A stretch of DNA of 64,000 bases from the NCBI GenBank assembly GCA_023475835.1, contig JAMCVM010000195.1:1-64000 (forward strand), read 5' to 3'. Positions within the stretch are counted from its first letter, which is position 1. The number at the start of each line of letters is the position of its first letter. This DNA comes from Bacillota bacterium. GTDB lineage: Bacteria > Bacillota > Sulfobacillia > Sulfobacillales > Sulfobacillaceae. This document shows positions 1-64,000 of the stretch, in pieces. The notes beneath the pieces are model-generated. The model saw only the letters and a list, made by a program, of their open reading frames with translations, ran no database searches and was not told the origin of the DNA. Position numbers and translations under genes: made by a program.

Positions 1-849
1 GAAAACGGGAAAAATAATCAGTCCCGAATTTGACCGTCGAGTGGACGGCTAAACCATCAATCTTTAATGCCGACCATATATCTGCAAAAAAATCTCATTA
101 TATTTTCGGCACTAAAGAATTGAAACGTACTCCTTGATGAAGAAGACCAAGGCACTCAAATCTGGTCGGCACCCGTATCAGATCTTTACTGCCGGGTATA
201 TAGTACTGTGGGTTTACGCATCAAACATTATAAAACGCCTCGATCCGAACGGTATCTACGCCATACCGCCTCTTCCATCCCCATTTCCTGACTTCTGACT
301 CCACGAGTTCTCTTTCGGCAAAATAACCTCTTCTGGCTTTATCCTGAATCCAGGTGAGCATTGTACACCGATTACTTATTGGGGTAAGGTCTTGAGCAGT
401 TGCGTTGCCTCTAGCATTAGAGCGTCGTAAACATAATCCTCTTGTCGATAAGGTCGTGGGTTCCGAAGACCTCGGCGCAATGTGTGCTGAAAAAAGGGCT
501 TGATGCAGATGCACCGAGCGCACGCTCAGGGTGAGGGCGCGGCTATTTTATACCAAGAAAAATTCGGCAACTGAAGCGGGAGCTTCTCCGCGCTGAATTC
601 CGAGGGTAACCTGGACGAGGGAAAGGCAGCCACCGCATTTTTGGGCACCCCTTGGTGATTTTCGCCGGGCAAGACGGCGATTGATGCCCTGGCTTATCAA
701 GAACAATTAGTTCGGCGCACCATAAATACTGTTCATCTTGCTTTGCTTGGAACATTTACGGTAGCCGGACTCCACCTCTTTCGCGAATCGAAGCCGGGAC
801 GGCATGAACCCACCCTCTACATTTCATTCAGGAGCTAAAAGACGAAACA
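1..849. other. No convincing gene (left edge)
   Basis: Short open frames exist on the minus strand (221-523 and 543-755). They have no clear ribosome binding site, no recognisable domain, and a composition rich in Arg, Ser and Pro, as expected of chance frames. A small hairpin-forming stretch lies near 571-596. I see nothing else to annotate here. Confidence 0.5.
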
Positions 850-878
850 AAAGAAACCGAACTCCGAACGGAATCCAG
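850..878 (-). terminator. Rho-independent terminator of the tRNA-Leu pair
   Basis: Read on the minus strand, a 9-bp stem (with G-U pairs) closes a GTTC tetraloop and is followed by a T-rich run (TTTCTTTT). It lies about 35 nt downstream of the tRNA-Leu(GAG) 3' end and fits termination of the two-tRNA transcript. Confidence 0.6.
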
Positions 879-913
879 TTGTGTACGTACCCTTTATGGG
901 TTATGGGCCTTTA

Positions 914-998
914 TGGTGTCGGGAGGGGGACTCGAACCCCCACGAGTTTCCTCATACGCCCCTCAAACGTAAGCGTCTGCCAGTTCCGCCATCCCGAC
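914..998 (-). tRNA. tRNA-Leu (anticodon GAG)
   Basis: The minus strand reads as a class II tRNA. It has acceptor GTCGGGA, a D-arm, an anticodon stem TACGT/GCGTA with loop TTGAGGG (anticodon GAG), a long variable arm, T-arm GGGGG-TTCGAGT-CCCCC and an encoded 3' CCA. The long variable arm and anticodon make it tRNA-Leu, reading CUC and CUU. It is 9 nt downstream of the second tRNA-Leu and probably shares its transcript. Confidence 0.95.
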
Positions 999-1006
999 TT
1001 GTTTTG

Positions 1007-1093
1007 TGGTGCCGAAGGTGGGATTTGAACCCACACGAGCTATTGCTCACGGCGCCCTGAACACCGCGTGTCTGCCAATTCCACCACTTCGGC
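1007..1093 (-). tRNA. tRNA-Leu (anticodon CAG)
   Basis: On the minus strand: acceptor GCCGAAG, anticodon stem CGGTG/CGCCG with loop TTCAGGG (anticodon CAG), a long variable arm, T-loop TTCAAAT and an encoded CCA. It reads CUG codons. It is the promoter-proximal member of the pair. Confidence 0.95.
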
Positions 1094-1107
1094 TAGTAAC
1101 CTGTCGT

Positions 1108-1136
1108 AGTATACCAAGGTTTTACTCGTAATTCAA
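1108..1136 (-). promoter_or_regulatory. Sigma-A promoter for the tRNA-Leu pair
   Basis: On the minus strand, TTGAAT and TATACT are separated by exactly 17 nt, about 15 nt upstream of the tRNA-Leu(CAG) 5' end. Spacing and sequence are close to the housekeeping consensus. Confidence 0.75.
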
Positions 1137-1618
1137 GTGGACGATAAGGTCGCGCCCCGGCCGCGGTGGAGACCCCAAACCCCTAGTAGTTTCTCCGCCT
1201 TATATTAAGCAGGGGATATTGGGTGCTCTAAGGATGCTGATCCACTTTCTGTGATTAGAGCGGGGTGCGGCATGGCAGCTTGGTCCATCTGGTCCAAGGT
1301 CGATGGATTGCGACTCGGAGTGGATAGGGACGTAAGACTGTTTCACTTATCAAGTATCAATAGGATAATGGCGTCGATACTGCGATCCGACAAATATTAT
1401 CCCATCCCAAGGTCCAAAGGAACTTTACTCCGCCCACCTAGGAACTGGCGATCGTTGTGAACGCTCAGGAGAAGCTTCTCTTGAAGATCGATGAAGATCG
1501 AACGCCCCACGGCTAAGATCAAGCGTGGCCCGATACCATTTGACCCCCGGTCAAGACCGTGAAAGTCAAGGTCGCCGAGCACGATTGGATGCGTGTGATG
1601 GCAGGCAGGCACCCCCCG
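1137..1618. other. No recognisable gene
   Basis: About 480 bp with open frames on both strands (1251-1460 plus, 1397-1612 minus), but none has a good ribosome binding site or family signature. Plus-strand translations around 1459-1640 are broken by several stops and could be a decayed gene; I could not name one. Confidence 0.4.
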
Positions 1619-1834
1619 CTAATCGATGGCGAAAAAGTCTGAGCTTAACCACGCTTCCACCAGGACTCGCGCTGTCTCCCTCGGACTGATGCGCCGCACA
1701 TCTGATTGAGGCCGGATCAAACGGGTCGCGGTCAGCAAGTCTTCGACATACACGGCATCTCCGTGCACCCTAACAATTTGATAGATTCGGCCGTTGTCAG
1801 CCTTAACATAGTCACCGCATAACCATTCGTTCAT
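1619..1834 (-). CDS. Small hypothetical protein (71 aa)
   Basis: I do not recognise this protein. It is 71 residues long, acidic to neutral, with a beta-rich N-terminal half (MNEWLCGDYVKADNGRIYQIV...GDAVYVEDL) that could form a small barrel, followed by an Arg-rich linker and an aromatic C-terminus. The call rests on an ATG preceded by a good Shine-Dalgarno (GGAGG, about 6 nt upstream) and a balanced amino-acid make-up. It stands alone, divergent from dapB, with no operon partner to suggest a role. Confidence 0.6.
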   Translation of the reverse strand: MNEWLCGDYVKADNGRIYQIVRVHGDAVYVEDLLTATRLIRPQSDVRRISPRETARVLVEAWLSSDFFAID

Positions 1835-2026
1835 GGCGTCCTCCTATCCCTCGAACGCACGTTGCTGACCGCTGACCCTGGGTTTTTACCTACTGCAGAT
1901 TATGCATTTGCGACCCGTTGGGAACGTTGACTGTCTTAATTTGCGTGCAGCTCGAAGAGGTCTGTTTGCTCCATTTGAGGGAACGGAATATGATATGGAA
2001 AATAAATGAAGTTGGGGGAGATTTAG

Positions 2027-2779
2027 GTGAGCTCCATACCTGTGGTCGTGGCCGGGATTACTGGAAAAACCGGTGAGGCGGTGGCCAAGACGATTCAGCA
2101 CACCACCGGTTTAAGGTTAGTCGCCGGCATCGCAAAAAACCACGCTGGGGAACATTTAGGAGCACGGTGGAGCGATCCCGACCTGGATTTAAGTATTTGT
2201 CGAGACATCGAAGCCGTGGAGCCATTGGATTATGCCGTGTTAGTGGACTTTACGGAGGCGGCCTCGGCATTCGAGCGATTACAGTGGGCCATTGTCCATC
2301 AATGGGACATGGTCGTCGGCACCACCGGGTTTACTGCCGAACATCGTCAACAGCTCACCAGATTGGTGGAACGATATCAGGTAGGGCTGGCACTAATCGC
2401 CAATTTTTCGGTTGGGGCTTGGCTATTAGAAAAAGTTGCGGTGGAAGCCAGCTATTTTTTTAATGTCGCAGAAATTGTTGAAGAACATCATGAGAGCAAG
2501 CGTGATCGTCCTTCAGGCACCGCCCGCCGCATGCAAGGTCTCTTGGCAGACTCGTGGCGCCGAAGTCCCGACGATATCCCCGTGCACTCGATTCGTCTGC
2601 CCGGTTTAATAGCCCACCAGACGGTAGTTTTCGGTGCTCAGGGGCAGGTGCTTAGTTTCCGCCATGATGTGCATGATCGCAGTGCATACGCCCCTGGGGT
2701 CATTCAGGCCATCCAAAAAGTCCATGCCCTAAGAGGTCGGTTAGTCGATGACTTAGGCGTCATTTTGGATAGAGATTAG
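2027..2779 (+). CDS. dapB: 4-hydroxy-tetrahydrodipicolinate reductase
   Basis: A cytosolic NAD(P)H enzyme that reduces hydroxy-tetrahydrodipicolinate in the diaminopimelate/lysine pathway; in spore formers the same pathway also feeds dipicolinate. The 250-aa protein has the N-terminal dinucleotide fold (VVAGITGKTGEAV, residues 7-19, a variant of the usual GxxGRMG), GTTG at 98-101, and the catalytic region EEHHESK with H154/H155/K158 followed by PSGT at 162-165. It starts at a GTG with GGGGGAG about 8 nt upstream. No other lys genes are adjacent. Its last 20 bp overlap the convergent SASP-like gene. Confidence 0.93.
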   Translation: MSSIPVVVAGITGKTGEAVAKTIQHTTGLRLVAGIAKNHAGEHLGARWSDPDLDLSICRDIEAVEPLDYAVLVDFTEAASAFERLQWAIVHQWDMVVGTTGFTAEHRQQLTRLVERYQVGLALIANFSVGAWLLEKVAVEASYFFNVAEIVEEHHESKRDRPSGTARRMQGLLADSWRRSPDDIPVHSIRLPGLIAHQTVVFGAQGQVLSFRHDVHDRSAYAPGVIQAIQKVHALRGRLVDDLGVILDRD

Positions 2780-2930
2780 ACCCCCTCTGGGCCACGGCTT
2801 GCTCGGCCAGTGCGAAAAACTTCCGCGTGAAGGGGCGGTCGTTGTCCCGCAAATCTTGTTCAATTTTTTCTTGCAACTGCGCTAAAGCCTCACTGGCAGC
2901 AGGTATCAGTAGGGCACTTCTCTTTTTCAC
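2760..2930 (-). CDS. Divergent alpha/beta-type small acid-soluble spore protein (candidate)
   Basis: This 56-aa protein has a pattern like alpha/beta SASPs, the DNA-coating proteins of spores: LLIPAASEALAQLQEKIEQDL, a short middle, then RKFFALAEQAVA. These align by eye with the family's LLVP.A..AL.qmK.EIA and the C-terminal KrLV.MAEQ segment. It is shorter than usual, and the GPR-cleavage segment (normally TEIAsEFGV) is changed to EKIEQDLRD. I chose the GTG at 2930 because a run of six G lies about 10 nt upstream; longer N-terminal versions start at an ATG or TTG just before. The family call is inference from motif layout, without a profile search. Confidence 0.55.
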   Translation of the reverse strand: MKKRSALLIPAASEALAQLQEKIEQDLRDNDRPFTRKFFALAEQAVAQRGSNLYPK

Positions 2931-3036
2931 GTCGCCGTTTCCCCCCTGTCCCTGCATTGGCGGCAATGCTATGATGGAACATAGAATGCGTAGTTTGTCC
3001 CCGACTTATTACGTGCTTAAGGAATTGAGGTGAGGC

Positions 3037-3975
3037 ATGCGAATTTACGACACGGTAGAGTCGTTGATTGGACAAACCCCTTTACTTCGGTTGCGCAGCG
3101 TATCTGAGCTTACCGGAAACTTGGTGTTGGGAAAGATGGAAAGCAGAAACCCTGGCGGCAGTGTCAAAGATCGGATTGCTTGGGCGATGGTTCGCCAAGC
3201 GGAAGAATCCGGCGAACTTCGGGCTAAGGGGACGATCATCGAACCGACGTCCGGCAATACCGGCATTGGCTTGGCGATGGTTTCTGCTGCGCGCGGCTAT
3301 CGATGTATTTTAGTAATGCCCGAAACTGCATCGCTAGAACGCCGCATGCTGTTTGCTGCCTTTGGCGCCGAGGTGCATCTGACCGCCGGCGCTGCGGGAA
3401 TGCGAGGCGCTATTTTGGAAGCAGAAGAGCTGCTAAAGACCATGGGACATGCCATTATGCTGCGGCAATTTGATAACCCAGCCAATCCGGCAGTCCATCG
3501 AGCAACCACTGGTCCAGAAATTTGGAACGACACCGACGGCAAGGTTGATGTCGTCATCAGCGGAATTGGCACGGGTGGAACCGCTACCGGAGTGGGACAA
3601 TATTTAAAGCGTCTCAAATCCTCCGTGCAGATCGTGGGAGTAGAGCCCGAAGAGTCACAAGTCCTGGCTGGCGGGGATGCTGGGCCACACAAAATTCAAG
3701 GCATCGGAGCGGGATTCGTGCCCGGAGTGTTGGACCAATCCGTGTTAGATGACCTGGTGGCGGTAAGTTCTCAGGCAGCATTGGATTCGGCTCGGGCGTT
3801 GGCGGTAAATGAAGGCATCCTGGTGGGGATTTCGGCCGGCGCAGCCGTGGCTGCCGCCAAGAACTGGATTTTGCGATCTGCAGTGTCCGAGAAAGTGGTG
3901 GTCGTAATTCTGCCCGATTCAGGAGAACGCTATTTAAGTACCGGTATTTTTCAAGGAGACCATGCCAATGTTTAG
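3037..3975 (+). CDS. cysK: Cysteine synthase (O-acetylserine sulfhydrylase)
   Basis: A fold-type II PLP enzyme that makes L-cysteine from O-acetylserine and sulfide in the cytosol. The 312-aa protein carries NPGGSVKDR with the PLP lysine at K44, the substrate loop TSGNTGIG (about 71-78) and the phosphate-binding GTGGTATG (about 178-185), all in the expected order. It starts at an ATG behind a GGTGAGG ribosome binding site. The next gene, an Rrf2-type regulator, overlaps the cysK stop codon, suggesting co-transcription and feedback control of sulfur assimilation. CysK, CysM and CBS-like paralogues cannot be told apart with certainty here. Confidence 0.92.
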   Translation: MRIYDTVESLIGQTPLLRLRSVSELTGNLVLGKMESRNPGGSVKDRIAWAMVRQAEESGELRAKGTIIEPTSGNTGIGLAMVSAARGYRCILVMPETASLERRMLFAAFGAEVHLTAGAAGMRGAILEAEELLKTMGHAIMLRQFDNPANPAVHRATTGPEIWNDTDGKVDVVISGIGTGGTATGVGQYLKRLKSSVQIVGVEPEESQVLAGGDAGPHKIQGIGAGFVPGVLDQSVLDDLVAVSSQAALDSARALAVNEGILVGISAGAAVAAAKNWILRSAVSEKVVVVILPDSGERYLSTGIFQGDHANV

Positions 3976-4429
3976 TCTAACCGCGACCTTCAAATCTGGT
4001 CTGCGCACTTTAGTCCTACTAGCGGAACAGAAAGGCGACAGCCCGCTTCCGATTAGCGAAATGACTGGGCTCATTGGCTTGTCGGATAAATCGTTGGAGC
4101 AGCTGCTGATGAGTCTGCGTCGAGCCGGGCTGGTGCGCTCGGTCCGTGGAGCCAATGGAGGGTTTCTGTTGGGACGGCCGGCGTCAAAAATCAGCTTGAA
4201 GGATGTCATGACCGCGATTCAGGGCCCGATCCGACTGTGTGATTGCACCGTCCCGGATTGTCAGGATTGTGTACGGCCTGAGGTCTGGAAGGCGCTAGAG
4301 ACGTGTTTTGAAGGGACCCTCGCTAGTCTCAGTCTTGCCCATCTCATCTCGGCGAAATCTTTTCAAATCCTTCCCCACTCCGTTGTGTTGCCGGATTCGC
4401 CGTTGTGGCAAGAAGGATCGGGGATCTAA
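3968..4429 (+). CDS. Rrf2-family transcriptional regulator linked to cysK
   Basis: A winged-helix regulator of the Rrf2 family (IscR, CymR, NsrR). The N-terminal helix-turn-helix reads FKSGLRTLVLLAEQ...LIGLSDKSLEQLLMSLRRAGLVRSVRGANGGFLLGRP. A Cys-rich segment, LCDCTVPDCQDC, sits where Fe-S members hold their cluster, so a cluster is possible but unproven. AAGGAG lies 9 nt before the ATG at 3968 but only 3 nt before the alternative ATG at 3962, so I prefer 3968 (153 aa). The overlap with cysK suggests a CymR-like role in cysteine metabolism. Confidence 0.82.
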   Translation: MFSLTATFKSGLRTLVLLAEQKGDSPLPISEMTGLIGLSDKSLEQLLMSLRRAGLVRSVRGANGGFLLGRPASKISLKDVMTAIQGPIRLCDCTVPDCQDCVRPEVWKALETCFEGTLASLSLAHLISAKSFQILPHSVVLPDSPLWQEGSGI

Positions 4430-4448
4430 AAATCGCCCTTATGGGCGA
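4428..4448 (-). terminator. Terminator of tRNA-Pro
   Basis: On the minus strand a 6-bp stem TCGCCC/GGGCGA with loop ATAA is followed by five T, starting 6 nt after the tRNA-Pro CCA. On the plus strand the same hairpin lacks a T-run, so it works mainly for the tRNA. Confidence 0.75.
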
Positions 4449-4453
4449 AAAAG

Positions 4454-4530
4454 TGGTCGGAGAGACAGGATTCGAACCTGCGACCTCCTGCTCCCGAAGC
4501 AGGCGCGCTACCAAGCTGCGCTACTCCCCG
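4454..4530 (-). tRNA. tRNA-Pro (anticodon CGG)
   Basis: On the minus strand: acceptor CGGGGAG, D-arm GCGC...GCGC, anticodon stem CCTGC/GCAGG with loop TTCGGGA (anticodon CGG), T-arm GCAGG-TTCGAAT-CCTGT and encoded CCA. The C at position 1 and the overall sequence match bacterial tRNA-Pro. Confidence 0.96.
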
Positions 4531-4541
4531 ACTGCTTTCTC

Positions 4542-4571
4542 ATTGTAGGGGTGCAACGTAGTTATTGTCAA
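4542..4571 (-). promoter_or_regulatory. Sigma-A promoter for tRNA-Pro
   Basis: A consensus TTGACA and TACAAT on the minus strand, 18 nt apart, placing the start a few nucleotides before the tRNA 5' end. Confidence 0.75.
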
Positions 4572-4654
4572 GGCAAGGTTTTGAATGCCAGGGGATGTAC
4601 AGTGAGCTTATTGATTATTTTGCCTACGAAAGCGGGGACACCTCTATCCATCGC

Positions 4655-6031
4655 ATGCGACTCTTAGTAGTTCTTTTGTTGGCACGGCTGGTGGGTTGGC
4701 TGAGTCGGTTGCGGGGCCACGGGGGCAGTTCACTGCCGGGAATGCTGGCCTTAAAGTGGCAGCCAATGCTTTTACGAGACCTCAAGCCGGGGCTTCGCCA
4801 GGGTTCCGTTCTAATTACCGGCACCAATGGAAAAACGACCACTGCGGCTATGGTTCGACGGATTTTGAGCGACAATCGATGGCACCTAGTCAGCAACCAT
4901 AACGGCGCCAATCTTTTGGCAGGCTTGGCCACCTCCTTCATGCGGGATCGACGCCACCTTATTCCCCGGGCCGATCTGGCCCTATTAGAAGTCGACGAGG
5001 CGACCATGCCTCGAGCCGCTGATGAACTGAGGCCCCAGGCGATTGTTGTGACCAACGTGTTTCGGGACCAGTTAGACCGATACGGGGAACTCTCGACGAC
5101 GCTTCGTTACATTCAACGCGGAATCGATAGGCTGGCCGAGGACGGTTCACTCATCTTAAATGCGGACGATCCCCAAGTAGCCTACTTAGGCGAGGGGAGG
5201 GCCCATGTCGTCTATTTTGGCCTGGATCCCAGTTCATCCGCGCAGGCATTCTCTTTGGACAATCACTACGATGCCTCTGATTCCGACCGTTGTCCGCGCT
5301 GTGCGACGCGGCTAGAGTATCCGCAGCGGGTTTATGCTCACCTCGGTCATTACCGTTGTCCTCACTGTGGTTATCAGCGACCCGCGGCCGCAATCACGGT
5401 AACCCCTGGCCAAGGAGGGGAAGCCACGTTGTCTGGCGAATTTGGGAACCTCTCCATCATCCTGCCGATACCGGGAATATATAATCTGTACAATTTAGCC
5501 GCTGCCGCAGCTCTCTCCTGGGTATTGGGAGTCCATCCGGAGAGCATGGCGCTGGCGCTGGCGGACATGCCCCCCGCTTTTGGCCGGATGGAGGCGATAG
5601 TGGTTGCGCCCGATACCAAGATTTGGATTGCATTGGTCAAAAATCCGGTAGGCTTTAATCAAGTCATGGATACCATCATCGATTCGGGCGACAAGCCCAA
5701 CATCTTTATTGTCATCAATGATCGCTATGCGGACGGCCGCGATGTATCCTGGCTGTGGGACGTCGACTTTGAACGCAGCGGTTTGCGGGTCGCGATTGAT
5801 CAATGGTGGGTATCGGGTATCCGCGCCTGGGATATGGCATTGCGTTTAAAATACGCCGGAATTCCACAGACGCAAGTCGTCGTCCTGCCATCAGTATCGG
5901 ACGCGCTCGCAGCTGCCATTAAAGGCAGTCAAGAAAAAACTCTCTACATTCTGCCTACGTATACCGCCCTAATGGAAGTGCGTGACCTTCTCACCCGTCA
6001 GGGTTTAGTCAAGCACTTCCGAGACGGGTAG
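4655..6031 (+). CDS. murT: Lipid II isoglutaminyl synthase, Mur ligase-like subunit MurT
   Basis: MurT works with the amidotransferase GatD to amidate D-Glu of lipid II at the membrane. The 458-aa protein has a hydrophobic N-terminus, ATP loop GTNGKTTT (56-63), a four-Cys zinc ribbon (C213, C216, C235, C238) typical of MurT, and the C-terminal motif NDRYADGRDVSWLWDVDFE that contains the catalytic Asp region. I start at the ATG beginning MRLLVVLLLARL, which matches family N-termini; longer in-frame starts exist upstream (4565, 4595). Unusually, gatD, normally the next gene, is absent: trxB follows in the opposite direction. Confidence 0.88.
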   Translation: MRLLVVLLLARLVGWLSRLRGHGGSSLPGMLALKWQPMLLRDLKPGLRQGSVLITGTNGKTTTAAMVRRILSDNRWHLVSNHNGANLLAGLATSFMRDRRHLIPRADLALLEVDEATMPRAADELRPQAIVVTNVFRDQLDRYGELSTTLRYIQRGIDRLAEDGSLILNADDPQVAYLGEGRAHVVYFGLDPSSSAQAFSLDNHYDASDSDRCPRCATRLEYPQRVYAHLGHYRCPHCGYQRPAAAITVTPGQGGEATLSGEFGNLSIILPIPGIYNLYNLAAAAALSWVLGVHPESMALALADMPPAFGRMEAIVVAPDTKIWIALVKNPVGFNQVMDTIIDSGDKPNIFIVINDRYADGRDVSWLWDVDFERSGLRVAIDQWWVSGIRAWDMALRLKYAGIPQTQVVVLPSVSDALAAAIKGSQEKTLYILPTYTALMEVRDLLTRQGLVKHFRDG

Positions 6032-6048
6032 GGGCACCCCGCCGTCGC

Positions 6049-6984
6049 CTATTCGAGGGTTTCTAAATATTTTTCGCAGTCCATAGCTGCCTTGCAACCA
6101 GACCCGGCCGCCGTGATCGCCTGGCGATAGCGGCGATCCATCACATCTCCACAGGCAAAGACTCCCGGCACATTCGTTTGGCTGGTGACCCCCGCGGTGC
6201 GAATATAGCCTAGTTCATCCATATCCAATTGGTGATTAAGAAAATCCGTATTCGGACGATGGCCGATAGCCACAAAGACACCTTCGGCACTAATTGTACG
6301 AACGACTCCCGTCTTGTTGTCCCGGACCTCAAGGCCAACCACCTGACCTTGCCGGTGAACCACGGACACGGGCGTGACGTCGAGTTCCCAGCGAATTTTC
6401 TCATTCTTGCGCGCACGATCCTGCATCACTTTAGATGCGCGCAATTGACTCCTGCGATGAACAATGGTGACTTCCGAAGCAAACCGAGTGAGAAAGGTTG
6501 CTTCTTCCATGGCCGAATCTCCTCCGCCCACCGCAACGATTTTTTTGTCGCGATAAAAAAATCCGTCGCAGGTGGCACAGGTCGAGATGCCGTGACCAAC
6601 CATTTCTGATTCGCCGGGAATCTCCAACATTTTTGCTGAAGCTCCGGTAGAGACGATCAAAGATTCCGCAAAAAAAGTTTCTGCTCCGTCATCGACGGTA
6701 ACCTTAAAAGGACGGTGACTGAGGTCGACCGCCGTCACGGCTCCGGTTTTAAAGGTAGCGCCAAAGCGCTTCGCTTGATCCCGCATTTGGTCCATTAAGT
6801 CAGGGCCTTGAATAGCTGTGGGAAATCCCGGAAAGTTTTCCACTTCGCTGGTCAAAGTCAGTTGTCCACCTGGTTCGTTGCCGTCAATCACCATCGGCGC
6901 CAAAAAAGCTCGAGCCGCATAGATAGCTGCGGTGAGACCCGCCGGTCCCGTACCTAAAATCATCACTCGGTAAGAAGTCTCCAT
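6049..6984 (-). CDS. trxB: Thioredoxin reductase
   Basis: A cytosolic FAD/NADPH enzyme that keeps thioredoxin reduced; a thioredoxin gene lies at 23.9 kb. The 311-aa protein has the FAD motif GTGPAGLTAAIYAAR (11-25), redox pair CATC (C136, C139), NADPH-binding GGGDSAMEEA (about 154-163) and the C-terminal FAD motif ACGDVMD. Length and order are typical of low-molecular-weight reductases. The ATG has a GAGGGG ribosome binding site. It is a single gene, convergent with murT. Confidence 0.95.
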   Translation of the reverse strand: METSYRVMILGTGPAGLTAAIYAARAFLAPMVIDGNEPGGQLTLTSEVENFPGFPTAIQGPDLMDQMRDQAKRFGATFKTGAVTAVDLSHRPFKVTVDDGAETFFAESLIVSTGASAKMLEIPGESEMVGHGISTCATCDGFFYRDKKIVAVGGGDSAMEEATFLTRFASEVTIVHRRSQLRASKVMQDRARKNEKIRWELDVTPVSVVHRQGQVVGLEVRDNKTGVVRTISAEGVFVAIGHRPNTDFLNHQLDMDELGYIRTAGVTSQTNVPGVFACGDVMDRRYRQAITAAGSGCKAAMDCEKYLETLE

Positions 6985-7431
6985 GATATCCCCTCACTTT
7001 TCAGCCCACATTCCCCCTTAGTATACTTCTCTCTCGACTAAAGAAACAGGCATTACGCATGGGCCTCCGGCTCTTTGACCGCATCCAATTCCTTCAACAA
7101 CAGGCACTCGCACCAGCCATTTGCACAGGGCGGAGGCGCGATTGGCCGGTTTGACTCTATGCCAAGTGGCGCAAAACCAGAATTTTGGTGTGGTCATGAT
7201 CGGTCCCGGTGAATAGCTAAACACCCCGTGTTTGGGTCCACCGATTTCAAAAGACTCTCCTTCAGCGGAGATAGATGGACCCATTTAGCACGCCTAACCC
7301 ACGGTATAATATTGGTAGACAGCCAATCTGGTTGTTGGATGTGTGAACGTTTGGATGAGACCAATCGGCCGAAGCAAGGCCACGAGTACGAAGGTGTGCC
7401 CTGGTCCGGGCACAAAAGGAGGTCTTCGCTT
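6985..7431. other. Divergent intergenic region trxB / selB
   Basis: About 450 bp with no supported gene. It contains a TATAAT at 7305-7310 (plus strand) with no good -35 at normal spacing. An inverted GGGTCCA...TGGACCC pair lies around 7233-7283. I looked for a selenocysteine tRNA (long acceptor/T stack, anticodon TCA) and found none. A 267-nt minus frame (7018-7284) lacks a domain or ribosome binding site. Confidence 0.4.
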
Positions 7432-9342
7432 ATGACATCGGTGGTATTTGGCACGGCGGGCCACATCGACCACGGCAAGACGACGCTGGTGCGAGCTATC
7501 ACCGGACAAGACACCGATCGACTGCCTGAAGAAAAATCCCGAGGGATTTCGATTGAGCTAGGGTTCGCCCATTTTCAGTTGCCCTCCGGTCGTGTGGCCG
7601 CTTTGGTCGACGTGCCCGGACATGAGCGTTTTATACGCAACATGGTGGCCGGTGTCCACGGGATGGACGCCGCCATCTTAGTGGTTGCGGCCGATGAAGG
7701 GGTCATGCCGCAGACCTTAGAACACCTTGATATCCTACAGCTCTTGGGCGTGTCCTCCGGAATCACCGTGCTCAGCAAAGCCGATACGGTCGAAGCCGAC
7801 TGGCTGAATCTCGTTGAAGAAACTACCAGAGAGGCGTTATCAGACACTTTTCTTGGCCAAGCCCCGCTTGTGATCACCGATGCCGTCAGCGGTCGCGGCT
7901 TGGACGAACTGCGCAGGGCCTTAGACCATCTGGCTGAGGAGGCACTCCCCCGGTCGGTGGATGGGTTTGCAAAACTGCCGGTGGACCGAGTGTTTAGTGT
8001 CCATGGCTTTGGAACCGTCGTCACCGGCACTTTGGTCTCAGGCGCTCTGGTCCCGGAACAAATGGTGGTGCTGCAACCGAGTGGAACCTCCGCCCGAGTC
8101 CGCGGTCTAGAAGTCCACAACCACCCCGTGCACAGGGCCGTCGCAGGGCAACGCGTAGCCGTGAACCTCAGCGCAATCGACCACATCCCTCCCCAGCGCG
8201 GTCAAGTCTTGACCGTCTCCGGAGCGATGCAACCTGCGACGGTGCTCACGGTCGACTTGATGTTGCTGCAAAAATCTCCTCCTCTAGAGATGAATGCGCG
8301 CGTGCACTGCCACATAGGCACTGCGGAAACCGTCGCCCGGATTTATCTGTTCGACCGTATGCAGGTCAATGGAGGAGAGCGCACATTTGCCGAACTGCGC
8401 CTTGATCAGCCATTGGCTGCCAGTCGCGGGGACCGATTTTTAATTCGTTGGCCTAGTCCGTTGGATACCATCGGTGGGGGCAACGTCATCGAGCTAGGGA
8501 TCCATCATCACCGAAAAGAATCGGGTCTCATTGCGCGGTTAGAGCGTATGTCTCAGCCTGATCTGTGCGCGTGGGCGCTTGCCCTGCTCAACGAGAGTCC
8601 ACAACCCTTGAGCCTCGACGAGTTGTCTCGATCTTCTGGGCTCCCTGGGTCCGTCATTGCAGCCGAGCTCGACCGTGGGGATTTTTTACACGATGAACAG
8701 CGCGGGTGGTGGTGGTCTCGGATTCCCTTTGAACGAATGCGCGACCAAGTCATCGCCTTAGTCGGTCGTCATCACGCGCAATTCCCGCTTAGGCCAGGGA
8801 TTGGCCGCGAAGAGCTTCGGCAAAAAGTCGCAGATACCTGGCCGGTCAAATCATTTTGGTGGATCATGGAGTGTATCTCCGCTGTGCGCCTCGAGCGCGA
8901 ATGGGTCGCCTTGAAAGATTTTTCTCCCGTTCTCGAACCGGCCTGGAGCCAGGCCGCCATCACGCTATATCAAGCCATCGACCAATCCCGGCTGAACCCC
9001 GACGGTAAAGACTGGCTGATGCAACATTGGCAGGGTCCTCCGCACCTTCTGCCTGAGATTTTGCATTGGATGGTGCGTCAGGGATGTCTTCTTCGTTTAG
9101 ATGATGAGGTATATATCAGTCAACGTACCTACGATTGGGCGCGGCAAGTCGTCGTCCAATCCATTGGCCTAGGCATCTCGAGTACCTCCGAATTGAAAGA
9201 AAGGCTCTCTAGCAACCGTCGATACACCATAAGTTTTTTAGAATTGCTCGATTCCCAGCATGTAACCCGTCGAGCAGGGGACGGGCGAGTACTCCGCTCT
9301 GAAGTCATCTTCCCCGATGAATCGCCCAGAACAAAATCGTAA
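7432..9342 (+). CDS. selB: Selenocysteine-specific elongation factor SelB
   Basis: SelB delivers Sec-tRNA to UGA codons followed by a SECIS hairpin. The 636-aa protein has an EF-Tu-like GTPase domain: GHIDHGKT at 10-17, DVPGH at 60-64, and VLSKAD in place of NKxD. Then come beta-barrel domains ending near the unusual IGGGNVIE, and about 230 residues of winged-helix repeats that in the family bind SECIS RNA. I start at 7432, with AAAGGAGG 8-9 nt upstream; the frame stays open further upstream but lacks homology there. selA, selD and a tRNA-Sec gene were not found in this window, and no selenoprotein was recognised. Confidence 0.93.
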
Positions 9343-9355
9343 AGGAGCGATATCG

Positions 9356-10057
9356 ATGCGAATCGAAGTGGCCTGGGCTAAGATGCCCAAGGGTGGATTT
9401 GGGGAAAGTGGAGACAGCATTGAATTGGTCGAGCGCCCCCTGGGAGGACTGAGCTTGATTTTAGCGGATGGCCAGGGCTCGGGTCCCGCCGCCAAACGCA
9501 TCGCACGCATGGTAGCGATGAAAGCGGTGGCGCTCATCGCCGAAGGCAGCCGCGATGGGGCCGTGGCCCGTGCGGTCCAGGACATGCTTTACACCGCCCG
9601 CGAGGGCAGAGTTACAGCAACTTTGACGGTGATCACCGCCGATTTGTATAGCCGTACCGTGCTGGTGTCGCGCAACGCCGCTTGTCCGGTATGGGGTCGA
9701 CAAGAAGGCCGAGTCTTTCGCATCGAAGGCCATTCCGATGTCATCGGGACGTATCGCAAAACCAAGCCCGCGATCACTGAACTTCCTCTCATCGCCGACA
9801 GTCTTTATTTAACGTTCTCCGACGGTATTCTCACCGCCGGTCGAAGGTATGACCGCACTATTAATTGGGAAGCCGTGGAGACCCAACTCGAATCGTTATC
9901 CCTTGACGACTTAAACCAATGGGTCGAAGAGTTCATTCACACCGCAGTCGAACTAGACCGGGGACGACCCGGAGACGATATGAGTGTCATGATGCTGGGG
10001 GTGCGCGATGACCAAGGTCCGAGTCTCCGACGTCTCCATGCCAGCATTCCCTATTGA
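9356..10057 (+). CDS. SpoIIE-like PP2C-type protein phosphatase
   Basis: A 233-aa protein that matches the SpoIIE/RsbU-type PP2C phosphatase core, which dephosphorylates serine or threonine on partner proteins using two metal ions. Visible signs are LILADGQGSGPAAKRIARMVAM (a D-G-x-G-S-G metal motif), ATLTVITADLYSRTVLVSRNA, the YLTFSDGIL loop with its conserved Asp, and GRPGDDMSVMML near the C-terminus. It has no sensor or membrane domain, unlike SpoIIE itself. It starts 13 nt after selB behind AAAGGAG, so it is likely translated from the same transcript; its target is unknown. Confidence 0.75.
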   Translation: MRIEVAWAKMPKGGFGESGDSIELVERPLGGLSLILADGQGSGPAAKRIARMVAMKAVALIAEGSRDGAVARAVQDMLYTAREGRVTATLTVITADLYSRTVLVSRNAACPVWGRQEGRVFRIEGHSDVIGTYRKTKPAITELPLIADSLYLTFSDGILTAGRRYDRTINWEAVETQLESLSLDDLNQWVEEFIHTAVELDRGRPGDDMSVMMLGVRDDQGPSLRRLHASIPY

Positions 10058-10463
10058 TGGCATTGTCTTGGTCGGTGTCTGTGCCGCGGGCAAGACCACC
10101 GTTAGCCGCTTGCTGAAAGCCAGAGGCATCCCTGCAGCCGTCGTCGCTCAGGAGCACTCCGCAGTCCCGGGACTTTACCGCCGCCACGGTCATCGCCGAG
10201 TCGTCCTGTTGTGCGCGGATTGGGAGACCGTCCATCGACGGCGTCATCTCAGTTGGAATCCGGATTTCTACCAAACCGAATGGCAGCGGCTGGCACAGGC
10301 GCGCCAAGAAGCTGGGTTGATCGTACACACAGATGCGCTGGACGCCGTGGCCGTAACAGATTTAGTCGCCCATTGGTGGTTCCAATTGGCAAGCCAGGAG
10401 GCCACAACAAAGGACAGGCACAGCACCCTGCGCCGGCTCCCGCACGACCATGGGACTGATTAG
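10008..10463 (+). CDS. Small P-loop NTPase/kinase-like protein
   Basis: A 151-aa protein with a Walker A motif in GVCAAGKTTVSRLL near the N-terminus. VVAQEHSAVP and VVLLCADWETVHRRRHLSW follow, then an RL..ARQEAGLIVHTDAL segment resembling the LID and C-terminal part of small nucleotide or shikimate-type kinases. The substrate is unknown. The ATG at 10008 lies inside the phosphatase gene (50-bp overlap) behind GGGGGTG; a second ATG at 10038 is possible. The overlap argues for translational coupling with the phosphatase. Confidence 0.65.
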   Translation: MTKVRVSDVSMPAFPIDGIVLVGVCAAGKTTVSRLLKARGIPAAVVAQEHSAVPGLYRRHGHRRVVLLCADWETVHRRRHLSWNPDFYQTEWQRLAQARQEAGLIVHTDALDAVAVTDLVAHWWFQLASQEATTKDRHSTLRRLPHDHGTD

Positions 10464-10533
10464 GGCGGCTCGGAGAGCTGGGGTTGACCATATCCAAGAG
10501 CCCACGGGCCGCGGCTTTGGCGGTTAACCAGGA

Positions 10534-10562
10534 TTGACAGGCATGGGGTCCGGGTATATAAT
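10534..10562 (+). promoter_or_regulatory. Consensus sigma-A promoter of secDF
   Basis: TTGACA (10534-10539) and TATAAT (10557-10562) separated by 17 nt: a perfect consensus promoter 30 nt before the secD start codon. Confidence 0.88.
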
Positions 10563-10592
10563 AAGTCGATTTTTGCCGGGGAGGCCATAACG

Positions 10593-11810
10593 ATGCAGAC
10601 GCGCAAACGCAGCATGATCAAAATTTTTGCGCTGGTTGCGGCAGTGTTCGCAGCCCTTTATTATTTTGGCATCGCCAATCCGATTACGAACCACCTGCGC
10701 TACGGATTGGACCTTAAGGGCGGCGTCAGTGCGACCTATCAGGCAATCCCCAGTCCTGGGGCTCCTGTCAACAGCGAGGCCATGGCCCGGGTCATGAGCA
10801 TCATGAGCTACCGCATTGATGCCTTGGGTGTGTCAGAACCCATTATCCAACAAATCGGCGGCAATCGCCTATCAATTTCCTTGGCCGGCGTCAAGAATCC
10901 GGACCAGGCGTTAAAATATCTAGGCGAAACGGCCGTGTTGCAGATTAAAAGTCCCAAGGGCAAAGTCCTTTTAACCGGGGCCGACCTGAGTAACGCCCAA
11001 GCGGAGATTAGCCAAGGCCAGTATGTGATCGCTCTAACCTTCAACGCAAAAGGAACCTCCATCTTTAGGCGGGCGACGACCAAGTATCTGCATCAAAAAA
11101 TGCCCATCTACCTCGACGGGAAATTACTCGAAGCACCGACGGTGGACAGTGTGATTCCCAACGGACAGGCTCAGCTTTCCGGAAACTTTTCTACATTGAA
11201 ACAAGCTCAAAATATGGCCTTGTTGCTGCAGTCGGGGGCGCTTCCGGTCACTTTGAAGGTGCTGGCCAGCAACACTGTCAGTGCGACCTTAGGCCGGGCG
11301 GCAGTGCGCGCCAGCACCATGGCGGCTGCGATTGCTATCATTTTAATTATATGCGTCCTGGTCCTCTGGTATCGGCTTTCCGGTATGGTCGCTGATCTCG
11401 CGCTCATTATTTACCTGCTGTTGGTAGTAGGCATCCTGTGGTCCATTCATGCGTCGATCACCATCCCCGGCCTGGCTGGGCTCATTCTGTCGGTTGGCAT
11501 GGCGGTGGATGCGAATGTTATTATTTTCGCACGGGTGCGCGAGGAAATGATGAACGGCAAGACGGCGGCCGCTTCCGTTCGACAAGGCTTCCGCCATGCC
11601 ATTAGAGCCATCTTGGACTCTCACGTGACCGCTTTTGTCTCGTCCTTGATTTTGTTTTTCCTTGGCACGGGCGATGTCAAGGGGTTTGCTTTGACCTTGA
11701 TGATTGGCACTGCGGTCTCGCTATTTACAGCCGTCACGATCACCGGTGTAGTCATTCGCTGGGTGGCAGATGTGGGCTGGGCTCGTACGCGTTCCCTATT
11801 TGTAGGCTAG
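10593..11810 (+). CDS. secD: Protein translocase subunit SecD
   Basis: A membrane protein that uses the proton-motive force to help Sec substrates leave the translocon. The 405-aa protein has one N-terminal membrane segment, the conserved DLKGGVSATYQA block after it, an extracytoplasmic P1 region, and five C-terminal segments containing GLAGLILSVGMAVDANVIIFARVREE. The ATG follows GGGGAGG. Shorter than proteobacterial SecD (about 600 aa) but normal for Gram-positive split SecD. secF follows after 13 nt. Confidence 0.95.
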   Translation: MQTRKRSMIKIFALVAAVFAALYYFGIANPITNHLRYGLDLKGGVSATYQAIPSPGAPVNSEAMARVMSIMSYRIDALGVSEPIIQQIGGNRLSISLAGVKNPDQALKYLGETAVLQIKSPKGKVLLTGADLSNAQAEISQGQYVIALTFNAKGTSIFRRATTKYLHQKMPIYLDGKLLEAPTVDSVIPNGQAQLSGNFSTLKQAQNMALLLQSGALPVTLKVLASNTVSATLGRAAVRASTMAAAIAIILIICVLVLWYRLSGMVADLALIIYLLLVVGILWSIHASITIPGLAGLILSVGMAVDANVIIFARVREEMMNGKTAAASVRQGFRHAIRAILDSHVTAFVSSLILFFLGTGDVKGFALTLMIGTAVSLFTAVTITGVVIRWVADVGWARTRSLFVG

Positions 11811-11823
11811 GAGGCCCTCTGCG

Positions 11824-12738
11824 ATGCGGTTTCACTTTTCTTTCATTCAGCATTGGAAGCTATGGTTTGTCGTCTCCGGCCTGCTCGCGATTATCGGAAT
11901 CGGCGGCTTTTTTATTCGAGGATTGAATTACGGTATAGACTTCACCGGTGGGACCCAATTGGATCTCAGATTTCATCAGAGTGTTACCACGACTGCCATT
12001 ACCAACACGCTAGACAGCATGCACCTTTCGGGCAGCACGGTGGTTTTTTTGGGAAAGGGTCGCACTCATGCCGAAATTACGACGCCCAATATTTCTCAGG
12101 CTCAGCGCGATCAAGTCCTGACGACGTTGTCTAGAAAAGTCGGAGCGTTTACCGAGATCTCCACTAACCGGGTTTCCTCGGTGATTGGGCAAGAAACGGA
12201 ACAACGGGCCTTGCTGGCGGTGGTGATCGCGATGGCCGCGATTATGCTGTACATGGCCATCCGGTTTGAATGGCGTTTCGCCATAGCCGGTATTGCCGCC
12301 ATGGTGCACGACGTGGTCATTACTGTCGGGCTGATTGCCTTGATCCATATCCAACTGAGTCAAAACTTTATCATGGCGGTGTTAACGATTTTTGGATACT
12401 CGATTACGGACAAAATTATTGTCTTCGACCGCATTCGAGAAAACTTGCACACACGCAAGAAAAATGATTCGTTGGATGATCTCGTGAACACCAGTTTAAA
12501 CCAAGTGGTCGTGCGTTCGATCTACACCTCAGTGACCGTTTTAATCGCCTTGGCCGCTTTGTTAGTATTTGCCGGCAGCAACATCCGTGATTTTTCTTTG
12601 ACCATGTTTTTAGGCGTTGTTTTTGGAACCTATTCTTCACTGTTTATTGCCAGTCCGATTTGGATGATGTGGCGAAAAAAAGAAGCACCGAAGAAAAAAC
12701 GTCCCCGACGCTCGGTAGACCTAGAACCGGAACCATAA
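11824..12738 (+). CDS. secF: Protein translocase subunit SecF
   Basis: Partner of SecD in the SecDF complex. The 304-aa protein has the N-terminal segment followed by GLNYGIDFTGGTQLDLRF, then five C-terminal membrane helices with FGYSITDKIIVFDRIREN, a family hallmark, and a lysine/arginine-rich cytoplasmic tail. The reading frame begins 13 nt after the secD stop, with AGGAGG between them. B. subtilis fuses the two; here they are separate genes. Confidence 0.95.
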   Translation: MRFHFSFIQHWKLWFVVSGLLAIIGIGGFFIRGLNYGIDFTGGTQLDLRFHQSVTTTAITNTLDSMHLSGSTVVFLGKGRTHAEITTPNISQAQRDQVLTTLSRKVGAFTEISTNRVSSVIGQETEQRALLAVVIAMAAIMLYMAIRFEWRFAIAGIAAMVHDVVITVGLIALIHIQLSQNFIMAVLTIFGYSITDKIIVFDRIRENLHTRKKNDSLDDLVNTSLNQVVVRSIYTSVTVLIALAALLVFAGSNIRDFSLTMFLGVVFGTYSSLFIASPIWMMWRKKEAPKKKRPRRSVDLEPEP

Positions 12739-12822
12739 ATTCTTTTCATCGGGCATGCTATCGCTGAGAGGCACCGTCCTCTAGAAATTGACGTCCATCT
12801 AGGACGAAAGCGAGGCGATGGC

Positions 12823-13218
12823 ATGCCAAGATTTAGACCTTCTTCTTCGTCTGCTGATCACTCTAAACCGATTGAGGCTGCGTTGTATTGGCACAGTCCC
12901 TGGTCGGTTGTCTCCCAATGGTGGGATTCCGACCAAAGCGGATCTGCTGTCGCCAGAACCTATCGCGATGGCGAACGAGTCATCGTGGAGATTGAACTGG
13001 CCGGAGTGGATCCGGACCAGATTGCCTTGGAAGCGGGGGCCAACCGTCTCCATCTTCGGTATCCCAATCATTCTCGGACCATCCCACTACCCTTTATGAT
13101 TCATCAGGAATCTGCCAGAGCAGACTGGAAAGATGGGCTTTTAACCGTCATCGTCGAGCAGACGATGAGCGACGGGCAGGCGCTAACGGAGTCTCGTCGC
13201 GAGTTCGAATGGTGGTGA
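12823..13218 (+). CDS. Hsp20/alpha-crystallin-like small heat shock protein
   Basis: A 131-aa protein with an alpha-crystallin domain: VARTYRDGERVIVEIELAGVDPDQIALEAGANRLHLRY, then a short IPLPF loop and ADWKDGLLTVIVE. This corresponds to the A-x-x-x-G-V-L signature, with D-G-L-L here. Such proteins hold unfolding clients in the cytosol without ATP. The N-terminal arm is Ser- and Trp-rich and no C-terminal IxI motif is visible. An imperfect inverted repeat (GTCCTCTAGA...TCTAGGAC, about 12776-12804) lies just upstream and might be an operator. The start is an ATG after GAGGCGATGGC. Confidence 0.75.
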   Translation: MPRFRPSSSSADHSKPIEAALYWHSPWSVVSQWWDSDQSGSAVARTYRDGERVIVEIELAGVDPDQIALEAGANRLHLRYPNHSRTIPLPFMIHQESARADWKDGLLTVIVEQTMSDGQALTESRREFEWW

Positions 13219-13631
13219 CGGACGGGCTCTGGGTGCCGTTATTACTGGGATGGGTGAGTGATTTGCCGGGCTTGTTTTTGTTGCTGGCATGGAGTTGGGT
13301 GATCCAAGCTGAGCAGCACTGGCCGCTTGGCGGCTGGGTGTATCTTCTTACCCTAGGAATCGCGCTGGTCGGCGAGGCAGGGCTGGCGGGACTGCTGCCC
13401 CGGGTGCCGTTGGCGCGATCGTCGGAACGAGTGGGCTTGGAAAGCGCGGTGCTGTTTTGGTCCGTGTTGCACTGGGGCACGATTCTTGGCTTGGGGCTTT
13501 GGCAATTCGGCCTCGGGTTTGATGCGGCATCGAGAGTCCGAGGAACGCTAGCTGATTTCGTCCGCCGATTGATCTTACGTGGTATCCGCCTGGTTCTCGG
13601 GGTCAGCATCGTGATCATTTTGGGGCGGTAA
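13209..13631 (+). CDS. Hypothetical integral membrane protein (140 aa)
   Basis: I do not recognise the family. The protein has about four hydrophobic segments: residues 7-32, 43-64, about 78-104 and a C-terminal stretch, GIRLVLGVSIVIILG. It has short, basic cytoplasmic-looking loops. Its ATG overlaps the end of the hsp20-like gene by 10 bp, so the two are probably translated together. The ribosome binding site is weak, which fits translational coupling. Confidence 0.55.
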   Translation: MVVTDGLWVPLLLGWVSDLPGLFLLLAWSWVIQAEQHWPLGGWVYLLTLGIALVGEAGLAGLLPRVPLARSSERVGLESAVLFWSVLHWGTILGLGLWQFGLGFDAASRVRGTLADFVRRLILRGIRLVLGVSIVIILGR

Positions 13632-14028
13632 TCATTTTTCTGTGCCAAGAAAACCTTGGTGGGTGCGGTTGAACTCCGTCCGAAACGGAAAGACGTTCGG
13701 ACAGAATATTTTACCCTAATAGATCTCGGTAAATCAGGTGAGTCGACTGGTTCCAAGGGGGATTCCCAGCGGGTTGGGACTGACTGGCCAAAACCGCGAC
13801 ACGATTCCCATCATTCGGTTTTTTGCAGCCCGACTGTCCGCACGAACGACCTAAACCGGTCGTTTCGCCGCGTGTGGGCATTTAACCCGGTGTCAACCAG
13901 CGCCGCGTTTTCGTCTTTAGGGCCGACGATATCGCTGGAATTCGGTTCCGTCACCCACCCGCCAGATCGCTCGCCGATTTCTGCGCTTATGATAGAATAG
14001 GCCATCAGCACCATAAAGGGGTCTCTCG
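13632..14028. other. Intergenic region before recJ
   Basis: About 400 bp without a supported gene; the open frames on both strands have no ribosome binding site. AAAACCG and CGGTTTTTT (about 13794-13824) could form a weak terminator with a 20-nt loop. TATGAT/TAGAAT-like boxes at about 13988-13998 may be the recJ -10 region. Confidence 0.35.
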
Positions 14029-16335
14029 TTGCGTACTCAACTGTATCCTTTGTTGCCGCCCGTGTCGCGTGAAACCTTGACCGAGTTGAGTCAAACCTGG
14101 TCGGTTCCCATTCCGATTGCTGAATGGCTCTGGCGAAGGGGCATCCGCACGCTAAGCGACTTTAAGTCGCTTACTGCTGAACCTGAGATTTCCTCGCCCT
14201 ATCTTCTTCCGGATATGTCCCGAGCCGTAGCGGTTTTGGAACAAGCGCTTACGACACACCAATCCATTCGTATTCATGGCGATTATGATGCCGACGGCGT
14301 GACCGCTACAGCGGTCATGTTGCGGGGTCTGCGAGAATTGGATTCGACGGCGGTTGTGGACTTTCATATTCCCAACCGTTTTGACGAAGGCTACGGGCTC
14401 AGCGAGGAAGCTGTGCTCCAAGCCGCCGATGATGGCGTCCAGTTGTTGATTACGGTCGACTGCGGATCGAGTTCCCAAGAGGCGGCCGCGTTAGCTGCGT
14501 CTTTGGGCCTCAAGCTGCTAATTACCGACCATCACGGCCTTTCGTCTCCCTTGCCACGTGCCGAGGCGGTCGTCAATCCGGAAAGGATGGCCAATCCCAA
14601 CCGTTTTTCGGGAGCGGGGGTCGCCTTCCAACTCATTCGCGCCTTGTCTCAACAGGTGAATCTTCCCATCTCGAATCGTCTGCTGGCCATTGCTGCGATC
14701 GGTACCGTAGCGGATGTGGTGCCGTTGAGAGGTGACAACCGCGCCTTGGTGGCCATGGGCTTGGCACAATTGCGTCTCGGACAAGTCAAAGGCGTAAACA
14801 TGCTGGTAGAACGAATCGGTCGCTCTCGGCTGCACCTTCAAGCCAGCGATTTAGCTTTTTATCTCGGCCCGCGGCTGAATGCGGTTGGGCGTATGGCTGA
14901 CGCTGCGCCCGCTGTCGCATTGTTGATTAACGACCATGAGCCGGAGTTGCCCGCCGTCGTCGATCAACTCGAAGCCGCCAACCATCAACGACGCGAAGTG
15001 GAGCGCCAGCTTTTGGACCAAGCATGGCTGCAACTCGATGAGTGGCAGCAAAGCGGGCGAACCCTGCCGCCATTTGTGGTGGTTGGAGGAAGTGACTGGC
15101 ACCACGGCGTGATTGGCATTGTCGCCTCGCGTCTGAAAGAGAGTCTCCGCAGTCCAGTGGCCGTCATCGGGTGGCAGGATGACGAGGGCAAAGGCTCAGC
15201 TCGAAGCGTCGATGGCCTAGACCTTTTGACCCACCTCCGCGGCTCGGGGGATGCCTTTTTAAAATTAGGCGGACACCGCGGTGCGGCCGGATTTAGCCTA
15301 ACTCGACAGTCGCTGCCGGATTTGGCGCGACGCCTCAGCCGCGATTTACCTAAAACTGTCATCCGACAACGTTACCAAGGTCCCCCTATTGATGGTCGAT
15401 ACGCGGCCGACGACCTATCCGTCGAGGTTTCAAAATGGCTCGAACGCTTGGAACCGACAGGCCATGGATTTGAGCCGCCTCGCTGGATGGTTCGGGGCAC
15501 CATTGGCGATGTCCATGCCATGGGCGCTGGCGGAGATCACTTACGCTTTCATTTGGTCGGAGCAAAGTGGCCAGCGATCGCTTTTCAGTCCGGGTCAAAA
15601 GTGGCTCAAATGCCCCCAGGTGGTTCTGTTTGGGCCGTGGGCCAGTTGCAATGGGATACTTTCAAAAATCGGCGACAACTGCGATTCCGTTGCGATCAGG
15701 TGTTGACTCCGGCTAAACGTCGATCTTGGAAAGATACGGTAAAGTTCTCACCGCCTCCGGAGCATCTGTCCGGTTTAGTGCTGTGGGTGGTGGGCGACCA
15801 ATCCAGTCTAGTTCAACTCAGCCGTCGCGGAGTGCCGAGCTACAGTTGGACTCATCCCCTGGCCGAGCGTGCGGTTCTAAGCCACCAGGTTGAACGTGGG
15901 CTGATTGCCGCGGTGGCCTTAAGCCAATGGCGCCCGTGGCCAGAGTGGGAAGAGGTCGCCGAGCATATCGTCTGGCTTTGCCGTCCCTTTAGTCAGGAGG
16001 CCTTAGGCTTAGCCGCCAACCTCTTGACGACCACGGGGACACAATGGCTAGACCCGCAGTGGATCAACGCAAAATCCCAAGATGGGGTGCTGACTAAATG
16101 GCGGCGTTTGGTCCCCGACCGCGATCGCCTGAGTTCCCTGTGGCGTCTCAAACGATCGGGCCACTCGCCGATGATGGCGGGCCAGGCGATTTTCCAAGAA
16201 CTAGGGCTGGATCCCCAAGCTTTTAATCCCCAAGCGCGACGGGATCTCATGGATAGTCCCAGCTATCGCTATGCTTGGACTTTACGAACCAGCGCCGAAG
16301 CGGAAATCAGTCTGCAGCCAAACCGAGGCATATGA
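14029..16335 (+). CDS. recJ: Single-stranded-DNA-specific exonuclease RecJ
   Basis: A 5'-3' exonuclease for recombination and mismatch repair. The 768-aa protein has the DHH-family motifs in order: HGDYDADGVTA (about 84-94), TVDCGSS (about 144-150), ITDHHGLSSP (about 166-175) and VADVVPL, then the DHHA1 part with GGHRGAAGFSL, and a C-terminal OB-like region. It starts at TTG behind AAAGGGG. As in other Firmicutes it sits upstream of apt and rel, with 18 nt to apt. Confidence 0.93.
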   Translation: MRTQLYPLLPPVSRETLTELSQTWSVPIPIAEWLWRRGIRTLSDFKSLTAEPEISSPYLLPDMSRAVAVLEQALTTHQSIRIHGDYDADGVTATAVMLRGLRELDSTAVVDFHIPNRFDEGYGLSEEAVLQAADDGVQLLITVDCGSSSQEAAALAASLGLKLLITDHHGLSSPLPRAEAVVNPERMANPNRFSGAGVAFQLIRALSQQVNLPISNRLLAIAAIGTVADVVPLRGDNRALVAMGLAQLRLGQVKGVNMLVERIGRSRLHLQASDLAFYLGPRLNAVGRMADAAPAVALLINDHEPELPAVVDQLEAANHQRREVERQLLDQAWLQLDEWQQSGRTLPPFVVVGGSDWHHGVIGIVASRLKESLRSPVAVIGWQDDEGKGSARSVDGLDLLTHLRGSGDAFLKLGGHRGAAGFSLTRQSLPDLARRLSRDLPKTVIRQRYQGPPIDGRYAADDLSVEVSKWLERLEPTGHGFEPPRWMVRGTIGDVHAMGAGGDHLRFHLVGAKWPAIAFQSGSKVAQMPPGGSVWAVGQLQWDTFKNRRQLRFRCDQVLTPAKRRSWKDTVKFSPPPEHLSGLVLWVVGDQSSLVQLSRRGVPSYSWTHPLAERAVLSHQVERGLIAAVALSQWRPWPEWEEVAEHIVWLCRPFSQEALGLAANLLTTTGTQWLDPQWINAKSQDGVLTKWRRLVPDRDRLSSLWRLKRSGHSPMMAGQAIFQELGLDPQAFNPQARRDLMDSPSYRYAWTLRTSAEAEISLQPNRGI

Positions 16336-16353
16336 GGGAGGTCGGCAATAAGG

Positions 16354-16872
16354 ATGCAATGGACCCAATGGTTACGTGAGGTCCCTGATTTTCCGGTCCC
16401 GGGTGTGCTTTTCCGAGACATCTTGCCGGTGATGGCGGATCCGTCCGCCTGGCAGGATTGCCTGGCTACACTCGAGGCCATGATTCGACCATTTTCTCCA
16501 GAGGTGATTATGGCGCCAGAGGCTCGAGGCTATCTCCTGGCCGCACCGCTGGCGGATCGTCTAAAGGTGGGCTTAGTTCCGGTGCGAAAGCCCGGAAAGC
16601 TGCCAGGACCTGTTCTCAGCCGACCATACGCGTTAGAATATGGAGAAAGCCGACTCGAGATTGAACAAGGGATACGGTTAGACCAGCGCCGAGTCGTGGT
16701 GATTGACGATGTGCTGGCTACCGGTGGTACCGTGACTGCCACCGCCGAGCTCGCTCGCGAGGTAGGTGGAATCCCGGTAGCTTTCGCCTTTCTTATCGAG
16801 TTAGGCAGTTTGGGAGGTCGGCCGCATCTGGAGCATTGGCAGGTCCCGGTAGTCAGTGCGCTGATGCTATAG
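16354..16872 (+). CDS. apt: Adenine phosphoribosyltransferase
   Basis: Salvages adenine to AMP using PRPP. The 172-aa protein carries DFPVPGVLFRDI, EARGYLLAAPLA, RKPGKLPG and the PRPP-binding motif VVVIDDVLATGGTVTA (about 110-125). Length is normal. The ATG lies 18 nt after recJ with GGGAGG upstream. Position between recJ and rel is the standard Firmicutes arrangement. Confidence 0.95.
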   Translation: MQWTQWLREVPDFPVPGVLFRDILPVMADPSAWQDCLATLEAMIRPFSPEVIMAPEARGYLLAAPLADRLKVGLVPVRKPGKLPGPVLSRPYALEYGESRLEIEQGIRLDQRRVVVIDDVLATGGTVTATAELAREVGGIPVAFAFLIELGSLGGRPHLEHWQVPVVSALML

Positions 16873-16919
16873 TCGTTTGGCAGCGGACAGGTGACGGCTA
16901 GAACAAAGGAGGTGGCAAC

Positions 16920-19082
16920 TTGACGGTCGCAGAAATTGTAGAACAATTGGGGTATCATGGCGAGCCTCAAGAAGTGGAACGCGTGCGCAAGGCGGTAGAG
17001 TTTGCGCAACAAGCCCACGAAGGTCAGTCGCGGGCGTCAGGTGAGCCCTACGTTGCCCATCCTTTGGCCGTTGCCTCCATTTTGGTGGAGTTGCATCTCG
17101 ACAGCGAAACCATTGTGGCCGCAATGTTGCATGACGTCGTCGAAGATACCTCCTACACATTGGCCGACATTGAGGCTGAATTTGGTCCGACCGTCGCGCT
17201 ATTGGTGGATGGGGTCACTAAGTTGGATCGGTTGGAAGTGAGAACTCGCGAAGAAGAACAAGCCGAGAATCTTCGCAAGATGTTTTTGGCGATGGCTAAA
17301 GACATCCGGGTCATCTTAATTAAACTGGCGGATCGACTGCACAACATGCGCACGCTCAAACATTTGACCGCTGATCGAGTCCAACGGATTGCCAAAGAGA
17401 CCATGGAAATATACGCGCCCTTGGCGCACCGGTTGGGTATTTTTCGGATCAAATGGGAATTGGAAGATTTGGCTTTTTTGCATTTAGACCCCGAGGCCTA
17501 TCAACGAACGAAAGAATTGGTGGCGAAAAAAAGACTTGAACGCGAGGCGGCGGTCGAAGGCGTCATCCAAGATATCACCGAGCGGACATTGCTCGCTGGC
17601 ATCGAATCCGAAGTGTCAGGACGGGCCAAACATCTGTACAGCATTTATCAAAAATTGGAGAAGGGCAAAGACTTCAGCCAGATATTCGACCTAGTCGCAG
17701 TCCGTGTGCTCGTCGAATCGGTCAAGGACTGTTATGGGGTTTTGGGCCTCGTCCATTCGTTGTGGAAGCCGGTACCCGGCCGTTTTAAAGACTATATTGC
17801 CATGCCCAAATCGAACTTGTATCAAAGTTTGCACACTACGGTTATTGGCCCCGAAGGGGATCCCATTGAAGTGCAAATCCGCACTTTTGCCATGCATCAC
17901 ACGGCTGAGTTTGGAATTGCAGCGCATTGGCGCTACAAAGAAGGTTCGGGGAAAAGTGATCCCGATTTCGACCAAAAACTTGCCTGGCTCCGGCAATTGT
18001 TGGAATGGCAGCGAGACATGGGCGATGCTCAGGAATTCTTGGAGACCTTGCGGGTCGATCTGTTTTCCGACGAAGTCTTTGTCTTTACCCCGCGGGGAGC
18101 GGTGATCGGTCTACCGGCAGGCGCTACCCCCGTCGATTTTGCTTATCGGATTCACACCGATATCGGGCACCATTGTGTGGGCGCTAAGGTCAACGGGCGT
18201 ATTGCCACGCTGAACTCAGTATTGCAAAACGGGGACATTGTGGAGGTCCTGGTCAATCGCGGCTCGGCTGGGCCCAGTGCCGACTGGCTCCAGTTTGTGC
18301 GCACGTCTCAGGCTAAGAACCGGATTCGACAATGGCTGCGCAAAGAACATCGGCAAGAGCATATCGCTCGCGGACGCGACATGCTCGACCGTGAAATCCG
18401 GCGGGCAGGCTTAACTTTGGCCAATGATCGGCTGCAAGAGTTGGTAAAGAAGGTAGGCTACGGAACCTCCGATGATCTGGCCATCCAGATTAGCGACGGG
18501 AGCGTCAACCCAGTGCAGGCGGTAGGTCGGATCAAAGACGAGGTCACTGCCCAAATGAATGCACGCGGGGCCTCGATGATTCCGATTAAAACAGGGACCA
18601 GCCGAAAACATCACGAGTCCGATTCACCTTCAGAGGTTCTAGTTCGCGATCAGGGCCGAATGTTAACCCACCTAGCCCGCTGTTGCCAGCCCGTGCCTGG
18701 TGATCCTATTATCGGATATTTGACTCGAGGTCGCGGGGTCACGGTGCATCGCATCGATTGTCCCAATGAGCGGGAAGTCAGTCGTGATCCCGAACGACTA
18801 ATCGACGTCAGTTGGGACTCTGCCGAAGCGGAACTGTCGCCGCATCCGGTGGAACTTGCGGTATACGCATGGGATCGAGCGGGACTGTTGGCCGATGTAG
18901 CCAACGTGGTGGCCGACTCCAATATCATTTCGGCCAAAGCTCGCGGCTTTCGGGACCGAACCGCGGTGGTCAATGTCCGTTTTGAAGTACGCAATCTTAG
19001 TCAATTAAACCAAATCATTCGCCGACTCGAATCGCTCGCCTTTGTGCAACAAGTTCGACGAGTCAGCCGAGAACGGAGTTAA
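16920..19082 (+). CDS. relA: Bifunctional (p)ppGpp synthetase/hydrolase (Rel)
   Basis: Makes and degrades the stringent alarmone. Domains in the 720-aa protein: an HD hydrolase domain with H-D at 71-72 followed by VVEDT; a synthetase domain with GRAKHLYSIYQKL, RFKDYIAMPKSNLYQSLHT; a TGS domain beginning VFVFTPRGAVIGLPAGATPVDFAY; a Cys-containing conserved segment (LARCCQPVPGD); and a C-terminal ACT domain. All catalytic motifs look intact, so it should be bifunctional. It starts at TTG, with a strong AAAGGAGGT 6-7 nt upstream. Confidence 0.95.
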   Translation: MTVAEIVEQLGYHGEPQEVERVRKAVEFAQQAHEGQSRASGEPYVAHPLAVASILVELHLDSETIVAAMLHDVVEDTSYTLADIEAEFGPTVALLVDGVTKLDRLEVRTREEEQAENLRKMFLAMAKDIRVILIKLADRLHNMRTLKHLTADRVQRIAKETMEIYAPLAHRLGIFRIKWELEDLAFLHLDPEAYQRTKELVAKKRLEREAAVEGVIQDITERTLLAGIESEVSGRAKHLYSIYQKLEKGKDFSQIFDLVAVRVLVESVKDCYGVLGLVHSLWKPVPGRFKDYIAMPKSNLYQSLHTTVIGPEGDPIEVQIRTFAMHHTAEFGIAAHWRYKEGSGKSDPDFDQKLAWLRQLLEWQRDMGDAQEFLETLRVDLFSDEVFVFTPRGAVIGLPAGATPVDFAYRIHTDIGHHCVGAKVNGRIATLNSVLQNGDIVEVLVNRGSAGPSADWLQFVRTSQAKNRIRQWLRKEHRQEHIARGRDMLDREIRRAGLTLANDRLQELVKKVGYGTSDDLAIQISDGSVNPVQAVGRIKDEVTAQMNARGASMIPIKTGTSRKHHESDSPSEVLVRDQGRMLTHLARCCQPVPGDPIIGYLTRGRGVTVHRIDCPNEREVSRDPERLIDVSWDSAEAELSPHPVELAVYAWDRAGLLADVANVVADSNIISAKARGFRDRTAVVNVRFEVRNLSQLNQIIRRLESLAFVQQVRRVSRERS

Positions 19083-19085
19083 GCG

Positions 19086-19559
19086 ATGCGCTGCCTCATT
19101 CAGCGGGTTAGCCGGGCGGAAGTCGCTGTCCGAGGGCAGCCGAGCGGGGCGATTGGTTCTGGTCTAGTCGTCTTAGTAGGCTTTGCGCAGGCTGACGGGG
19201 CGCCGGAGATCGCCTGGATGGCGGATAAATTGGTCCATCTCCGAGTTTTTAGCAGCGACCTCACGACAGGCGAAAGGAACTTATTGGAGGTCGGCGGGGA
19301 ATTGTTGATTGTGTCTCAATTTACCCTGTACGCCGACGTTCGTCAGGGAAGACGTCCGGATTTTTCGCGGGCCTTAAAGAAATCGAGGGCCCAGCAGCTA
19401 TACGATCAATTTTTGAGCTCGTTTGAGCCTTACGCCATCCATCCTCAATCCGGTGTTTTTGGCAGTGAGATGGAACTGACCCTAATCAATTCGGGGCCCT
19501 TCACCTTGTGGGTGGAGCGGGAGCCCGAACCAAAAGGAGAGAGTACCGCTGCGTACTGA
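19086..19559 (+). CDS. dtd: D-aminoacyl-tRNA deacylase
   Basis: Removes D-amino acids mischarged on tRNA. The 157-aa protein has the N-terminal MRCLIQRVSRAEV, the catalytic SQFTLYAD motif (about 77-84) and the C-terminal NSGPFT (usually N-x-GPVT). It starts 3 nt after the rel stop. Its last codons carry the ribosome binding site (AAAAGGAG) and probable start of hisS. Confidence 0.95.
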   Translation: MRCLIQRVSRAEVAVRGQPSGAIGSGLVVLVGFAQADGAPEIAWMADKLVHLRVFSSDLTTGERNLLEVGGELLIVSQFTLYADVRQGRRPDFSRALKKSRAQQLYDQFLSSFEPYAIHPQSGVFGSEMELTLINSGPFTLWVEREPEPKGESTAAY

Positions 19560-20802
19560 TCTAAAACGTCCTCGAGGCACTCAAGATCTGTTAGCTCCGG
19601 AGTCTTTGCGACTCGAGCGACTCAGACGCTTAGCTTTTGATACGGCTCGAGAATATGGATTTGATCCCATTGAGACCCCGATCTTTGAACAATCCGCGGT
19701 GTTTTTGAAAGTCGGGGAAAGTACGGATGTCGTTCAGCATGAGCGCTACACCTTCACCGACGTGGGCGGGGTAGACCTCACGCTGAGGCCTGAGGGCACT
19801 GCCGCGATCGCGCGAGCGTATGTGGAGAACGGATTATTTAACGCTCCGCAACCGGTCCGTCTGTTTTATTGGGGCCCAATGTTCCGCCGCGAGCGGCCAC
19901 AGGCCTTAAGATATCGCCAACATACCCAATTTGGCGCAGAATTGTTTGGATCGGAAGAGCCCAGCGCAGATGCGGAGATTATGTTGCTGTCAACCGCCGT
20001 AGTCGCCAAGGCGGGGCTGGTCGACCCGGTTATTCGAGTCAATTCGCTAGGCTGTTCGCTCTGTCGGCCCACCTATCGCGCGGCCTTAGTGGAATATTAT
20101 CAGCCCTTGCGCGACGCGATCTGTGAAGACTGCCAACGCCGCCTAACGCAGAATCCGCTTAGGCTCTTAGACTGCAAGGTGGACCAGCGCGCGCGGGAGC
20201 AAGCTCCCGACATTGCTCAATACTGGTGCGACGACTGTCGACAACACTTTGAGACTGTGATCAGCATGGTGCAGAGCACCGGACGTGCGATTGATCGGGA
20301 TCCCTACTTGGTGCGAGGATTCGACTATTATACGCGCACAGTATTCGAGGTGGGGCATCCGGAATTGGGTACAAATGTGGCGCTTTTTGGCGGAGGCCGC
20401 TACGACGGGTTGGTCGCTTCTTTGGACGGACCTTCGGTGCCTGGAGTAGGGTTCGGCATCGGCTCTGAGCGCCTTTTGTCCGCGCTAGGCGAGCGGTTCA
20501 TGGCCGTATCCAGTCCCTCGTATTATGTGGCCGCCGTCCCCGGTCACCATCAGGCTGCCTTCGGTTTAGTGGAAGAGTTGAGGCGCCGAGGTGTAACCTG
20601 CTATGTCGATCTGCTTAGCCGAAGTTTAAAGGCCCAAATTCGTGACGCCAACCGTCGATCGGATCGGGTGATCATTGTCGGCGGAAGGGAATGGGACCAA
20701 GGGCTAGTGACTTTAAAGTATCTAAATACGGGTGAACAGGAAGCGGTTTCCCGGGAACCAGACCAATTAGCTCGACGATTAAACCCGGTTCCGTCCGCTT
20801 AG
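19549..20802 (+). CDS. hisS: Histidyl-tRNA synthetase, probable CTG start
   Basis: A class II synthetase that charges tRNA-His. The 417-aa product has the N-terminal PRGTQD motif, motif 2 in the LRPEGTAAIARAY/FRRERPQALRYRQH region, the HisRS signature LVRGFDYYTRTVFE, and an anticodon-binding C-terminus. The first ATG/GTG/TTG in frame (TTG, 19606) would delete the conserved RGTQD segment, which is encoded in the same open frame upstream. The only plausible start there is CTG at 19549, 9 nt after AAGGAG, overlapping dtd by 11 bp. The start codon is inference; the homology upstream of 19606 is seen directly. Confidence 0.9.
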   Translation: MRTDLKRPRGTQDLLAPESLRLERLRRLAFDTAREYGFDPIETPIFEQSAVFLKVGESTDVVQHERYTFTDVGGVDLTLRPEGTAAIARAYVENGLFNAPQPVRLFYWGPMFRRERPQALRYRQHTQFGAELFGSEEPSADAEIMLLSTAVVAKAGLVDPVIRVNSLGCSLCRPTYRAALVEYYQPLRDAICEDCQRRLTQNPLRLLDCKVDQRAREQAPDIAQYWCDDCRQHFETVISMVQSTGRAIDRDPYLVRGFDYYTRTVFEVGHPELGTNVALFGGGRYDGLVASLDGPSVPGVGFGIGSERLLSALGERFMAVSSPSYYVAAVPGHHQAAFGLVEELRRRGVTCYVDLLSRSLKAQIRDANRRSDRVIIVGGREWDQGLVTLKYLNTGEQEAVSREPDQLARRLNPVPSA

Positions 20803-20896
20803 GGCACGAAGACCAGTAACACTTGAGCCGGGCCAACTAATGACAAATCACCCAATCTGGGAGAACGACTTCGGGAGCAGAGGAGAGAGGGACCAA

Positions 20897-22630
20897 ATGT
20901 ATCGAACCCATTACGCCAATCAAATCGATAAGGGTCTAGAGAACCAGGAGGTGGAAATCGCCGGATGGGTGCACCGTCGGCGCGACCATGGCGGCATCAT
21001 TTTTCTTGACCTTAGAGACCGGACCGGCTTAGTCCAAGTGGTCGTCGAGCCCACTCAGGGTGATTTGTTCGTCGAGGCCGATCACTTGCGCCCGGAATAC
21101 GTGATCTCGGTCTTAGGAAGCGTTCGCCTCCGTCCGAAAGGCATGACCAACCCCGATCTTTATTCGGGAGAAGTGGAGGTTGTACCGCTTCGGCTCGACG
21201 TGCTCGCCGAATCGAAGGTGCCCCCCTTTACTTTGCAGGATGCGGACAGCGTTGACGAACTGTTGCGTCTAAAATATCGATACCTGGATTTACGCCGCCC
21301 TAGTCTACTGAAAAACTTTGAATTGCGCGATCGGGTCGTCTGGTCGGTGCGAGAGTTTTTCCATCAGCACCACTTTCTGGATGTTGAGACGCCTCAATTA
21401 GCTCGGTCCACGCCCGAAGGCGCCCGCGACTTTTTGGTGCCTAGCAGAACGCAACCGGGAAGCTTTTATGCTTTGCCCCAGAGTCCTCAAATCTTTAAAC
21501 AATTGCTCATGGTCGCTGGATTCGACCGTTATTATCAAATTGCCAAGGTCTTTCGGGACGAAGACCTTCGCGCGGATCGACAACCCGAGTTCACCCAGGT
21601 CGATGTTGAGATGGCCTTTGTCAGCCAGGACGATGTCTTACAGTTAATGGAAACCATGATCCGCTACGTCTTTTCCCAGACGATGGCCGTTGATCTCGAC
21701 CCTTTTCCTCGCTTAACGTGGCAGCAGGCGATGGACAGGTACGGTAGCGACAAACCCGATTTGCGCGCAGGAGAGGCATTGATCCATCTGACCGACACAG
21801 TGCGCGATAGCACCTTCCCTGTGTTTTCGGCAGCGGAGACCGTGGTCGGGGTGGTCGTGCGCGGGCCTAACCCGAGTCGCAAGCAACTAGATGAGATGCT
21901 CAGAGGGGCTAAAGACTTGGGCGCCGCCGGGTTGATCTGGTTAGTGCAAGGAACGGATTCGGTCCGCACCAACGTCAAGGCCTTAGGTGATGAACTCTTG
22001 ACGGTCCTGGCAAAAACCGCCAACTTGGCCGTCGGAGACGTATTGTTTGTGCTGGCTGGGAATCGCGACGAGACTTTATCCCTGGCGGGCCAATTGAGAT
22101 TGCTGGCTGCTCAACAGTTTTCGAAAATGGACTCGGGATGGAAATTTCTTTGGGTCACCGACTTCCCCTTGTTTGAGTGGTCCGACGACCAGGGTCGCAT
22201 CGTGTCAGCGCACCATCCCTTCACAATGCCCCACGGAGAGGACTGGGAACGCATCGCCAGCGACCCCCTATCGGTGCGTTCCCAGGCATACGACGTCGTC
22301 TTAAACGGCGTAGAGTTGGCTTCGGGAAGCGTTCGTATTCATCGTCCCGATTGGCAGCGCCAAATTTTTGGCGTCTTGGGTCTGAGCCAAGACGAAATCA
22401 ACACCAAATTCGGATTTTTAGTTGACGCCTTTCAATATGGCGCCCCACCGCACGCTGGTATTGCCTTCGGCATCGACCGGTTGATTATGCTGATGGCCGG
22501 AGCGAAGAGTCTTCGCGAAGTCATTGCATTTCCCAAAACCGCCAAAGGCTCCGATCCCCTCATGGACGCCCCGAGTCCGGTTGATTCCACTCAACTGCAT
22601 GAACTTGGCTTAAAACTGGACACTCCCTAG
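20897..22630 (+). CDS. aspS: Aspartyl-tRNA synthetase
   Basis: A bacterial-type class II synthetase of 577 aa. It has an N-terminal OB anticodon domain (VEIAGWVHRRRDHGGIIFLDLRDR), class II motif 2 (FRDEDLRADRQPEFTQVDVEM), the bacterial GAD insertion, and motif 3 GIAFGIDRLIMLM near the end. I start at the ATG giving MYRTHYANQ, which matches family N-termini; an in-frame codon 57 nt upstream would add an unrelated leader. The 94-nt gap after hisS has no T-box. Whether it also charges tRNA-Asn cannot be decided here. Confidence 0.94.
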   Translation: MYRTHYANQIDKGLENQEVEIAGWVHRRRDHGGIIFLDLRDRTGLVQVVVEPTQGDLFVEADHLRPEYVISVLGSVRLRPKGMTNPDLYSGEVEVVPLRLDVLAESKVPPFTLQDADSVDELLRLKYRYLDLRRPSLLKNFELRDRVVWSVREFFHQHHFLDVETPQLARSTPEGARDFLVPSRTQPGSFYALPQSPQIFKQLLMVAGFDRYYQIAKVFRDEDLRADRQPEFTQVDVEMAFVSQDDVLQLMETMIRYVFSQTMAVDLDPFPRLTWQQAMDRYGSDKPDLRAGEALIHLTDTVRDSTFPVFSAAETVVGVVVRGPNPSRKQLDEMLRGAKDLGAAGLIWLVQGTDSVRTNVKALGDELLTVLAKTANLAVGDVLFVLAGNRDETLSLAGQLRLLAAQQFSKMDSGWKFLWVTDFPLFEWSDDQGRIVSAHHPFTMPHGEDWERIASDPLSVRSQAYDVVLNGVELASGSVRIHRPDWQRQIFGVLGLSQDEINTKFGFLVDAFQYGAPPHAGIAFGIDRLIMLMAGAKSLREVIAFPKTAKGSDPLMDAPSPVDSTQLHELGLKLDTP

Positions 22631-22739
22631 CACTGGCCACAAATCGCTAAGCCCAAGGCTGTCCTTCGACCACACCAGCCAAGCACTGGAATGGGTGGGG
22701 CGTGAAGACAGCTCTTGGGACCAGCGAGGCGGTTAGCCG

Positions 22740-23072
22740 TTAGCGCACGGCGGTGGGGATAAAAAGGTCGATGATACCGATCACGAATGCGGCCATCAGC
22801 GCTCCCAGAATCGTGACGTGTAGACCTGGCACGACCAATTGCGCCATGTAAATCACCGCGGCCGAAATCAAAAACCCGACGACCCCACGGCCGTATGGGG
22901 AAACGCCCTTGCCAAAGAGCGATTCTAAAATGTACCCTGCCACGGCGATGACTACGGCCGCCAAAAGGGCAGACCACAAGCCGATGTGCGAAAATCCTGG
23001 AACCACATAACCGATGAGCATCAGCACCAAGGCAGACACAATAAAACGAACCGCGGTTCCTAAAATATTCAT
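22740..23072 (-). CDS. Phage-holin-4-like small membrane protein
   Basis: A 110-aa protein with four hydrophobic segments, resembling the YvlD/phage holin family 4 group found in many non-phage bacterial genomes: MNILGTAVRFIVSALVLMLIGYVVPGF, a middle GVVGFLISAAVIYMAQLVVPGL, and a C-terminal GALMAAFVIGIIDLFIP. Its role is unknown; nothing phage-like is nearby. The ATG has AAGGAGAG 8 nt upstream. It is convergent with aspS. Confidence 0.75.
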   Translation of the reverse strand: MNILGTAVRFIVSALVLMLIGYVVPGFSHIGLWSALLAAVVIAVAGYILESLFGKGVSPYGRGVVGFLISAAVIYMAQLVVPGLHVTILGALMAAFVIGIIDLFIPTAVR

Positions 23073-23263
23073 CGATCGTCTCTCCTTTCTTGACTAGTGT
23101 GTTGGCTCTCATCAAAAAATATCCCTTATAGTTTCGGTCCTTCGGAGCACACTGGAGGTGGGGTGAAAAGCGCGACATTACCGCCCGTCGCCTCCCAATC
23201 TTCACCGCAAGTCAACCGTTCTCTTAGCGGCTTCGTCTGGTAATTGACCGAGGAGGGGTTGGA

Positions 23264-23518
23264 ATGGCCAAGGAAGTGCCATCGTCGTTTCAAGATTTGA
23301 AGTCGAAGGTACGGGAACGACTGCAAAACGGATCCAACGATGTCCATTCCGACATCATCGAAATGGGTGATGCCATGCTGCAGTCGGGTGTTGAGCCGCA
23401 ATCGGCCCAAGATCGACTGGCCAAGCATGTCTGGCAGGCTGCCGGGCCCAAGCAAAAGAAGGCTCTGGCGCATATGGTGACGGACATGGCCAAGGAGGAG
23501 GACCAAAACCTCCAGTAA
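23264..23518 (+). CDS. DUF3243-family small protein (84 aa)
   Basis: An uncharacterised cytosolic protein. The alignment by eye with the Firmicutes DUF3243 group (YmfJ-like) is good in the core: IIEMGDAMLQSGVEPQSAQDRLAKHVWQAAGPKQKKALAHMV, matching the family's GD-x-L...V-x-P-x-N-x-E-E-R-L-L-x-x-L-W and late L-A-x-M. It is helical and hydrophilic with no membrane segment. ATG with GAGGAGGGG upstream. A perfect 16-bp hairpin begins 12 nt after its stop. Confidence 0.7.
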   Translation: MAKEVPSSFQDLKSKVRERLQNGSNDVHSDIIEMGDAMLQSGVEPQSAQDRLAKHVWQAAGPKQKKALAHMVTDMAKEEDQNLQ

Positions 23519-23530
23519 GTAGTGCTTCGG

Positions 23531-23569
23531 CTTCCTGGGAAAAGACGTAGCATGTCTTTTCCCAGGAAG
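23531..23569 (+). terminator. Perfect 16-bp hairpin after the DUF3243 gene
   Basis: CTTCCTGGGAAAAGAC, a 7-nt loop GTAGCAT, then the exact complement GTCTTTTCCCAGGAAG. There is no T-run after it, so it may be a terminator of atypical form or an RNA-stability/processing element. It ends 10 nt before the -35 box of the 6S RNA promoter. Confidence 0.5.
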
Positions 23570-23579
23570 GATTATCAAG

Positions 23580-23608
23580 TTGCAGTCGCATGCTGTCTGC
23601 CCTATAAT
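23580..23608 (+). promoter_or_regulatory. Sigma-A promoter of 6S RNA
   Basis: TTGCAG (23580-23585) and TATAAT (23603-23608) with 17-nt spacing. The start of transcription would be near the A at 23615. Confidence 0.8.
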
Positions 23609-23614
23609 GAGGCC

Positions 23615-23840
23615 AAGGGACCTGCGGTGTACGCGAATCCGAGCCGATATGTTTTGAGCCAACACCAAAACATAGGGAACCTGATCCCGAGGTTGATGGC
23701 CGTCCAGCCCCCACCAAAAGCGGTGTTGGGGACTTCGAAAATCAACGGGAGGTGCCCACCTGCCCAGCGGCAGGTTCAAAACGTCGGTGAGTTACGGCAC
23801 GGTGGGAACGGAGGACACAGAGCAATCTGTGTCCTCTTTT
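23615..23840 (+). ncRNA. ssrS: 6S RNA (SsrS/BsrA type)
   Basis: A non-coding transcript between a sigma-A promoter and a strong terminator, about 226 nt as primary transcript. It contains GAGCCGATAT in the 5' half and GGTTCAA followed 15 nt later by CGGCA in the 3' half; the same blocks, in the same order, occur in E. coli 6S RNA as I recall it. Several hairpins can form in the middle, including one closed by CCCCACC/GGTGTTGGGG. 6S RNA mimics an open promoter and sequesters sigma-A holoenzyme in stationary phase. The location between aspS and rarA is also what I recall for Firmicutes. Pairing of the two outermost ends is not obvious, so exact ends are uncertain. Confidence 0.8.
23811..23840 (+). 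terminator. Terminator of 6S RNA
   Basis: An 11-bp perfect stem (GAGGACACAGA / TCTGTGTCCTC) with a GCAA tetraloop, followed by TTTT. It separates the 6S RNA from the trxA promoter, which starts 6 nt later. Confidence 0.88.
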
Positions 23841-23846
23841 CGTGGA

Positions 23847-23875
23847 TTGTGTACGCACTACTTCCCTGATATGAT
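23847..23875 (+). promoter_or_regulatory. Sigma-A promoter of trxA
   Basis: TTGTGT and TATGAT with 17-nt spacing, 25 nt before the trxA start codon. Confidence 0.7.
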
Positions 23876-23900
23876 GAAGTTAAATTGGGAGGTAACGTCA

Positions 23901-24221
23901 ATGGCTGATCATGTGGTGGTTGTGAGTCAAGAAAATTTTGGCAGTGTGGTTGAAAATGCGGATGTCCCGGTTGTCGTGGATTTTTGGGCCTCATGGTGCG
24001 TTCCCTGCCGCATGGTCACTCCCTTGCTGGAAGAAATTGCCCAAGAGCAATCCGGCGGAGTCCTCGTGGCTAAAGTGAATGTCGACGAAAATTCTGCTTT
24101 AGCAGAACGCTATGGCGTGCGGAGTATCCCGACGCTTATTCGCTTTGACCATGGCCAAGAAACCAACCGCGTGGTTGGGGCGTTACCAAAAGCGCAATTA
24201 AGTCAGCGACTGGGGCTTTAA
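23901..24221 (+). CDS. trxA: Thioredoxin
   Basis: A 106-aa thiol-disulfide carrier of the cytosol, reduced by TrxB (6.0 kb). The active site is W-C-V-P-C (C33, C36), so the usual Gly is replaced by Val. The cis-Pro loop RSIPT and the GALPKAQL C-terminal segment are present. I start at the ATG behind TTGGGAGG, giving a normal-length protein; the open frame upstream runs into the 6S RNA terminator. The threonine aldolase gene begins 1 nt after the stop. Confidence 0.93.
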
Positions 24222-24222
24222 A

Positions 24223-25242
24223 ATGATCGACATCGACCTACGGTCAGACACGGTGACCAAGCCATCTCCGGCCATGCGCCAGGCCATGGCTCAAGCCGAG
24301 GTGGGAGATGATGTCTATGGCGAAGACCCTACGGTCCAACAACTCGAGACCACAGCAGCCATGCTATTGGGCAAGGAAGCGTCATTGTTTGTGCCCAGCG
24401 GAACCATGGCCAATCAAATTGCAATTTTAACCCATACCCATCGCGGCGACGAGATTTTCATTCATCGTGACAGCCATGCCTACTATTATGAGGCCGGTGC
24501 GGCGGCGATGTGGTCGGGTGCCACGTTTAATTTGCTGACCGGACCCGACGGGTATTTTTCGGCGGAAGATCTGGCAGAAGCCGTTCGCCCAGCCAATATC
24601 CACCATCCCCGACCCCAGTTGGTACTTCTCGAAAACACGCACAATCGCGCCGGCGGCGCTGCGATAAGTTTAGACCGGATCCTTTCGGTGAGCCAATGTG
24701 CACACCAACTCGGTCTCAGAGTGCACATCGATGGCGCGAGGCTTTATAACGCATCCATCGCGCTGAACCAGCCGGTAGCGCTTTTGGCAGGCCCGGCAGA
24801 TTCCGTTTCGCTGTGCCTTTCTAAAGGCTTAGGCGCGCCTGTGGGGTCGATCCTCGCCGGCACTCGGTCGTTTGTGGAACAGGCGCGACGGTACCGAAAA
24901 TCCTTAGGTGGGGGAATGCGCCAAGCCGGCATCTTGGCTGCCGCGGGGTTGGTCGCCCTGGAAGAAGGACCAGCGCTCATAGTCGAGGATCATCGCCGCG
25001 CTCGCAAGCTGAAAGTGGCTCTGGAAGCCATGGGATTTGATCTGGTCGTACCCGAAATACCTACGAACATGCTCTTTATCCGCACCGCGGTCCCCGCGGA
25101 AGACCAGATCTTGCAACTCAAGCGCTTGGGGGTGTTGGCGACGCAAATGGGAAGCCAATTAATTCGTCTCGTCACCCATCGCGACCTCAACGAAGCGGCA
25201 ATCGAACGGGCCATTACCATTTTTGGATCGATTGCTCCATGA
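24223..25242 (+). CDS. ltaE: Low-specificity L-threonine aldolase
   Basis: A PLP enzyme that cleaves threonine or allo-threonine to glycine and acetaldehyde. The 339-aa protein opens with [35 protein letters not shown], a family signature. It has the DGARLYNA motif and the PLP lysine in [11 protein letters not shown], followed by the conserved [10 protein letters not shown]. Its end overlaps the start of rarA by 4 nt, so trxA-ltaE-rarA form an operon. Confidence 0.9.
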
Positions 25243-26543
25243 CGACTCACGGCTTCGAACATGACCATCACGATCAGCCATTGGCTTGGAAAATGCGACC
25301 CACTACCCTCGAAGAGGTCGTCGGCCAAGAATCCTTGGTCGGTGGCCACGGCAGCTTAAGCGCCATGATTCGAAGTCATAAAGTACTTTCCAGCATTTTT
25401 TATGGACCGCCAGGGACCGGAAAAACTACGACCGCGCAACTGTTGGCCGCATCTTGGGATGCGACCTTCATTCCGCTCTCCGCTGTCGAAACCGGGGTGC
25501 CTGAAGTCAAGCGCTTAATTCAAGCAGCCAAGGAACGGCGCGATTTGCTTAATCGTGGTACCGTCGTCTTTTTGGACGAGATTCACCGATTTAATAAAGC
25601 GCAACAGGACGTTTTGCTTCCTGCCGTGGAGAACGGGACGGTAGCCCTGATTGGCGCTACCACCGAGAATCCTTGGATCGCATTGAATTCTGCGCTCATC
25701 TCTCGCTGTATTCTGGTAGAATTCCACGCCCTATCCGAAGCCGCCATCATCTCCGTCTTAGATCGCGCCTGGAATCGAAGAGAAGATTGGTTGAGTGCAT
25801 CCGCCACGATGGACGACACGATCTTCGCGGAGATTGCGCAACGTTCTGGCGGCGACGCCCGTTTGGCTTTAAACCTTCTCGAACGGCTAGGCACCATGTG
25901 CTTAGATACCATGCACCTGAGTCAAAGCGTGTTGGACGGCTTGTGGGCGGAAGCTCCCCATTACCACGATCGAGGAGATCGGCATTACGACTTAACCTCG
26001 GCCTTTATTAAAAGCATGCGTGGCTCAGATCCAGACGCGGCGCTGTATTGGTTTGGCCGCCTTTTGGCAGGCGGCGAAGACCCCGCGTTTATTATGCGCC
26101 GAGTGGTCGTGCACGCGGCGGAAGACGTCGGGTTGGCCGATCCGGCCGCCCTCCTGGTGGCCGAGTCGGCCTATGCTGCCCTCACCCACGTGGGCCTGCC
26201 AGAAGCCAGAATCCCGATGGCGGAGGCGGTCCTTTATGTAGCGACCGCTCCTAAGTCCAACGCCGTGGTGGCGGCGTTGGACGCCCTCGACCAAGCACTC
26301 AAAAAATGGCCGAATTCACCCGTGCCTGAAGAACTGCGCGACCGTCACTACAATCCCAAGATTAAAAAACCGTATCGCTATCCCCACGACGCCCCGGGTC
26401 ACTTTCTTCCCGACCCTCATGTCTCTTCCGAGATGTTGCCGCTGGAACTTTATCAGCCCAGTGCCAACGGCCGGGAAGCAGAAATCAAAAGACGACTGGC
26501 GGCATGGCGCGAACAGCGAAAGCGACAACACTCGCAGAATTAA
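25239..26543 (+). CDS. rarA: Replication-associated recombination protein A (AAA+ ATPase)
   Basis: A 434-aa AAA+ ATPase related to clamp loaders that acts at stalled forks. It shows [13 protein letters not shown], Walker [10 protein letters not shown], Walker [24 protein letters not shown], sensor GATTENPW, and the C-terminal RarA block with [16 protein letters not shown] and EDVGLADP. Position after hisS-aspS-6S is the Firmicutes arrangement. The next gene is sdh, not the expected Rrf2 regulator. Confidence 0.93.
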
Positions 26544-26571
26544 ATGAATCTTGTGCGTGTTCTTTGTGAAA

Positions 26572-26599
26572 TTGAGCATGGCCTTGAATGCGCTATACT
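26572..26599 (+). promoter_or_regulatory. Promoter of the succinate dehydrogenase operon
   Basis: TTGAGC and TATACT with 16-nt spacing, about 77 nt before the first sdh start codon, leaving a 5' leader that holds the ribosome binding site AGAGGGGGAGC. Confidence 0.6.
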
Positions 26600-26675
26600 G
26601 ACGATAGTTCCAAGAGTTCGCCCGCGCCCTGGGCTCGGACTCTACTAAAGTTAAGCAGAGGGGGAGCATTTATTC

Positions 26676-27449
26676 ATGGCTCAACCGTTACCGCGTGAAA
26701 CTCGCAATGCCGGTCCCGCCCGGCGCCAACGCGCTCCGCGGCTTTGGCTCGAACCGACGGTCACCGCAGTCGTCTTCGGATTATTTGTCCTGTATTCTCT
26801 ATGGGAAGTCTTCTTCCATAATAACGGGGTTTACGGAAATTATGTGTCTCCGTTTTTTTCTCCGCAAGTCGGCCGATGGTTTGGTATGAAATCTTTTCTC
26901 GCTTTCCCTGTGGTGTGGATCCCGTTTTTGTTTCGAGGCACCTGTTACTATTACCGCAAGGAATACAACCGGGCCTGGTTTTGGCATCCATCGGCCTGCG
27001 CCTCACCGGAACCAACGGGCCGCCGCTATACCGGAGAAAGTCGATTTCCGTTTTCGTGGACCAATCTCCATCGCTATTTTTGGTATCTGGCGGTCATCGT
27101 CCTGATTTTTCTATGGAAAGATACGGTGCAGGCGTTTTTCTTTACCCATGGTTTTGCCGTGCATTTGGGTTCCCTTTTAATGCTTGTCAATGCGATTTTC
27201 CTCACCTTGTATACTTTTTCGTGCCACGCCTTTCGACATTTGGTTGGAGGTGGCAAAGATTGTAATTCTTGCGCGTTTGGGCCTAATGCCGGCAAAGCGA
27301 CCACCAGCTATACCCTGTGGACGAAGGTGTCACGGTGGAACCAACGCCACGGGAGTTGGGCCTGGGCCTCATTATTTTCGGTCTGGGTAGTCGATCTTTA
27401 TGTACGCCTGCTCATTATGGGCGTTATCCACGATGTGAGGTTCTTCTAA
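26676..27449 (+). CDS. Succinate dehydrogenase membrane anchor (Sdh1-like)
   Basis: A 257-aa protein with about five membrane helices (starting near residues 29, 69, 129, 157 and 228) preceding the flavoprotein and iron-sulfur genes. The layout, one anchor of about 260 aa ahead of SdhA and SdhB, resembles the mycobacterial Sdh1 complex and not the short SdhC/SdhD pair. Histidines in membrane-near segments (HRYFW, FTHGF, CHAFRH) could bind heme; this is inference. The stop is separated from SdhA by one base. No second anchor gene is present. Confidence 0.7.
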   Translation: MAQPLPRETRNAGPARRQRAPRLWLEPTVTAVVFGLFVLYSLWEVFFHNNGVYGNYVSPFFSPQVGRWFGMKSFLAFPVVWIPFLFRGTCYYYRKEYNRAWFWHPSACASPEPTGRRYTGESRFPFSWTNLHRYFWYLAVIVLIFLWKDTVQAFFFTHGFAVHLGSLLMLVNAIFLTLYTFSCHAFRHLVGGGKDCNSCAFGPNAGKATTSYTLWTKVSRWNQRHGSWAWASLFSVWVVDLYVRLLIMGVIHDVRFF

Positions 27450-27450
27450 T

Positions 27451-29265
27451 ATGAGCGAAAACAAACCATCCGCGAGCTTGTCAGCGGTCAATCTAGACAC
27501 GATTGAAACCCATGAATACGATGTGGTCGTCGTGGGTGCGGGCGGAGCTGGCCTCCGAGCCGCCATTGCTGCCTCCGAGGGTACGGCCCGAGTGGCAGTG
27601 ATTTCTAAATCCTTGTTAGGCAAAGCCCATACCGTCATGGCCGAAGGAGGGGTGGCCGCATCTCTGGGCAACGTAGATTCCGATGACAGTTGGGACACGC
27701 ACTTCTACGACACTATGAAGAGCGGCCATTTCATTAATCAGTACCGAACCGCGGAGATTTTTGCCAAAGAAGTCCCTGACCGGGTATTAGAACTCGAAAC
27801 CTGGGGAGCGGTGTTTGACCGCACTCCCGCTGGCAAGATTATGCAACGGCCGTTTGGAGCGCATTCATTTCGGCGGCTGGCGCACATTGGCGACCGAACC
27901 GGCAAGGAATTAATCCGTACGCTGCAGTATAAAGTCATCCACCAAAATGTGGACATCTTTCAAGAAGTCACTACGACCCGACTCCTGACCGACGAGGCGG
28001 GGCGAATTGCGGGCCTCTTTGGCTATTATCGGGAAGATGGCCATTTTGTCGTCTTTCGCGCCAAAGCCATCGTCTTGGCCACCGGAGGGTTTGGCAAGGC
28101 GTACAAGGTCACCTCAAACTCATGGGAGAGTACTGGAGACGGGGCCGCGCTTGCGTTTCGGATTGGCGCAGAATTGATGGATATCGAAATGGTTCAATTC
28201 CATCCCACCGGGATGGTCTGGCCACCGGGCGTTCGCGGCCTTTTGGTGACCGAAGGGGTCCGCGGTGAAGGCGGGTTGCTTTACAATTCCAAGCATGAGC
28301 GGTTTATGCTGCGCTACGATCCGGTCCAACAAGAGCTATCGTCGCGCGATGTGGTCGCTCGCTCGATCTTTAAAGAAAACCAGGCCGAACGAGGCACGCC
28401 TCATGGCGGTGCTTGGTTGGATATCTCGCATCTTCCGGCGAACGTGGTGAAGGCCAAGTTGCCAGGCATGTACGAGCAATTCTTAAGTTTAGCTGATGTC
28501 GACATCACTCGGGAAGCGTTTGAAGTGGCCCCGACCACACACTACGTGATGGGGGGAATTCGCGTCGATCCGGAAACGGAGGCGACTAATGTGCCTGGCC
28601 TGTATGCGGCGGGTGAGGTAGCGTGCGGTCTGCACGGTGCCAACCGTCTCGGAGGCAATTCGCTCGGAGATATTCTGGTCTTTGGCCGGCGGGCGGGGAT
28701 GGCGGCGCTTGCGTATGCTCAATCGGTCGACTATCCGACGTTAATACCGGCCCAGATCGAAGAGGAAGTCCGAAGAGTGCTAGCGCCGTTTTCCCGCCCG
28801 GACGGAGAACGGCCCTACCACATGATGTCTGAACTGCAAGAGATTATGACTACGTATGCCGGAATCGTTCGCTCCGGCGAGTCGTTGGCTGCCGGGTTAG
28901 AGCATCTGGAACTACTGCGACTAAGGGCCGAACGCATGGCCGTGCACGGTTCGCGAGCGTATAACCCGGGGTGGCACACGGTGTTTGACGTCGAATCGTT
29001 GATTCTTTTGGGCGAAGCCGTCATCCGTGGCGCATTGGCTCGCAAAGAGAGTCGTGGCGCGCAGTGGCGTACCGACTATCCCGAAGAATTGCCAGAAATG
29101 GGCAAAGTCAATTTCGTGCAAACTTGGGCGGACGGACACGTGGTGGTCCGGGAAGAACCCGTAGAGCCAATGCCCGAACACTTGGCGAAGCTGTTTGAGT
29201 CCGATCAAGCTCCGGGGGTTGTTAGACAAGCTGCTCGCAAGGCCAACCAAGGAGGTGGCTCATGA
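27451..29265 (+). CDS. sdhA: Succinate dehydrogenase flavoprotein subunit
   Basis: The 604-aa catalytic subunit oxidises succinate with covalently bound FAD. It shows the dinucleotide motif VVVGAGGAGLRAA (about 26-38), SKSLLGKAHTVMAEGG with the His that normally links FAD, QFHPTG, the active-site region GEGGLLYN, and HGANRLGGNSLGD near the C-terminus. An ATG start; its end overlaps SdhB by 4 nt, so the stoichiometry is probably coupled. Confidence 0.94.
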   Translation: MSENKPSASLSAVNLDTIETHEYDVVVVGAGGAGLRAAIAASEGTARVAVISKSLLGKAHTVMAEGGVAASLGNVDSDDSWDTHFYDTMKSGHFINQYRTAEIFAKEVPDRVLELETWGAVFDRTPAGKIMQRPFGAHSFRRLAHIGDRTGKELIRTLQYKVIHQNVDIFQEVTTTRLLTDEAGRIAGLFGYYREDGHFVVFRAKAIVLATGGFGKAYKVTSNSWESTGDGAALAFRIGAELMDIEMVQFHPTGMVWPPGVRGLLVTEGVRGEGGLLYNSKHERFMLRYDPVQQELSSRDVVARSIFKENQAERGTPHGGAWLDISHLPANVVKAKLPGMYEQFLSLADVDITREAFEVAPTTHYVMGGIRVDPETEATNVPGLYAAGEVACGLHGANRLGGNSLGDILVFGRRAGMAALAYAQSVDYPTLIPAQIEEEVRRVLAPFSRPDGERPYHMMSELQEIMTTYAGIVRSGESLAAGLEHLELLRLRAERMAVHGSRAYNPGWHTVFDVESLILLGEAVIRGALARKESRGAQWRTDYPEELPEMGKVNFVQTWADGHVVVREEPVEPMPEHLAKLFESDQAPGVVRQAARKANQGGGS

Positions 29266-30029
29266 GTGAAGAGATGGTCTTAAGCGTATTTCGCGGTGAC
29301 CAGACAGGTGGTCGCGAAGAGGAGTTCCACGTACCCTTGGAAACGGGCATGGTAGTGTTGGATGCTCTCCATTACATCCAGGCAGAACATGCGCCCGACT
29401 TGGCTGTGCGCTGGAATTGCAAAGCTGCTCATTGTGGCTCTTGCAGCGCAGAAATCAATGGTCGGCCCAAGCTTTTATGTAAGACCCGGCTTGACCAATA
29501 CGTGGGACAAGTCGTGCATGTCCGGCCCATGCACGCATTCCCCCTGATTAAAGACCTTGTCACCGACGTTTCATCCAATTATCGTGCTGCCAAGCAGATC
29601 CCGGCATTTTCCCCTAGGACGCCGGCGCCCTTTACGATGTACCAACGCGATGTGGATAGGGTCCAGGAATTTCATCAATGCATCGAGTGCTTTTTGTGCC
29701 AAGATACGTGTCACGTGCTCCGGAACCATAACGCTCGCGACCGCTATTTTGGACCGCGAATGATGGCAAAGATTGCGGAATGGGAGATGCATCCCATGGA
29801 TACCCAAGACCGCCGCGAATTTTTGAAAGACGTGGCCGGATTGCCAATGTGCAACGTGACCCGTTGTTGTGTGGAGGTCTGTCCCGAGCATATCGTGATT
29901 ACCGACAACGCCATCATCCCGTTAAAAGAGCGCGTCGCCGATTTGTATTGGGATCCCATTCGAGCCATTTTTCGTCGTTTTCAACGATCGTCGACTAGCT
30001 CTCAGCCCTCGTCCACGATAACGAGCTAG
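29262..30029 (+). CDS. sdhB: Succinate dehydrogenase iron-sulfur subunit
   Basis: The 255-aa electron-transfer subunit. The N-terminal ferredoxin domain binds [2Fe-2S] through RWNCKAAHCGSCSAEI...LLC. The C-terminal domain has CIECFLCQDTC and CNVTRCCVEVCPEHI for the other clusters. Length is similar to mycobacterial Sdh1 B. A strong terminator follows 15 nt after the stop, closing the three-gene operon. Confidence 0.93.
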   Translation: MSEEMVLSVFRGDQTGGREEEFHVPLETGMVVLDALHYIQAEHAPDLAVRWNCKAAHCGSCSAEINGRPKLLCKTRLDQYVGQVVHVRPMHAFPLIKDLVTDVSSNYRAAKQIPAFSPRTPAPFTMYQRDVDRVQEFHQCIECFLCQDTCHVLRNHNARDRYFGPRMMAKIAEWEMHPMDTQDRREFLKDVAGLPMCNVTRCCVEVCPEHIVITDNAIIPLKERVADLYWDPIRAIFRRFQRSSTSSQPSSTITS

Positions 30030-30044
30030 GTCTCGCCCAGGATG

Positions 30045-30090
30045 CGTCAAGAACGACCAGGATCCTCTGGTGGTTCTTGACGTTTTCTAT
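30045..30090 (+). terminator. Terminator of the sdh operon
   Basis: CGTCAAGAAC and GTTCTTGACG form a 10-bp stem with an inner ACCA/TGGT extension, followed by TTTTCTATTTT. Confidence 0.88.
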
Positions 30091-30266
30091 TTTCGGCCAA
30101 GACTTAAGCCTCGCTTCTGGCCTTTGATGCTTAAGGTCCCTCTAGCCTCTTACCATACGGCGACTCCTCGCTGACGGGTTTCGGAACTGTCCCGGCTAGG
30201 ACGCGAATGCTGACCCCCATACGAACCAGGACCAAGCACGTATGCTAACCTCCTCCATTCCCTGCG

Positions 30267-30295
30267 TTGACCGCAAGGACGGAGCATGATAGGGT
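30267..30295 (+). promoter_or_regulatory. Possible promoter of rrf2-mnmA
   Basis: TTGACC and TAGGGT with 17-nt spacing, 23 nt before the rrf2 start. The -10 box is poor, as expected for a regulated promoter. The 175 bp between the sdh terminator and this site contain no gene. Confidence 0.4.
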
Positions 30296-30318
30296 TAAGC
30301 TAACTAGGGGGTGATCAT

Positions 30319-30798
30319 GTGTTGCGTGTGTCTAGCAAGGGACGCTATGGTGTCAAAGCGGTTTATGAATTAGCCTTGCATTATGGCCAAGGCCCATTGC
30401 CGGTAGGCGCTATCGCCAAATCGCAATCCATTTCCGAACCGTACTTAGAGCAACTCATGGCATCCTTAAAACGTTCAGGCATCGTTGATGGAGTCCGTGG
30501 ATCGCAAGGTGGCTATCAGCTAAGCCGGGACCCTGCTCAGATTTCGGTAGGCGACATTGTACGCGCGCTGGAAGGCCCCATCGCTTTGGCCGATTGCACA
30601 GGAACAGATCCTAGTCAGTGTCCCGATTGGGCATCATGTGTCGGTCCCGATATCTGGAATCGGGTGCAATCTGCGTTGGTGGACACCATGAATGGGATTA
30701 CCCTTGCTCACTTAATCCTATCACCGGACCGAGGCCCTTTGGTATTGAAGACGAGAACGGCGGTTGGTCCAAAGATTGGCAAGGAGGGAACGGGATAA
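30319..30798 (+). CDS. Rrf2-family transcriptional regulator (CymR/IscR-like)
   Basis: A 159-aa regulator. The helix-turn-helix region SKGRYGVKAVYELALHYGQ...SISEPYLEQLMASLKRSGIVDGVRGSQGGYQLSRDP is typical. Three cysteines spaced C-X7-C-X5-C (DCTGTDPSQCPDWASC) occupy the cluster-binding position of IscR-like members. Synteny with the Firmicutes rarA-cymR-iscS-mnmA order suggests the CymR position, but the cysteine desulfurase gene is missing between it and mnmA. It starts at TTG after AGGGGG; its stop codon overlaps the mnmA ATG. Confidence 0.85.
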   Translation: MLRVSSKGRYGVKAVYELALHYGQGPLPVGAIAKSQSISEPYLEQLMASLKRSGIVDGVRGSQGGYQLSRDPAQISVGDIVRALEGPIALADCTGTDPSQCPDWASCVGPDIWNRVQSALVDTMNGITLAHLILSPDRGPLVLKTRTAVGPKIGKEGTG

Positions 30799-31856
30799 TG
30801 GGGAAGAAGGTAGCCATCGGACTCAGCGGCGGCGTCGACTCCTCGGTCGCCGCCGCATTGCTTTTACAGCAGGGATACGAAGTGATTGCCGTGACCATGC
30901 GACATTTACCGGCTGAGTCGACTAACTCGTGTTGCTCGTTGGAAGCCGTGGTAGATGCTCGCCGAGTCGCCAAAAAACTCGGGATCAAACATTTTTTGGT
31001 CGATGTCGAAAGTACCTTTTACCAGCGGGTGATCGAGCCTTTCGAGTTGGGATACCTAGCCGGAACAACGCCTAATCCCTGTGCGATGTGTAACCGGTAC
31101 ATCAAATTTGGAGCGATGTGGGACTGGGCCCAAAGTCAGGGATGTGACTATCTGGCAACGGGACACTATGTACGGCGCGTGGAACACGATGGTCGCTACC
31201 AACTTTGGCGGGCACGGGATCTGACCAAAGACCAAAGTTATTTATTGTACAGTCTGGGGCAAGAGGATCTGGCGCATTGTCTGTTCCCGCTTGGGGAATA
31301 CCCAAAAACAGAAACTCGGGCGTTGGCGGAAGAATTGGAACTGGTGACGGCAGCGAAGCCTGATAGTCAAGAATTGTGCTTTGTGCCTAAAAACGACTAC
31401 GCAGGCTATTTAGAGCGAAGTCGCCCCGAGTCTCTTCGCCCTGGCGACATCGTTGACAGCTCTGGTGCTGTCGTGGGTCAACATCGCGGCATCGCATTTT
31501 ATACCGTTGGTCAACGCAAAGGCCTAGGGATTACCACTCCGACCCCGCAATATGTAGTAGGGCTCGATGAGTCCTCCAACCAGGTGATGATTGGCGACCG
31601 AAAGGCGGCCTTATCGTCGCAGCTACGGGTGATTCACGTCCATTATACGGACGGAACGGCAGCGCGCTCAGAGTACACGGGGCGGGTGAAGATCCGCTAC
31701 AACATGGATCCCGAACCTGCCCAATGGAAGGCTAACGCCGACCAAACAGCGACCGTTCAGTTTTTCGACCCGCAGTGGGCGGTTACCCCCGGTCAAATTG
31801 CAGCGCTTTATGATGGTGAGCAGTTGTTGGCAGGCGGACGCATCGCAAAGGGTTAA
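30798..31856 (+). CDS. mnmA: tRNA-specific 2-thiouridylase MnmA
   Basis: Thiolates U34 of Lys, Glu and Gln tRNAs. The 352-aa protein has the PP-loop GLSGGVDSSVAA, the catalytic Cys in NPCAMCNRYIKFG and the second Cys in SQELCFVP, then the C-terminal barrel (TVGQRKGLGI). The ATG overlaps the rrf2 stop (TAATG) with AAGGAGGG upstream; an open frame extending 180 nt upstream is shadow. A sulfur donor (IscS) is needed but not encoded nearby. Confidence 0.94.
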   Translation: MGKKVAIGLSGGVDSSVAAALLLQQGYEVIAVTMRHLPAESTNSCCSLEAVVDARRVAKKLGIKHFLVDVESTFYQRVIEPFELGYLAGTTPNPCAMCNRYIKFGAMWDWAQSQGCDYLATGHYVRRVEHDGRYQLWRARDLTKDQSYLLYSLGQEDLAHCLFPLGEYPKTETRALAEELELVTAAKPDSQELCFVPKNDYAGYLERSRPESLRPGDIVDSSGAVVGQHRGIAFYTVGQRKGLGITTPTPQYVVGLDESSNQVMIGDRKAALSSQLRVIHVHYTDGTAARSEYTGRVKIRYNMDPEPAQWKANADQTATVQFFDPQWAVTPGQIAALYDGEQLLAGGRIAKG

Positions 31857-31864
31857 CCCGTGAT

Positions 31865-31903
31865 GCCAAAGCCCCCCTGCCGCATAGAAGAGGGGGCTTT
31901 GGC
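31865..31903 (+). promoter_or_regulatory. 12-bp hairpin masking the next ribosome binding site
   Basis: GCCAAAGCCCCC pairs perfectly with GGGGGCTTTGGC across a 15-nt loop, 8 nt after the mnmA stop. The 3' arm contains the G-rich Shine-Dalgarno of the following gene, whose ATG is 2 nt beyond. There is no T-run. It may attenuate transcription, restrict translation of the next gene, or both. Confidence 0.6.
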
Positions 31904-31904
31904 G

Positions 31905-32423
31905 ATGACCCGCTGGCATCTATTGAACCTGCCGGTAATCTTTGACCGCCCAGGGTCCCCGACTATGCATGTCGTCGACGTTCTGCTAGATTGGCCCGAA
32001 CCGCAGTTAGTAGGCTTTTTACTGCGTCGCCGATGGCGCACCGCAGTCTTGCCGTGGTCCGAAGAGACTATCATGACCCCATTCGGAATTAAGGCCGGAT
32101 CGAACAGCCAACTGGAGCACTGGTCACGCAGGCGCATTCGAACCCACCTCAGCAAAACGGCCACTTGGATACACGCCCCGGTGGTGGACTCGAATGATCA
32201 GGCGGTAGGGGTTGTCCGCGATCTCATGCTTGATAGCCACCATCCAACGCTTCAGGGGTTGGTGTTGTCTCGGGGGTTGCTGCTTGACCTCTGGGCGGGC
32301 TCGCCGATCATTTCCACCGATGACATCGATATTGGCAACCAGCGATGCATCAAACTGCACTATTCCGGGGACACTTTAGGGGTACGCGACTCGACCAGGG
32401 GAGGCGGCATGTGGACACTTTGA
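31905..32423 (+). CDS. PRC-barrel domain protein
   Basis: A 172-aa protein that reads as two PRC-barrel-like repeats: DRPGSPTMHVVDVLLDWPEPQLVGFLLRR and APVVDSNDQAVGVVRDLMLDSHHPTLQGLVLSRGLLLDL, each with the V-x-D...G-x-V pattern of these beta-barrels. Such proteins bind RNA or partner proteins, and are common in spore formers; no function is assignable. Start chosen at the ATG at 31905, directly after the hairpin. Its end overlaps the zinc-ribbon gene by 13 bp. Confidence 0.6.
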   Translation: MTRWHLLNLPVIFDRPGSPTMHVVDVLLDWPEPQLVGFLLRRRWRTAVLPWSEETIMTPFGIKAGSNSQLEHWSRRRIRTHLSKTATWIHAPVVDSNDQAVGVVRDLMLDSHHPTLQGLVLSRGLLLDLWAGSPIISTDDIDIGNQRCIKLHYSGDTLGVRDSTRGGGMWTL

Positions 32424-32602
32424 ATTGCCCATCGTGCGGAAGTCGCAACGTAGGCAAGGTGGGTACGGGCCAGTTTTACTGCTGGGATTGTTATATTGAG
32501 TTTTCCTTGTCGCACCGCGGAATCCGGATGTACAGCGTCGAACAAGACGGGGAGTTGACTCGGATTGAGCCTCAACTCGGGTCGGAAGGAGCACTAAGGT
32601 GA
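32411..32602 (+). CDS. Small zinc-ribbon protein (63 aa)
   Basis: NCPSCGSRNVGKVGTGQFYCWDCYIEF gives a classic C-x2-C...C-x2-C zinc ribbon, followed by about 35 hydrophilic residues. I chose the GTG at 32411, which follows AGGGGAGG at good distance and starts just before the first Cys pair. The gene overlaps both neighbours by a few bases, so it is translated in a tight string. The function is unknown. Confidence 0.7.
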   Translation: MDTLNCPSCGSRNVGKVGTGQFYCWDCYIEFSLSHRGIRMYSVEQDGELTRIEPQLGSEGALR

Positions 32603-32781
32603 AAAAATACGTCAACGGAATGGTGACCGGTGCGCTGGTCGGAGCGGTCGTGGCTGGAGTTTGGTTGATTCGCAAAAGTCGCCCTCGAAATCCCTTATGG
32701 CGTGCGGCCCGAGAACTCGGGCCGACCATGTCCAAAGTACGTACCCAGGGCATGCGCCTGGTGCGCAGACGCATGAGTTAG
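32599..32781 (+). CDS. Small membrane protein, YtxH-like (60 aa)
   Basis: A single N-terminal membrane helix (residues 6-24, MVTGALVGAVVAGVWLI) followed by a highly basic tail (KSRPRNP...VRRRMS), similar in layout to YtxH-type proteins. The GTG overlaps the TGA of the zinc-ribbon gene (GTGA). Its stop is 1 nt before the AI-2E family gene. The role is unknown. Confidence 0.6.
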   Translation: MKKYVNGMVTGALVGAVVAGVWLIRKSRPRNPLWRAARELGPTMSKVRTQGMRLVRRRMS

Positions 32782-32782
32782 G

Positions 32783-33820
32783 GTGCCTTCGAGCGGAATT
32801 AATTGGATTCAGGGTGTACGTGCAGCCTTCATCGCTGTACTTGTCGTCGGAGGAATGTGGTTGACCTGGTTGGCCAAACCAGTGTTAACCCCATTCCTTT
32901 TCGCCTTAATTATTGCCTATTTGTTAGCTCCCTTCGTCGATTGGTGCGCCAGACGCGGGGTTCCTCGGATGGTTGCCATCGTCGCCATCTATGCGCTGTT
33001 TGCGGTGGCTTTGTTTCTTGTCGGCGTATACCTGGTGCCCCGGTTGTTGCAAGAGAGCTTGCGCTTGATTCACCGTCTCCCGGTCTGGACCAGAGCACTG
33101 GAAGGCTACTGGTCCTTTTGGTTGCAAAAATTCCACCAAGCTCCGATTCCCCCCGCGATTCGAACGATGCTGAACCAAACCACTCATCGCTTGGAAACTT
33201 ATCTGTTTGGCATAATCCAATCCCTTTTACGCGCTGCCCTTGGCCTGGTACCCGGCGTTCTCAGCGTATTCGTAGCTCCGATCTTAGCGTTTTTTGTGCT
33301 AAAAGATCTGGAGCGAATCCGGATCCGGTTTTGGACACTGATCCCGTGGACATGGCAACCGTCGGTATTTAAATTAGGGATTGATATTGATCAAGCCTTA
33401 AACGGATTCATTCGCGGCCAACTAATGGTGGCGTTTCTGGTCGCCGTGCTTTCTGCTGCCTGGACGATGATCCTTGGCATTCCCTTTGCCCTTCTGATTG
33501 GTGCTTTGGCGGGAATCACCGACATTTTACCCTACGTTGGTCCCATTGTGGGGGCCATTCCCGCCGTGATCTTAGCCCTAACCATCTCTCCTTGGAAAGT
33601 GGCCTACGTTATCCTTGGTTTTGTCATTATCCACCAGTTGGAAGGCACCGTCATCGCGCCTAAAGTCGTGGGCAACTCGGTGGGGCTTCATCCCCTTATC
33701 GTCATTTTTGCGTTGTTGGCCGGAGGCGATCTTGGCGGGCTCACCGGGTTGCTGCTGGCCGTACCCATGGCTGCGGTGGTGAAAGTTATGGTGGCTCACA
33801 TTTCCCGGCGCTTAGTCTAA
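32783..33820 (+). CDS. AI-2E family transporter (membrane permease)
   Basis: A 345-aa integral membrane protein with about seven or eight hydrophobic segments. Family marks are FLFALIIAYLLAPFVDWCARRGVPR near the N-terminus, APILAFFVLKDLERIR in the middle, and GITDILPYVGPIVGAIPAVILAL with HQLEGTVIAPKVVGNSVGLHPLIVI in the last third. Members export varied small molecules or ions; AI-2 export itself is not implied. The GTG start lies 1 nt after the preceding stop, so it depends on the upstream gene for translation. Confidence 0.85.
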   Translation: MPSSGINWIQGVRAAFIAVLVVGGMWLTWLAKPVLTPFLFALIIAYLLAPFVDWCARRGVPRMVAIVAIYALFAVALFLVGVYLVPRLLQESLRLIHRLPVWTRALEGYWSFWLQKFHQAPIPPAIRTMLNQTTHRLETYLFGIIQSLLRAALGLVPGVLSVFVAPILAFFVLKDLERIRIRFWTLIPWTWQPSVFKLGIDIDQALNGFIRGQLMVAFLVAVLSAAWTMILGIPFALLIGALAGITDILPYVGPIVGAIPAVILALTISPWKVAYVILGFVIIHQLEGTVIAPKVVGNSVGLHPLIVIFALLAGGDLGGLTGLLLAVPMAAVVKVMVAHISRRLV

Positions 33821-33864
33821 CAGAGAACGCTGGCTCATCTTAGCCAAATCTCTTCCCTCCGTTC

Positions 33865-33894
33865 TTGACCGTTTTCTCCGAGAATCGCTACAAT
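33865..33894 (+). promoter_or_regulatory. Sigma-A promoter of alaS
   Basis: TTGACC and TACAAT with 18-nt spacing, 47 nt before the alaS start. The short leader has no room for a T-box riboswitch. Confidence 0.7.
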
Positions 33895-33941
33895 GAGAAG
33901 CAGCTTCAAATGCTGAGATATTTCACCAAGGGGGCAACGGG

Positions 33942-36560
33942 TTGAAGGCTGCAGACATTCGCCAAAAATTTCTAGACTATTTCCAGAACCATGGCCATCG
34001 CTTAGTGCCTAGCTCATCGTTAGTGCCTGCCGGCGACCCGACATTGCTCTTCACCAATGCCGGCATGGTCCAATTTAAGGACGTGTTTTTGGGGATTGAG
34101 CAACGGGAGTACTCTCGGGCCGTGTCTGCACAAAAGTGTATGCGCGCGGGCGGAAAGCATAACGATCTCGATCAAGTCGGCCGCACTGCTCGACATCAAA
34201 CATTTTTTGAAATGCTGGGGAACTTTTCCTTTGGCGACTACTTCAAACAGGAAGCCATGACCTTGGCTTGGGGCTTTCTTACCGACGAACTTGGCATCGA
34301 CCCTGACCGCCTTTGGGTGACCATCTTTGAATCGGATGATGAGGCTTATCGTCTGTGGCAAGAAGTGGCTCACATCGCTCCCGAGCGCATTGTTCGCTTA
34401 GGCGAAGATGATAACTTTTGGTCGATGGGTGAGACCGGTCCGTGCGGGCCGTGCAGCGAAATTTTCGTGGACCGCGGCGATGCCTATCGCTGTGGCCCCG
34501 AGTGTGGCCTGGGTCTTTGCGAATGTGACCGCATCCAAGAAATTTGGAATTTGGTGTTTATGCAATATAATCGCGATGCGTCGGGCACGCTGGTTCCTTT
34601 GCCCCGTCCGAGCATTGATACCGGGATGGGGTTAGAACGGATTGCGGCATTTTTGCAAGGCGTGGATTCTACGTTTGATACCGACCTAATGCGCCCGATC
34701 ATTTCCCAAGTTGAGGATTTAAGCGGGATGACCTACGATCCTGGCAGCGATGGAATGGCATTTCGGGTGATTGCCGACCACGTTCGCGCGATCAGCTTTC
34801 TATTGGCCGATGGCGTAACGTTCAGCAATATGGGGCGGGGCTATGTCATGCGCCGCATTTTGCGGCGGGCAGTGCGTTATGGGCGCGTCTTGAAGCTGGA
34901 TCGACCTTTTCTATATCGACTGGTACCGAGCGTTCGGGAAACCATGGCGAGCGCATATCCTGAGCTAGACCGACTAGAATCGGTCATTGTGGAAGCCATT
35001 CAACTCGAAGAAGAGCGTTTTGTCACCACGCTCACAGCCGGATTGAACGTCTTAAACCAAAAGTTATCCACTATGGCCCCAGGCGATACGCTCTCGGGTG
35101 AAGACGCGTTTATTCTATACGACACCTATGGATTTCCTTTAGATTTGACTCAAGACGCTGCCGAAGAACAAGGCATTGCGGTGGACCAATCCGCCTTTGA
35201 TCGAGCCATGGCGGCACAACGAGAACGGGCTCGCACCACTCGTCAGTATCTCAACCAGACCGTGCCTGCCCGGCCTTCAGTCGTGTTTATCGGATACGAT
35301 CAGCTCTTTCTAGCGTCGGTGCCGGTGGAAGCGATGGTCGTTGACGGCGAAGCGGTGGAGACGATCGCGCAAGGTGAATCCGGATATCTTTGGCTGCCCA
35401 CGACCCCGTTTTATGCCGAAGGCGGTGGACAAGTCGGCGATCGCGGGAATATCGTCGGACCGCATGGCCAATTCTTGGTCCTCGATGTCGTTCGAATGAA
35501 TGGCAGTGTCTGGCACTATGGAGAGGTCCTCACGGGAGCATTCACGGTCGGCGAATCCATCGCCGCCGCGGTCGATGCGGGCTGGCGCGCCGGCTCCAGA
35601 CGCAACCATACCGCCACCCACTTGTTGCACGCGGCGCTTCGCCAAATCTTAGGAGAAGGCGTCCACCAGACCGGGTCGCTGGTTGCCCCGGATCGCCTCC
35701 GCTTCGACTTCGCCTATCACCAAGCGCTCACAGACGGAGAACTCAAGACTATAGAAGAACAAGTCAATGGCTGGATCTTGGAGGATCGCCCGGTAAATAC
35801 TGAGGAAATGCTTCGAGAAGACGCCCTCGCCGGCGGGGCCGTTGCATTTTTTGGCGATAAATATGGCGAAAGAGTCCGAGTGGTCTCAGTACCGGGAGCC
35901 AGCCAGGAGCTCTGTGGAGGCACCCACGTGACCCGAACCGGAGAAATTGGACTCTTCCTGATTACCCAAGAGTCTAGTGTAGGCTCAGGATCTCGCCGAA
36001 TTGAAGCCTTGACCGGTCAAGAGAGCGTCTCTTGGAGTCAGACCATGCGTAGCCGTGCACAGCGGCTGTGCACCCTCCTCAAAACCTCAGAAGATCAACT
36101 TCCCGAACGCGTCGAAGAACTTCTGCACGAGACTCGGCAAAATGCAGTACGCTTGGCTCGATTAGAATCCGAGTCTCGGGCGCACTTAGGCCGGGAATTG
36201 GCCGAACACAGCGAGCGTTGGCACGGGTTTCGAGTGGTGATAGCACCGGTTCATCCATTTGTCGATGCCGACGGATTACGCGAATACCTGGACGGGATCA
36301 AATCGTTGGTGGATGTGGCAGTTTTGGCTTCCGGTCATGGCACGCGATCGGCCATGGTGGTATTTTTAAGCCAAGCCCTAGTCCATCATGGACTGGACGC
36401 CAGTCGCCTGGTCAAACGTTGGGCCCCGGCCATGGGCGGGGGTGGGGGAGGCCGGCCCGATTTTGCTCAGGCTGGCGGCCGCCAAGGCGATAGCGTGGAT
36501 GCCTTGCTCGATTTAGTGCGCAGGGACTTACAGACCGAATTGGCAACCGTTTCAGTTTAA
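33942..36560 (+). CDS. alaS: Alanyl-tRNA synthetase
   Basis: An 872-aa class II synthetase. The catalytic domain opens with MKAADIRQKFLDYFQNHGH and contains GDPTLLFTNAGMVQFK. The editing domain has HTATHLLHAALRQ and the zinc-binding CGGTHV, and a C-terminal domain with a glycine-rich GGGGGGRPDFAQAGG loop closes the protein. Full length. It starts at TTG after AAGGGGG. ireB begins 30 nt after its stop, as in other Firmicutes. Confidence 0.95.
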   Translation: MKAADIRQKFLDYFQNHGHRLVPSSSLVPAGDPTLLFTNAGMVQFKDVFLGIEQREYSRAVSAQKCMRAGGKHNDLDQVGRTARHQTFFEMLGNFSFGDYFKQEAMTLAWGFLTDELGIDPDRLWVTIFESDDEAYRLWQEVAHIAPERIVRLGEDDNFWSMGETGPCGPCSEIFVDRGDAYRCGPECGLGLCECDRIQEIWNLVFMQYNRDASGTLVPLPRPSIDTGMGLERIAAFLQGVDSTFDTDLMRPIISQVEDLSGMTYDPGSDGMAFRVIADHVRAISFLLADGVTFSNMGRGYVMRRILRRAVRYGRVLKLDRPFLYRLVPSVRETMASAYPELDRLESVIVEAIQLEEERFVTTLTAGLNVLNQKLSTMAPGDTLSGEDAFILYDTYGFPLDLTQDAAEEQGIAVDQSAFDRAMAAQRERARTTRQYLNQTVPARPSVVFIGYDQLFLASVPVEAMVVDGEAVETIAQGESGYLWLPTTPFYAEGGGQVGDRGNIVGPHGQFLVLDVVRMNGSVWHYGEVLTGAFTVGESIAAAVDAGWRAGSRRNHTATHLLHAALRQILGEGVHQTGSLVAPDRLRFDFAYHQALTDGELKTIEEQVNGWILEDRPVNTEEMLREDALAGGAVAFFGDKYGERVRVVSVPGASQELCGGTHVTRTGEIGLFLITQESSVGSGSRRIEALTGQESVSWSQTMRSRAQRLCTLLKTSEDQLPERVEELLHETRQNAVRLARLESESRAHLGRELAEHSERWHGFRVVIAPVHPFVDADGLREYLDGIKSLVDVAVLASGHGTRSAMVVFLSQALVHHGLDASRLVKRWAPAMGGGGGGRPDFAQAGGRQGDSVDALLDLVRRDLQTELATVSV

Positions 36561-36590
36561 CCAGAAGTGAATAAGAAGGGGGGGAACACC

Positions 36591-36863
36591 GTGAGTGGCT
36601 TGGACGAAACACGAAGGCTTTACGGCCATTCGGAAGCATTTAATCAAGCCGACGCCGTTTTGCGCGAGGTCTACGCGGCGCTAAAAGACCGAGGTTACAA
36701 TCCGACCAGTCAACTGGTTGGCTACCTCTTATCCGGCGATCCGGCCTACATCACTAGTCACTTGGGAGCACGAAATTTAATTCGTCGGGTAGAACGCGAC
36801 GAATTATTGGAAGAATTACTGCGACAGTTTATCGCTCACATTGAAGAACGGACGCCGTCGTGA
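36591..36863 (+). CDS. ireB: IreB family regulatory phosphoprotein (UPF0297)
   Basis: A 90-aa protein with the IreB pattern: [53 protein letters not shown]. In Enterococcus IreB is a target of the PASTA kinase IreK and affects cell-envelope stress. I start at the GTG giving MSGLDETR, with AAGGGGGG upstream; an earlier GTG lies 24 nt upstream. It overlaps yqgF by 4 nt. Confidence 0.9.
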
Positions 36864-37612
36864 CTGAAGGCCGCATAATGGGTCTGGATGTGGGGGATAA
36901 ATGGATTGGGGTAGCGGTAAGTGATGAACTGCAGATGTTGGCGCGAGCCTTGCCCCCATATCGGCGCGAACAAACTCAACGCGATGTCGCGGGCCTATTG
37001 GAACTGGCCACGAGGTTGAATGTATCACAAATTGTGGTAGGATTACCTGTGAATATGGATGGAAGCCAGGGTCCGCAAGCCGAAAAGACCCGCCGGCTCA
37101 TAGACATGCTGGCGGCTCGATTTTCTGGCCCCGTAGTCAGTCGAGACGAACGGTTGACCACCAGGCAAGCAGAACGGATCTTGGTCGAGCAAGATGTCCG
37201 ACGGGAACGGCGCAAGCGATTGGTCGATGGTGTCGCTGCGACCCTGATACTTGAGGGCTTTCTGGAAGAAATTCGTAACCATTCTGAGAAAGAGGTGGAC
37301 TGGGTGGCAGATGACAAAGATCCAAACAACGACCTTCTGAGTGAGGAAGAAGAAGAAATTATTACCCTAACCGACGAGGACGGCAACGAGCACGAGTTTG
37401 TGGTCGTCGACGTGATTGAGGTGGACACGCTCGAATATGCAATTTTGTTGCCGATCGACACCGAAGAAGATGAGGAAGCCGAAGCCGTTATTTTGCGTCT
37501 AGAAAAGGATTCTGACGGGGACGACGTGCTGGTCGACATCGAGTCTGAAGAAGAATGGGAAAAAGTAGCTGAGGCCTACGAAGAGCTTTTAGGTGAGGAC
37601 ACCGAAGAATAA
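36860..37612 (+). CDS. yqgF: YqgF/RuvX resolvase-like protein fused to DUF1292
   Basis: The first ~140 residues are YqgF (putative Holliday-junction resolvase or pre-16S rRNA nuclease): [15 protein letters not shown] with D10, [21 protein letters not shown] and [19 protein letters not shown]. Residues about 150-250 are a very acidic DUF1292 (YrzB-like) domain: [37 protein letters not shown] and a C-terminal [15 protein letters not shown]. In Firmicutes these are usually two adjacent genes. An AGGTGG stands just before an in-frame GTG at 37304 (residue 149), so a separate DUF1292 protein might also be made. Confidence 0.88.
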
Positions 37613-38659
37613 GTGAGTTGGATGAGTCTACAGCCGATGTCTATAAGACCCAAATGGCGTCGACGCTTCCTAACCGGATTAGGGGCGGCCATCGTCGCCG
37701 CCCTTTTTTTCGGCTTGGCCGAGTGGTGGCTTTTTGGTAGCGTAGACAGCCGCGCCACCCGTCCGGTCTATTTCACTGTTTATGCCGGCGAAAGTACTCG
37801 GTTGATCGCTGACCGACTCACCCAAGTGCATCTGCTGCATTCCAGTTTGGGATTTATTTGGCTGGCCGAACGAAGAGGCTGGGCTAGTCGCCTCAGGCCG
37901 GGAACGTACCGCTTGAGCCCCTCCGAATCGCCCGGCCTGATTCTTGCCCAAATGGTCCAAGGGGAAACCGTGGACCAAATTTCTGTGCCCGCTGGCGTCC
38001 GTACGTCTGAGGTCGTATTGCGGCTGCTGGCCGACCACATCGGCACCAGGAAACAATATCAAAAATTGGAACAACGGCCCTTGCCTGGCATGCCGACCAA
38101 CCCTCCGCACGTGCGCAACGCTCTCGAAGGGTATTTATATCCTGCCACCTATTCGGTTTTGCGCGGCTCCAATGCCGGGGCCGCCATATCCTTGATGTGG
38201 GCGACGTTTCAGCAAAAAAATCGGAGCCTGATAAAGGAACTCCCCAAGGGATGGACCCTGCGAAGGTGGGTGACTTTGGCCTCGATCATACAAGCCGAAG
38301 TCCGCTATCCGGCCGACGACGCCAAAGTAGCCGCCGTATTCTTAAACCGCTTGCGTCTTGGGATGCCTTTACAATCCGATGCGACCGTCTATTACGCCCT
38401 GGGCTCGAAAGCGCAAGGCGCCCTGACTGAACGAGACCTGATGGTACACTCTCCCTACAATACCTACCAAGTGCGAGGCCTGCCTCCCGGGCCGATTGAC
38501 AACCCGGGTCCACAAGCATTATGGGCGGTGCTGCATCCGGCCCATGTCGGATATTTATATTTTATTACCGGTCCTGAGGGCCATGCGATATTTGCGACAA
38601 CCTATTCAGAGCAATTGCGCCATATCGCTCGACTGTCTAGGAATACAACTGGGAAATAA
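37613..38659 (+). CDS. mltG: Endolytic murein transglycosylase MltG (YceG-like)
   Basis: A membrane-anchored enzyme that cuts nascent glycan strands and sets their length. The 348-aa protein has one N-terminal helix (about 19-41), a LysM-like region (VYAGESTRLIADRL), then the catalytic YceG domain with LEGYLYPATY, the proposed catalytic E229 in ASIIQAEVR (usually ASIVEKE), LQSDATVYYAL, SPYNTYQVRGLPPGPIDNPG. The GTG immediately follows the yqgF stop. Context with ireB and the PBP-like gene points to cell-wall growth. Confidence 0.92.
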   Translation: MSWMSLQPMSIRPKWRRRFLTGLGAAIVAALFFGLAEWWLFGSVDSRATRPVYFTVYAGESTRLIADRLTQVHLLHSSLGFIWLAERRGWASRLRPGTYRLSPSESPGLILAQMVQGETVDQISVPAGVRTSEVVLRLLADHIGTRKQYQKLEQRPLPGMPTNPPHVRNALEGYLYPATYSVLRGSNAGAAISLMWATFQQKNRSLIKELPKGWTLRRWVTLASIIQAEVRYPADDAKVAAVFLNRLRLGMPLQSDATVYYALGSKAQGALTERDLMVHSPYNTYQVRGLPPGPIDNPGPQALWAVLHPAHVGYLYFITGPEGHAIFATTYSEQLRHIARLSRNTTGK

Positions 38660-38692
38660 TGGGCATCCTTCCAGCAACTGAGGAGGAAACCC

Positions 38693-39748
38693 ATGCTAAA
38701 AACAGGTTATGCTCGGTTCATCGAAATCCTTATTATCCTGGGGATGATAGCGTCCATCGCGGTATTTATCTCTCGTCAACCCAACCTGACCCGAGGTTTT
38801 GAGGCCAAAAGAGCTTGGCGGGTTAATGTCATTGGGGCTCATGGTGTTCGATTAACCCTGCTTCGAGACGAGCCGGCACTGACACTGGCTGACCATTCCG
38901 CGATCCAAGATTTCCCAACTTCTCGGTTTGAGGAAAGGGTTGAACGATTGATTCCGGCCCGGGCCGTATTTGCGCCAGCGCTCGACGTTTTAGGCATGCT
39001 CCATGGCGCCATGGGAAGCATCCGCTACCATTTCGACCCACAAGACAAGGTATGGAACTTTCATCCGGAAATTTTGCATACGACCATCAATCCTGGTCTC
39101 GAAGAGACGCTAGGGGCCATCCTGCCCATCCGGTCCGCGGCAATCGTGCTCTCATCCCAAGGCGGAGTCCTGGCCCTTTTGGGCCAACACAATACGTGGA
39201 GAAAGGCCGTCGCTGGTCGAGCAGCGCTATGGCTGCCGATGCTGGCTCAAGGCACCGTGAACGGTGCCTTCGCCCGAAACGTTCGAACTACGGCGAAACA
39301 TGGCAGAGGCTGGGATATAGCCCAAATCGATCAGGCCTGGCGGCATCTCGGACTCGACCAAGCAGCCCTCGCGTTAAGTCCCCGTCCATCGGGCTCTGGG
39401 GTCCAGGTGATGAACCCAGACGGGAACTCCAATTCGGTCATGGTGGCGATTGCTTCCATTGCCCGCGCGTACCTTCCCTTTATTGACCACGGTCAGATGT
39501 TGCCCCTTCGTCTAACCACACCATCGGACTCCTCGGTTTCCTTGGTTTCTGAGGCAGTAATTCAATCCTTGAACCAATATCTGCCGCGGATCACCGTTGG
39601 CAAGGTCTCATTTTTGATTTGGCACCCCTTAGGCCAAAGCGTACTGGTTGCCTGGCCTTTGACCAAGCCAACTTGGCTGGTCGTTGTCACCCACGTTTCA
39701 TCTGCCGCTATTGCTCCAATCCTTTTGACCATTCTGACTAATAGATAG
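38693..39748 (+). CDS. Penicillin-binding-like protein lacking catalytic motifs
   Basis: A 351-aa protein with an N-terminal signal anchor (EILIILGMIASIAVFI). Parts of the rest echo class B PBPs: INPGLEETLGAILPIRSAAIVLSSQGGVLALLG resembles the usual lead-in to the active site, and WDIAQIDQAWRHLGLD...VMVAIASIARAYLPFIDHGQMLPLRL resembles the C-terminal part. But no S-x-x-K, S-x-N or K-T/S-G triad is visible where expected. I therefore read it as a degenerate, probably non-catalytic relative placed next to mltG. The family assignment is inference and moderate; it may be an unrelated extracellular protein. Confidence 0.45.
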   Translation: MLKTGYARFIEILIILGMIASIAVFISRQPNLTRGFEAKRAWRVNVIGAHGVRLTLLRDEPALTLADHSAIQDFPTSRFEERVERLIPARAVFAPALDVLGMLHGAMGSIRYHFDPQDKVWNFHPEILHTTINPGLEETLGAILPIRSAAIVLSSQGGVLALLGQHNTWRKAVAGRAALWLPMLAQGTVNGAFARNVRTTAKHGRGWDIAQIDQAWRHLGLDQAALALSPRPSGSGVQVMNPDGNSNSVMVAIASIARAYLPFIDHGQMLPLRLTTPSDSSVSLVSEAVIQSLNQYLPRITVGKVSFLIWHPLGQSVLVAWPLTKPTWLVVVTHVSSAAIAPILLTILTNR

Positions 39749-39858
39749 ACCGAATTTCTTGAGCAGGATATTGGCGGGACATCGCGAAATGCCATAGAGG
39801 ATCACGATTTGTCGAACGGTGAGCGAACAAACTCATTCAATTGAGTCAGGATGGTGCC

Positions 39859-40629
39859 ATGACCATGGCGGAACCCCGCCTCAAGTATTTCGCCGAACTT
39901 TCTCCGTTGGCCCGCGACCGATTTCAAGCCAGCGTTCTTGCTTGGTACCGAATACACGGGCGAGATCTTCCGTGGAGAAAAACCCGCGATCCTTATGCAG
40001 TCATCGTTTCGGAAATCATGTTGCACCAGACCCAAGTCTCCACCGTGTTGCCAGTTTATCAGCAATTCATGGCAACATTTCCCACAGTACGGTCTCTGGC
40101 CAGCGCCGACCCCAGCGACGTCAAACAAATCACCGATCCGCTCGGTTACAAAATTCGAGGGCAATGGCTTCTTGACATTGCAAAGATTGTGACCGAACAA
40201 TGGCATGGGGAATTTCCGCGGACGGTGGAGGCTTTGTCGACCTTGCCGGGAGTGGGGCGTTATACCGCCGGTGCGGTCTTGTCATTCGCCTTCGAAGAGA
40301 AAGCACCGATTTTAGATACCAACGTCAATCGATTTTTGGGACGATATTTCGGAGCCGACTATCGCAATCCCCGCGCCGAATATCGCCACCAACTTTGGGC
40401 CTTAGCAGAAGCCGTGGTTCCAGACCACGATGTCCACGCTTTCAACCAAGCGTTGATGGATCTGGGGGCTACCGTCTGTACTAGTCGCAAACCCGCCTGC
40501 CTAACCTGTCCGGTGTACGCCAATTGCCAGAGCGGAGGGCCCATTTCGCCGTCCGAACGCGCCGCGGAAGAATCTGTCCAATATCATCGACGCCTGGCGA
40601 CCGATGATCAGAGGACTGTTCCAGAATAA
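39859..40629 (+). CDS. mutY: A/G-specific adenine glycosylase, short form
   Basis: Removes A opposite 8-oxoG. The 256-aa protein has the HhH-GPD fold with catalytic E52 in SEIMLHQTQV, LPGVGRYTAGAV, catalytic D153 in ILDTNVNRFL (actinobacterial-type DTNV) and a [4Fe-4S] loop C207-x6-C214-x2-C217-x5-C223. The usual C-terminal NUDIX-like 8-oxoG-recognition domain is missing, since only about 33 residues follow the cluster. A related thymine or other mismatch glycosylase is an alternative. Start at ATG 39859 behind AGGATGGT; a TTG at 39841 is possible. Confidence 0.82.
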   Translation: MTMAEPRLKYFAELSPLARDRFQASVLAWYRIHGRDLPWRKTRDPYAVIVSEIMLHQTQVSTVLPVYQQFMATFPTVRSLASADPSDVKQITDPLGYKIRGQWLLDIAKIVTEQWHGEFPRTVEALSTLPGVGRYTAGAVLSFAFEEKAPILDTNVNRFLGRYFGADYRNPRAEYRHQLWALAEAVVPDHDVHAFNQALMDLGATVCTSRKPACLTCPVYANCQSGGPISPSERAAEESVQYHRRLATDDQRTVPE

Positions 40630-41513
40630 CGGCACTCCAAAAGTTTCCTTACGAATATCGTCGGTCCTGGCTCGATCGGGCCACCTGATCTATACGGCTT
40701 AGACAAAAGGCAAGCAGGCCCTCCGTGCTACTTCTGACGACATAGGCTGGCTCATCGGTGCCCGAAACGATCCGATCGCCCTTTCCTAGCCCATCGCCGC
40801 AACTTCCCCTCGGGATGATATGAACGGGGAGCGAACTTATGGGCTCACAAAGCCCCAAGGATACGATACGGAAGACGAGGTTGCCATCGAGGTTCTGATG
40901 CTCGGCGCTTTAGTCACATACCCTCTCCCGGCGAATGCAAGCGTGACCGTGGGGATTGGCGTGCTTTTGTGGGCGTCGCCGCTATCGAGATTTTGACCCT
41001 GGCAGGAGCGACTGGGTTTTGCTGATGACCTACGCTTGGCACCAGGATTGTCTCCCGGCTCCCAAGGCATGGCGGCCCGGACTGGCATAAAATCGTTGGG
41101 GTTCCGGGCTCTTAGCGAGCAGTCCTATAGATTTTTGTTGGGGCGGCCGATGGGTCCTTTATGTCAAAATGGCTCAACTGCGCAGAGCGTAAACGTTCGT
41201 GTTCATTCGTAATCGGCTCATCTGAATCATTGACTAATACCATCATCGTTGGTCCGTTAAAGCATCGATCAACCGCTTGGAGAACACTTAAGCCACGTCT
41301 TCGAGCGGCCAGACCGGTCTCGAAAGGACGTATACCTTAGGGCTGCAAGGCCTCGACCCTACGATGCCAACAGATACTTCGGGTAGTCTATACGGGCATC
41401 GCGCCACAACTGGCATTCATCTCCATGAAGACATCGGATCCGGAGCGCATAAGATCAAGGGTCCCGCTTTAAAAAGAGTGCCGCAGACGCGGCCCTAATC
41501 GGGAGGACCTAGC
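40630..41513. other. Gene-free region before sigK
   Basis: About 880 bp with no supported gene. A plus-strand frame from ATG 40820 is interrupted by a TGA at 40994-40996 and then stays open to 41212; it has no clear domain and could be a decayed gene or chance. Minus-strand frames at 40649-40858 and 40837-41088 look like shadows. I could not identify a convincing sigma-E type promoter for sigK. Confidence 0.4.
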
Positions 41514-42230
41514 ATGATATTTGGCGCACTCGGTTTGAGCTTAGTCCTCATTGCCTCAGCCTTGCAAGGCATGGTTTGGCTCGCTGGATATATTGGGGGT
41601 AATGCCTTTCCGAATCCCTTGAGTGAGCCCGAAGAACGTTTGGCACTGCTGCGCATGGCGCAAGGAGACTTGGATGCGCGGCGTCAATTGATCGAGCACA
41701 ATCTGCGATTGGTCGCTCACGTAGTGAAAAAGTATGCCCGCACTGGCGAAGGTCAAGAAGATCTAATTAGTATCGGAACCGTAGGCCTCATCAAAGGAAT
41801 TGACACCTTTGATCCCACCAAAGGTGTCCGCCTCGCCACCTACAGCGCACGCTGTATTGAAAATGAGATTTTGATGCATCTCAGAAATGTGAAGAAGAAT
41901 AGTCGTGAGGTCAGCTTGTTTGAACCTATCGGAACTGACCGTGAGGGCAACGACATTTCGCTGGTGGATGTATTGGGCACCGACTCCGAGGTCGTAGCCG
42001 ATGCCGTCGAATCCACCGTCATTATGGCCCGAGTCCGAGAATTTGTGGAGTCCCTAACCCCGAAGGAACGCACCGTCTTAAACCTCCGTTTTGGCCTATC
42101 GGGTGCCGAACGGCTGACCCAAAGAGATATCGCCCGGCATTTGGGCATTTCTCGGAGTTACGTGTCTCGGATTGAAAAGCGGGCTGTGACCAAAATTCTC
42201 AACGATCTAAATTTTCGCGATCCGGGGTAA
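41514..42230 (+). CDS. sigK: Sporulation RNA polymerase sigma factor SigK-like
   Basis: A 238-aa sigma-70 family factor. The N-terminal hydrophobic pro-like segment (MIFGALGLSLVLIASALQGMVWLAGYIG) is followed by region 2 (RRQLIEHNLRLVAHVVKKYARTG...EDLISIGTVGLIKGIDTFDPTKGVRLATYSARCIENEILMHLR), region 3, and region 4 with TQRDIARHLGISRSYVSRIEKRA. The N-terminus resembles pro-sigma-K, which is proteolytically activated in the mother cell. The gene is continuous, with no skin-type insertion. ATG with GGGAGG upstream. SigE is the closest alternative. Confidence 0.9.
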   Translation: MIFGALGLSLVLIASALQGMVWLAGYIGGNAFPNPLSEPEERLALLRMAQGDLDARRQLIEHNLRLVAHVVKKYARTGEGQEDLISIGTVGLIKGIDTFDPTKGVRLATYSARCIENEILMHLRNVKKNSREVSLFEPIGTDREGNDISLVDVLGTDSEVVADAVESTVIMARVREFVESLTPKERTVLNLRFGLSGAERLTQRDIARHLGISRSYVSRIEKRAVTKILNDLNFRDPG

Positions 42231-42360
42231 GGGGCGAAAACAACAAAAACCATCTGCTGCCCCTTAGTCAAGGTTGTTTTCCGGTCCCTCAACGTCGGAC
42301 TAAAACTGCCTGACTAGGTCATCAATTGGATCGCCCAACCCCGAGTGCTATCCTTAAAAA

Positions 42361-42789
42361 CTAAAGCGGCCGATTGTCATCGTCGGCCTGGGAGGATGAG
42401 GGGGCCATGTTGCCGTAATCTCTGGGTAACGAATGATCCGGTACAAGGGGATAGGGCGGCCATCGCGGCACGCGAGTCGACAGCAGGGCGTGACTGCCGA
42501 CCGTGACCAGAGTAAAGGGCAAGACCGCCACCAAAGGAAACCATCGGCCCGGGTATAAGAGCAGGGGATACATAGAGAGCGCAATCGCCGGTGGGTGATA
42601 GATGCCGATGCGGGGCAATAGCCAAAGCAAAGAAACCGCGACTAGCGCGACGGGAATCGCCCCGTGAACAAACGCGGCAACGACAGTACCCGAAAGTGCC
42701 CCCAGTGTGCTGCCGGCAATGACTGGGAGTGGCTGAGCCACCGGCGGTCGGAATAACACTGAATTTGCGAGGTGTCCTTTGGGCTCCAA
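42361..42789 (-). CDS. HPP-family membrane protein, possibly 5'-truncated
   Basis: The 142-aa frame matches the core of HPP-domain proteins: LANSVLFRPPVAQPLPVIAGSTLGALSGTVVAAF, then LLPRIGIYHPPAIALSMYPLLL, containing the H-P-P motif, and FPLVAVLPFTLVTVGSHALLS. It has about three to four membrane segments. The usual first helix is absent. The frame extends a few codons upstream (ALDALNLLEP) before an in-frame stop, and no ribosome binding site precedes the TTG. It may be a remnant or use a weak start. The role in the family is uncertain (nitrite-transport-like). Confidence 0.55.
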   Translation of the reverse strand: MEPKGHLANSVLFRPPVAQPLPVIAGSTLGALSGTVVAAFVHGAIPVALVAVSLLWLLPRIGIYHPPAIALSMYPLLLYPGRWFPLVAVLPFTLVTVGSHALLSTRVPRWPPYPLVPDHSLPRDYGNMAPSSSQADDDNRPL

Positions 42790-43040
42790 GAGGTTTAGTG
42801 CATCCAGAGCCTAACGATAGCCTTTGACGACATGGTCGACGATTGTTTATTGTAGGGATACTGCAAGCACAATCACGCGGCAGCTCTCGACCAGCACTAC
42901 GGACATTCGGCCACATTCCGTGGGTGAAAACCCCATCACCATGGAAAGTCTGTTAGCAGGATTTCGGGTAAAAATGGTGAATGCCTTTAAGGGATGGTTA
43001 CGCAACATCACTGCGATGGCGCATATTGAAGGAGGGCTTT

Positions 43041-44225
43041 ATGAAAAATCGACGACTGCGGGTGGCGCTGATAGGGTATCGGTTCATGGGCAAGTTGCAT
43101 TCGCATGCCTACCAAACCGTCCAACAGTTGATGCGTCCTCCCCTAGAGATTGAAATGGCGGTCCTTTGCGGCCGTGATGCCCGCCAAGTCGCTACTCAAG
43201 CGGCCGCTTGGGGCTGGCAAGAGACATCCACCAACTGGGCCGAAGTCGTCGCTCGGCCCGACATTGATGCCGTAGACATTGCTGTGCCCGGCAACGCCCA
43301 TGCCGAAATTGCCACCATGGCCCTTCAGCATGGCAAGCATGTCCTCTGCGAAAAGCCTCTCGCCAACACCCTCGAAGATTCGGTGAGAATGGTGCAAGCC
43401 GCGCGCCAGGCGGGGACGGCTGCGATGGTCGGATTCAACTACCGACGTGCGCCAGCCATTCAGTTAGCACACCAACTCATCCAAGAAGGCCGCTTGGGCA
43501 AGATCTTCCAAGTTCGGGGCCAGTATCTGCAGGATTGGGCGGTTGACTCGACGGTTCCACTCACCTGGCGCTTTCAACAAGCTATTGCCGGATCGGGATC
43601 GCTCGGCGACCTGCTCACCCATGTGATTGATCTCACCCACTATTTGGTGGGCGGCTTTACGCACGTATCCGCCCTGCAAAAGACGTTCGTGGCCGAACGG
43701 CCGCTGCCCGGAACACTTACCGGAGAAGGCCTTGGCCATGCTGGCGAAGGAACCCAAGGGGAAACGGGACCGGTGAGTGTGGACGACCTCACCGCGGTAA
43801 TGGCTCATCTCGATGGCGATGCCATCGGCATCTTTGAAGCGACCCGATTCTCCACAGGTTACAAGAATGCCCTGCGTTTAGAAATTCACGGGGAACAAGG
43901 GGCCATACGATTTGATCTCGAACGGATGAACGAATTAGAATACTATGTCAGAGATTCCCGGGACCCTTCGTTAGAAGGCTTCCGTCGCATCTTGGCAACG
44001 CACCCGGACCATCCGTATATGCAGTATTGGTGGCCAGAAGGCCATATTGTGGGATACAATGTCACTTTTGCCCATCAGATCTATGATTGGGTGGAAGCAA
44101 TTTCTCGCCAGCGGCCGGTTCGTCCCGACTTCCTGGACGGTCTTCGCTGCCAGGAAGTCGTCGAGGCAATCGTGGGTTCGGCTGCGGAGTCGCGCACGAC
44201 CAAGGTATTGCACCAGACGTTTTAA
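43041..44225 (+). CDS. Gfo/Idh/MocA family sugar oxidoreductase
   Basis: A 394-aa NAD(P)-dependent dehydrogenase of sugars or inositols. The N-terminal Rossmann fold reads RVALIGYRFMGKLHSHAYQ; HVLCEKPLANTLEDSVRMV holds the E-K-P motif with its catalytic Lys; DLLTHVIDLTHYLVG gives the conserved D-x-x-x-H region in the C-terminal domain. Start at ATG 43041, 6 nt after GAAGGAGG. The isomerase gene follows after 15 nt and a sugar-type MFS gene after that, indicating a carbohydrate catabolic unit. The substrate is unknown. Confidence 0.88.
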   Translation: MKNRRLRVALIGYRFMGKLHSHAYQTVQQLMRPPLEIEMAVLCGRDARQVATQAAAWGWQETSTNWAEVVARPDIDAVDIAVPGNAHAEIATMALQHGKHVLCEKPLANTLEDSVRMVQAARQAGTAAMVGFNYRRAPAIQLAHQLIQEGRLGKIFQVRGQYLQDWAVDSTVPLTWRFQQAIAGSGSLGDLLTHVIDLTHYLVGGFTHVSALQKTFVAERPLPGTLTGEGLGHAGEGTQGETGPVSVDDLTAVMAHLDGDAIGIFEATRFSTGYKNALRLEIHGEQGAIRFDLERMNELEYYVRDSRDPSLEGFRRILATHPDHPYMQYWWPEGHIVGYNVTFAHQIYDWVEAISRQRPVRPDFLDGLRCQEVVEAIVGSAAESRTTKVLHQTF

Positions 44226-44240
44226 CGAGGAGGATTTATC

Positions 44241-45200
44241 GTGAAAATTGGAGTCTTTATGGCGTTACTGGCCAATCAACCGTTACCCGAAGCATTGGAC
44301 TATGTGGCGTCCGTCGGGGTGGAAGCCGTAGAAATCGGTACCGGCGGCTACCCCGGGGATCACTTGGACCGTAAGGCGTTGTTGCACGACGCTGGCAAAC
44401 GCAAAGCCTTGCGTGACAAATTGGACAGTCTGGGCTTATCATTACCCGCACTATCTTGTCATGGCAATCCGGTCCATCCCGACCCGGCCGTCCGCGAAGA
44501 ATTCCAGACCGCTTTCCAAGAGACGGTCGACTTGGCCAACGCGATGGAAGTACCGACGGTCATTACCTTTTCCGGTTGCCCCGGAGATTCTGAGGGATCG
44601 CGGTACCCTAACTGGGTGACCTGCCCTTGGCCTGACGACTACCTCAAGATTTTAGACTGGCAGTGGCAGGAAAAGGTCTTGCCCTATTGGTCCAAAGCCG
44701 CCGAACACCTCAACCAAAAAGGCGTACGGGCGGCCTTGGAGATGCATCCGGGATTCGTCGTCTACAACCCGGAAACCTTAAAGCGTCTCCGCCAGGCCAC
44801 CGGCCCCGCGGTGGGTGCCAATGTGGACCCGAGCCATCTGTTTTGGCAGGGAATCGACCCGGTGGCAGCCATTCGTGATCTTGGGGAGAGCATCTATCAT
44901 TTCCATGCCAAGGATACCCAGATCAATCCCTATACCACCGCCGTGAATGGAGTGTTGGATACCAAACACTATGGCCAAGAACGTGACCGTAGTTGGATCT
45001 TCCGAACGATGGGATATGGTCATGGCGCCGACGTCTGGAGCAACATTATCTCGGCCCTTCGCATTGAAGGCTATGACGGGGTGCTGAGCATCGAACATGA
45101 AGACAGCCTGATGTCCGCGGGCGAAGGATTTCAAAAGGCGGTCATCTTTTTGCGCGAACTGCTCATTTCGGAACCTAAAGCCGCCATGTGGTGGGCTTAG
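44241..45200 (+). CDS. Sugar phosphate isomerase/epimerase (TIM barrel)
   Basis: A 319-aa xylose-isomerase-like TIM-barrel protein. VASVGVEAVEIGTGGYPGDHLD opens the barrel. Likely metal ligands lie in ALEMHPGFVVYN (Glu), GANVDPSHLFWQGIDP (Asp, His), YHFHAKDTQ and VLSIEHEDSLM (Glu). Such enzymes are typical partners of Gfo/Idh/MocA dehydrogenases, as here. GTG start behind GAGGAGG. A hairpin follows the stop. Confidence 0.85.
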   Translation: MKIGVFMALLANQPLPEALDYVASVGVEAVEIGTGGYPGDHLDRKALLHDAGKRKALRDKLDSLGLSLPALSCHGNPVHPDPAVREEFQTAFQETVDLANAMEVPTVITFSGCPGDSEGSRYPNWVTCPWPDDYLKILDWQWQEKVLPYWSKAAEHLNQKGVRAALEMHPGFVVYNPETLKRLRQATGPAVGANVDPSHLFWQGIDPVAAIRDLGESIYHFHAKDTQINPYTTAVNGVLDTKHYGQERDRSWIFRTMGYGHGADVWSNIISALRIEGYDGVLSIEHEDSLMSAGEGFQKAVIFLRELLISEPKAAMWWA

Positions 45201-45212
45201 GTTGGCTGTAAT

Positions 45213-45242
45213 AGGGACGGAGCGCGTAGGCGCTCCGTCCCT
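45213..45242 (+). terminator. Hairpin between isomerase and MFS genes
   Basis: AGGGACGGAGCG and CGCTCCGTCCCT form a perfect 12-bp stem with a 6-nt loop, 12 nt after the isomerase stop. No T-run follows, so termination may be partial. Confidence 0.5.
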
Positions 45243-45279
45243 GATTCACACGTCGATATAAAAGCTAGGGGACACCTCG

Positions 45280-46464
45280 TTGCAGGCATCAAGCTTACAG
45301 GGCGCCCGCATCCGCTTGCTTTGGGCGATTGCCATTTTTTGGGCCGGTTTATACCTTTACATCCCGATTTTGACCCCCTACGTGACCCGCCAGGGCGGGT
45401 CGACCAGCATGGCTGGAATTGTGGTGGCAGCCTATGGTGTGCCCCAACTCACGACCCGCATCTTTCTAGGCCGATGGGCCGACCGAATTGGACGTCGCCG
45501 CGTCTTTTTATTTATGGGCTTAGTGACCGTAGCTGTCAGTTCGTTAGGAATGGCCCTATTTCCGACTCCTTGGGCTTTTGCTGGGTTTCGCGTGCTGGCC
45601 GGGCTGGCCGCAAGTACCTGGGCCATGTTTTCCATGCTCTACGTTAGCTATTACCCTCATGACAGCCGACCGGTTCATGCTATGGGCTGGGTAACATTTG
45701 CCAACAATTCCGGACAAGTGGTCGCTACTTTGGCCGGCGGCTTTGTCGCTGCACGATGGGGGTGGCCTGCTCCGTTTTGGATTTCAGCCGCCTTAGCTGT
45801 CTTAGGAATCCTCCTGGTGCTGACCTTGCCTGAAGGCAATTGGGCGTCTGTGCACAGCGCCCCCCCCAAACTTCGCTATTTGTTTCGCTACGGATCCCTG
45901 CGCGTGGCTTCGGGTCTGGGCATTTTCAACCAAATGGTGACCTTTCTCACCACATTTGGCTATGTTCCGCTCTGGGCAGCGCGCCACGGCATGCCCAAAG
46001 CCGACCTTGGCGTGCTGATGATGGTGGGAATATTGCCCAGCACTTTATTTGCGGTCATTACCGGAACCTGGCTGTCCAAACACTGGTCGCTGAGGACGTT
46101 ATCGTGGGTTGGATTTTCTTTGATGGCCATCTTTGCCATCCTGACGCCGTGGCGATCCGGTGCGCTCTGGCTGTTCTTTACCCAAGCCGGTCTTGGAATT
46201 GGGCGCGGAATCGTCAGCCCAGCTCTAATGGCCATGTCGATTGCCGGTGTTGAAGCGCGCTGGCGAACCACTGCCCACGCCGTCTATCAAGCCGCGTACG
46301 CTGGGGGAATGATTGCTGGACCCGCCTTAGGAGCATTTGTTGTCGCTCGATTCTCCTTGCCATCCATCTTTTGGCTTGCTGGGGGTTCCGCCATTGTTGG
46401 AATCGGGTTGAGTCTGAGTGCCACAGCCCATCGGCTTCAACTGAGCCCCAAGCCATCACCCTAG
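45280..46464 (+). CDS. MFS transporter
   Basis: A 394-aa, 12-helix major facilitator. The loop 2-3 signature GRWADRIGRRRVFLF is clear, and a related half-repeat, GTWLSKHWSLRTLSW, follows in the second half. Its position after a sugar dehydrogenase and isomerase suggests sugar uptake or export, but the substrate cannot be read from sequence. It starts at TTG behind AGGGGA. Confidence 0.85.
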   Translation: MQASSLQGARIRLLWAIAIFWAGLYLYIPILTPYVTRQGGSTSMAGIVVAAYGVPQLTTRIFLGRWADRIGRRRVFLFMGLVTVAVSSLGMALFPTPWAFAGFRVLAGLAASTWAMFSMLYVSYYPHDSRPVHAMGWVTFANNSGQVVATLAGGFVAARWGWPAPFWISAALAVLGILLVLTLPEGNWASVHSAPPKLRYLFRYGSLRVASGLGIFNQMVTFLTTFGYVPLWAARHGMPKADLGVLMMVGILPSTLFAVITGTWLSKHWSLRTLSWVGFSLMAIFAILTPWRSGALWLFFTQAGLGIGRGIVSPALMAMSIAGVEARWRTTAHAVYQAAYAGGMIAGPALGAFVVARFSLPSIFWLAGGSAIVGIGLSLSATAHRLQLSPKPSP

Positions 46465-46672
46465 CCTCAAGACGATACTGCCTTGGGGAGGCAGTGCCCA
46501 ATCACGGGGCAGATTCAATACAAGCCGGGTGAGCAGCTAGAGCGTACTTCACCGAAGTCGTTGCATGCGGTCGGTCTTTCCCCGCCCAAAAGGCCAATGC
46601 ATCGAAATATCCTCTGGCTGCCACTATGGACATTGTCCCGACCGACCAAAAGCGCCGGAACAGCAAGCCCAG

Positions 46673-46711
46673 GGCCGACGAGGGACCCCTTATTCAGGGT
46701 CCTCGTCGGCC
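46673..46711. terminator. Hairpin spanning the mmpL stop codon
   Basis: GGCCGACGAGG and CCTCGTCGGCC form an 11-bp stem, extended by ACCC/GGGT around one bulged G. The mmpL stop codon (TAA, minus strand) lies in the loop. It has no T-run on either strand; it probably separates the convergent MFS and mmpL transcripts. Confidence 0.55.
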
Positions 46712-48810
46712 GACGTCGATGCCTTCCGCCGGCTGGGCCAAAATGCCGATGCTCCAATGGCGACCGTACTTCCGGGTACCAAGAAAGAACGAACAATCCA
46801 GGTATCAAGCAAAATAGCTGAGGTCAACCCAATCGCCAGCGTCTTCATAATCTCTAGGGGACTCAATAGCAGGGCAAAGAATACGACCACCATAATCATT
46901 CCCGCTCCGGTAATCATGCCGCCGGTCCGACTGAGACCGTCCGTGGCAGCATCTCGCATATCCTGACCATGTTGCCACAACTCCTGGATGCGATGCAACA
47001 AAATCACTTCATAGTCCATCGACAGCCCAAATAACAGCACAAATACTAACGGGGTAATCGAACTGTCCAACGACTCAGCCTCTAAGCCTAATCCACCATG
47101 TTGAATAGTCAAAACCAAGATCCCGGCGGTCGCTAGCGCCACTAAACCATCGAACCCGACCCCGAGCAAGGCCTGCCAAATCGATCCGGTGGCGATAAAT
47201 AAGATGACTAGAGCGACGGTCGCAACCGCCATTAGAATCCAGGGTAAACGCGCTTTGGTCAATTGATTGAACCCATTGAGCAGCGCCGTGACTCCACCGA
47301 CACCGGTTCGCTGGCCGGGAAGCCAGTGAGCGAGTTGGGTTTGCAAGCGATTCGTTAAAGCAATCGTGGAGGGAGCGTTCGGACCTTGGCGGGAGGTGAC
47401 AAAAAGAGCCACCAAGTGCGAATTGTAATGGACATTAGTAAACGACGACAGCATCCCGGTAATAGCCGGGTCGCGCACTGTTCCGGCCACAGCGTCCGCC
47501 AAAAGGGTGGGAGACACCCCCACATTGGTCGCGGAGTGCACTGACAGCACCGCCGGATCGGCTGCGATCCGGTCAGTCACCTTAGCAACCGCCTGCCAGG
47601 TAGAGATGCTCGCCGTCGTCTGTTTGAAATTGATCATGATCACGATGGGATCGATAGATCCCGCCCCTAACGCCCGTTGTTCCGCGGCCACCGAGACGCG
47701 CAAGGGATCGTTTTGAGGCAGCATGACCGCAATATTCGCCGGCGTCTGCATGGATAACTGCACGCCGGAAATAGCTGGAATTGCCAGCGCCACCACGGCC
47801 AGCCCAATCGCCCAATAAGGACGTTTGCGAATCCAAGTGGAAATCGCCGGCCAAAACCGATGAAAGGCGTTCGCCCAAGGAATGCGTCCCCAATTGATTC
47901 GTCTACCCAGGGTGCGCAACAAGGCCGGCAGCAAAGTATGGGTCACTAATAGGACGGAAAGGACCGCCATCGCGCCTCCAATGGCAATCCCTCGCCAATA
48001 AGCGTTGCCCCCAATGAATAGGGTCAAGAGCGCCATCGCCACCGCGATTCCAGAATAAAAGACCGACCGTCCCGCACGCTGCATGGCTTCGTTGGCGGCC
48101 ACTTCCGGTTCCTTCCCTTGGGCCAACGCTTGACGAAAACGGGCGCTAATAAAAAGCGCATAGTCCACGCCGACACCAAGCCCCAAAAAGCTTACAATGT
48201 CGGTAAGATACGCCGACAGAGTAATTACATTCTCCAGAAGATCCAACGCTCCTAGGGCAAACACTGCTCCCACACCGGCGACCAGCAACGGCAACAACGC
48301 TGAGGTTACCGACCCAAACACCAGCAACAATAAGACCACTAAAAACGGCAAGGCTACGGGCAGGCTGGAAGCCAATGTGGTTCGCGTATCCGAAATGACC
48401 TGACTGCCGACCGCGTTTTGATTTACCCAGGTCGTCTTAGCGCCTTCGTGACGAGCGAAGTCGTAAAGCGGCAATAGCCGTGTCGGGCTTTGCCCCGCGG
48501 ACGGAACCACGGTGGTGGCGTTAGGTCCTACTCGATAAATCCATGCGCTGGGCAAATGATATTGGCGGACCCAAGCGTCTACCCGCGAGTGAGGGACATT
48601 TTGAATGAGGAGAGGCTCGGCTGCAGGCTTTGACGAAAAGTGCCCTAATTGGTTGTCTACCCAAATCGCCGAGCTTTTGGGATTGTCAAATCCAGTGGAA
48701 GTTAAAGCATGGGTGACATTTTTCGCCAACACCCCGGTCACGATAAACAACACCGCCCAAGCGATAATCACCCATTTGCGCTGACGTATCATAATTCTAG
48801 CCCAACTCAT
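46690..48810 (-). CDS. MMPL/RND family exporter
   Basis: A 706-aa membrane protein with the two-repeat MMPL architecture. Each half has a first helix, a large outer domain, and a bundle of helices. Proton-relay type motifs are FLGLGVGVDYALFISARFRQ in the first repeat and FGLSMDYEVILLHRIQE in the second. Such proteins export lipids or hydrophobic compounds using the proton gradient. It stands alone in its orientation, upstream of a small Cys-containing gene. Confidence 0.9.
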   Translation of the reverse strand: MSWARIMIRQRKWVIIAWAVLFIVTGVLAKNVTHALTSTGFDNPKSSAIWVDNQLGHFSSKPAAEPLLIQNVPHSRVDAWVRQYHLPSAWIYRVGPNATTVVPSAGQSPTRLLPLYDFARHEGAKTTWVNQNAVGSQVISDTRTTLASSLPVALPFLVVLLLLVFGSVTSALLPLLVAGVGAVFALGALDLLENVITLSAYLTDIVSFLGLGVGVDYALFISARFRQALAQGKEPEVAANEAMQRAGRSVFYSGIAVAMALLTLFIGGNAYWRGIAIGGAMAVLSVLLVTHTLLPALLRTLGRRINWGRIPWANAFHRFWPAISTWIRKRPYWAIGLAVVALAIPAISGVQLSMQTPANIAVMLPQNDPLRVSVAAEQRALGAGSIDPIVIMINFKQTTASISTWQAVAKVTDRIAADPAVLSVHSATNVGVSPTLLADAVAGTVRDPAITGMLSSFTNVHYNSHLVALFVTSRQGPNAPSTIALTNRLQTQLAHWLPGQRTGVGGVTALLNGFNQLTKARLPWILMAVATVALVILFIATGSIWQALLGVGFDGLVALATAGILVLTIQHGGLGLEAESLDSSITPLVFVLLFGLSMDYEVILLHRIQELWQHGQDMRDAATDGLSRTGGMITGAGMIMVVVFFALLLSPLEIMKTLAIGLTSAILLDTWIVRSFLVPGSTVAIGASAFWPSRRKASTSADEDPE

Positions 48811-48876
48811 CCGGTTTCTGCCCCCGAGTTCCGCATCGATTTAGTGACCTATTTGTTCTGTTACTCTGCTACTCTG

Positions 48877-49119
48877 CTACTGGCGCCGAGAACATCGGAC
48901 CTGAGTAGTGGACTGGTCCAATACAACCGGATCAGAGCGTGGATTGGAGGGTGAATACCCTACGCGCAAGGTCGCTCCGCAATGCTCACAGGTGGCATGT
49001 GCGGCCACAAAAGAATCGATTCTCTCCGACATGCGATGGCCAAGGCGGTGAGCCTCTGCCATTGCTTTCTCCAAGGCGGTGCGCAACGGCTCCATCATTT
49101 CGAAAAGCTCTTCATCCAT
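48877..49119 (-). CDS. Small protein with CxxC motif (80 aa)
   Basis: I do not recognise this family. From MDEELFEMMEPLR the protein is a predicted helix rich in Ala, Glu and His (AEAHRLGHRMSERIDSFVAAHATCEHC), followed by CEHCGATLRVGY and a final Cys near the end that could complete a metal site. The start is uncertain: GGAGGA lies 15 nt before this ATG and directly abuts a GTG at 49134, and the frame is open up to an ATG at 49167. Confidence 0.5.
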   Translation of the reverse strand: MDEELFEMMEPLRTALEKAMAEAHRLGHRMSERIDSFVAAHATCEHCGATLRVGYSPSNPRSDPVVLDQSTTQVRCSRRQ

Positions 49120-49167
49120 CGGTGTTTGACTCACTCCTCCGAAATATAATTGGGAGAAACTTAACAT

Positions 49168-49691
49168 AGAAAAGCTTTTTATTCAAGTCGAAGCCGAGCT
49201 TCGGCTAGCCAGCACGAATCATCAGCAAGGAATCCAACTTCCATGATCACCCCGTAAGACTATTATAACTATAGCAAGCCCAGACAGCCGAATTCCAGCC
49301 ACCGAGGTCAGCTAAAGACGGCAAGCCAGAACTGCCGTCTGCTGGAAAGAGCCGAACCTTGAAACCTAACTTACGCACTGGCCACTGACATCCCCAAGCG
49401 CAGAGGTCAACCGCTCGGGCAAGAGGTCATCCGGGGATGGATCTTGGCAAGCGCGGCCGCACCAGGAAGCTTTTAACCCCCCACCGCGCTTTGGACCCAC
49501 GTCCGATAAGATATATTATGTAAACCTGTATTTCTTTTTGCTAGGTAATCCGCTATACTATTTAGGTGTCTTTACATACGCGGCGAGGCCCATGATATGG
49601 AGGTTTAAGCTGCTTACAAGGTCTTCGTCTTGTTGCAGATGTCTCAGCCCGCAAAAAGGCCCTACAGGAGTGACAGAAAGAAGGCTCATTT
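49168..49691. other. Intergenic region with nested inverted repeats
   Basis: About 520 bp without a supported gene. A nested structure occupies about 49294-49347: AGACGGCA/TGCCGTCT (49316-49340) enclosed by TTCCAGC/GCTGGAA with a 16-nt one-sided bulge. A TATACT at about 49554 may be part of the aldo-keto reductase promoter. The small plus frame 49538-49807 is a shadow of that gene's start. Confidence 0.4.
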
Positions 49692-50672
49692 ATGGATTAT
49701 GTCAAATTAGGCCGAACCGGCCTGGATGTTTCTCGTATCTGCCTTGGCTGCATGAGCTATGGGGATCCAAAGCGCGGAACCCACGCCTGGTCGCTGAACG
49801 AGGATAGCAGCCGTCCGTTTATCAAAAAAGCCTTAGACATGGGCATTAACTTCTTTGATACGGCCAATGTCTACTCTCTGGGAGCGAGTGAAGAGATTCT
49901 GGGACGGGCACTGAAGGATTATGCCCGCCGAGAGGAAATCGTCATTGCGACCAAAGTACACGGAAAAATGCATCCCGGTCCGAACGGATCGGGTCTTTCA
50001 CGGAAAGCGATTATGACTGAAATCGACCAAAGCTTGCAGCGGCTGCAAACTGATTATGTCGACCTTTACCAGATTCATCGGTTTGACTACCAGACCCCGC
50101 TTGAAGAAACTTTAGAAGCCCTCCACGACGTGGTCAAGGCCGGCAAAGCGCGATATATAGGCGCATCGTCGATGCACGCCTGGCAATTCATGAAGGCTTT
50201 GGCCCTATCAGAACGTCATGGCTGGTCTCGTTTTGTGACCATGCAGAACTATCTTAATTTATTATATCGGGAAGAAGAACGCGAGATGCTTCCGCTTTGT
50301 CAATCCGAAGGGGTGGCGGTCATTCCCTGGAGCCCCTTAGCTCGGGGTCGTTTGGCGCGCCCGTGGCACCAAGATACCGTCCGCTCAGAAAGCGACCACT
50401 TTGCCAAGACGCTTTACGGCGCAACGGAACCAACCGACCATCCCATCGTTGAGGAAGTGTCTCGCATTGCCGCCAATCATGGAGTTGGCATGGCTCAGGT
50501 CGCCTTGGCTTGGGTGCTGCAAAAAAATCCGGTCGTGGCACCCATAATCGGCGCCACCAAAATTCATCACCTAGACGATGCAGTCGCCGCGCTCGGCCTT
50601 ATCCTAAGCCCGGAGGAGATCGATCGACTAGAGGGTCCCTACGTACCGCACTCGGTTCTCGGCTTCCAGTAA
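49692..50672 (+). CDS. Aldo/keto reductase
   Basis: A 326-aa NADPH-dependent carbonyl reductase. The tetrad is visible: Asp in INFFDTANVYSLGASEE with the following Tyr, Lys in VIATKVHG and His in YQIHRFDYQ. VIPWSPLARGRLARPW and the cofactor-binding end VAPIIGATKIHHLDDAV are typical of the YajO/AKR11-like group. ATG after AAAGAAGG. Monocistronic. The substrate is not predictable. Confidence 0.92.
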   Translation: MDYVKLGRTGLDVSRICLGCMSYGDPKRGTHAWSLNEDSSRPFIKKALDMGINFFDTANVYSLGASEEILGRALKDYARREEIVIATKVHGKMHPGPNGSGLSRKAIMTEIDQSLQRLQTDYVDLYQIHRFDYQTPLEETLEALHDVVKAGKARYIGASSMHAWQFMKALALSERHGWSRFVTMQNYLNLLYREEEREMLPLCQSEGVAVIPWSPLARGRLARPWHQDTVRSESDHFAKTLYGATEPTDHPIVEEVSRIAANHGVGMAQVALAWVLQKNPVVAPIIGATKIHHLDDAVAALGLILSPEEIDRLEGPYVPHSVLGFQ

Positions 50673-50718
50673 TGACTCCAGGGAAGAGGGCGAGGCCGCT
50701 GCGAGGATCGCTTGTCCT

Positions 50719-50760
50719 CTTCCCTCTTCCCTCTTCCCTCTTCCCTCTTCCCTCTTCCCT
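50719..50760 (+). repeat. Heptanucleotide tandem repeat (CTTCCCT)6
   Basis: Six perfect, uninterrupted copies of CTTCCCT, 46 nt after the aldo/keto reductase stop codon. The perfect register suggests recent slippage. On the minus strand it reads AGGGAAG. Confidence 0.95.
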
Positions 50761-50787
50761 CGTCGGATCCATCCACGTTTTGTTGTG

Positions 50788-50920
50788 CTATACTGCGCGC
50801 GGGTGAAACTGGACGGTTTGATGCCAAGACTGTGGGCGTCTCAATACCGTGCTGTATTATGGTTTTCCAAGACGATAGCGTACTCCCAAAAACAAAAACT
50901 CTGACCCGCGCGCAGTATAG
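50788..50920. mobile_element. MITE-like element with perfect 17-bp terminal inverted repeats
   Basis: CTATACTGCGCGCGGGT at 50788-50804 is repeated exactly inverted at 50904-50920. The 99 bp between have no gene. The inverted match stops sharply on both sides, as expected of terminal repeats. No target duplication is evident. Alternatives are a long-range RNA hairpin or a regulatory pair of sites. Confidence 0.5.
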
Positions 50921-51016
50921 CGGCGGCTTTCTGCCGCTGCCCGAAGGTCGTCGGCTCCCCTTCCCTTCCCAGTCGTCCAGTGGTATCGATCTGAGCGCAC
51001 TCTTACCGTCCAAATC

Positions 51017-51514
51017 CTATTCGCTCTTGACTGTCTGGCTCGGCTGCTTGCGGACGTAAACATTAAAGCGATGCGGTATTGACGTCGAAGGTCCCGGCAG
51101 TGAGGACTCGAGTTGCCACTCGGCCGGATCCCAGGCCGGAAACCAGGTATCTCCCTCAATCTCTTGCTCAATCAAGGTCTGATAAAATCGGTCGGCCCTA
51201 CCCAGAAACATGGCAAAAATACTGGTGCCGCCGATAATGTAAATCTCTTCACGACTGTCCAAGGCGAACACCGGTGCGGGATCGCCAATGACCTCACAGC
51301 CTGGCAGCCGAAGCGAAGAATCGTGAGTCATCACATAATTCTTCCGCTGCGGTAACGGGTGACCAATCGAGTCGAAGGTTTTTCGGCCCATGACCACGAT
51401 ATGTCCCCAGGTCAATCGCTTAAAATACTTTTGCTCTCCAGGAATCCTCCAGGGGATACTGCCGTTATAGCCAATCACTCCGTTTTGGGCCATGGCCACA
51501 ATGAGGGCAATCAC
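51017..51514 (-). CDS. folA: Dihydrofolate reductase
   Basis: Reduces dihydrofolate, regenerating the cofactor consumed by ThyA encoded just upstream. The 165-aa protein shows [35 protein letters not shown], and [27 protein letters not shown] take the GTG that overlaps the thyA stop by 4 nt (GTGA) and gives the standard N-terminus; a longer frame begins 33 nt upstream inside thyA. Confidence 0.92.
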
Positions 51515-52392
51515 ACGGAGACCTGCCCGCGGATGCGTGGATGGCACCGATATTCTCGAAGTTCAATATCATCCATGGTAAATTCGTCAATTGCCTGGAC
51601 CGTAGGATTCAGCCAGAGTGTGGGCAGCGGCAACGGTCGGCGCTCGAGTTGTGCACGGCACTGGTCTAAATGATTTAAATAAATGTGGGCATCGCCCAAG
51701 GTATGAATGAACTCCCCCACCTCCAGTCCGGTCACTTGCGCCACCATCGCCGTCAGTAAAGCATAACTCGCGATGTTAAATGGCACCCCCAGAAAAATGT
51801 CGGCGGAACGTTGGTAGAGTTGGCACGAGAGTCGTCCATGATTGACATAGAACTGAAACAAAGAGTGACAAGGAGGCAAGGCCATATCCTCAATCTCTCC
51901 CGGGTTGTACGCCACGACCAGCAATCGCCTAGAATGCGGGTTGGTGCGAATTTGATCAATGACTTGGCCCAATTGATCCACCGTGGTCCCGTCTTTGCCC
52001 CGCCAACTTCGCCACTGCTTGCCATATACCGGACCCAATTCTCCCCATCGCTGAGCAAACCGTTCGTCCTCTATAACTTTCTCACCAAATGCCTCGATAC
52101 TCTCGCCTTGATATTCGGAGCTTTGACGGTAGTTGCGATAAGGCCAATCGTCCCAGATATGGTTTTTCTGCTGAAGTAAAGGCCGAATGTTTGTCACACC
52201 GCTTAGAAACCATAAGAGTTCGGAAGCCACCAGACGAAACGCCAGGCGCTTGGTCGTCACTGCCGGAAATCCCCGAGTCAAATCAAAGCGCATCTGATAG
52301 CCAAATAACGAAAGGGTCCCAGTGCCGGTGCGATCGTCTGTCTTCTTCCCGTGTTCCAAAACATGTCGCATCAACTCCAAATATTGCTCCAT
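51511..52392 (-). CDS. thyA: Thymidylate synthase
   Basis: Methylates dUMP to dTMP with methylene-tetrahydrofolate. The 293-aa protein has the N-terminal [18 protein letters not shown], the catalytic Cys in [32 protein letters not shown], and [16 protein letters not shown] with GAGGAGG upstream. It follows the MFS gene by 21 nt and overlaps folA, forming an efflux pump-thyA-folA transcript. Confidence 0.95.
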
Positions 52393-52413
52393 GGGTTCCT
52401 CCTCATCGACCGG

Positions 52414-53871
52414 TTAGGCTCTTTTGACATCCAATTCCAATCGGCTCAGCCCTCGCGACCGCAACAGAGAAAGCGCCAAAACCAGGGCCAGGCCGTAAAA
52501 CACCACGAAGAAGTGAAATCCTGCGTCCGTCGAGTGCACCAAGACGCCTTCAAGCTTAGGCGCCAAAATGCCGGCGGTTCCCAAAAAAGCCTGAGACGCG
52601 ACCTTAGCCGGCAGGCTGGCTTCGGAAACCACCAGAGCCAGCGTTAACGACAAGGCCATGCCCACGTTGCGGAAGGTGTAAAACATGCCCGATCCCACTC
52701 CAGTTTGAGCCCGGGGCAGGCTAGACATCACCGCCTTTGTCAAAGCCGGCCAGGCCAAGCCATTGGCCGCAGACATCAGTAATAACGGAAAAACGACTCG
52801 AGCTAGAGATAGGTGGGATCCCAGTCCTCCGAGAAAGTATGCCCCGGTTCCCAGCAGCGCCACTCCGACCAGCACCAAACGCGCCGGACCCATGCGATCT
52901 GCCAAGGTTCCACCCAAAGGTCCCATGAACAATTGGGGCGCAGACAACGGGATAAGCAAAAGGCCAGCCAGCAATGGGGTCTCATGCAATGCCCCTTGCA
53001 GATAAATCGTCAACAAAAAAGTGGACGCAAAGTAGCCAATCGAATAGCTCATCGTCACCCCCAGGCCCGAGCGATAGTGGGGGTGACGAAACAAGGTCAG
53101 GTCAAAGAGCGGGTGAGCCACTCGCCTCTCCCACCACACAAAACCAACTAGCAACCCTAGTGCACAGCCCAAAAATGCCAAAGTAGGCAAGGATTTCCAT
53201 CCCCAGGCAGCACCCTCCGACAAAGCCACCAAGATGGCGGTCAAGGCGGTGGCAAAAGATGCCGCCCCCATCCAATCAATCCTGGCGTTCGCCTGGGATT
53301 TGCCCGCATCCACCAGGATGAACCAGGCAGCAATAATGCCCGTCAAGGCAAATGGTACCGTAACGAAGAAGATCCAGCGCCAACCGAGCGTGCTCACTAG
53401 GGCTCCCCCGGCAACCGGTCCCACGATCGAGCCAATAACCCATGCCGTCGAATTAATCCCTAAGGCTTGACCTAATTGTTGAGGAGGAAAGGCTCGAACA
53501 ATAATTGGCGTGGCCGTGGCCAGCGCTAGCGCTGCCCCGGATCCCTGAATCAGGCGAAACAAGATGAGCGCGCTGCCCGATGGAGCCAGACCACACAAAA
53601 TCGTCGCGCCGGTAAAGATGGCCAGCCCCCACATAAAAATCCGTTTGGCACCCGAAATGTCCGACCACCGCCCGGCGGGCAAAAGCAACACGGTGCTGGT
53701 CAAAATGTACGACGTGAGGGTCCATAGTCCCGTCGTAATGGTAATATGCAGGCCCTGCATGATCCGGGGAAGGCCTACAACCACGATGGTGCCATCCACA
53801 TTAGTGATGAAGGCTACTAAGGTTACCACCGACAAAATCCACCATTTTTGCGAGGGGTGTTCCAAGTCCAC
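52414..53871 (-). CDS. DHA2-family (14-helix) MFS drug efflux transporter
   Basis: A 485-aa transporter of the EmrB/QacA type: TNVDGTIVVVGLPRI in helix 1, LLLPAGRWSDISGAKRIFMWG (loop 2-3), RLIQGSGAALALATATPII, and the antiporter motif region GPVAGGALVSTLGWRWIFFV. Fourteen hydrophobic segments can be counted. The GTG at 53871 is preferred because AAGGAG is 8 nt upstream. An inverted repeat (53905-53933) in front of it may bind a repressor. It is the first gene of the thyA-folA operon. Confidence 0.88.
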   Translation of the reverse strand: MDLEHPSQKWWILSVVTLVAFITNVDGTIVVVGLPRIMQGLHITITTGLWTLTSYILTSTVLLLPAGRWSDISGAKRIFMWGLAIFTGATILCGLAPSGSALILFRLIQGSGAALALATATPIIVRAFPPQQLGQALGINSTAWVIGSIVGPVAGGALVSTLGWRWIFFVTVPFALTGIIAAWFILVDAGKSQANARIDWMGAASFATALTAILVALSEGAAWGWKSLPTLAFLGCALGLLVGFVWWERRVAHPLFDLTLFRHPHYRSGLGVTMSYSIGYFASTFLLTIYLQGALHETPLLAGLLLIPLSAPQLFMGPLGGTLADRMGPARLVLVGVALLGTGAYFLGGLGSHLSLARVVFPLLLMSAANGLAWPALTKAVMSSLPRAQTGVGSGMFYTFRNVGMALSLTLALVVSEASLPAKVASQAFLGTAGILAPKLEGVLVHSTDAGFHFFVVFYGLALVLALSLLRSRGLSRLELDVKRA

Positions 53872-53904
53872 TTTGTCCACTCCTTATAAGCGCTGATTCT
53901 CCGT

Positions 53905-53933
53905 TGTACATTCGATTCCCAGGCCGATGTACA
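53905..53933 (-). promoter_or_regulatory. Inverted repeat upstream of the efflux gene
   Basis: TGTACATTCG and CGATGTACA face each other across about 10 nt, 34 nt upstream of the transporter start codon. The layout suits a dimeric TetR/MarR-type repressor site, but no such regulator gene is adjacent. Confidence 0.45.
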
Positions 53934-53960
53934 CTCAGGGGCAACAAAGAGCCTCCGGCT

Positions 53961-54833
53961 CTATAAAAATCGTCCAGACTGATAGTCGGTAAATGCCTGA
54001 TGAATTTGCTCCATGGAATTCATCACAAATGGGCCGTAAGCCACCACCGGTTGGCGCAGAGGTTTGCCCGCCGCCAACCATACTCTGAGCGCGGTCTCGG
54101 CGGTGATGGCCAGTTGGCTTGTAGGTGGACCGAGCCCACCCTCAGGCATCGATAGCCATAACACCTCTCCCTGTTGCCCGCTCCAATTCGTCGCACCGAA
54201 CCGTCCCCGACCGTTCAAGACATACAAAAAGCCGTTGTAATCGCCCGGCAGATCCACTTCCAGACAAGATCCTCCATCCATTAAAACCTCAAGCATCGTG
54301 ATGGGAACATAGTTTAACGTGTTCGCCTGAACACCGCAACTAGTGCCTGACAACACGCGAATCCTAGTTCCAGGACCACGGTCAGTCAGCATTTGGCTTG
54401 ACTGCAACTCTTGGTAACGCGGCACGGTCATCTTATGATCGCTCGGCAAATTAATCCATAGTTGTAAGCTGTGCACTGTTTCTCCGGGAACCGGGTCTTC
54501 TTTGTGGATCACCCCGCGGCCAGCGGTCATCCATTGTACATCACCGGGACCGAGTATCCCGCCACGACCCGTCTTATTGTCATAGTGAGCCATGTGCCCG
54601 TCAATAATATAGGTCACCGTTTCGATCCCACGGTGCGGATGCTCCGCAAAGGTCCCGGTTTGAAACCAATCTTCCGCCATCATTAAAAACGGATCAAAAT
54701 CTTGCCAATGGCCAGGCGGCAATACAGGCGCCATTTCGTGAATGGAGCTTTGCCGCACTCTCTCGGCACGCCAACTACCAGAAATTGCACGTTCGTACAC
54801 CAAATCATCGCTCCCGCTGCCATACTTTTTCAC
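53961..54833 (-). CDS. Pirin family protein
   Basis: A bicupin of 290 aa. The N-terminal cupin has the pirin metal ligands in the right order and spacing: H65 and H67 in EHPHRGIETVTY, H110 and E112 in GVIHKED. The C-terminal cupin (VLNGRGRFGATNW) has no metal set, as usual. Bacterial pirins can act as quercetinases or as enzyme modulators; the role here is unknown. GTG start with AAAGGTG upstream. Confidence 0.9.
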   Translation of the reverse strand: MKKYGSGSDDLVYERAISGSWRAERVRQSSIHEMAPVLPPGHWQDFDPFLMMAEDWFQTGTFAEHPHRGIETVTYIIDGHMAHYDNKTGRGGILGPGDVQWMTAGRGVIHKEDPVPGETVHSLQLWINLPSDHKMTVPRYQELQSSQMLTDRGPGTRIRVLSGTSCGVQANTLNYVPITMLEVLMDGGSCLEVDLPGDYNGFLYVLNGRGRFGATNWSGQQGEVLWLSMPEGGLGPPTSQLAITAETALRVWLAAGKPLRQPVVAYGPFVMNSMEQIHQAFTDYQSGRFL

Positions 54834-54958
54834 TGCGGATATTCACCTTTATGATACTACACGGCATCGTTTATGCATTTTTCCCCTGCCTAAAGCAAGC
54901 GCTTACCATGGTAAAATGGGAGTAAGGTTAACGTATGTTATTTCCGTGAGGGGTGGTC

Positions 54959-55975
54959 ATGGCGTCTGCCGTTCTCGATTTAAGATCTCGTCCACTGAAG
55001 GATTTGCGAATCTCGCTGACGGATCGCTGCAACTTCCGTTGTACTTATTGTATGCCTCGCTCCGTATTTGGACCGGGCTATCAATTTTTGACGCCCTCGT
55101 CCGTGATGAGTTTTGACGAAATTGTTCGTTTGGTGCAAATCAGTCAAGGTCTGGGAGTTGAAAATATCCGTCTAACCGGAGGTGAACCCTTACTTCGCAC
55201 CGGGTTGGACCACTTGATTAACCGGCTTTCCCAGGTGAAAGGGATTCGGCAGATTTTGCTGACCACTAACGGATCGCGCCTGACCCAGCCGCTGGCTAAA
55301 CGGTTGAAAGAATCAGGGCTGACCCGCGTGACTATTAGTTTAGACGCTCTCGATGAGGAGACCTTTAAATCAATCAATGACGTCGGTTTTTCTTCCCAAG
55401 GCGTACTCCAGGCCATCGACTACGCGGCCGAGGCCGGACTGACACCAGTGAAGATTAACATGGTCGTCAAAAAGAACGTAAATGCCGACCAGATTCTGAC
55501 TATGGCCGATCGTTTTCGCCATAGTGGTCATATTCTTCGGTTCATCGAATTTATGGACGTCGGCAACAGCAATCGTTGGTCGTATCAGGATGTGGTCTCC
55601 GGCCAATCCATCGTGGAGACCATTCACGAGAAATGGCCATTGAAACCCTTGGCACCATCCCGTCCCGGAGAGGTCGCACGTCGCTACCAATATGCCGATG
55701 GAGGCGGAGAAATCGGCATCATCAGCTCGGTGAGTCAACCGTTTTGCACGAGTTGTACCCGAGCGAGGCTCTCCGCTGAGGGGAAACTGTATCTTTGCTT
55801 ATTCGCCAACCAGAGTGTCGACCTTTTGACTCCGCTGCGACAAGGCGCCGATGACCAGGAACTGGCTTTTCTCTGGCGCACGGCGTGGACCACGCGCGAC
55901 GACCAGTATTCACTGGATCGAGCGGCCATCCCCGTTATGCGCAATAAAGTAGAAATGTCGCACATCGGCGGCTAG
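54959..55975 (+). CDS. moaA: GTP 3',8-cyclase MoaA
   Basis: A radical-SAM enzyme for the first step of molybdenum cofactor synthesis. The 338-aa protein has the cluster motif C24-x3-C28-x2-C31 (DRCNFRCTYC), IRLTGGEPLLR, and the C-terminal second cluster in FCTSCTRARLSAEGKLYLCLF. It ends M-S-H-I-G-G, including the essential double Gly. The ATG at 54959 has AGGGGTGG upstream; a GTG lies 6 nt before. No other moa genes are near. Confidence 0.94.
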   Translation: MASAVLDLRSRPLKDLRISLTDRCNFRCTYCMPRSVFGPGYQFLTPSSVMSFDEIVRLVQISQGLGVENIRLTGGEPLLRTGLDHLINRLSQVKGIRQILLTTNGSRLTQPLAKRLKESGLTRVTISLDALDEETFKSINDVGFSSQGVLQAIDYAAEAGLTPVKINMVVKKNVNADQILTMADRFRHSGHILRFIEFMDVGNSNRWSYQDVVSGQSIVETIHEKWPLKPLAPSRPGEVARRYQYADGGGEIGIISSVSQPFCTSCTRARLSAEGKLYLCLFANQSVDLLTPLRQGADDQELAFLWRTAWTTRDDQYSLDRAAIPVMRNKVEMSHIGG

Positions 55976-56003
55976 GCCGCGCCGATTCCCCCAGGCGGCC
56001 TCC

Positions 56004-56579
56004 CTATCGGGTTGAAACGCCAAGGTGACCGTCAATCCAATAGCGCCAAGGAAATTTCGCCGCCGCCCCAGCGTATTCTACGCCCACCCGGGGTCCCTGG
56101 CGAACCGCCGACGGCTGAACCAAGAAGCCATCATCGCTAAAGAATAAAGGATCGCGCCAGAGACAATGACCGTTAAGCGAGCGATCGATATTTAGCGCTT
56201 GCGTTAGTCGCCCCGGACCATTGGTCAAGTTCCGGCTCTGTCCGCGACGCCGAGCCATCGTATCCACTCCATAAAGTGGCTCCAGCGCCCGAATGAGGAT
56301 GGCCTCCGGTCTTCCTTCGCCTCCGCTAACTACGTTAAGACACGTATACATGCCGTAGATCAAATATATGTAGGCCACGCCAGCCGGTCCATACATCACC
56401 CGAGTGCGTTGGGTGAGACGGCCACCAAAGCTGTGCGCAGCACGGTCGCTGGGCCCTTGATAGGCCTCGACCTCGACCACCCTACCGCCAAGCTGGCCAT
56501 GCATCAAGATTTTTCCTAAGAGACTCCGCGCCAATAGATGGGTGGGCGCTGAATAAAAGTCGGCGGCCATCGTCCGCAT
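56004..56579 (-). CDS. 3-methyladenine DNA glycosylase (AAG/MPG family)
   Basis: Excises alkylated purines. The 191-aa protein matches the AAG fold: ARSLLGKILMH, VVEVEAYQGPSDRAAHSFGGRLTQRTRVMYGPAGVAYIYLIYGMYTCLNVV with the catalytic Glu and the Tyr-rich intercalating region, then NLTNGPGRLTQALNI. I start at ATG 56579, 6 nt after CGGAGG; the preceding gene's stop (TGA) sits immediately before it, so the pair is translationally coupled. Confidence 0.92.
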   Translation of the reverse strand: MRTMAADFYSAPTHLLARSLLGKILMHGQLGGRVVEVEAYQGPSDRAAHSFGGRLTQRTRVMYGPAGVAYIYLIYGMYTCLNVVSGGEGRPEAILIRALEPLYGVDTMARRRGQSRNLTNGPGRLTQALNIDRSLNGHCLWRDPLFFSDDGFLVQPSAVRQGPRVGVEYAGAAAKFPWRYWIDGHLGVSTR

Positions 56580-56581
56580 CA

Positions 56582-57133
56582 TCACCTCCGGTCCCTCGCG
56601 GAGCCCAGGGGGTAGATATTGGCCAGCCAATTCTGAGGATCGGCCATTGGCGACGTGCGGGTAATCCATGCCAACGCCGACGCCGCCATGGTGATCGTGC
56701 CTCCCAACCCATTGAGGGCGATTTGGGCCATTTTGTGCACCTGTTGAACCTCATGACTTGGGACTCGAGCCAAGGTCACATGAGGGATGATGTCCGGATG
56801 TCTACCTCCATATGGGGGATATTGCGGAAATTCCGCGCACACCGTGCTCAAAATCCCATCAAAATGCACATTATCCGCAATGGCTAGATATACCGTGTCC
56901 AATTCCTCTCCAGAGAAAAAACCGACGCCTCTAGCTTCTAAGACCAGGGGAGAGAAGGTTTGAGTCAGTCGCTTCAATTGTCGATCCACCGTGTCGTCTA
57001 GCGCCCGATTGGCAAACGGAATGAGCAAACTCACATGGACGGGCAAAACCTGGGCCATCGGATCGAACTGAGATCGAATCCAATCCAATGCCTTGGGTAA
57101 CGTGACAGGAATGACCAGCGCGCTCTCTTCCAC
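56582..57133 (-). CDS. 2H phosphoesterase (2'-5' RNA ligase family)
   Basis: The 183-aa protein has two H-x-T/S-x motifs: HVSLLIPF near the N-terminus and HVTLAR in the second half, about 90 residues apart, as in LigT/YjcG-like 2H enzymes that act on 2',3'-cyclic phosphates. It is coupled to the alkyl-adenine glycosylase gene. The GTG at 57133 is chosen because GGGGGAG precedes it; the frame stays open to 57190. Confidence 0.75.
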   Translation of the reverse strand: MEESALVIPVTLPKALDWIRSQFDPMAQVLPVHVSLLIPFANRALDDTVDRQLKRLTQTFSPLVLEARGVGFFSGEELDTVYLAIADNVHFDGILSTVCAEFPQYPPYGGRHPDIIPHVTLARVPSHEVQQVHKMAQIALNGLGGTITMAASALAWITRTSPMADPQNWLANIYPLGSARDRR

Positions 57134-57559
57134 CCATGCTCCCCCATTCAGACTTCTAGTATGCTCCATCGCCGCGGAAGTCATCGCCACTGCCCAAGAT
57201 TGTACCTACTCGCCGCTTTCCCACGTTTAGGCATCGGTTTCAGCGGTGTCGGAGTCGATGCGAGGCTCTCACGGCCGAGAGTGGATGCGAAATCGCGGTC
57301 CCTTGAGTAATCCTTTGACCTAAACCCTTCAGCCCACCCTGACCCACGCCGCAGGCGCCTGACCCTCGCCAAAGTAAAAGTCCGGGTGCATTGCCAACAT
57401 TTTATCAGATGCGCCGCGAAACTCTGCCGTTCCTTGGACAATGCCAAGGACACGGTCAGGGCGGAGATCTCAGGCATTGCCGTCAGACAAATGTTTTGCT
57501 AGAATACCATTGTTTGTTTTTTGACCACTGGATACGTTCGTGCGGTTGTCTCTCGCAAT
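57134..57559. other. Intergenic region left of the omega-RNA-like remnant
   Basis: About 430 bp with no supported gene. The minus frame 57181-57477 lacks a ribosome binding site and a domain. A small palindrome TCCTTGG...CCAAGGA lies near 57432-57451. A left end of the adjacent mobile remnant might be within 57480-57560 but I could not define it. Confidence 0.35.
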
Positions 57560-57762
57560 CGTGGGAGACGTAAAATGTATCGCGTCGTCAAGACCAGACG
57601 TAAACAGGTTGGCGAACTACGCCATGAGCGAACCTAACAAGGAACCCCAGACTCGATGTCGGGCGAGTGGCTAGAGGGCTTTTGACAAACCTTTTGCGAG
57701 TAAAGCTCACCTGAGTGGGTTCCTCGTAAGAATCCCCCGCCTTTAGGCGTGGGGAGTGTCAA
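57560..57762 (+). mobile_element. IS605/HEARO-type right end with omega-RNA-like structure, no nuclease gene
   Basis: The right end is typical of IS200/IS605-group elements: hairpin CCCCCGCC-TTTA-GGCGTGGGG (57734-57754), then AGTG and the cleavage-type tetranucleotide TCAA (57759-57762). Upstream is a structured segment: a long-range pair AGGAACCC (57640-57647) / GGGTTCCT (57717-57724) enclosing hairpin ACTCG/CGAGT, as in omega-RNAs of TnpB/IscB. A plus-strand frame ending at about 57674 could be the last codons of a TnpB. No transposase or nuclease domain remains, so this is a remnant or a non-autonomous element. Its last bases form the stop codon of the lipoprotein gene. Confidence 0.55.
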
Positions 57763-58943
57763 GGCCACCATAAACTGTTGAGAATGGTCGTCGCAACCTT
57801 CATGTCGGCTACCGGCACCGTAACCTGAGCCCTGACCATCCCCCCCTGCGGGGCGGTCACTGTGACCCCGTAAGTCCGGTACCCGCGAAGAGTCGTCGGC
57901 AGGGTGTAGGCGATGGCATGATCCGACAGCCAAAACAGCAAGGTCCCTTTCGGCACTTGCAATTCTGGGCTATCCGGCCCCGATACCGCATTCACGCGAT
58001 TGGATACGTGCCCGGCTAGATAACAACCCTCACAATGAGACGTGGTCACCACCACATCTTCCTGGGTATTGCTGCCGTTTTGTGCCATGGTCTCATCGTT
58101 CGCTGAAGCCGCCGCCCGATTCCAAGATTGGGGAATCGCCACGATCGGAGGATCTCCCAGCCACTGGTATCCCCGGGGCAGCGCATGGACATAGGGGGTC
58201 AAAAAGCTCAAATGAATGGGTGATCCGTTAGCCCAAAGCGTGCCATTTTCCCAGCCCAGAGCTTCAGCGGAGCCTATATCGGGGATGGTTACGCTTTCGC
58301 CGGTCGCCAGATCTAAAGCGGTACCGTGTCCAGTTCCCGAATCCCACCAGGCCACTACCCCTCTTCCCGATACAAAAGGCAGTCCACTAACCTGATCCAG
58401 GTCCCATTGATGCAACCGACGTACCGCCCCAGTAGTTAAGTCGACGCTCCACAAGACCACCGACCCTTCACCATTTGCCGACATGCTTTCCGTAATCAAC
58501 GCGTAGCCATCGGTAATGGCCACCAAATTCATAGATTGTCCACGAACAATTGGGTTCAAACGAGCCAACACATGAGCGCCTCGACTGAGCAAATTGCTTG
58601 AACTCTCTTTCGGAGAAGCTAATGCGACGATCCAGTTCGTCGGATCCGCTGACACCCAATGAGGGGGAAGAAGCAGCACCACTCCTTTGGGCGTATCCGC
58701 AATGCCGATGGTTTGGTGGCGCACCGACGCGGGGACCGATACCTGATAGGTCCTGCCATAGCGGACTCGGATGAGACTCGATGCCTTTTTTGAGGGTTGG
58801 CTGGTGATGATGGACACCTGTTTTATCAAGGCCGTCGACTTTGACTGAGTCAATCCAGCGATTGGCGATCCGGGGGCTCCACATCCAGCAAACATAAAGG
58901 CGCCAATTGCGGACAAGATCCATCGCGCCCAATGTTTTTTCAT
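57759..58943 (-). CDS. Hypothetical lipoprotein under ECF sigma control
   Basis: I do not recognise the family. The 394-aa protein has a lipoprotein signal (basic MKKHWARW, hydrophobic stretch, lipobox FAGC with C21). It then has a beta-rich, Gly/Ser/Trp-rich exported part with propeller-like repeats (GVVAWWDSG...GHGTALDLATGESVTI) and two Cys in SHCEGCYL. It is divergent from the ECF sigma gene and its promoter copies the sigma gene's own. The stop codon TGA is formed by the end of the adjacent IS605-like remnant, so the original C-terminus may have been a little longer. Confidence 0.7.
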   Translation of the reverse strand: MKKHWARWILSAIGAFMFAGCGAPGSPIAGLTQSKSTALIKQVSIITSQPSKKASSLIRVRYGRTYQVSVPASVRHQTIGIADTPKGVVLLLPPHWVSADPTNWIVALASPKESSSNLLSRGAHVLARLNPIVRGQSMNLVAITDGYALITESMSANGEGSVVLWSVDLTTGAVRRLHQWDLDQVSGLPFVSGRGVVAWWDSGTGHGTALDLATGESVTIPDIGSAEALGWENGTLWANGSPIHLSFLTPYVHALPRGYQWLGDPPIVAIPQSWNRAAASANDETMAQNGSNTQEDVVVTTSHCEGCYLAGHVSNRVNAVSGPDSPELQVPKGTLLFWLSDHAIAYTLPTTLRGYRTYGVTVTAPQGGMVRAQVTVPVADMKVATTILNSLWWP

Positions 58944-58978
58944 CCTCTTAGCCTCCCTTCTTACCGTCTTTACCGCTT

Positions 58979-59006
58979 TAACGCCAGCGCCGGCTCTAAG
59001 GTTACA
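58979..59006 (-). promoter_or_regulatory. ECF-type promoter of the lipoprotein gene
   Basis: On the minus strand, TGTAACC, 16 nt, CGTTA, ending 35 nt before the start codon. It is identical in both boxes and spacing to the promoter of the ECF sigma gene 0.5 kb away. Confidence 0.75.
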
Positions 59007-59477
59007 CTAGCTAGCCAACCATTCGTTCCCGCCCTCTTCCCCGGTTGGCAGTGGAGCGAAAAGTTTTCGACGGAACACCACCCGCGCAGCCATTTGGTGC
59101 ACCGACTCCCGTGAAGCATCGCATCGACTAAAAAGTCAGTGACGGCTTTGGGCCAGTGGCCATTTGCTCCAAGACAGCAAAGCGCGTGAAGCGATGATCG
59201 CTAACCCCCTCGAGGTTATGTTGGCTGTCCAATCTCTTCGCGCGATCCCTTTAATCGGCAATCGGCCATTGCCACATTCTGGCGCATGGACGGTTTGAAC
59301 AAAGATTGCTCAAGATCGAAACTAACGTGTGGCAAATATTCCACCTGGACAGGGAAAACTCCTGCTCCGCGATTGAACTGTCCATTCCTAACCTAGTCGA
59401 TCCGTCCCAAATCCCTTTATGTGACATATCCCGAATCCGCTCGTCCATGGTAAGGTGATAGTAAAATTAACTCATCG
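59007..59477. other. Intergenic region between divergent ECF promoters
   Basis: About 470 bp between the two ECF-type promoters. The minus frame 59251-59448 has no ribosome binding site and no domain, so I do not call it. Nothing else is recognised. Confidence 0.4.
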
Positions 59478-59505
59478 TGTAACCTTTACGAGGATGCTGA
59501 CGTTA
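59478..59505 (+). promoter_or_regulatory. ECF-type autoregulatory promoter
   Basis: TGTAACC (59478-59484), 16 nt, CGTTA (59501-59505). The AAC-containing -35 and CGT-type -10 resemble promoters of Bacillus ECF factors SigX and SigW. It lies 24 nt before the sigma gene start. Confidence 0.75.
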
Positions 59506-59529
59506 TGATTGGGGAAGGGGTGAATCAGC

Positions 59530-60045
59530 CTGGCGGCCGAGCAGGGAGATCAAGAAGCTTTTGCCACCTTCATGGAGGCGCATGGTACCAAAGCGCTCCG
59601 TTTCGCCTTGCTGACCCTCAGGGACCGGGCAGAGTCGGAAGACGTGGTACAAGAGGCGTTTTTGCGACTGTGGCGTCATAGCCTTCGACGAGGACTAGAA
59701 ACGCTAAGTCCGGCATTGTTGTTTCATACCATTACCAACCTTTGCCGAGACCATATGCGTCACAGAAAACGACACCCGGAGGATTCCAGCGACTTGATGG
59801 AACTCGTCCACGCTGCTGCCGAGACAGGCGATCTAAGTGAGGAGTTGGCGGTTATGGAAGCCGTGATGCAACTGGAAATGGCCGAACGTCAATGCATTCT
59901 CATGTTTTATTATATGGATCATTCTTTGAAAGAAACGGCCGCCGCCCTCGGACTGAATGAACAGGCCGTCAAAACTCGACTATTTCGGGCACGACAGCAT
60001 CTGCGGCCGCTACTCGCTCCCATCTGGAAGGAGGAAATGTTGTGA
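59530..60045 (+). CDS. ECF RNA polymerase sigma factor, probable CTG start
   Basis: A 171-aa extracytoplasmic-function sigma factor. Region 2 is AEQGDQEAFATFMEAHGTKALRFALLTLRDRAESEDVVQEAFLRLWRH; region 4 is LEMAERQCILMFYYMDHSLKETAAALGLNEQAVKTRLFRARQHLRPLL. The first standard start (ATG, 59572) would cut off the conserved G-D-x-x-A-F segment. An in-frame TGA at 59521 leaves CTG 59530 as the best start, 9 nt after AAGGGG. The stop overlaps the next gene by 4 nt. It probably activates its own promoter and that of the divergent lipoprotein. Confidence 0.85.
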   Translation: MAAEQGDQEAFATFMEAHGTKALRFALLTLRDRAESEDVVQEAFLRLWRHSLRRGLETLSPALLFHTITNLCRDHMRHRKRHPEDSSDLMELVHAAAETGDLSEELAVMEAVMQLEMAERQCILMFYYMDHSLKETAAALGLNEQAVKTRLFRARQHLRPLLAPIWKEEML

Positions 60046-61553
60046 GCCAACCTCCAAAAAACGATCGTGTTGGCAAAGCCATTGATCGCGCCTTTGATCA
60101 GCTTGACGTACGCTGGGATAGCACCTGGGTACCCCACAGCCGTCATCGGACGCGTTGGATTGCCTGGACTGGAGCAGGCACGGCTGCTGCCGCGGCCGCG
60201 GTGGTGGCACTCTTTATTCCCTGGTCAGGAACACTGAGCAATCAACAAGTCAGTGTAAACGTCCCGGTAGCCGCGGCTCCATCCTTACCGGGGTCAGTGA
60301 CTCGCACCCTTCACGCTTTTCATGCGTCGGATTATGTCGTCGAGGGGATGGTCCCGGTCTACGCCTCCTATCCTGTGGTCAATCCTACCGCCCATTCCTA
60401 TTCCTTTATGGGAAGTTTCCGCTACGACGGAGTCAGCGGCAATCAATTGTCGCTGGTGGTGAATGCCGCGAGTCAAACGGTAACCAACGGGGTATTGTTT
60501 GCGTCCCAAAGTCCCGTCTACTCCTTCCGTCTGAAACTTGGCAATCCGGGACAACCTGTCACCGTGCTTCACTCGCAAGTGATCACGGCCGCGCCTACCC
60601 CGTCTCTTTTAGCTGGCACTTGGTATCAGGCAGGATCTAGCCAAATCAATAGTTTTACCGCCTCCGGTCCCATCGTCTATGCGACCCATGAAGGCTACTG
60701 GACCTCGATTTCAGGACAAGGGAACGGACTTTGGCAAGAGCCGCCGCAAGGTTCCCCGAGGTCCGAAACCGCAACCATCGCCGGCTTGCCCGCTGACCCG
60801 GCCCATGCCTTACTGGTCGAAGAAGCGTCGTCAGGTCTGAGCGAAGGCTATGTCACGGACAATGCCGGGCAGTCTTGGACCCGTTGGGATCTTCCCTCGG
60901 TGTCCTTTTCCAACTTAATTTCCATGAACCATCGATTTTGGGCAGTGATCAACGGCGGCCTGGAGGAGAGCCAAAGTGGGTCATCATGGCACTCGATATT
61001 GTCGGTCAACCCCAATAAATGGCAGGTCCAGGATTTTGCGGTTAATCCCGCCCATCCCGCCATGCTCGTCGCTGCCTTGGTGCCGCTGGCCGGAAACGGC
61101 ATCGGCCCCGTGCTGACCACCCAGAACAACGGACGCACCTGGCAGGAAATTCCCAACTTCCCGAACCTTGGAGTCGCTCCATCCGATATGGCCGTATTGC
61201 CCAACGGCAACATTTCGGCTTTAGTCGGCTTAACCAAGCCGGTATTAGTCGAGTACCATCAGAGTGCTCAAACCTGGCAAATTATCCCTGTGCCCAGGCA
61301 AGCCATGGGCGTCGGCACCGGTGAACTGACTGCCGCCCCCAACGGCAATCTAGTCTACGGTGCACCGGGTGGCAACATTTACGTGTGGGATCAGGCCCTG
61401 TCCGTGTGGCAAGTGATTGACGCTCCGGCCACGGCCCCGCTGAATGCAGCTCCAGCCAATCCCTTAGAAGCCATCGGCGACCAAGAAGTGATGGCCGGTT
61501 ACCAGTCGGGTTGGTATTATTTCGCTTTCAGTTCGACGCCTGCACCGCAATAA
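60042..61553 (+). CDS. Membrane anti-sigma/sensor protein with extracellular BNR-like repeats
   Basis: A 503-aa protein with about 38 cytosolic residues, one membrane helix (39-61, AWTGAGTAAAAAAVVALFIPW), then a long exported domain. That domain has repeated Asp-box/BNR-like units: GQSWTRWDL, GSSWHSIL, NNGRTWQEIPNF and QTWQIIPVP, as in sortilin-type beta-propellers. Overlap with the ECF sigma stop (GTGA) and topology suggest it is the anti-sigma factor, sensing a cell-surface signal. The N-terminus is short and lacks a zinc H-x3-C-x2-C motif, so the anti-sigma role is inference. Confidence 0.72.
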   Translation: MSQPPKNDRVGKAIDRAFDQLDVRWDSTWVPHSRHRTRWIAWTGAGTAAAAAAVVALFIPWSGTLSNQQVSVNVPVAAAPSLPGSVTRTLHAFHASDYVVEGMVPVYASYPVVNPTAHSYSFMGSFRYDGVSGNQLSLVVNAASQTVTNGVLFASQSPVYSFRLKLGNPGQPVTVLHSQVITAAPTPSLLAGTWYQAGSSQINSFTASGPIVYATHEGYWTSISGQGNGLWQEPPQGSPRSETATIAGLPADPAHALLVEEASSGLSEGYVTDNAGQSWTRWDLPSVSFSNLISMNHRFWAVINGGLEESQSGSSWHSILSVNPNKWQVQDFAVNPAHPAMLVAALVPLAGNGIGPVLTTQNNGRTWQEIPNFPNLGVAPSDMAVLPNGNISALVGLTKPVLVEYHQSAQTWQIIPVPRQAMGVGTGELTAAPNGNLVYGAPGGNIYVWDQALSVWQVIDAPATAPLNAAPANPLEAIGDQEVMAGYQSGWYYFAFSSTPAPQ

Positions 61554-61872
61554 GCGCGTACAATCGCAGGGCTTTGCCCAAATCGCCGTCCACCGCGATC
61601 TCGCCCGCCATGAAGGCTTCTCCGGCGGTGGTTCGATTTTCCAAGAGGGATAAAAACACCGGCAACGAAATCTCTGCACTGGCATCGGCAGCCACCCGAT
61701 GACTGACCTGCTCCACGATGGGCTCGCAACCCGCTTTAATGGTCACCAACACAAAGATGCGGTCCTCATCGTTCAACGTAATTAAATAGAGCCCCTGGGC
61801 GTCTTCCATCTCGGATACATCGTGCTGTCGGAAACGCAGACGAATTTTTTCGAGAATCTCTGTCGGCGTCAT
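61528..61872 (-). CDS. SCP2-like sterol-carrier domain protein (114 aa)
   Basis: The protein has the SCP2 pattern: acidic beta-strands DAQGLYLITLNDEDRIFVLVTIKAGCEPI, then the characteristic SLPVFLSLLENRTTAGEAFMAGEIAVDGDLGKALRLYAL. Such domains bind lipids or other hydrophobic ligands. Its ATG overlaps the stop of the DUF885 gene (ATGA) with GAGGAG upstream, so the two are one transcript. Its 3' end overlaps the convergent anti-sigma gene by 26 bp. Confidence 0.78.
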   Translation of the reverse strand: MTPTEILEKIRLRFRQHDVSEMEDAQGLYLITLNDEDRIFVLVTIKAGCEPIVEQVSHRVAADASAEISLPVFLSLLENRTTAGEAFMAGEIAVDGDLGKALRLYALIAVQASN

Positions 61873-63545
61873 TTCGCACGCTCCTCGACCGGGGGGAACA
61901 ACAGGCGTTCCAACACCGCCAACGTGGGTGCGCCGTGAGCCAACAGTCGATTGTGAAAAATCTCCAAAGAAAAATCCGTGCCCCACGATTCTTTCGCTTG
62001 ACGCCTCAGCCGAAGAATTTCTAACTTGCCTAAGGTATAAATCAGATAGAAGGGGTCCATAGTCCCCCGCAACGCCTCCCGGTGGGCACTAGGCTCGGCC
62101 ATCACACATTGCTGGCGGAAAAACGTTTTTGCTTCGTCTAAGCTCATATCTCCGGTATGCAAGCGAATCCCGACGATGAATCGCCCGACTCGCACCAAAG
62201 CCTCTTGGATCTCGGCCAACCGCATCCACGGATGACCTTGGCCATACCCCGAATCCACCATCAATTCTTCCGCATAATGTGCCCAACCCTCGACAAAGGC
62301 CCCAGACCACAGGACCTTTCTCACGGTGCTTCGACCCAGGGGCAGCCAGGAAAATTGCACCGCGTGGCCGGGATACACTTCATGGGCAGAAATCATCCGA
62401 AGCGTCCAAGGGTTGAATTCCGCCATCTGTTCAATAATTTCCGACGGTTTGGCGTCCGCCTCGGGCAGCGTAATCTGGTAGTAGGATTCCCGCGCTTCCT
62501 CTTCGAATGGCCCCACCGGACTCAACGAGGCCAAGGTGGTCATGCGCAGATAAGCGGGGGTCTCCACAACGACCGGATGTTCTGCCGGCGGCAAGTCTAA
62601 CAAGTGCTTTTCTTCGGTAAACGTTTTGAGTTCCTCTAATATGCCGCGCACCTGATCGAGTACCTGACTGGGCTCTGGTGTCTCTTCATAGAGCCGGGCC
62701 AACACGTCGCTTACGCTGCCCTCGGGATCGAGTTGGGTGGCCGTAGCAAAAAAGAGCGTACGCAGGCGATTTAACTCATCATATCCTCTAGTCAGCAAAG
62801 TGGGTAACGCATCGTCGATTCCTTCTTGCCAGCGCAGCCGATCACGAAACCGCCGTTCTCCCAAACGATAATCTCCACTGGCCCTAATCAGCCATCGTTC
62901 TCTTAAGAAATCCACGAAGTCAGCGTACGCTTGAATCAACACTCGGCTTTTTTCTTCAATTTCCATGATTCTGGGCGAGTCTATGTTCGCAAAGGAGGAA
63001 CCTAATCCTTCGAACATAAAAACGGTGGCAGGAAATTGCTCTAAGGCTATCTCCACGAATACCGGAGGCGGATTGTCAAGCCACACTTTGGCCCACTGCA
63101 ACAATTCCGGAGCTTTGCTCAGACGAGCCGCCAGATGCTGGGCCCTCACGTTGGGGTCTTGAAATTGTCGGCGGGTAAGGCTCATGACACTTTCGCTAAT
63201 GACTTGGTTATACCAATTGGGATCGCGCTTCATCGGATTCCAATCGGTCGCATCGCTCCACAGCAATTCCGCTTGGTTGGTCAGCATCGTCCAGTCGGCG
63301 TAGTCCTCTACATCCAGGGCATTGGGATCGATGCCCTTTAGCCTCTGACGCCAATCAGCCAATTGATCTTGCCAGTGTTGGCGAGCCTCCGGGCTGAGAT
63401 CGGGCATCTCCTGATCAAATCGATGAATTCCCAGATCCGTAGCCATACAAGGCATCTCCATCATGATAGCCGTCAAAAACTCGCGGGCAATCGACTGGAG
63501 TTCTAAATCGTGAGGCAGTCCCTGTTCAAATAGTTTTTCCGACAT
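61869..63545 (-). CDS. DUF885 family protein (putative metallopeptidase-like)
   Basis: A 558-aa protein of the DUF885 group, mostly helical, with a gluzincin-like metal motif HEVYPGHAVQF and a downstream WSGAFVEGWAHYAEELM segment whose Glu and His could complete a zinc site. TPAYLRMTTLASLSPVGPFE and FFRQQCVMAEPSAHREALRGTMDPFYLIYTLGKLEI are further family marks. No signal peptide, so probably cytosolic. ATG 63545 with GGGAGGG upstream. It is divergent from lexA, with about 95 bp between. Confidence 0.88.
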   Translation of the reverse strand: MSEKLFEQGLPHDLELQSIAREFLTAIMMEMPCMATDLGIHRFDQEMPDLSPEARQHWQDQLADWRQRLKGIDPNALDVEDYADWTMLTNQAELLWSDATDWNPMKRDPNWYNQVISESVMSLTRRQFQDPNVRAQHLAARLSKAPELLQWAKVWLDNPPPVFVEIALEQFPATVFMFEGLGSSFANIDSPRIMEIEEKSRVLIQAYADFVDFLRERWLIRASGDYRLGERRFRDRLRWQEGIDDALPTLLTRGYDELNRLRTLFFATATQLDPEGSVSDVLARLYEETPEPSQVLDQVRGILEELKTFTEEKHLLDLPPAEHPVVVETPAYLRMTTLASLSPVGPFEEEARESYYQITLPEADAKPSEIIEQMAEFNPWTLRMISAHEVYPGHAVQFSWLPLGRSTVRKVLWSGAFVEGWAHYAEELMVDSGYGQGHPWMRLAEIQEALVRVGRFIVGIRLHTGDMSLDEAKTFFRQQCVMAEPSAHREALRGTMDPFYLIYTLGKLEILRLRRQAKESWGTDFSLEIFHNRLLAHGAPTLAVLERLLFPPVEERAK

Positions 63546-63596
63546 TAACCTAATCCCTCCCGGGCGGGGTTGCATCAGTCGCTTAAATTTTCCCCT

Positions 63597-63616
63597 CTAT
63601 GGTAGTATAACCATAG
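63597..63616. promoter_or_regulatory. Palindrome between DUF885 and lexA (candidate LexA operator)
   Basis: CTATGGT-AGTATA-ACCATAG, a perfect 7-bp inverted repeat with a 6-nt spacer, immediately upstream of a TATGAT -10-like box (63617-63622) and 24 nt before the lexA ATG. It differs from the Bacillus LexA site (GAAC-N4-GTTC). Autoregulation makes it the obvious LexA candidate. Confidence 0.55.
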
Positions 63617-63639
63617 TATGATCAAAGGGGGTCGTGGCT

Positions 63640-64000
63640 ATGGCCATCAACGGAGACGAGAAGCGTAAGCAAATTGTCGAATATATTCAAAGCCACCTTC
63701 GTCAAAATGGATATCCGCCTTCCGTACGGGAAATCGGAGCGGCTGTAGGATTGTCGTCCACGGCGAGTGTAGCTCGTCATCTTCGTCGCCTCGAGGAAAC
63801 AGGCCAGTTGTCCCATGCTCCCTTTAAGCGCAGAGCATGGCGCCTCGACGGAACGCCTCGCGATGCACAGTCATTACCGCTCGTAGGCCATATCCGTGCC
63901 GGAAATCCTATTCTGGCCCAAGAGCACGTGGAAGACCACGTGACGGTGTCGATGGATTTGTTTCGCCCGAGCGCGGACTTTCTGCTCCGCGTCAAAGGCG
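63640..64000 (+). CDS. lexA: LexA repressor, 5' part (cut by the window edge)
   Basis: The first 120 codons are present. The N-terminal winged helix reads KRKQIVEYIQSHLRQNGYPPSVREIGAAVGLSSTASVARHLRRLEETG. LPLVGHIRAGNPILAQEHVED contains the self-cleavage bond A87-G88. The catalytic Ser/Lys pair lies beyond the window. The ATG has AAAGGGGG 8 nt upstream; an in-frame GTG 6 nt earlier is too close to it. It represses SOS genes and probably itself via the palindrome in front. Confidence 0.93.
   Translation, partial: MAINGDEKRKQIVEYIQSHLRQNGYPPSVREIGAAVGLSSTASVARHLRRLEETGQLSHAPFKRRAWRLDGTPRDAQSLPLVGHIRAGNPILAQEHVEDHVTVSMDLFRPSADFLLRVKG

Follow-up and report, generated by a model that had tools for sequence, protein, structure and literature searches.

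Two matching ECF-type sites in the 64,000-nucleotide stretch of DNA analysed here (the window) most probably serve as promoters for the sigma factor encoded at 59530-60045, which would read them together with some 40 further targets as the core of an autoregulated ECF/anti-sigma envelope system, a reading to which we give a probability of about 0.86. Promoter recognition by this sigma factor, the anti-sigma function of its membrane partner and the existence of a surface signal are what we infer from the enrichment of the motif, the conservation of the promoters and a sensor that is built like Tt-TolB. The features concerned are the following.

57759-58943, minus strand: lipoprotein gene, 394 aa, lipobox FAGC
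58979-59006, minus strand: predicted ECF-type promoter of the lipoprotein gene (-35 TGTAACC at 59000-59006, N16, -10 CGTTA at 58979-58983)
59478-59505, plus strand: predicted autoregulatory ECF-type promoter (-35 TGTAACC at 59478-59484, N16, -10 CGTTA at 59501-59505)
59515-59523, plus strand: Shine-Dalgarno sequence AAGGGGTGA, duplex energy -11.1 kcal/mol
59530-60045, plus strand: ECF sigma factor gene, proposed CTG start at 59530, 171 aa plus stop
60042-61553, plus strand: putative membrane anti-sigma/sensor gene, 503 aa, its start overlapping the ECF stop

A sequence-only reading of the window had reported TGTAACC-N16-CGTTA in front of the ECF gene and, inverted and with equal spacing, in front of the lipoprotein gene, and both copies are present at these positions, as TGTAACCTTTACGAGGATGCTGACGTTA on the plus strand and TGTAACCTTAGAGCCGGCGCTGGCGTTA on the minus strand, with identical boxes and differing 16-base spacers. 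On average 0.02 matches are expected, according to 100 dinucleotide shuffles of the window, not one of which contained two. AAC at -35 and CGT at -10, together with autoregulation, are hallmarks of ECF factors (PMC8103513), and both elements are found here before the sigma factor's own gene. The lipoprotein ATG lies 35 nt downstream of the minus-strand promoter. The segment between the divergent promoters (59007-59477, about 470 bp) is long for such a region and contains no ORF of at least 80 aa. Elsewhere in the window there are a perfect tandem repeat of CCTCTTC (50716-50761, 6.6 copies) and, at its end, what appears from the translation to be the start of a LexA-like repressor (63634-63999).

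The ECF protein carries Sigma70_r2 (residues 15-81) and Sigma70_r4_2 (107-158) Pfam domains joined by a short linker and has no sigma3 domain, as in group IV of the sigma70 family. Strong orthologs (at least 54% identity) occur throughout families f1, f2 and f3, and the promoter, with up to two mismatches, precedes 33 of 34 orthologs spread over three families of the order, the spacing being N16 in 32 of these 33, while shuffled upstream regions reach this level about 0.3 times per 34. In the examined f1, f2 and f3 genomes the sigma and sensor genes are adjacent and occur once per genome, except in the 71%-complete G024; Sulfobacillus thermotolerans, S. harzensis and S. benefaciens are among the named relatives. 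A search of 41 genomes found homologs of the lipoprotein in 11, for the most part encoded divergently to the ECF gene, and seven of the nine tested are preceded by the promoter (up to two mismatches, N16). The lipoprotein had no match in Pfam, NCBIfam or PHROG, and its structure model is weak and all-beta (mean pLDDT 68) with scattered matches. Probable autoregulation and the proposed link between the lipoprotein, the ECF factor and the propeller sensor thus have good comparative support, from both sets of conserved promoters and from the presence of the ECF/sensor pair in every family of the order tested.

It could be argued that the promoters are read by another ECF sigma factor and that the ECF gene of the window is merely one of the targets, as the genome encodes several ECF-like proteins (four matches) and ECF factors may overlap when their -35 elements are alike. 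We consider this improbable, given that the motif has almost the same position upstream of this ECF gene in 33 of the 34 orthologs, including those from genomes with few other copies, that the gene has a single ortholog per genome with a constant sensor partner, and that the motif is absent upstream of the ECF gene on contig C146, one of the three other ECF-like genes. Even less probable is that the motif is the site of a DNA-binding regulator instead of a sigma promoter: a two-box sequence of fixed spacing can be an operator and some motif genes encode small winged-helix proteins, but the two boxes are neither direct nor inverted repeats of one another, the site points toward the gene, AAC-N16-CGT is an ECF hallmark (PMC8103513) and the motif precedes an ECF gene throughout the order.

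A genome-wide motif search, which had been proposed as a check, was carried out on the 3.8 Mb draft assembly (fragmented into 246 contigs, with an estimated contamination of 4.3%) and revealed enrichment before genes. With spacers of N15 to N17 allowed, the genome has 11 exact TGTAACC/CGTTA sites, every one of them N16, compared with two exact matches to a reversed-pattern control. Allowing one mismatch gave 50 sites at N16 against three at N15 and five at N17, the reversed-pattern control at N16 giving 11. Five of these 50 copies were rejected as regulon sites because they are located in group II introns (RF02003 was found in both of the copies searched) and have the form TGTAACCT..GAAATCCA[CG]TCGGAGTTA, one mismatch off the promoter motif:

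L053, 1501-1528: intron copy
L054, 1501-1528: intron copy
L092, 226-253: intron copy
L099, minus strand: intron copy
L107, 1990-2017: intron copy

The flanks of the 45 retained sites are also conserved, with T/A after the -35 box and G/A before the -10 box.

Gene context was evaluated in the loci fetched around the sites. An ORF was scored if it was 200 aa or longer, had a hydrophobic segment at its N-terminus and contained no more than one other, hydrophobicity taking the place of a signal-peptide predictor. An ORF of this kind lies directly downstream of 31 of the 45 sites (median distance 51 nt) and of none of the 11 reversed-pattern controls, and the N-terminal hydrophobic feature occurs in 6 of the 41 window ORFs of that size (Fisher p 3e-7). 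The regulon had been described as local, which is too narrow: some 40 copies of the promoter are spread over the genome, most of them in front of genes for secreted proteins. In the sister genome G001, 67 sites were counted at N16 and 10 at N17; among 20 sites picked there as not shared with the genome of the window, 10 passed a slightly looser secreted-ORF test with unlimited further segments, and some of the others were borderline. The N16 count barely exceeds the N17 count in most relatives outside the genus, as would be expected if the two-promoter unit were real and the other genomic copies had arisen by chance, yet we see almost no room for this explanation and reject a chance origin because of the sharp preference for N16 in this genome and its sister and the secreted-protein genes behind the sites. 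N16 sites outnumber N17 sites by 45 in this genome and by 57 in the sister genome, by 11-23 in three more genomes and by 4-8 in the other five, the excess being small in most relatives outside the genus. Since the excess is large in this genome and its sister and lower elsewhere, we read the large regulon as lineage-specific, genus-level growth around a fixed core.

Among the products encoded behind the motif there are a PBP transpeptidase, an Acyl_transf_3 protein, a GH84 glycosidase, a GDSL-like/DUF459 protein, an SbsC/cellulase-like protein and many beta-propellers of the YCF48/Sortilin/BNR type; similarity clustering of the products gave one cluster of 12 and another of six. That the candidate targets are secreted, lipid-anchored and wall-active suggests a sigma factor regulating the envelope and secretome. 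The cluster of six is a family of secreted proteins encoded behind the motif, several members having an APTW(M/A)P segment, and the three members tested had no Pfam match:

L047, 343-1374: member of the six-member secreted family
L051, 609-1460: member of the same family
L157, 3523-4368: member of the same family
L060, 1580-2422: member of the same family
L090, 2435-3223: member of the same family
L091, 78-1883: member of the same family

One site in the genome of the window lies directly upstream of a gene for a small OmpR-type winged-helix protein (PF00486; L057, 1918-2349), and in G001 three sites (L276, L286 and L288) precede small ORFs homologous to it. Given their repeated position immediately after the motif, the regulon may in turn control additional regulators.

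The 503-aa partner is predicted to consist of a cytoplasmic N-terminus of about 32-40 aa, a membrane helix (about residues 33-57), an extracellular beta domain (about 96-180) and then a YCF48-like beta-propeller. The BNR-like repeats originally noticed in this protein fit its AlphaFold2 model (mean pLDDT 77.5, with the N-terminal 79 residues below 50), whose best PDB matches are the YCF48 structures 5ojp and 2xbg (E 2e-10), although no PF14870 (YCF48) sequence match above the gathering score was obtained. The same fold characterizes the YCF48 photosystem II assembly factor and Sortilin-like BNR propellers, which give their Pfam family to many regulon products; unlike YCF48, the sensor is membrane-anchored and its host is non-photosynthetic. 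A comparison at E 1e-4 did not connect the sequence of the sensor with those of the regulon propellers, and we therefore do not claim that sensor and targets are paralogs. Its N-terminus has a conserved motif, roughly [IV]GxxxDRAL...LGLYFxxxWHP; Pfam detected no class I anti-sigma domain in the protein, and the HxxxCxxC zinc motif is absent from an alignment of 16 sensor N-termini. The sole hint at a curated anti-sigma domain is a weak, sub-threshold match of residues 29-92 to NCBIfam CU044_5270. In Actinobacteria, ECF factors of the SigE family (TIGR02983) associate with CU044_5270-type partners, and TIGR02983 is the second-best NCBIfam match of the ECF protein described here; the matches of both proteins fall below the curated cut-offs.

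The closest tested system is Tt-RpoE1/Tt-TolB of Thermoanaerobacter tengcongensis, in which residues 1-39 of the anti-sigma factor bind the sigma factor and the latter transcribes its own gene (PMC3397946). There too the ECF gene is followed directly by that of a membrane anti-sigma factor with a short N-terminus (39 aa in Tt-TolB), a single membrane segment and a large domain outside the cell, an architecture that the modelled sensor appears to share. By analogy with this pair we commit ourselves to the view that the 503-aa protein probably acts as an anti-sigma factor. The two systems differ in that the extracellular domain of Tt-TolB is of the TolB type and that of the sensor YCF48-like, and in the passages of PMC3397946 consulted neither a regulon of secreted propellers nor an unusual start codon is reported. 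The arrangement also resembles the SigW/RsiW envelope-stress system of Bacillus subtilis, which comprises an ECF factor, a membrane anti-sigma factor and an envelope regulon, and the SigW -35 element ATTGAAACCTTT (PMC8103513) is close to the TG[T/A]AACCTT found here. In contrast to SigW/RsiW, the -10 element is CGTTA and the partner is a propeller sensor in which Pfam finds no class I anti-sigma domain; the ECF protein scores far below the SigW cut-offs (72.0 of 209 bits for NF007223, 59.4 of 243.1 bits for TIGR02948) and is thus not classed as a SigW ortholog. Our literature searches yielded nothing direct on ECF factors in Sulfobacillus or on beta-propeller anti-sigma factors.

In the mechanism that we postulate, the short cytoplasmic N-terminus of the sensor would hold the sigma factor while the extracellular YCF48-like propeller senses some signal at the surface. 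Once released, the sigma factor would recognize both window promoters, the plus-strand one driving the sigma/anti-sigma operon in a positive feedback and the minus-strand one driving the divergent lipoprotein gene, and would activate about 40 further promoters, those of genes for secreted, lipid-anchored and wall-active proteins. In its working this would resemble a standard autoregulated ECF envelope regulator, with AAC at -35, CGT at -10 and a membrane partner encoded downstream (PMC8103513); its unusual features are the YCF48-type sensor, the genus-level expansion of secreted targets and a probable conserved ACG/CTG start codon.

With regard to this start codon, the TGA within the Shine-Dalgarno sequence (59521-59523) is in frame with the sigma gene and ends any reading that enters from upstream; the ECF frame continues with ATC AGC CTG. 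In the genome of the window there is no ATG, GTG or TTG in this frame between the promoter and conserved region 2, and an in-frame ATG first appears at 59572, after residues that are conserved. The CTG at 59530, 6 nt after the Shine-Dalgarno sequence, is shared by five genomes from three genera, and the recurrence of TGA plus CTG in these genomes makes a frameshift or assembly error unlikely. In 21 other members of the family the corresponding codon is ACG, placed 6-8 nt after the Shine-Dalgarno sequence; over all these genomes the CTG and ACG codons lie 6-10 nt after a strong Shine-Dalgarno sequence. The codons compared are located as follows.

59515-59532 (window), L169-L187, L192 and L196: start-codon region, 16 codons before the [GAS][TDG][KR] anchor

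This ACG shows no synonymous Thr change in any of the 21 genomes, counted without regard to relatedness, whereas at none of the 18 further conserved four-fold positions in these genes does the share of the commonest codon exceed 0.62; ACG makes up 31% of the Thr codons in these ECF genes. The f2 ECF gene has an ordinary GTG start.

Sequence comparison of this kind makes it probable that the start is genuinely non-canonical. A start at ATG 59572, or in the relatives at a TTG or GTG by the Shine-Dalgarno sequence, would turn CTG and ACG into ordinary internal or untranslated codons; the great majority of genes start with ATG, GTG or TTG, a protein beginning at ATG 59572 would retain nearly all of Pfam region 2 (match from residue 15), and most relatives have a TTG or GTG three codons upstream of the ACG. 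We nevertheless hold such starts to be unlikely, as residues upstream of ATG 59572 are conserved and its equivalent is Ile, Leu or Val without start potential in about 8 of the 21 ACG-type genomes, while the TTG/GTG of the relatives abuts the Shine-Dalgarno sequence with zero spacing, is replaced by TGG or GTT in 5 of the 21 and is followed immediately by TGA in one genome. The absence of synonymous change at the ACG, the only conserved four-fold codon of which this is true, also argues for the CTG/ACG start. Whether this start (ACG in most genera, CTG in three) was selected across the Sulfobacillus family to limit the production of the sigma factor before positive feedback begins, which would throttle this regulator both translationally and by the propeller anti-sigma factor, is a tentative proposal, less likely than the non-canonical start itself and to which we give slightly less than even odds. 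Literature searches gave nothing direct on ACG starts in sigma genes. If confirmed, a conserved ACG/CTG start would be rare in bacteria, and gene callers restricted to ATG, GTG and TTG would misplace the start of this regulator.

For the extreme acidophiles of the Sulfobacillus family, these results outline a regulon of about 40 promoters, open to testing, for an uncharacterized envelope sigma factor and would tie dozens of unnamed secreted propellers and lipoproteins to a single sensor whose fold is similar. Since the regulon appears to have grown in one genus while the sigma factor, the sensor and the promoter are fixed across the order, the system may offer a clear case for studying how sigma regulons expand.
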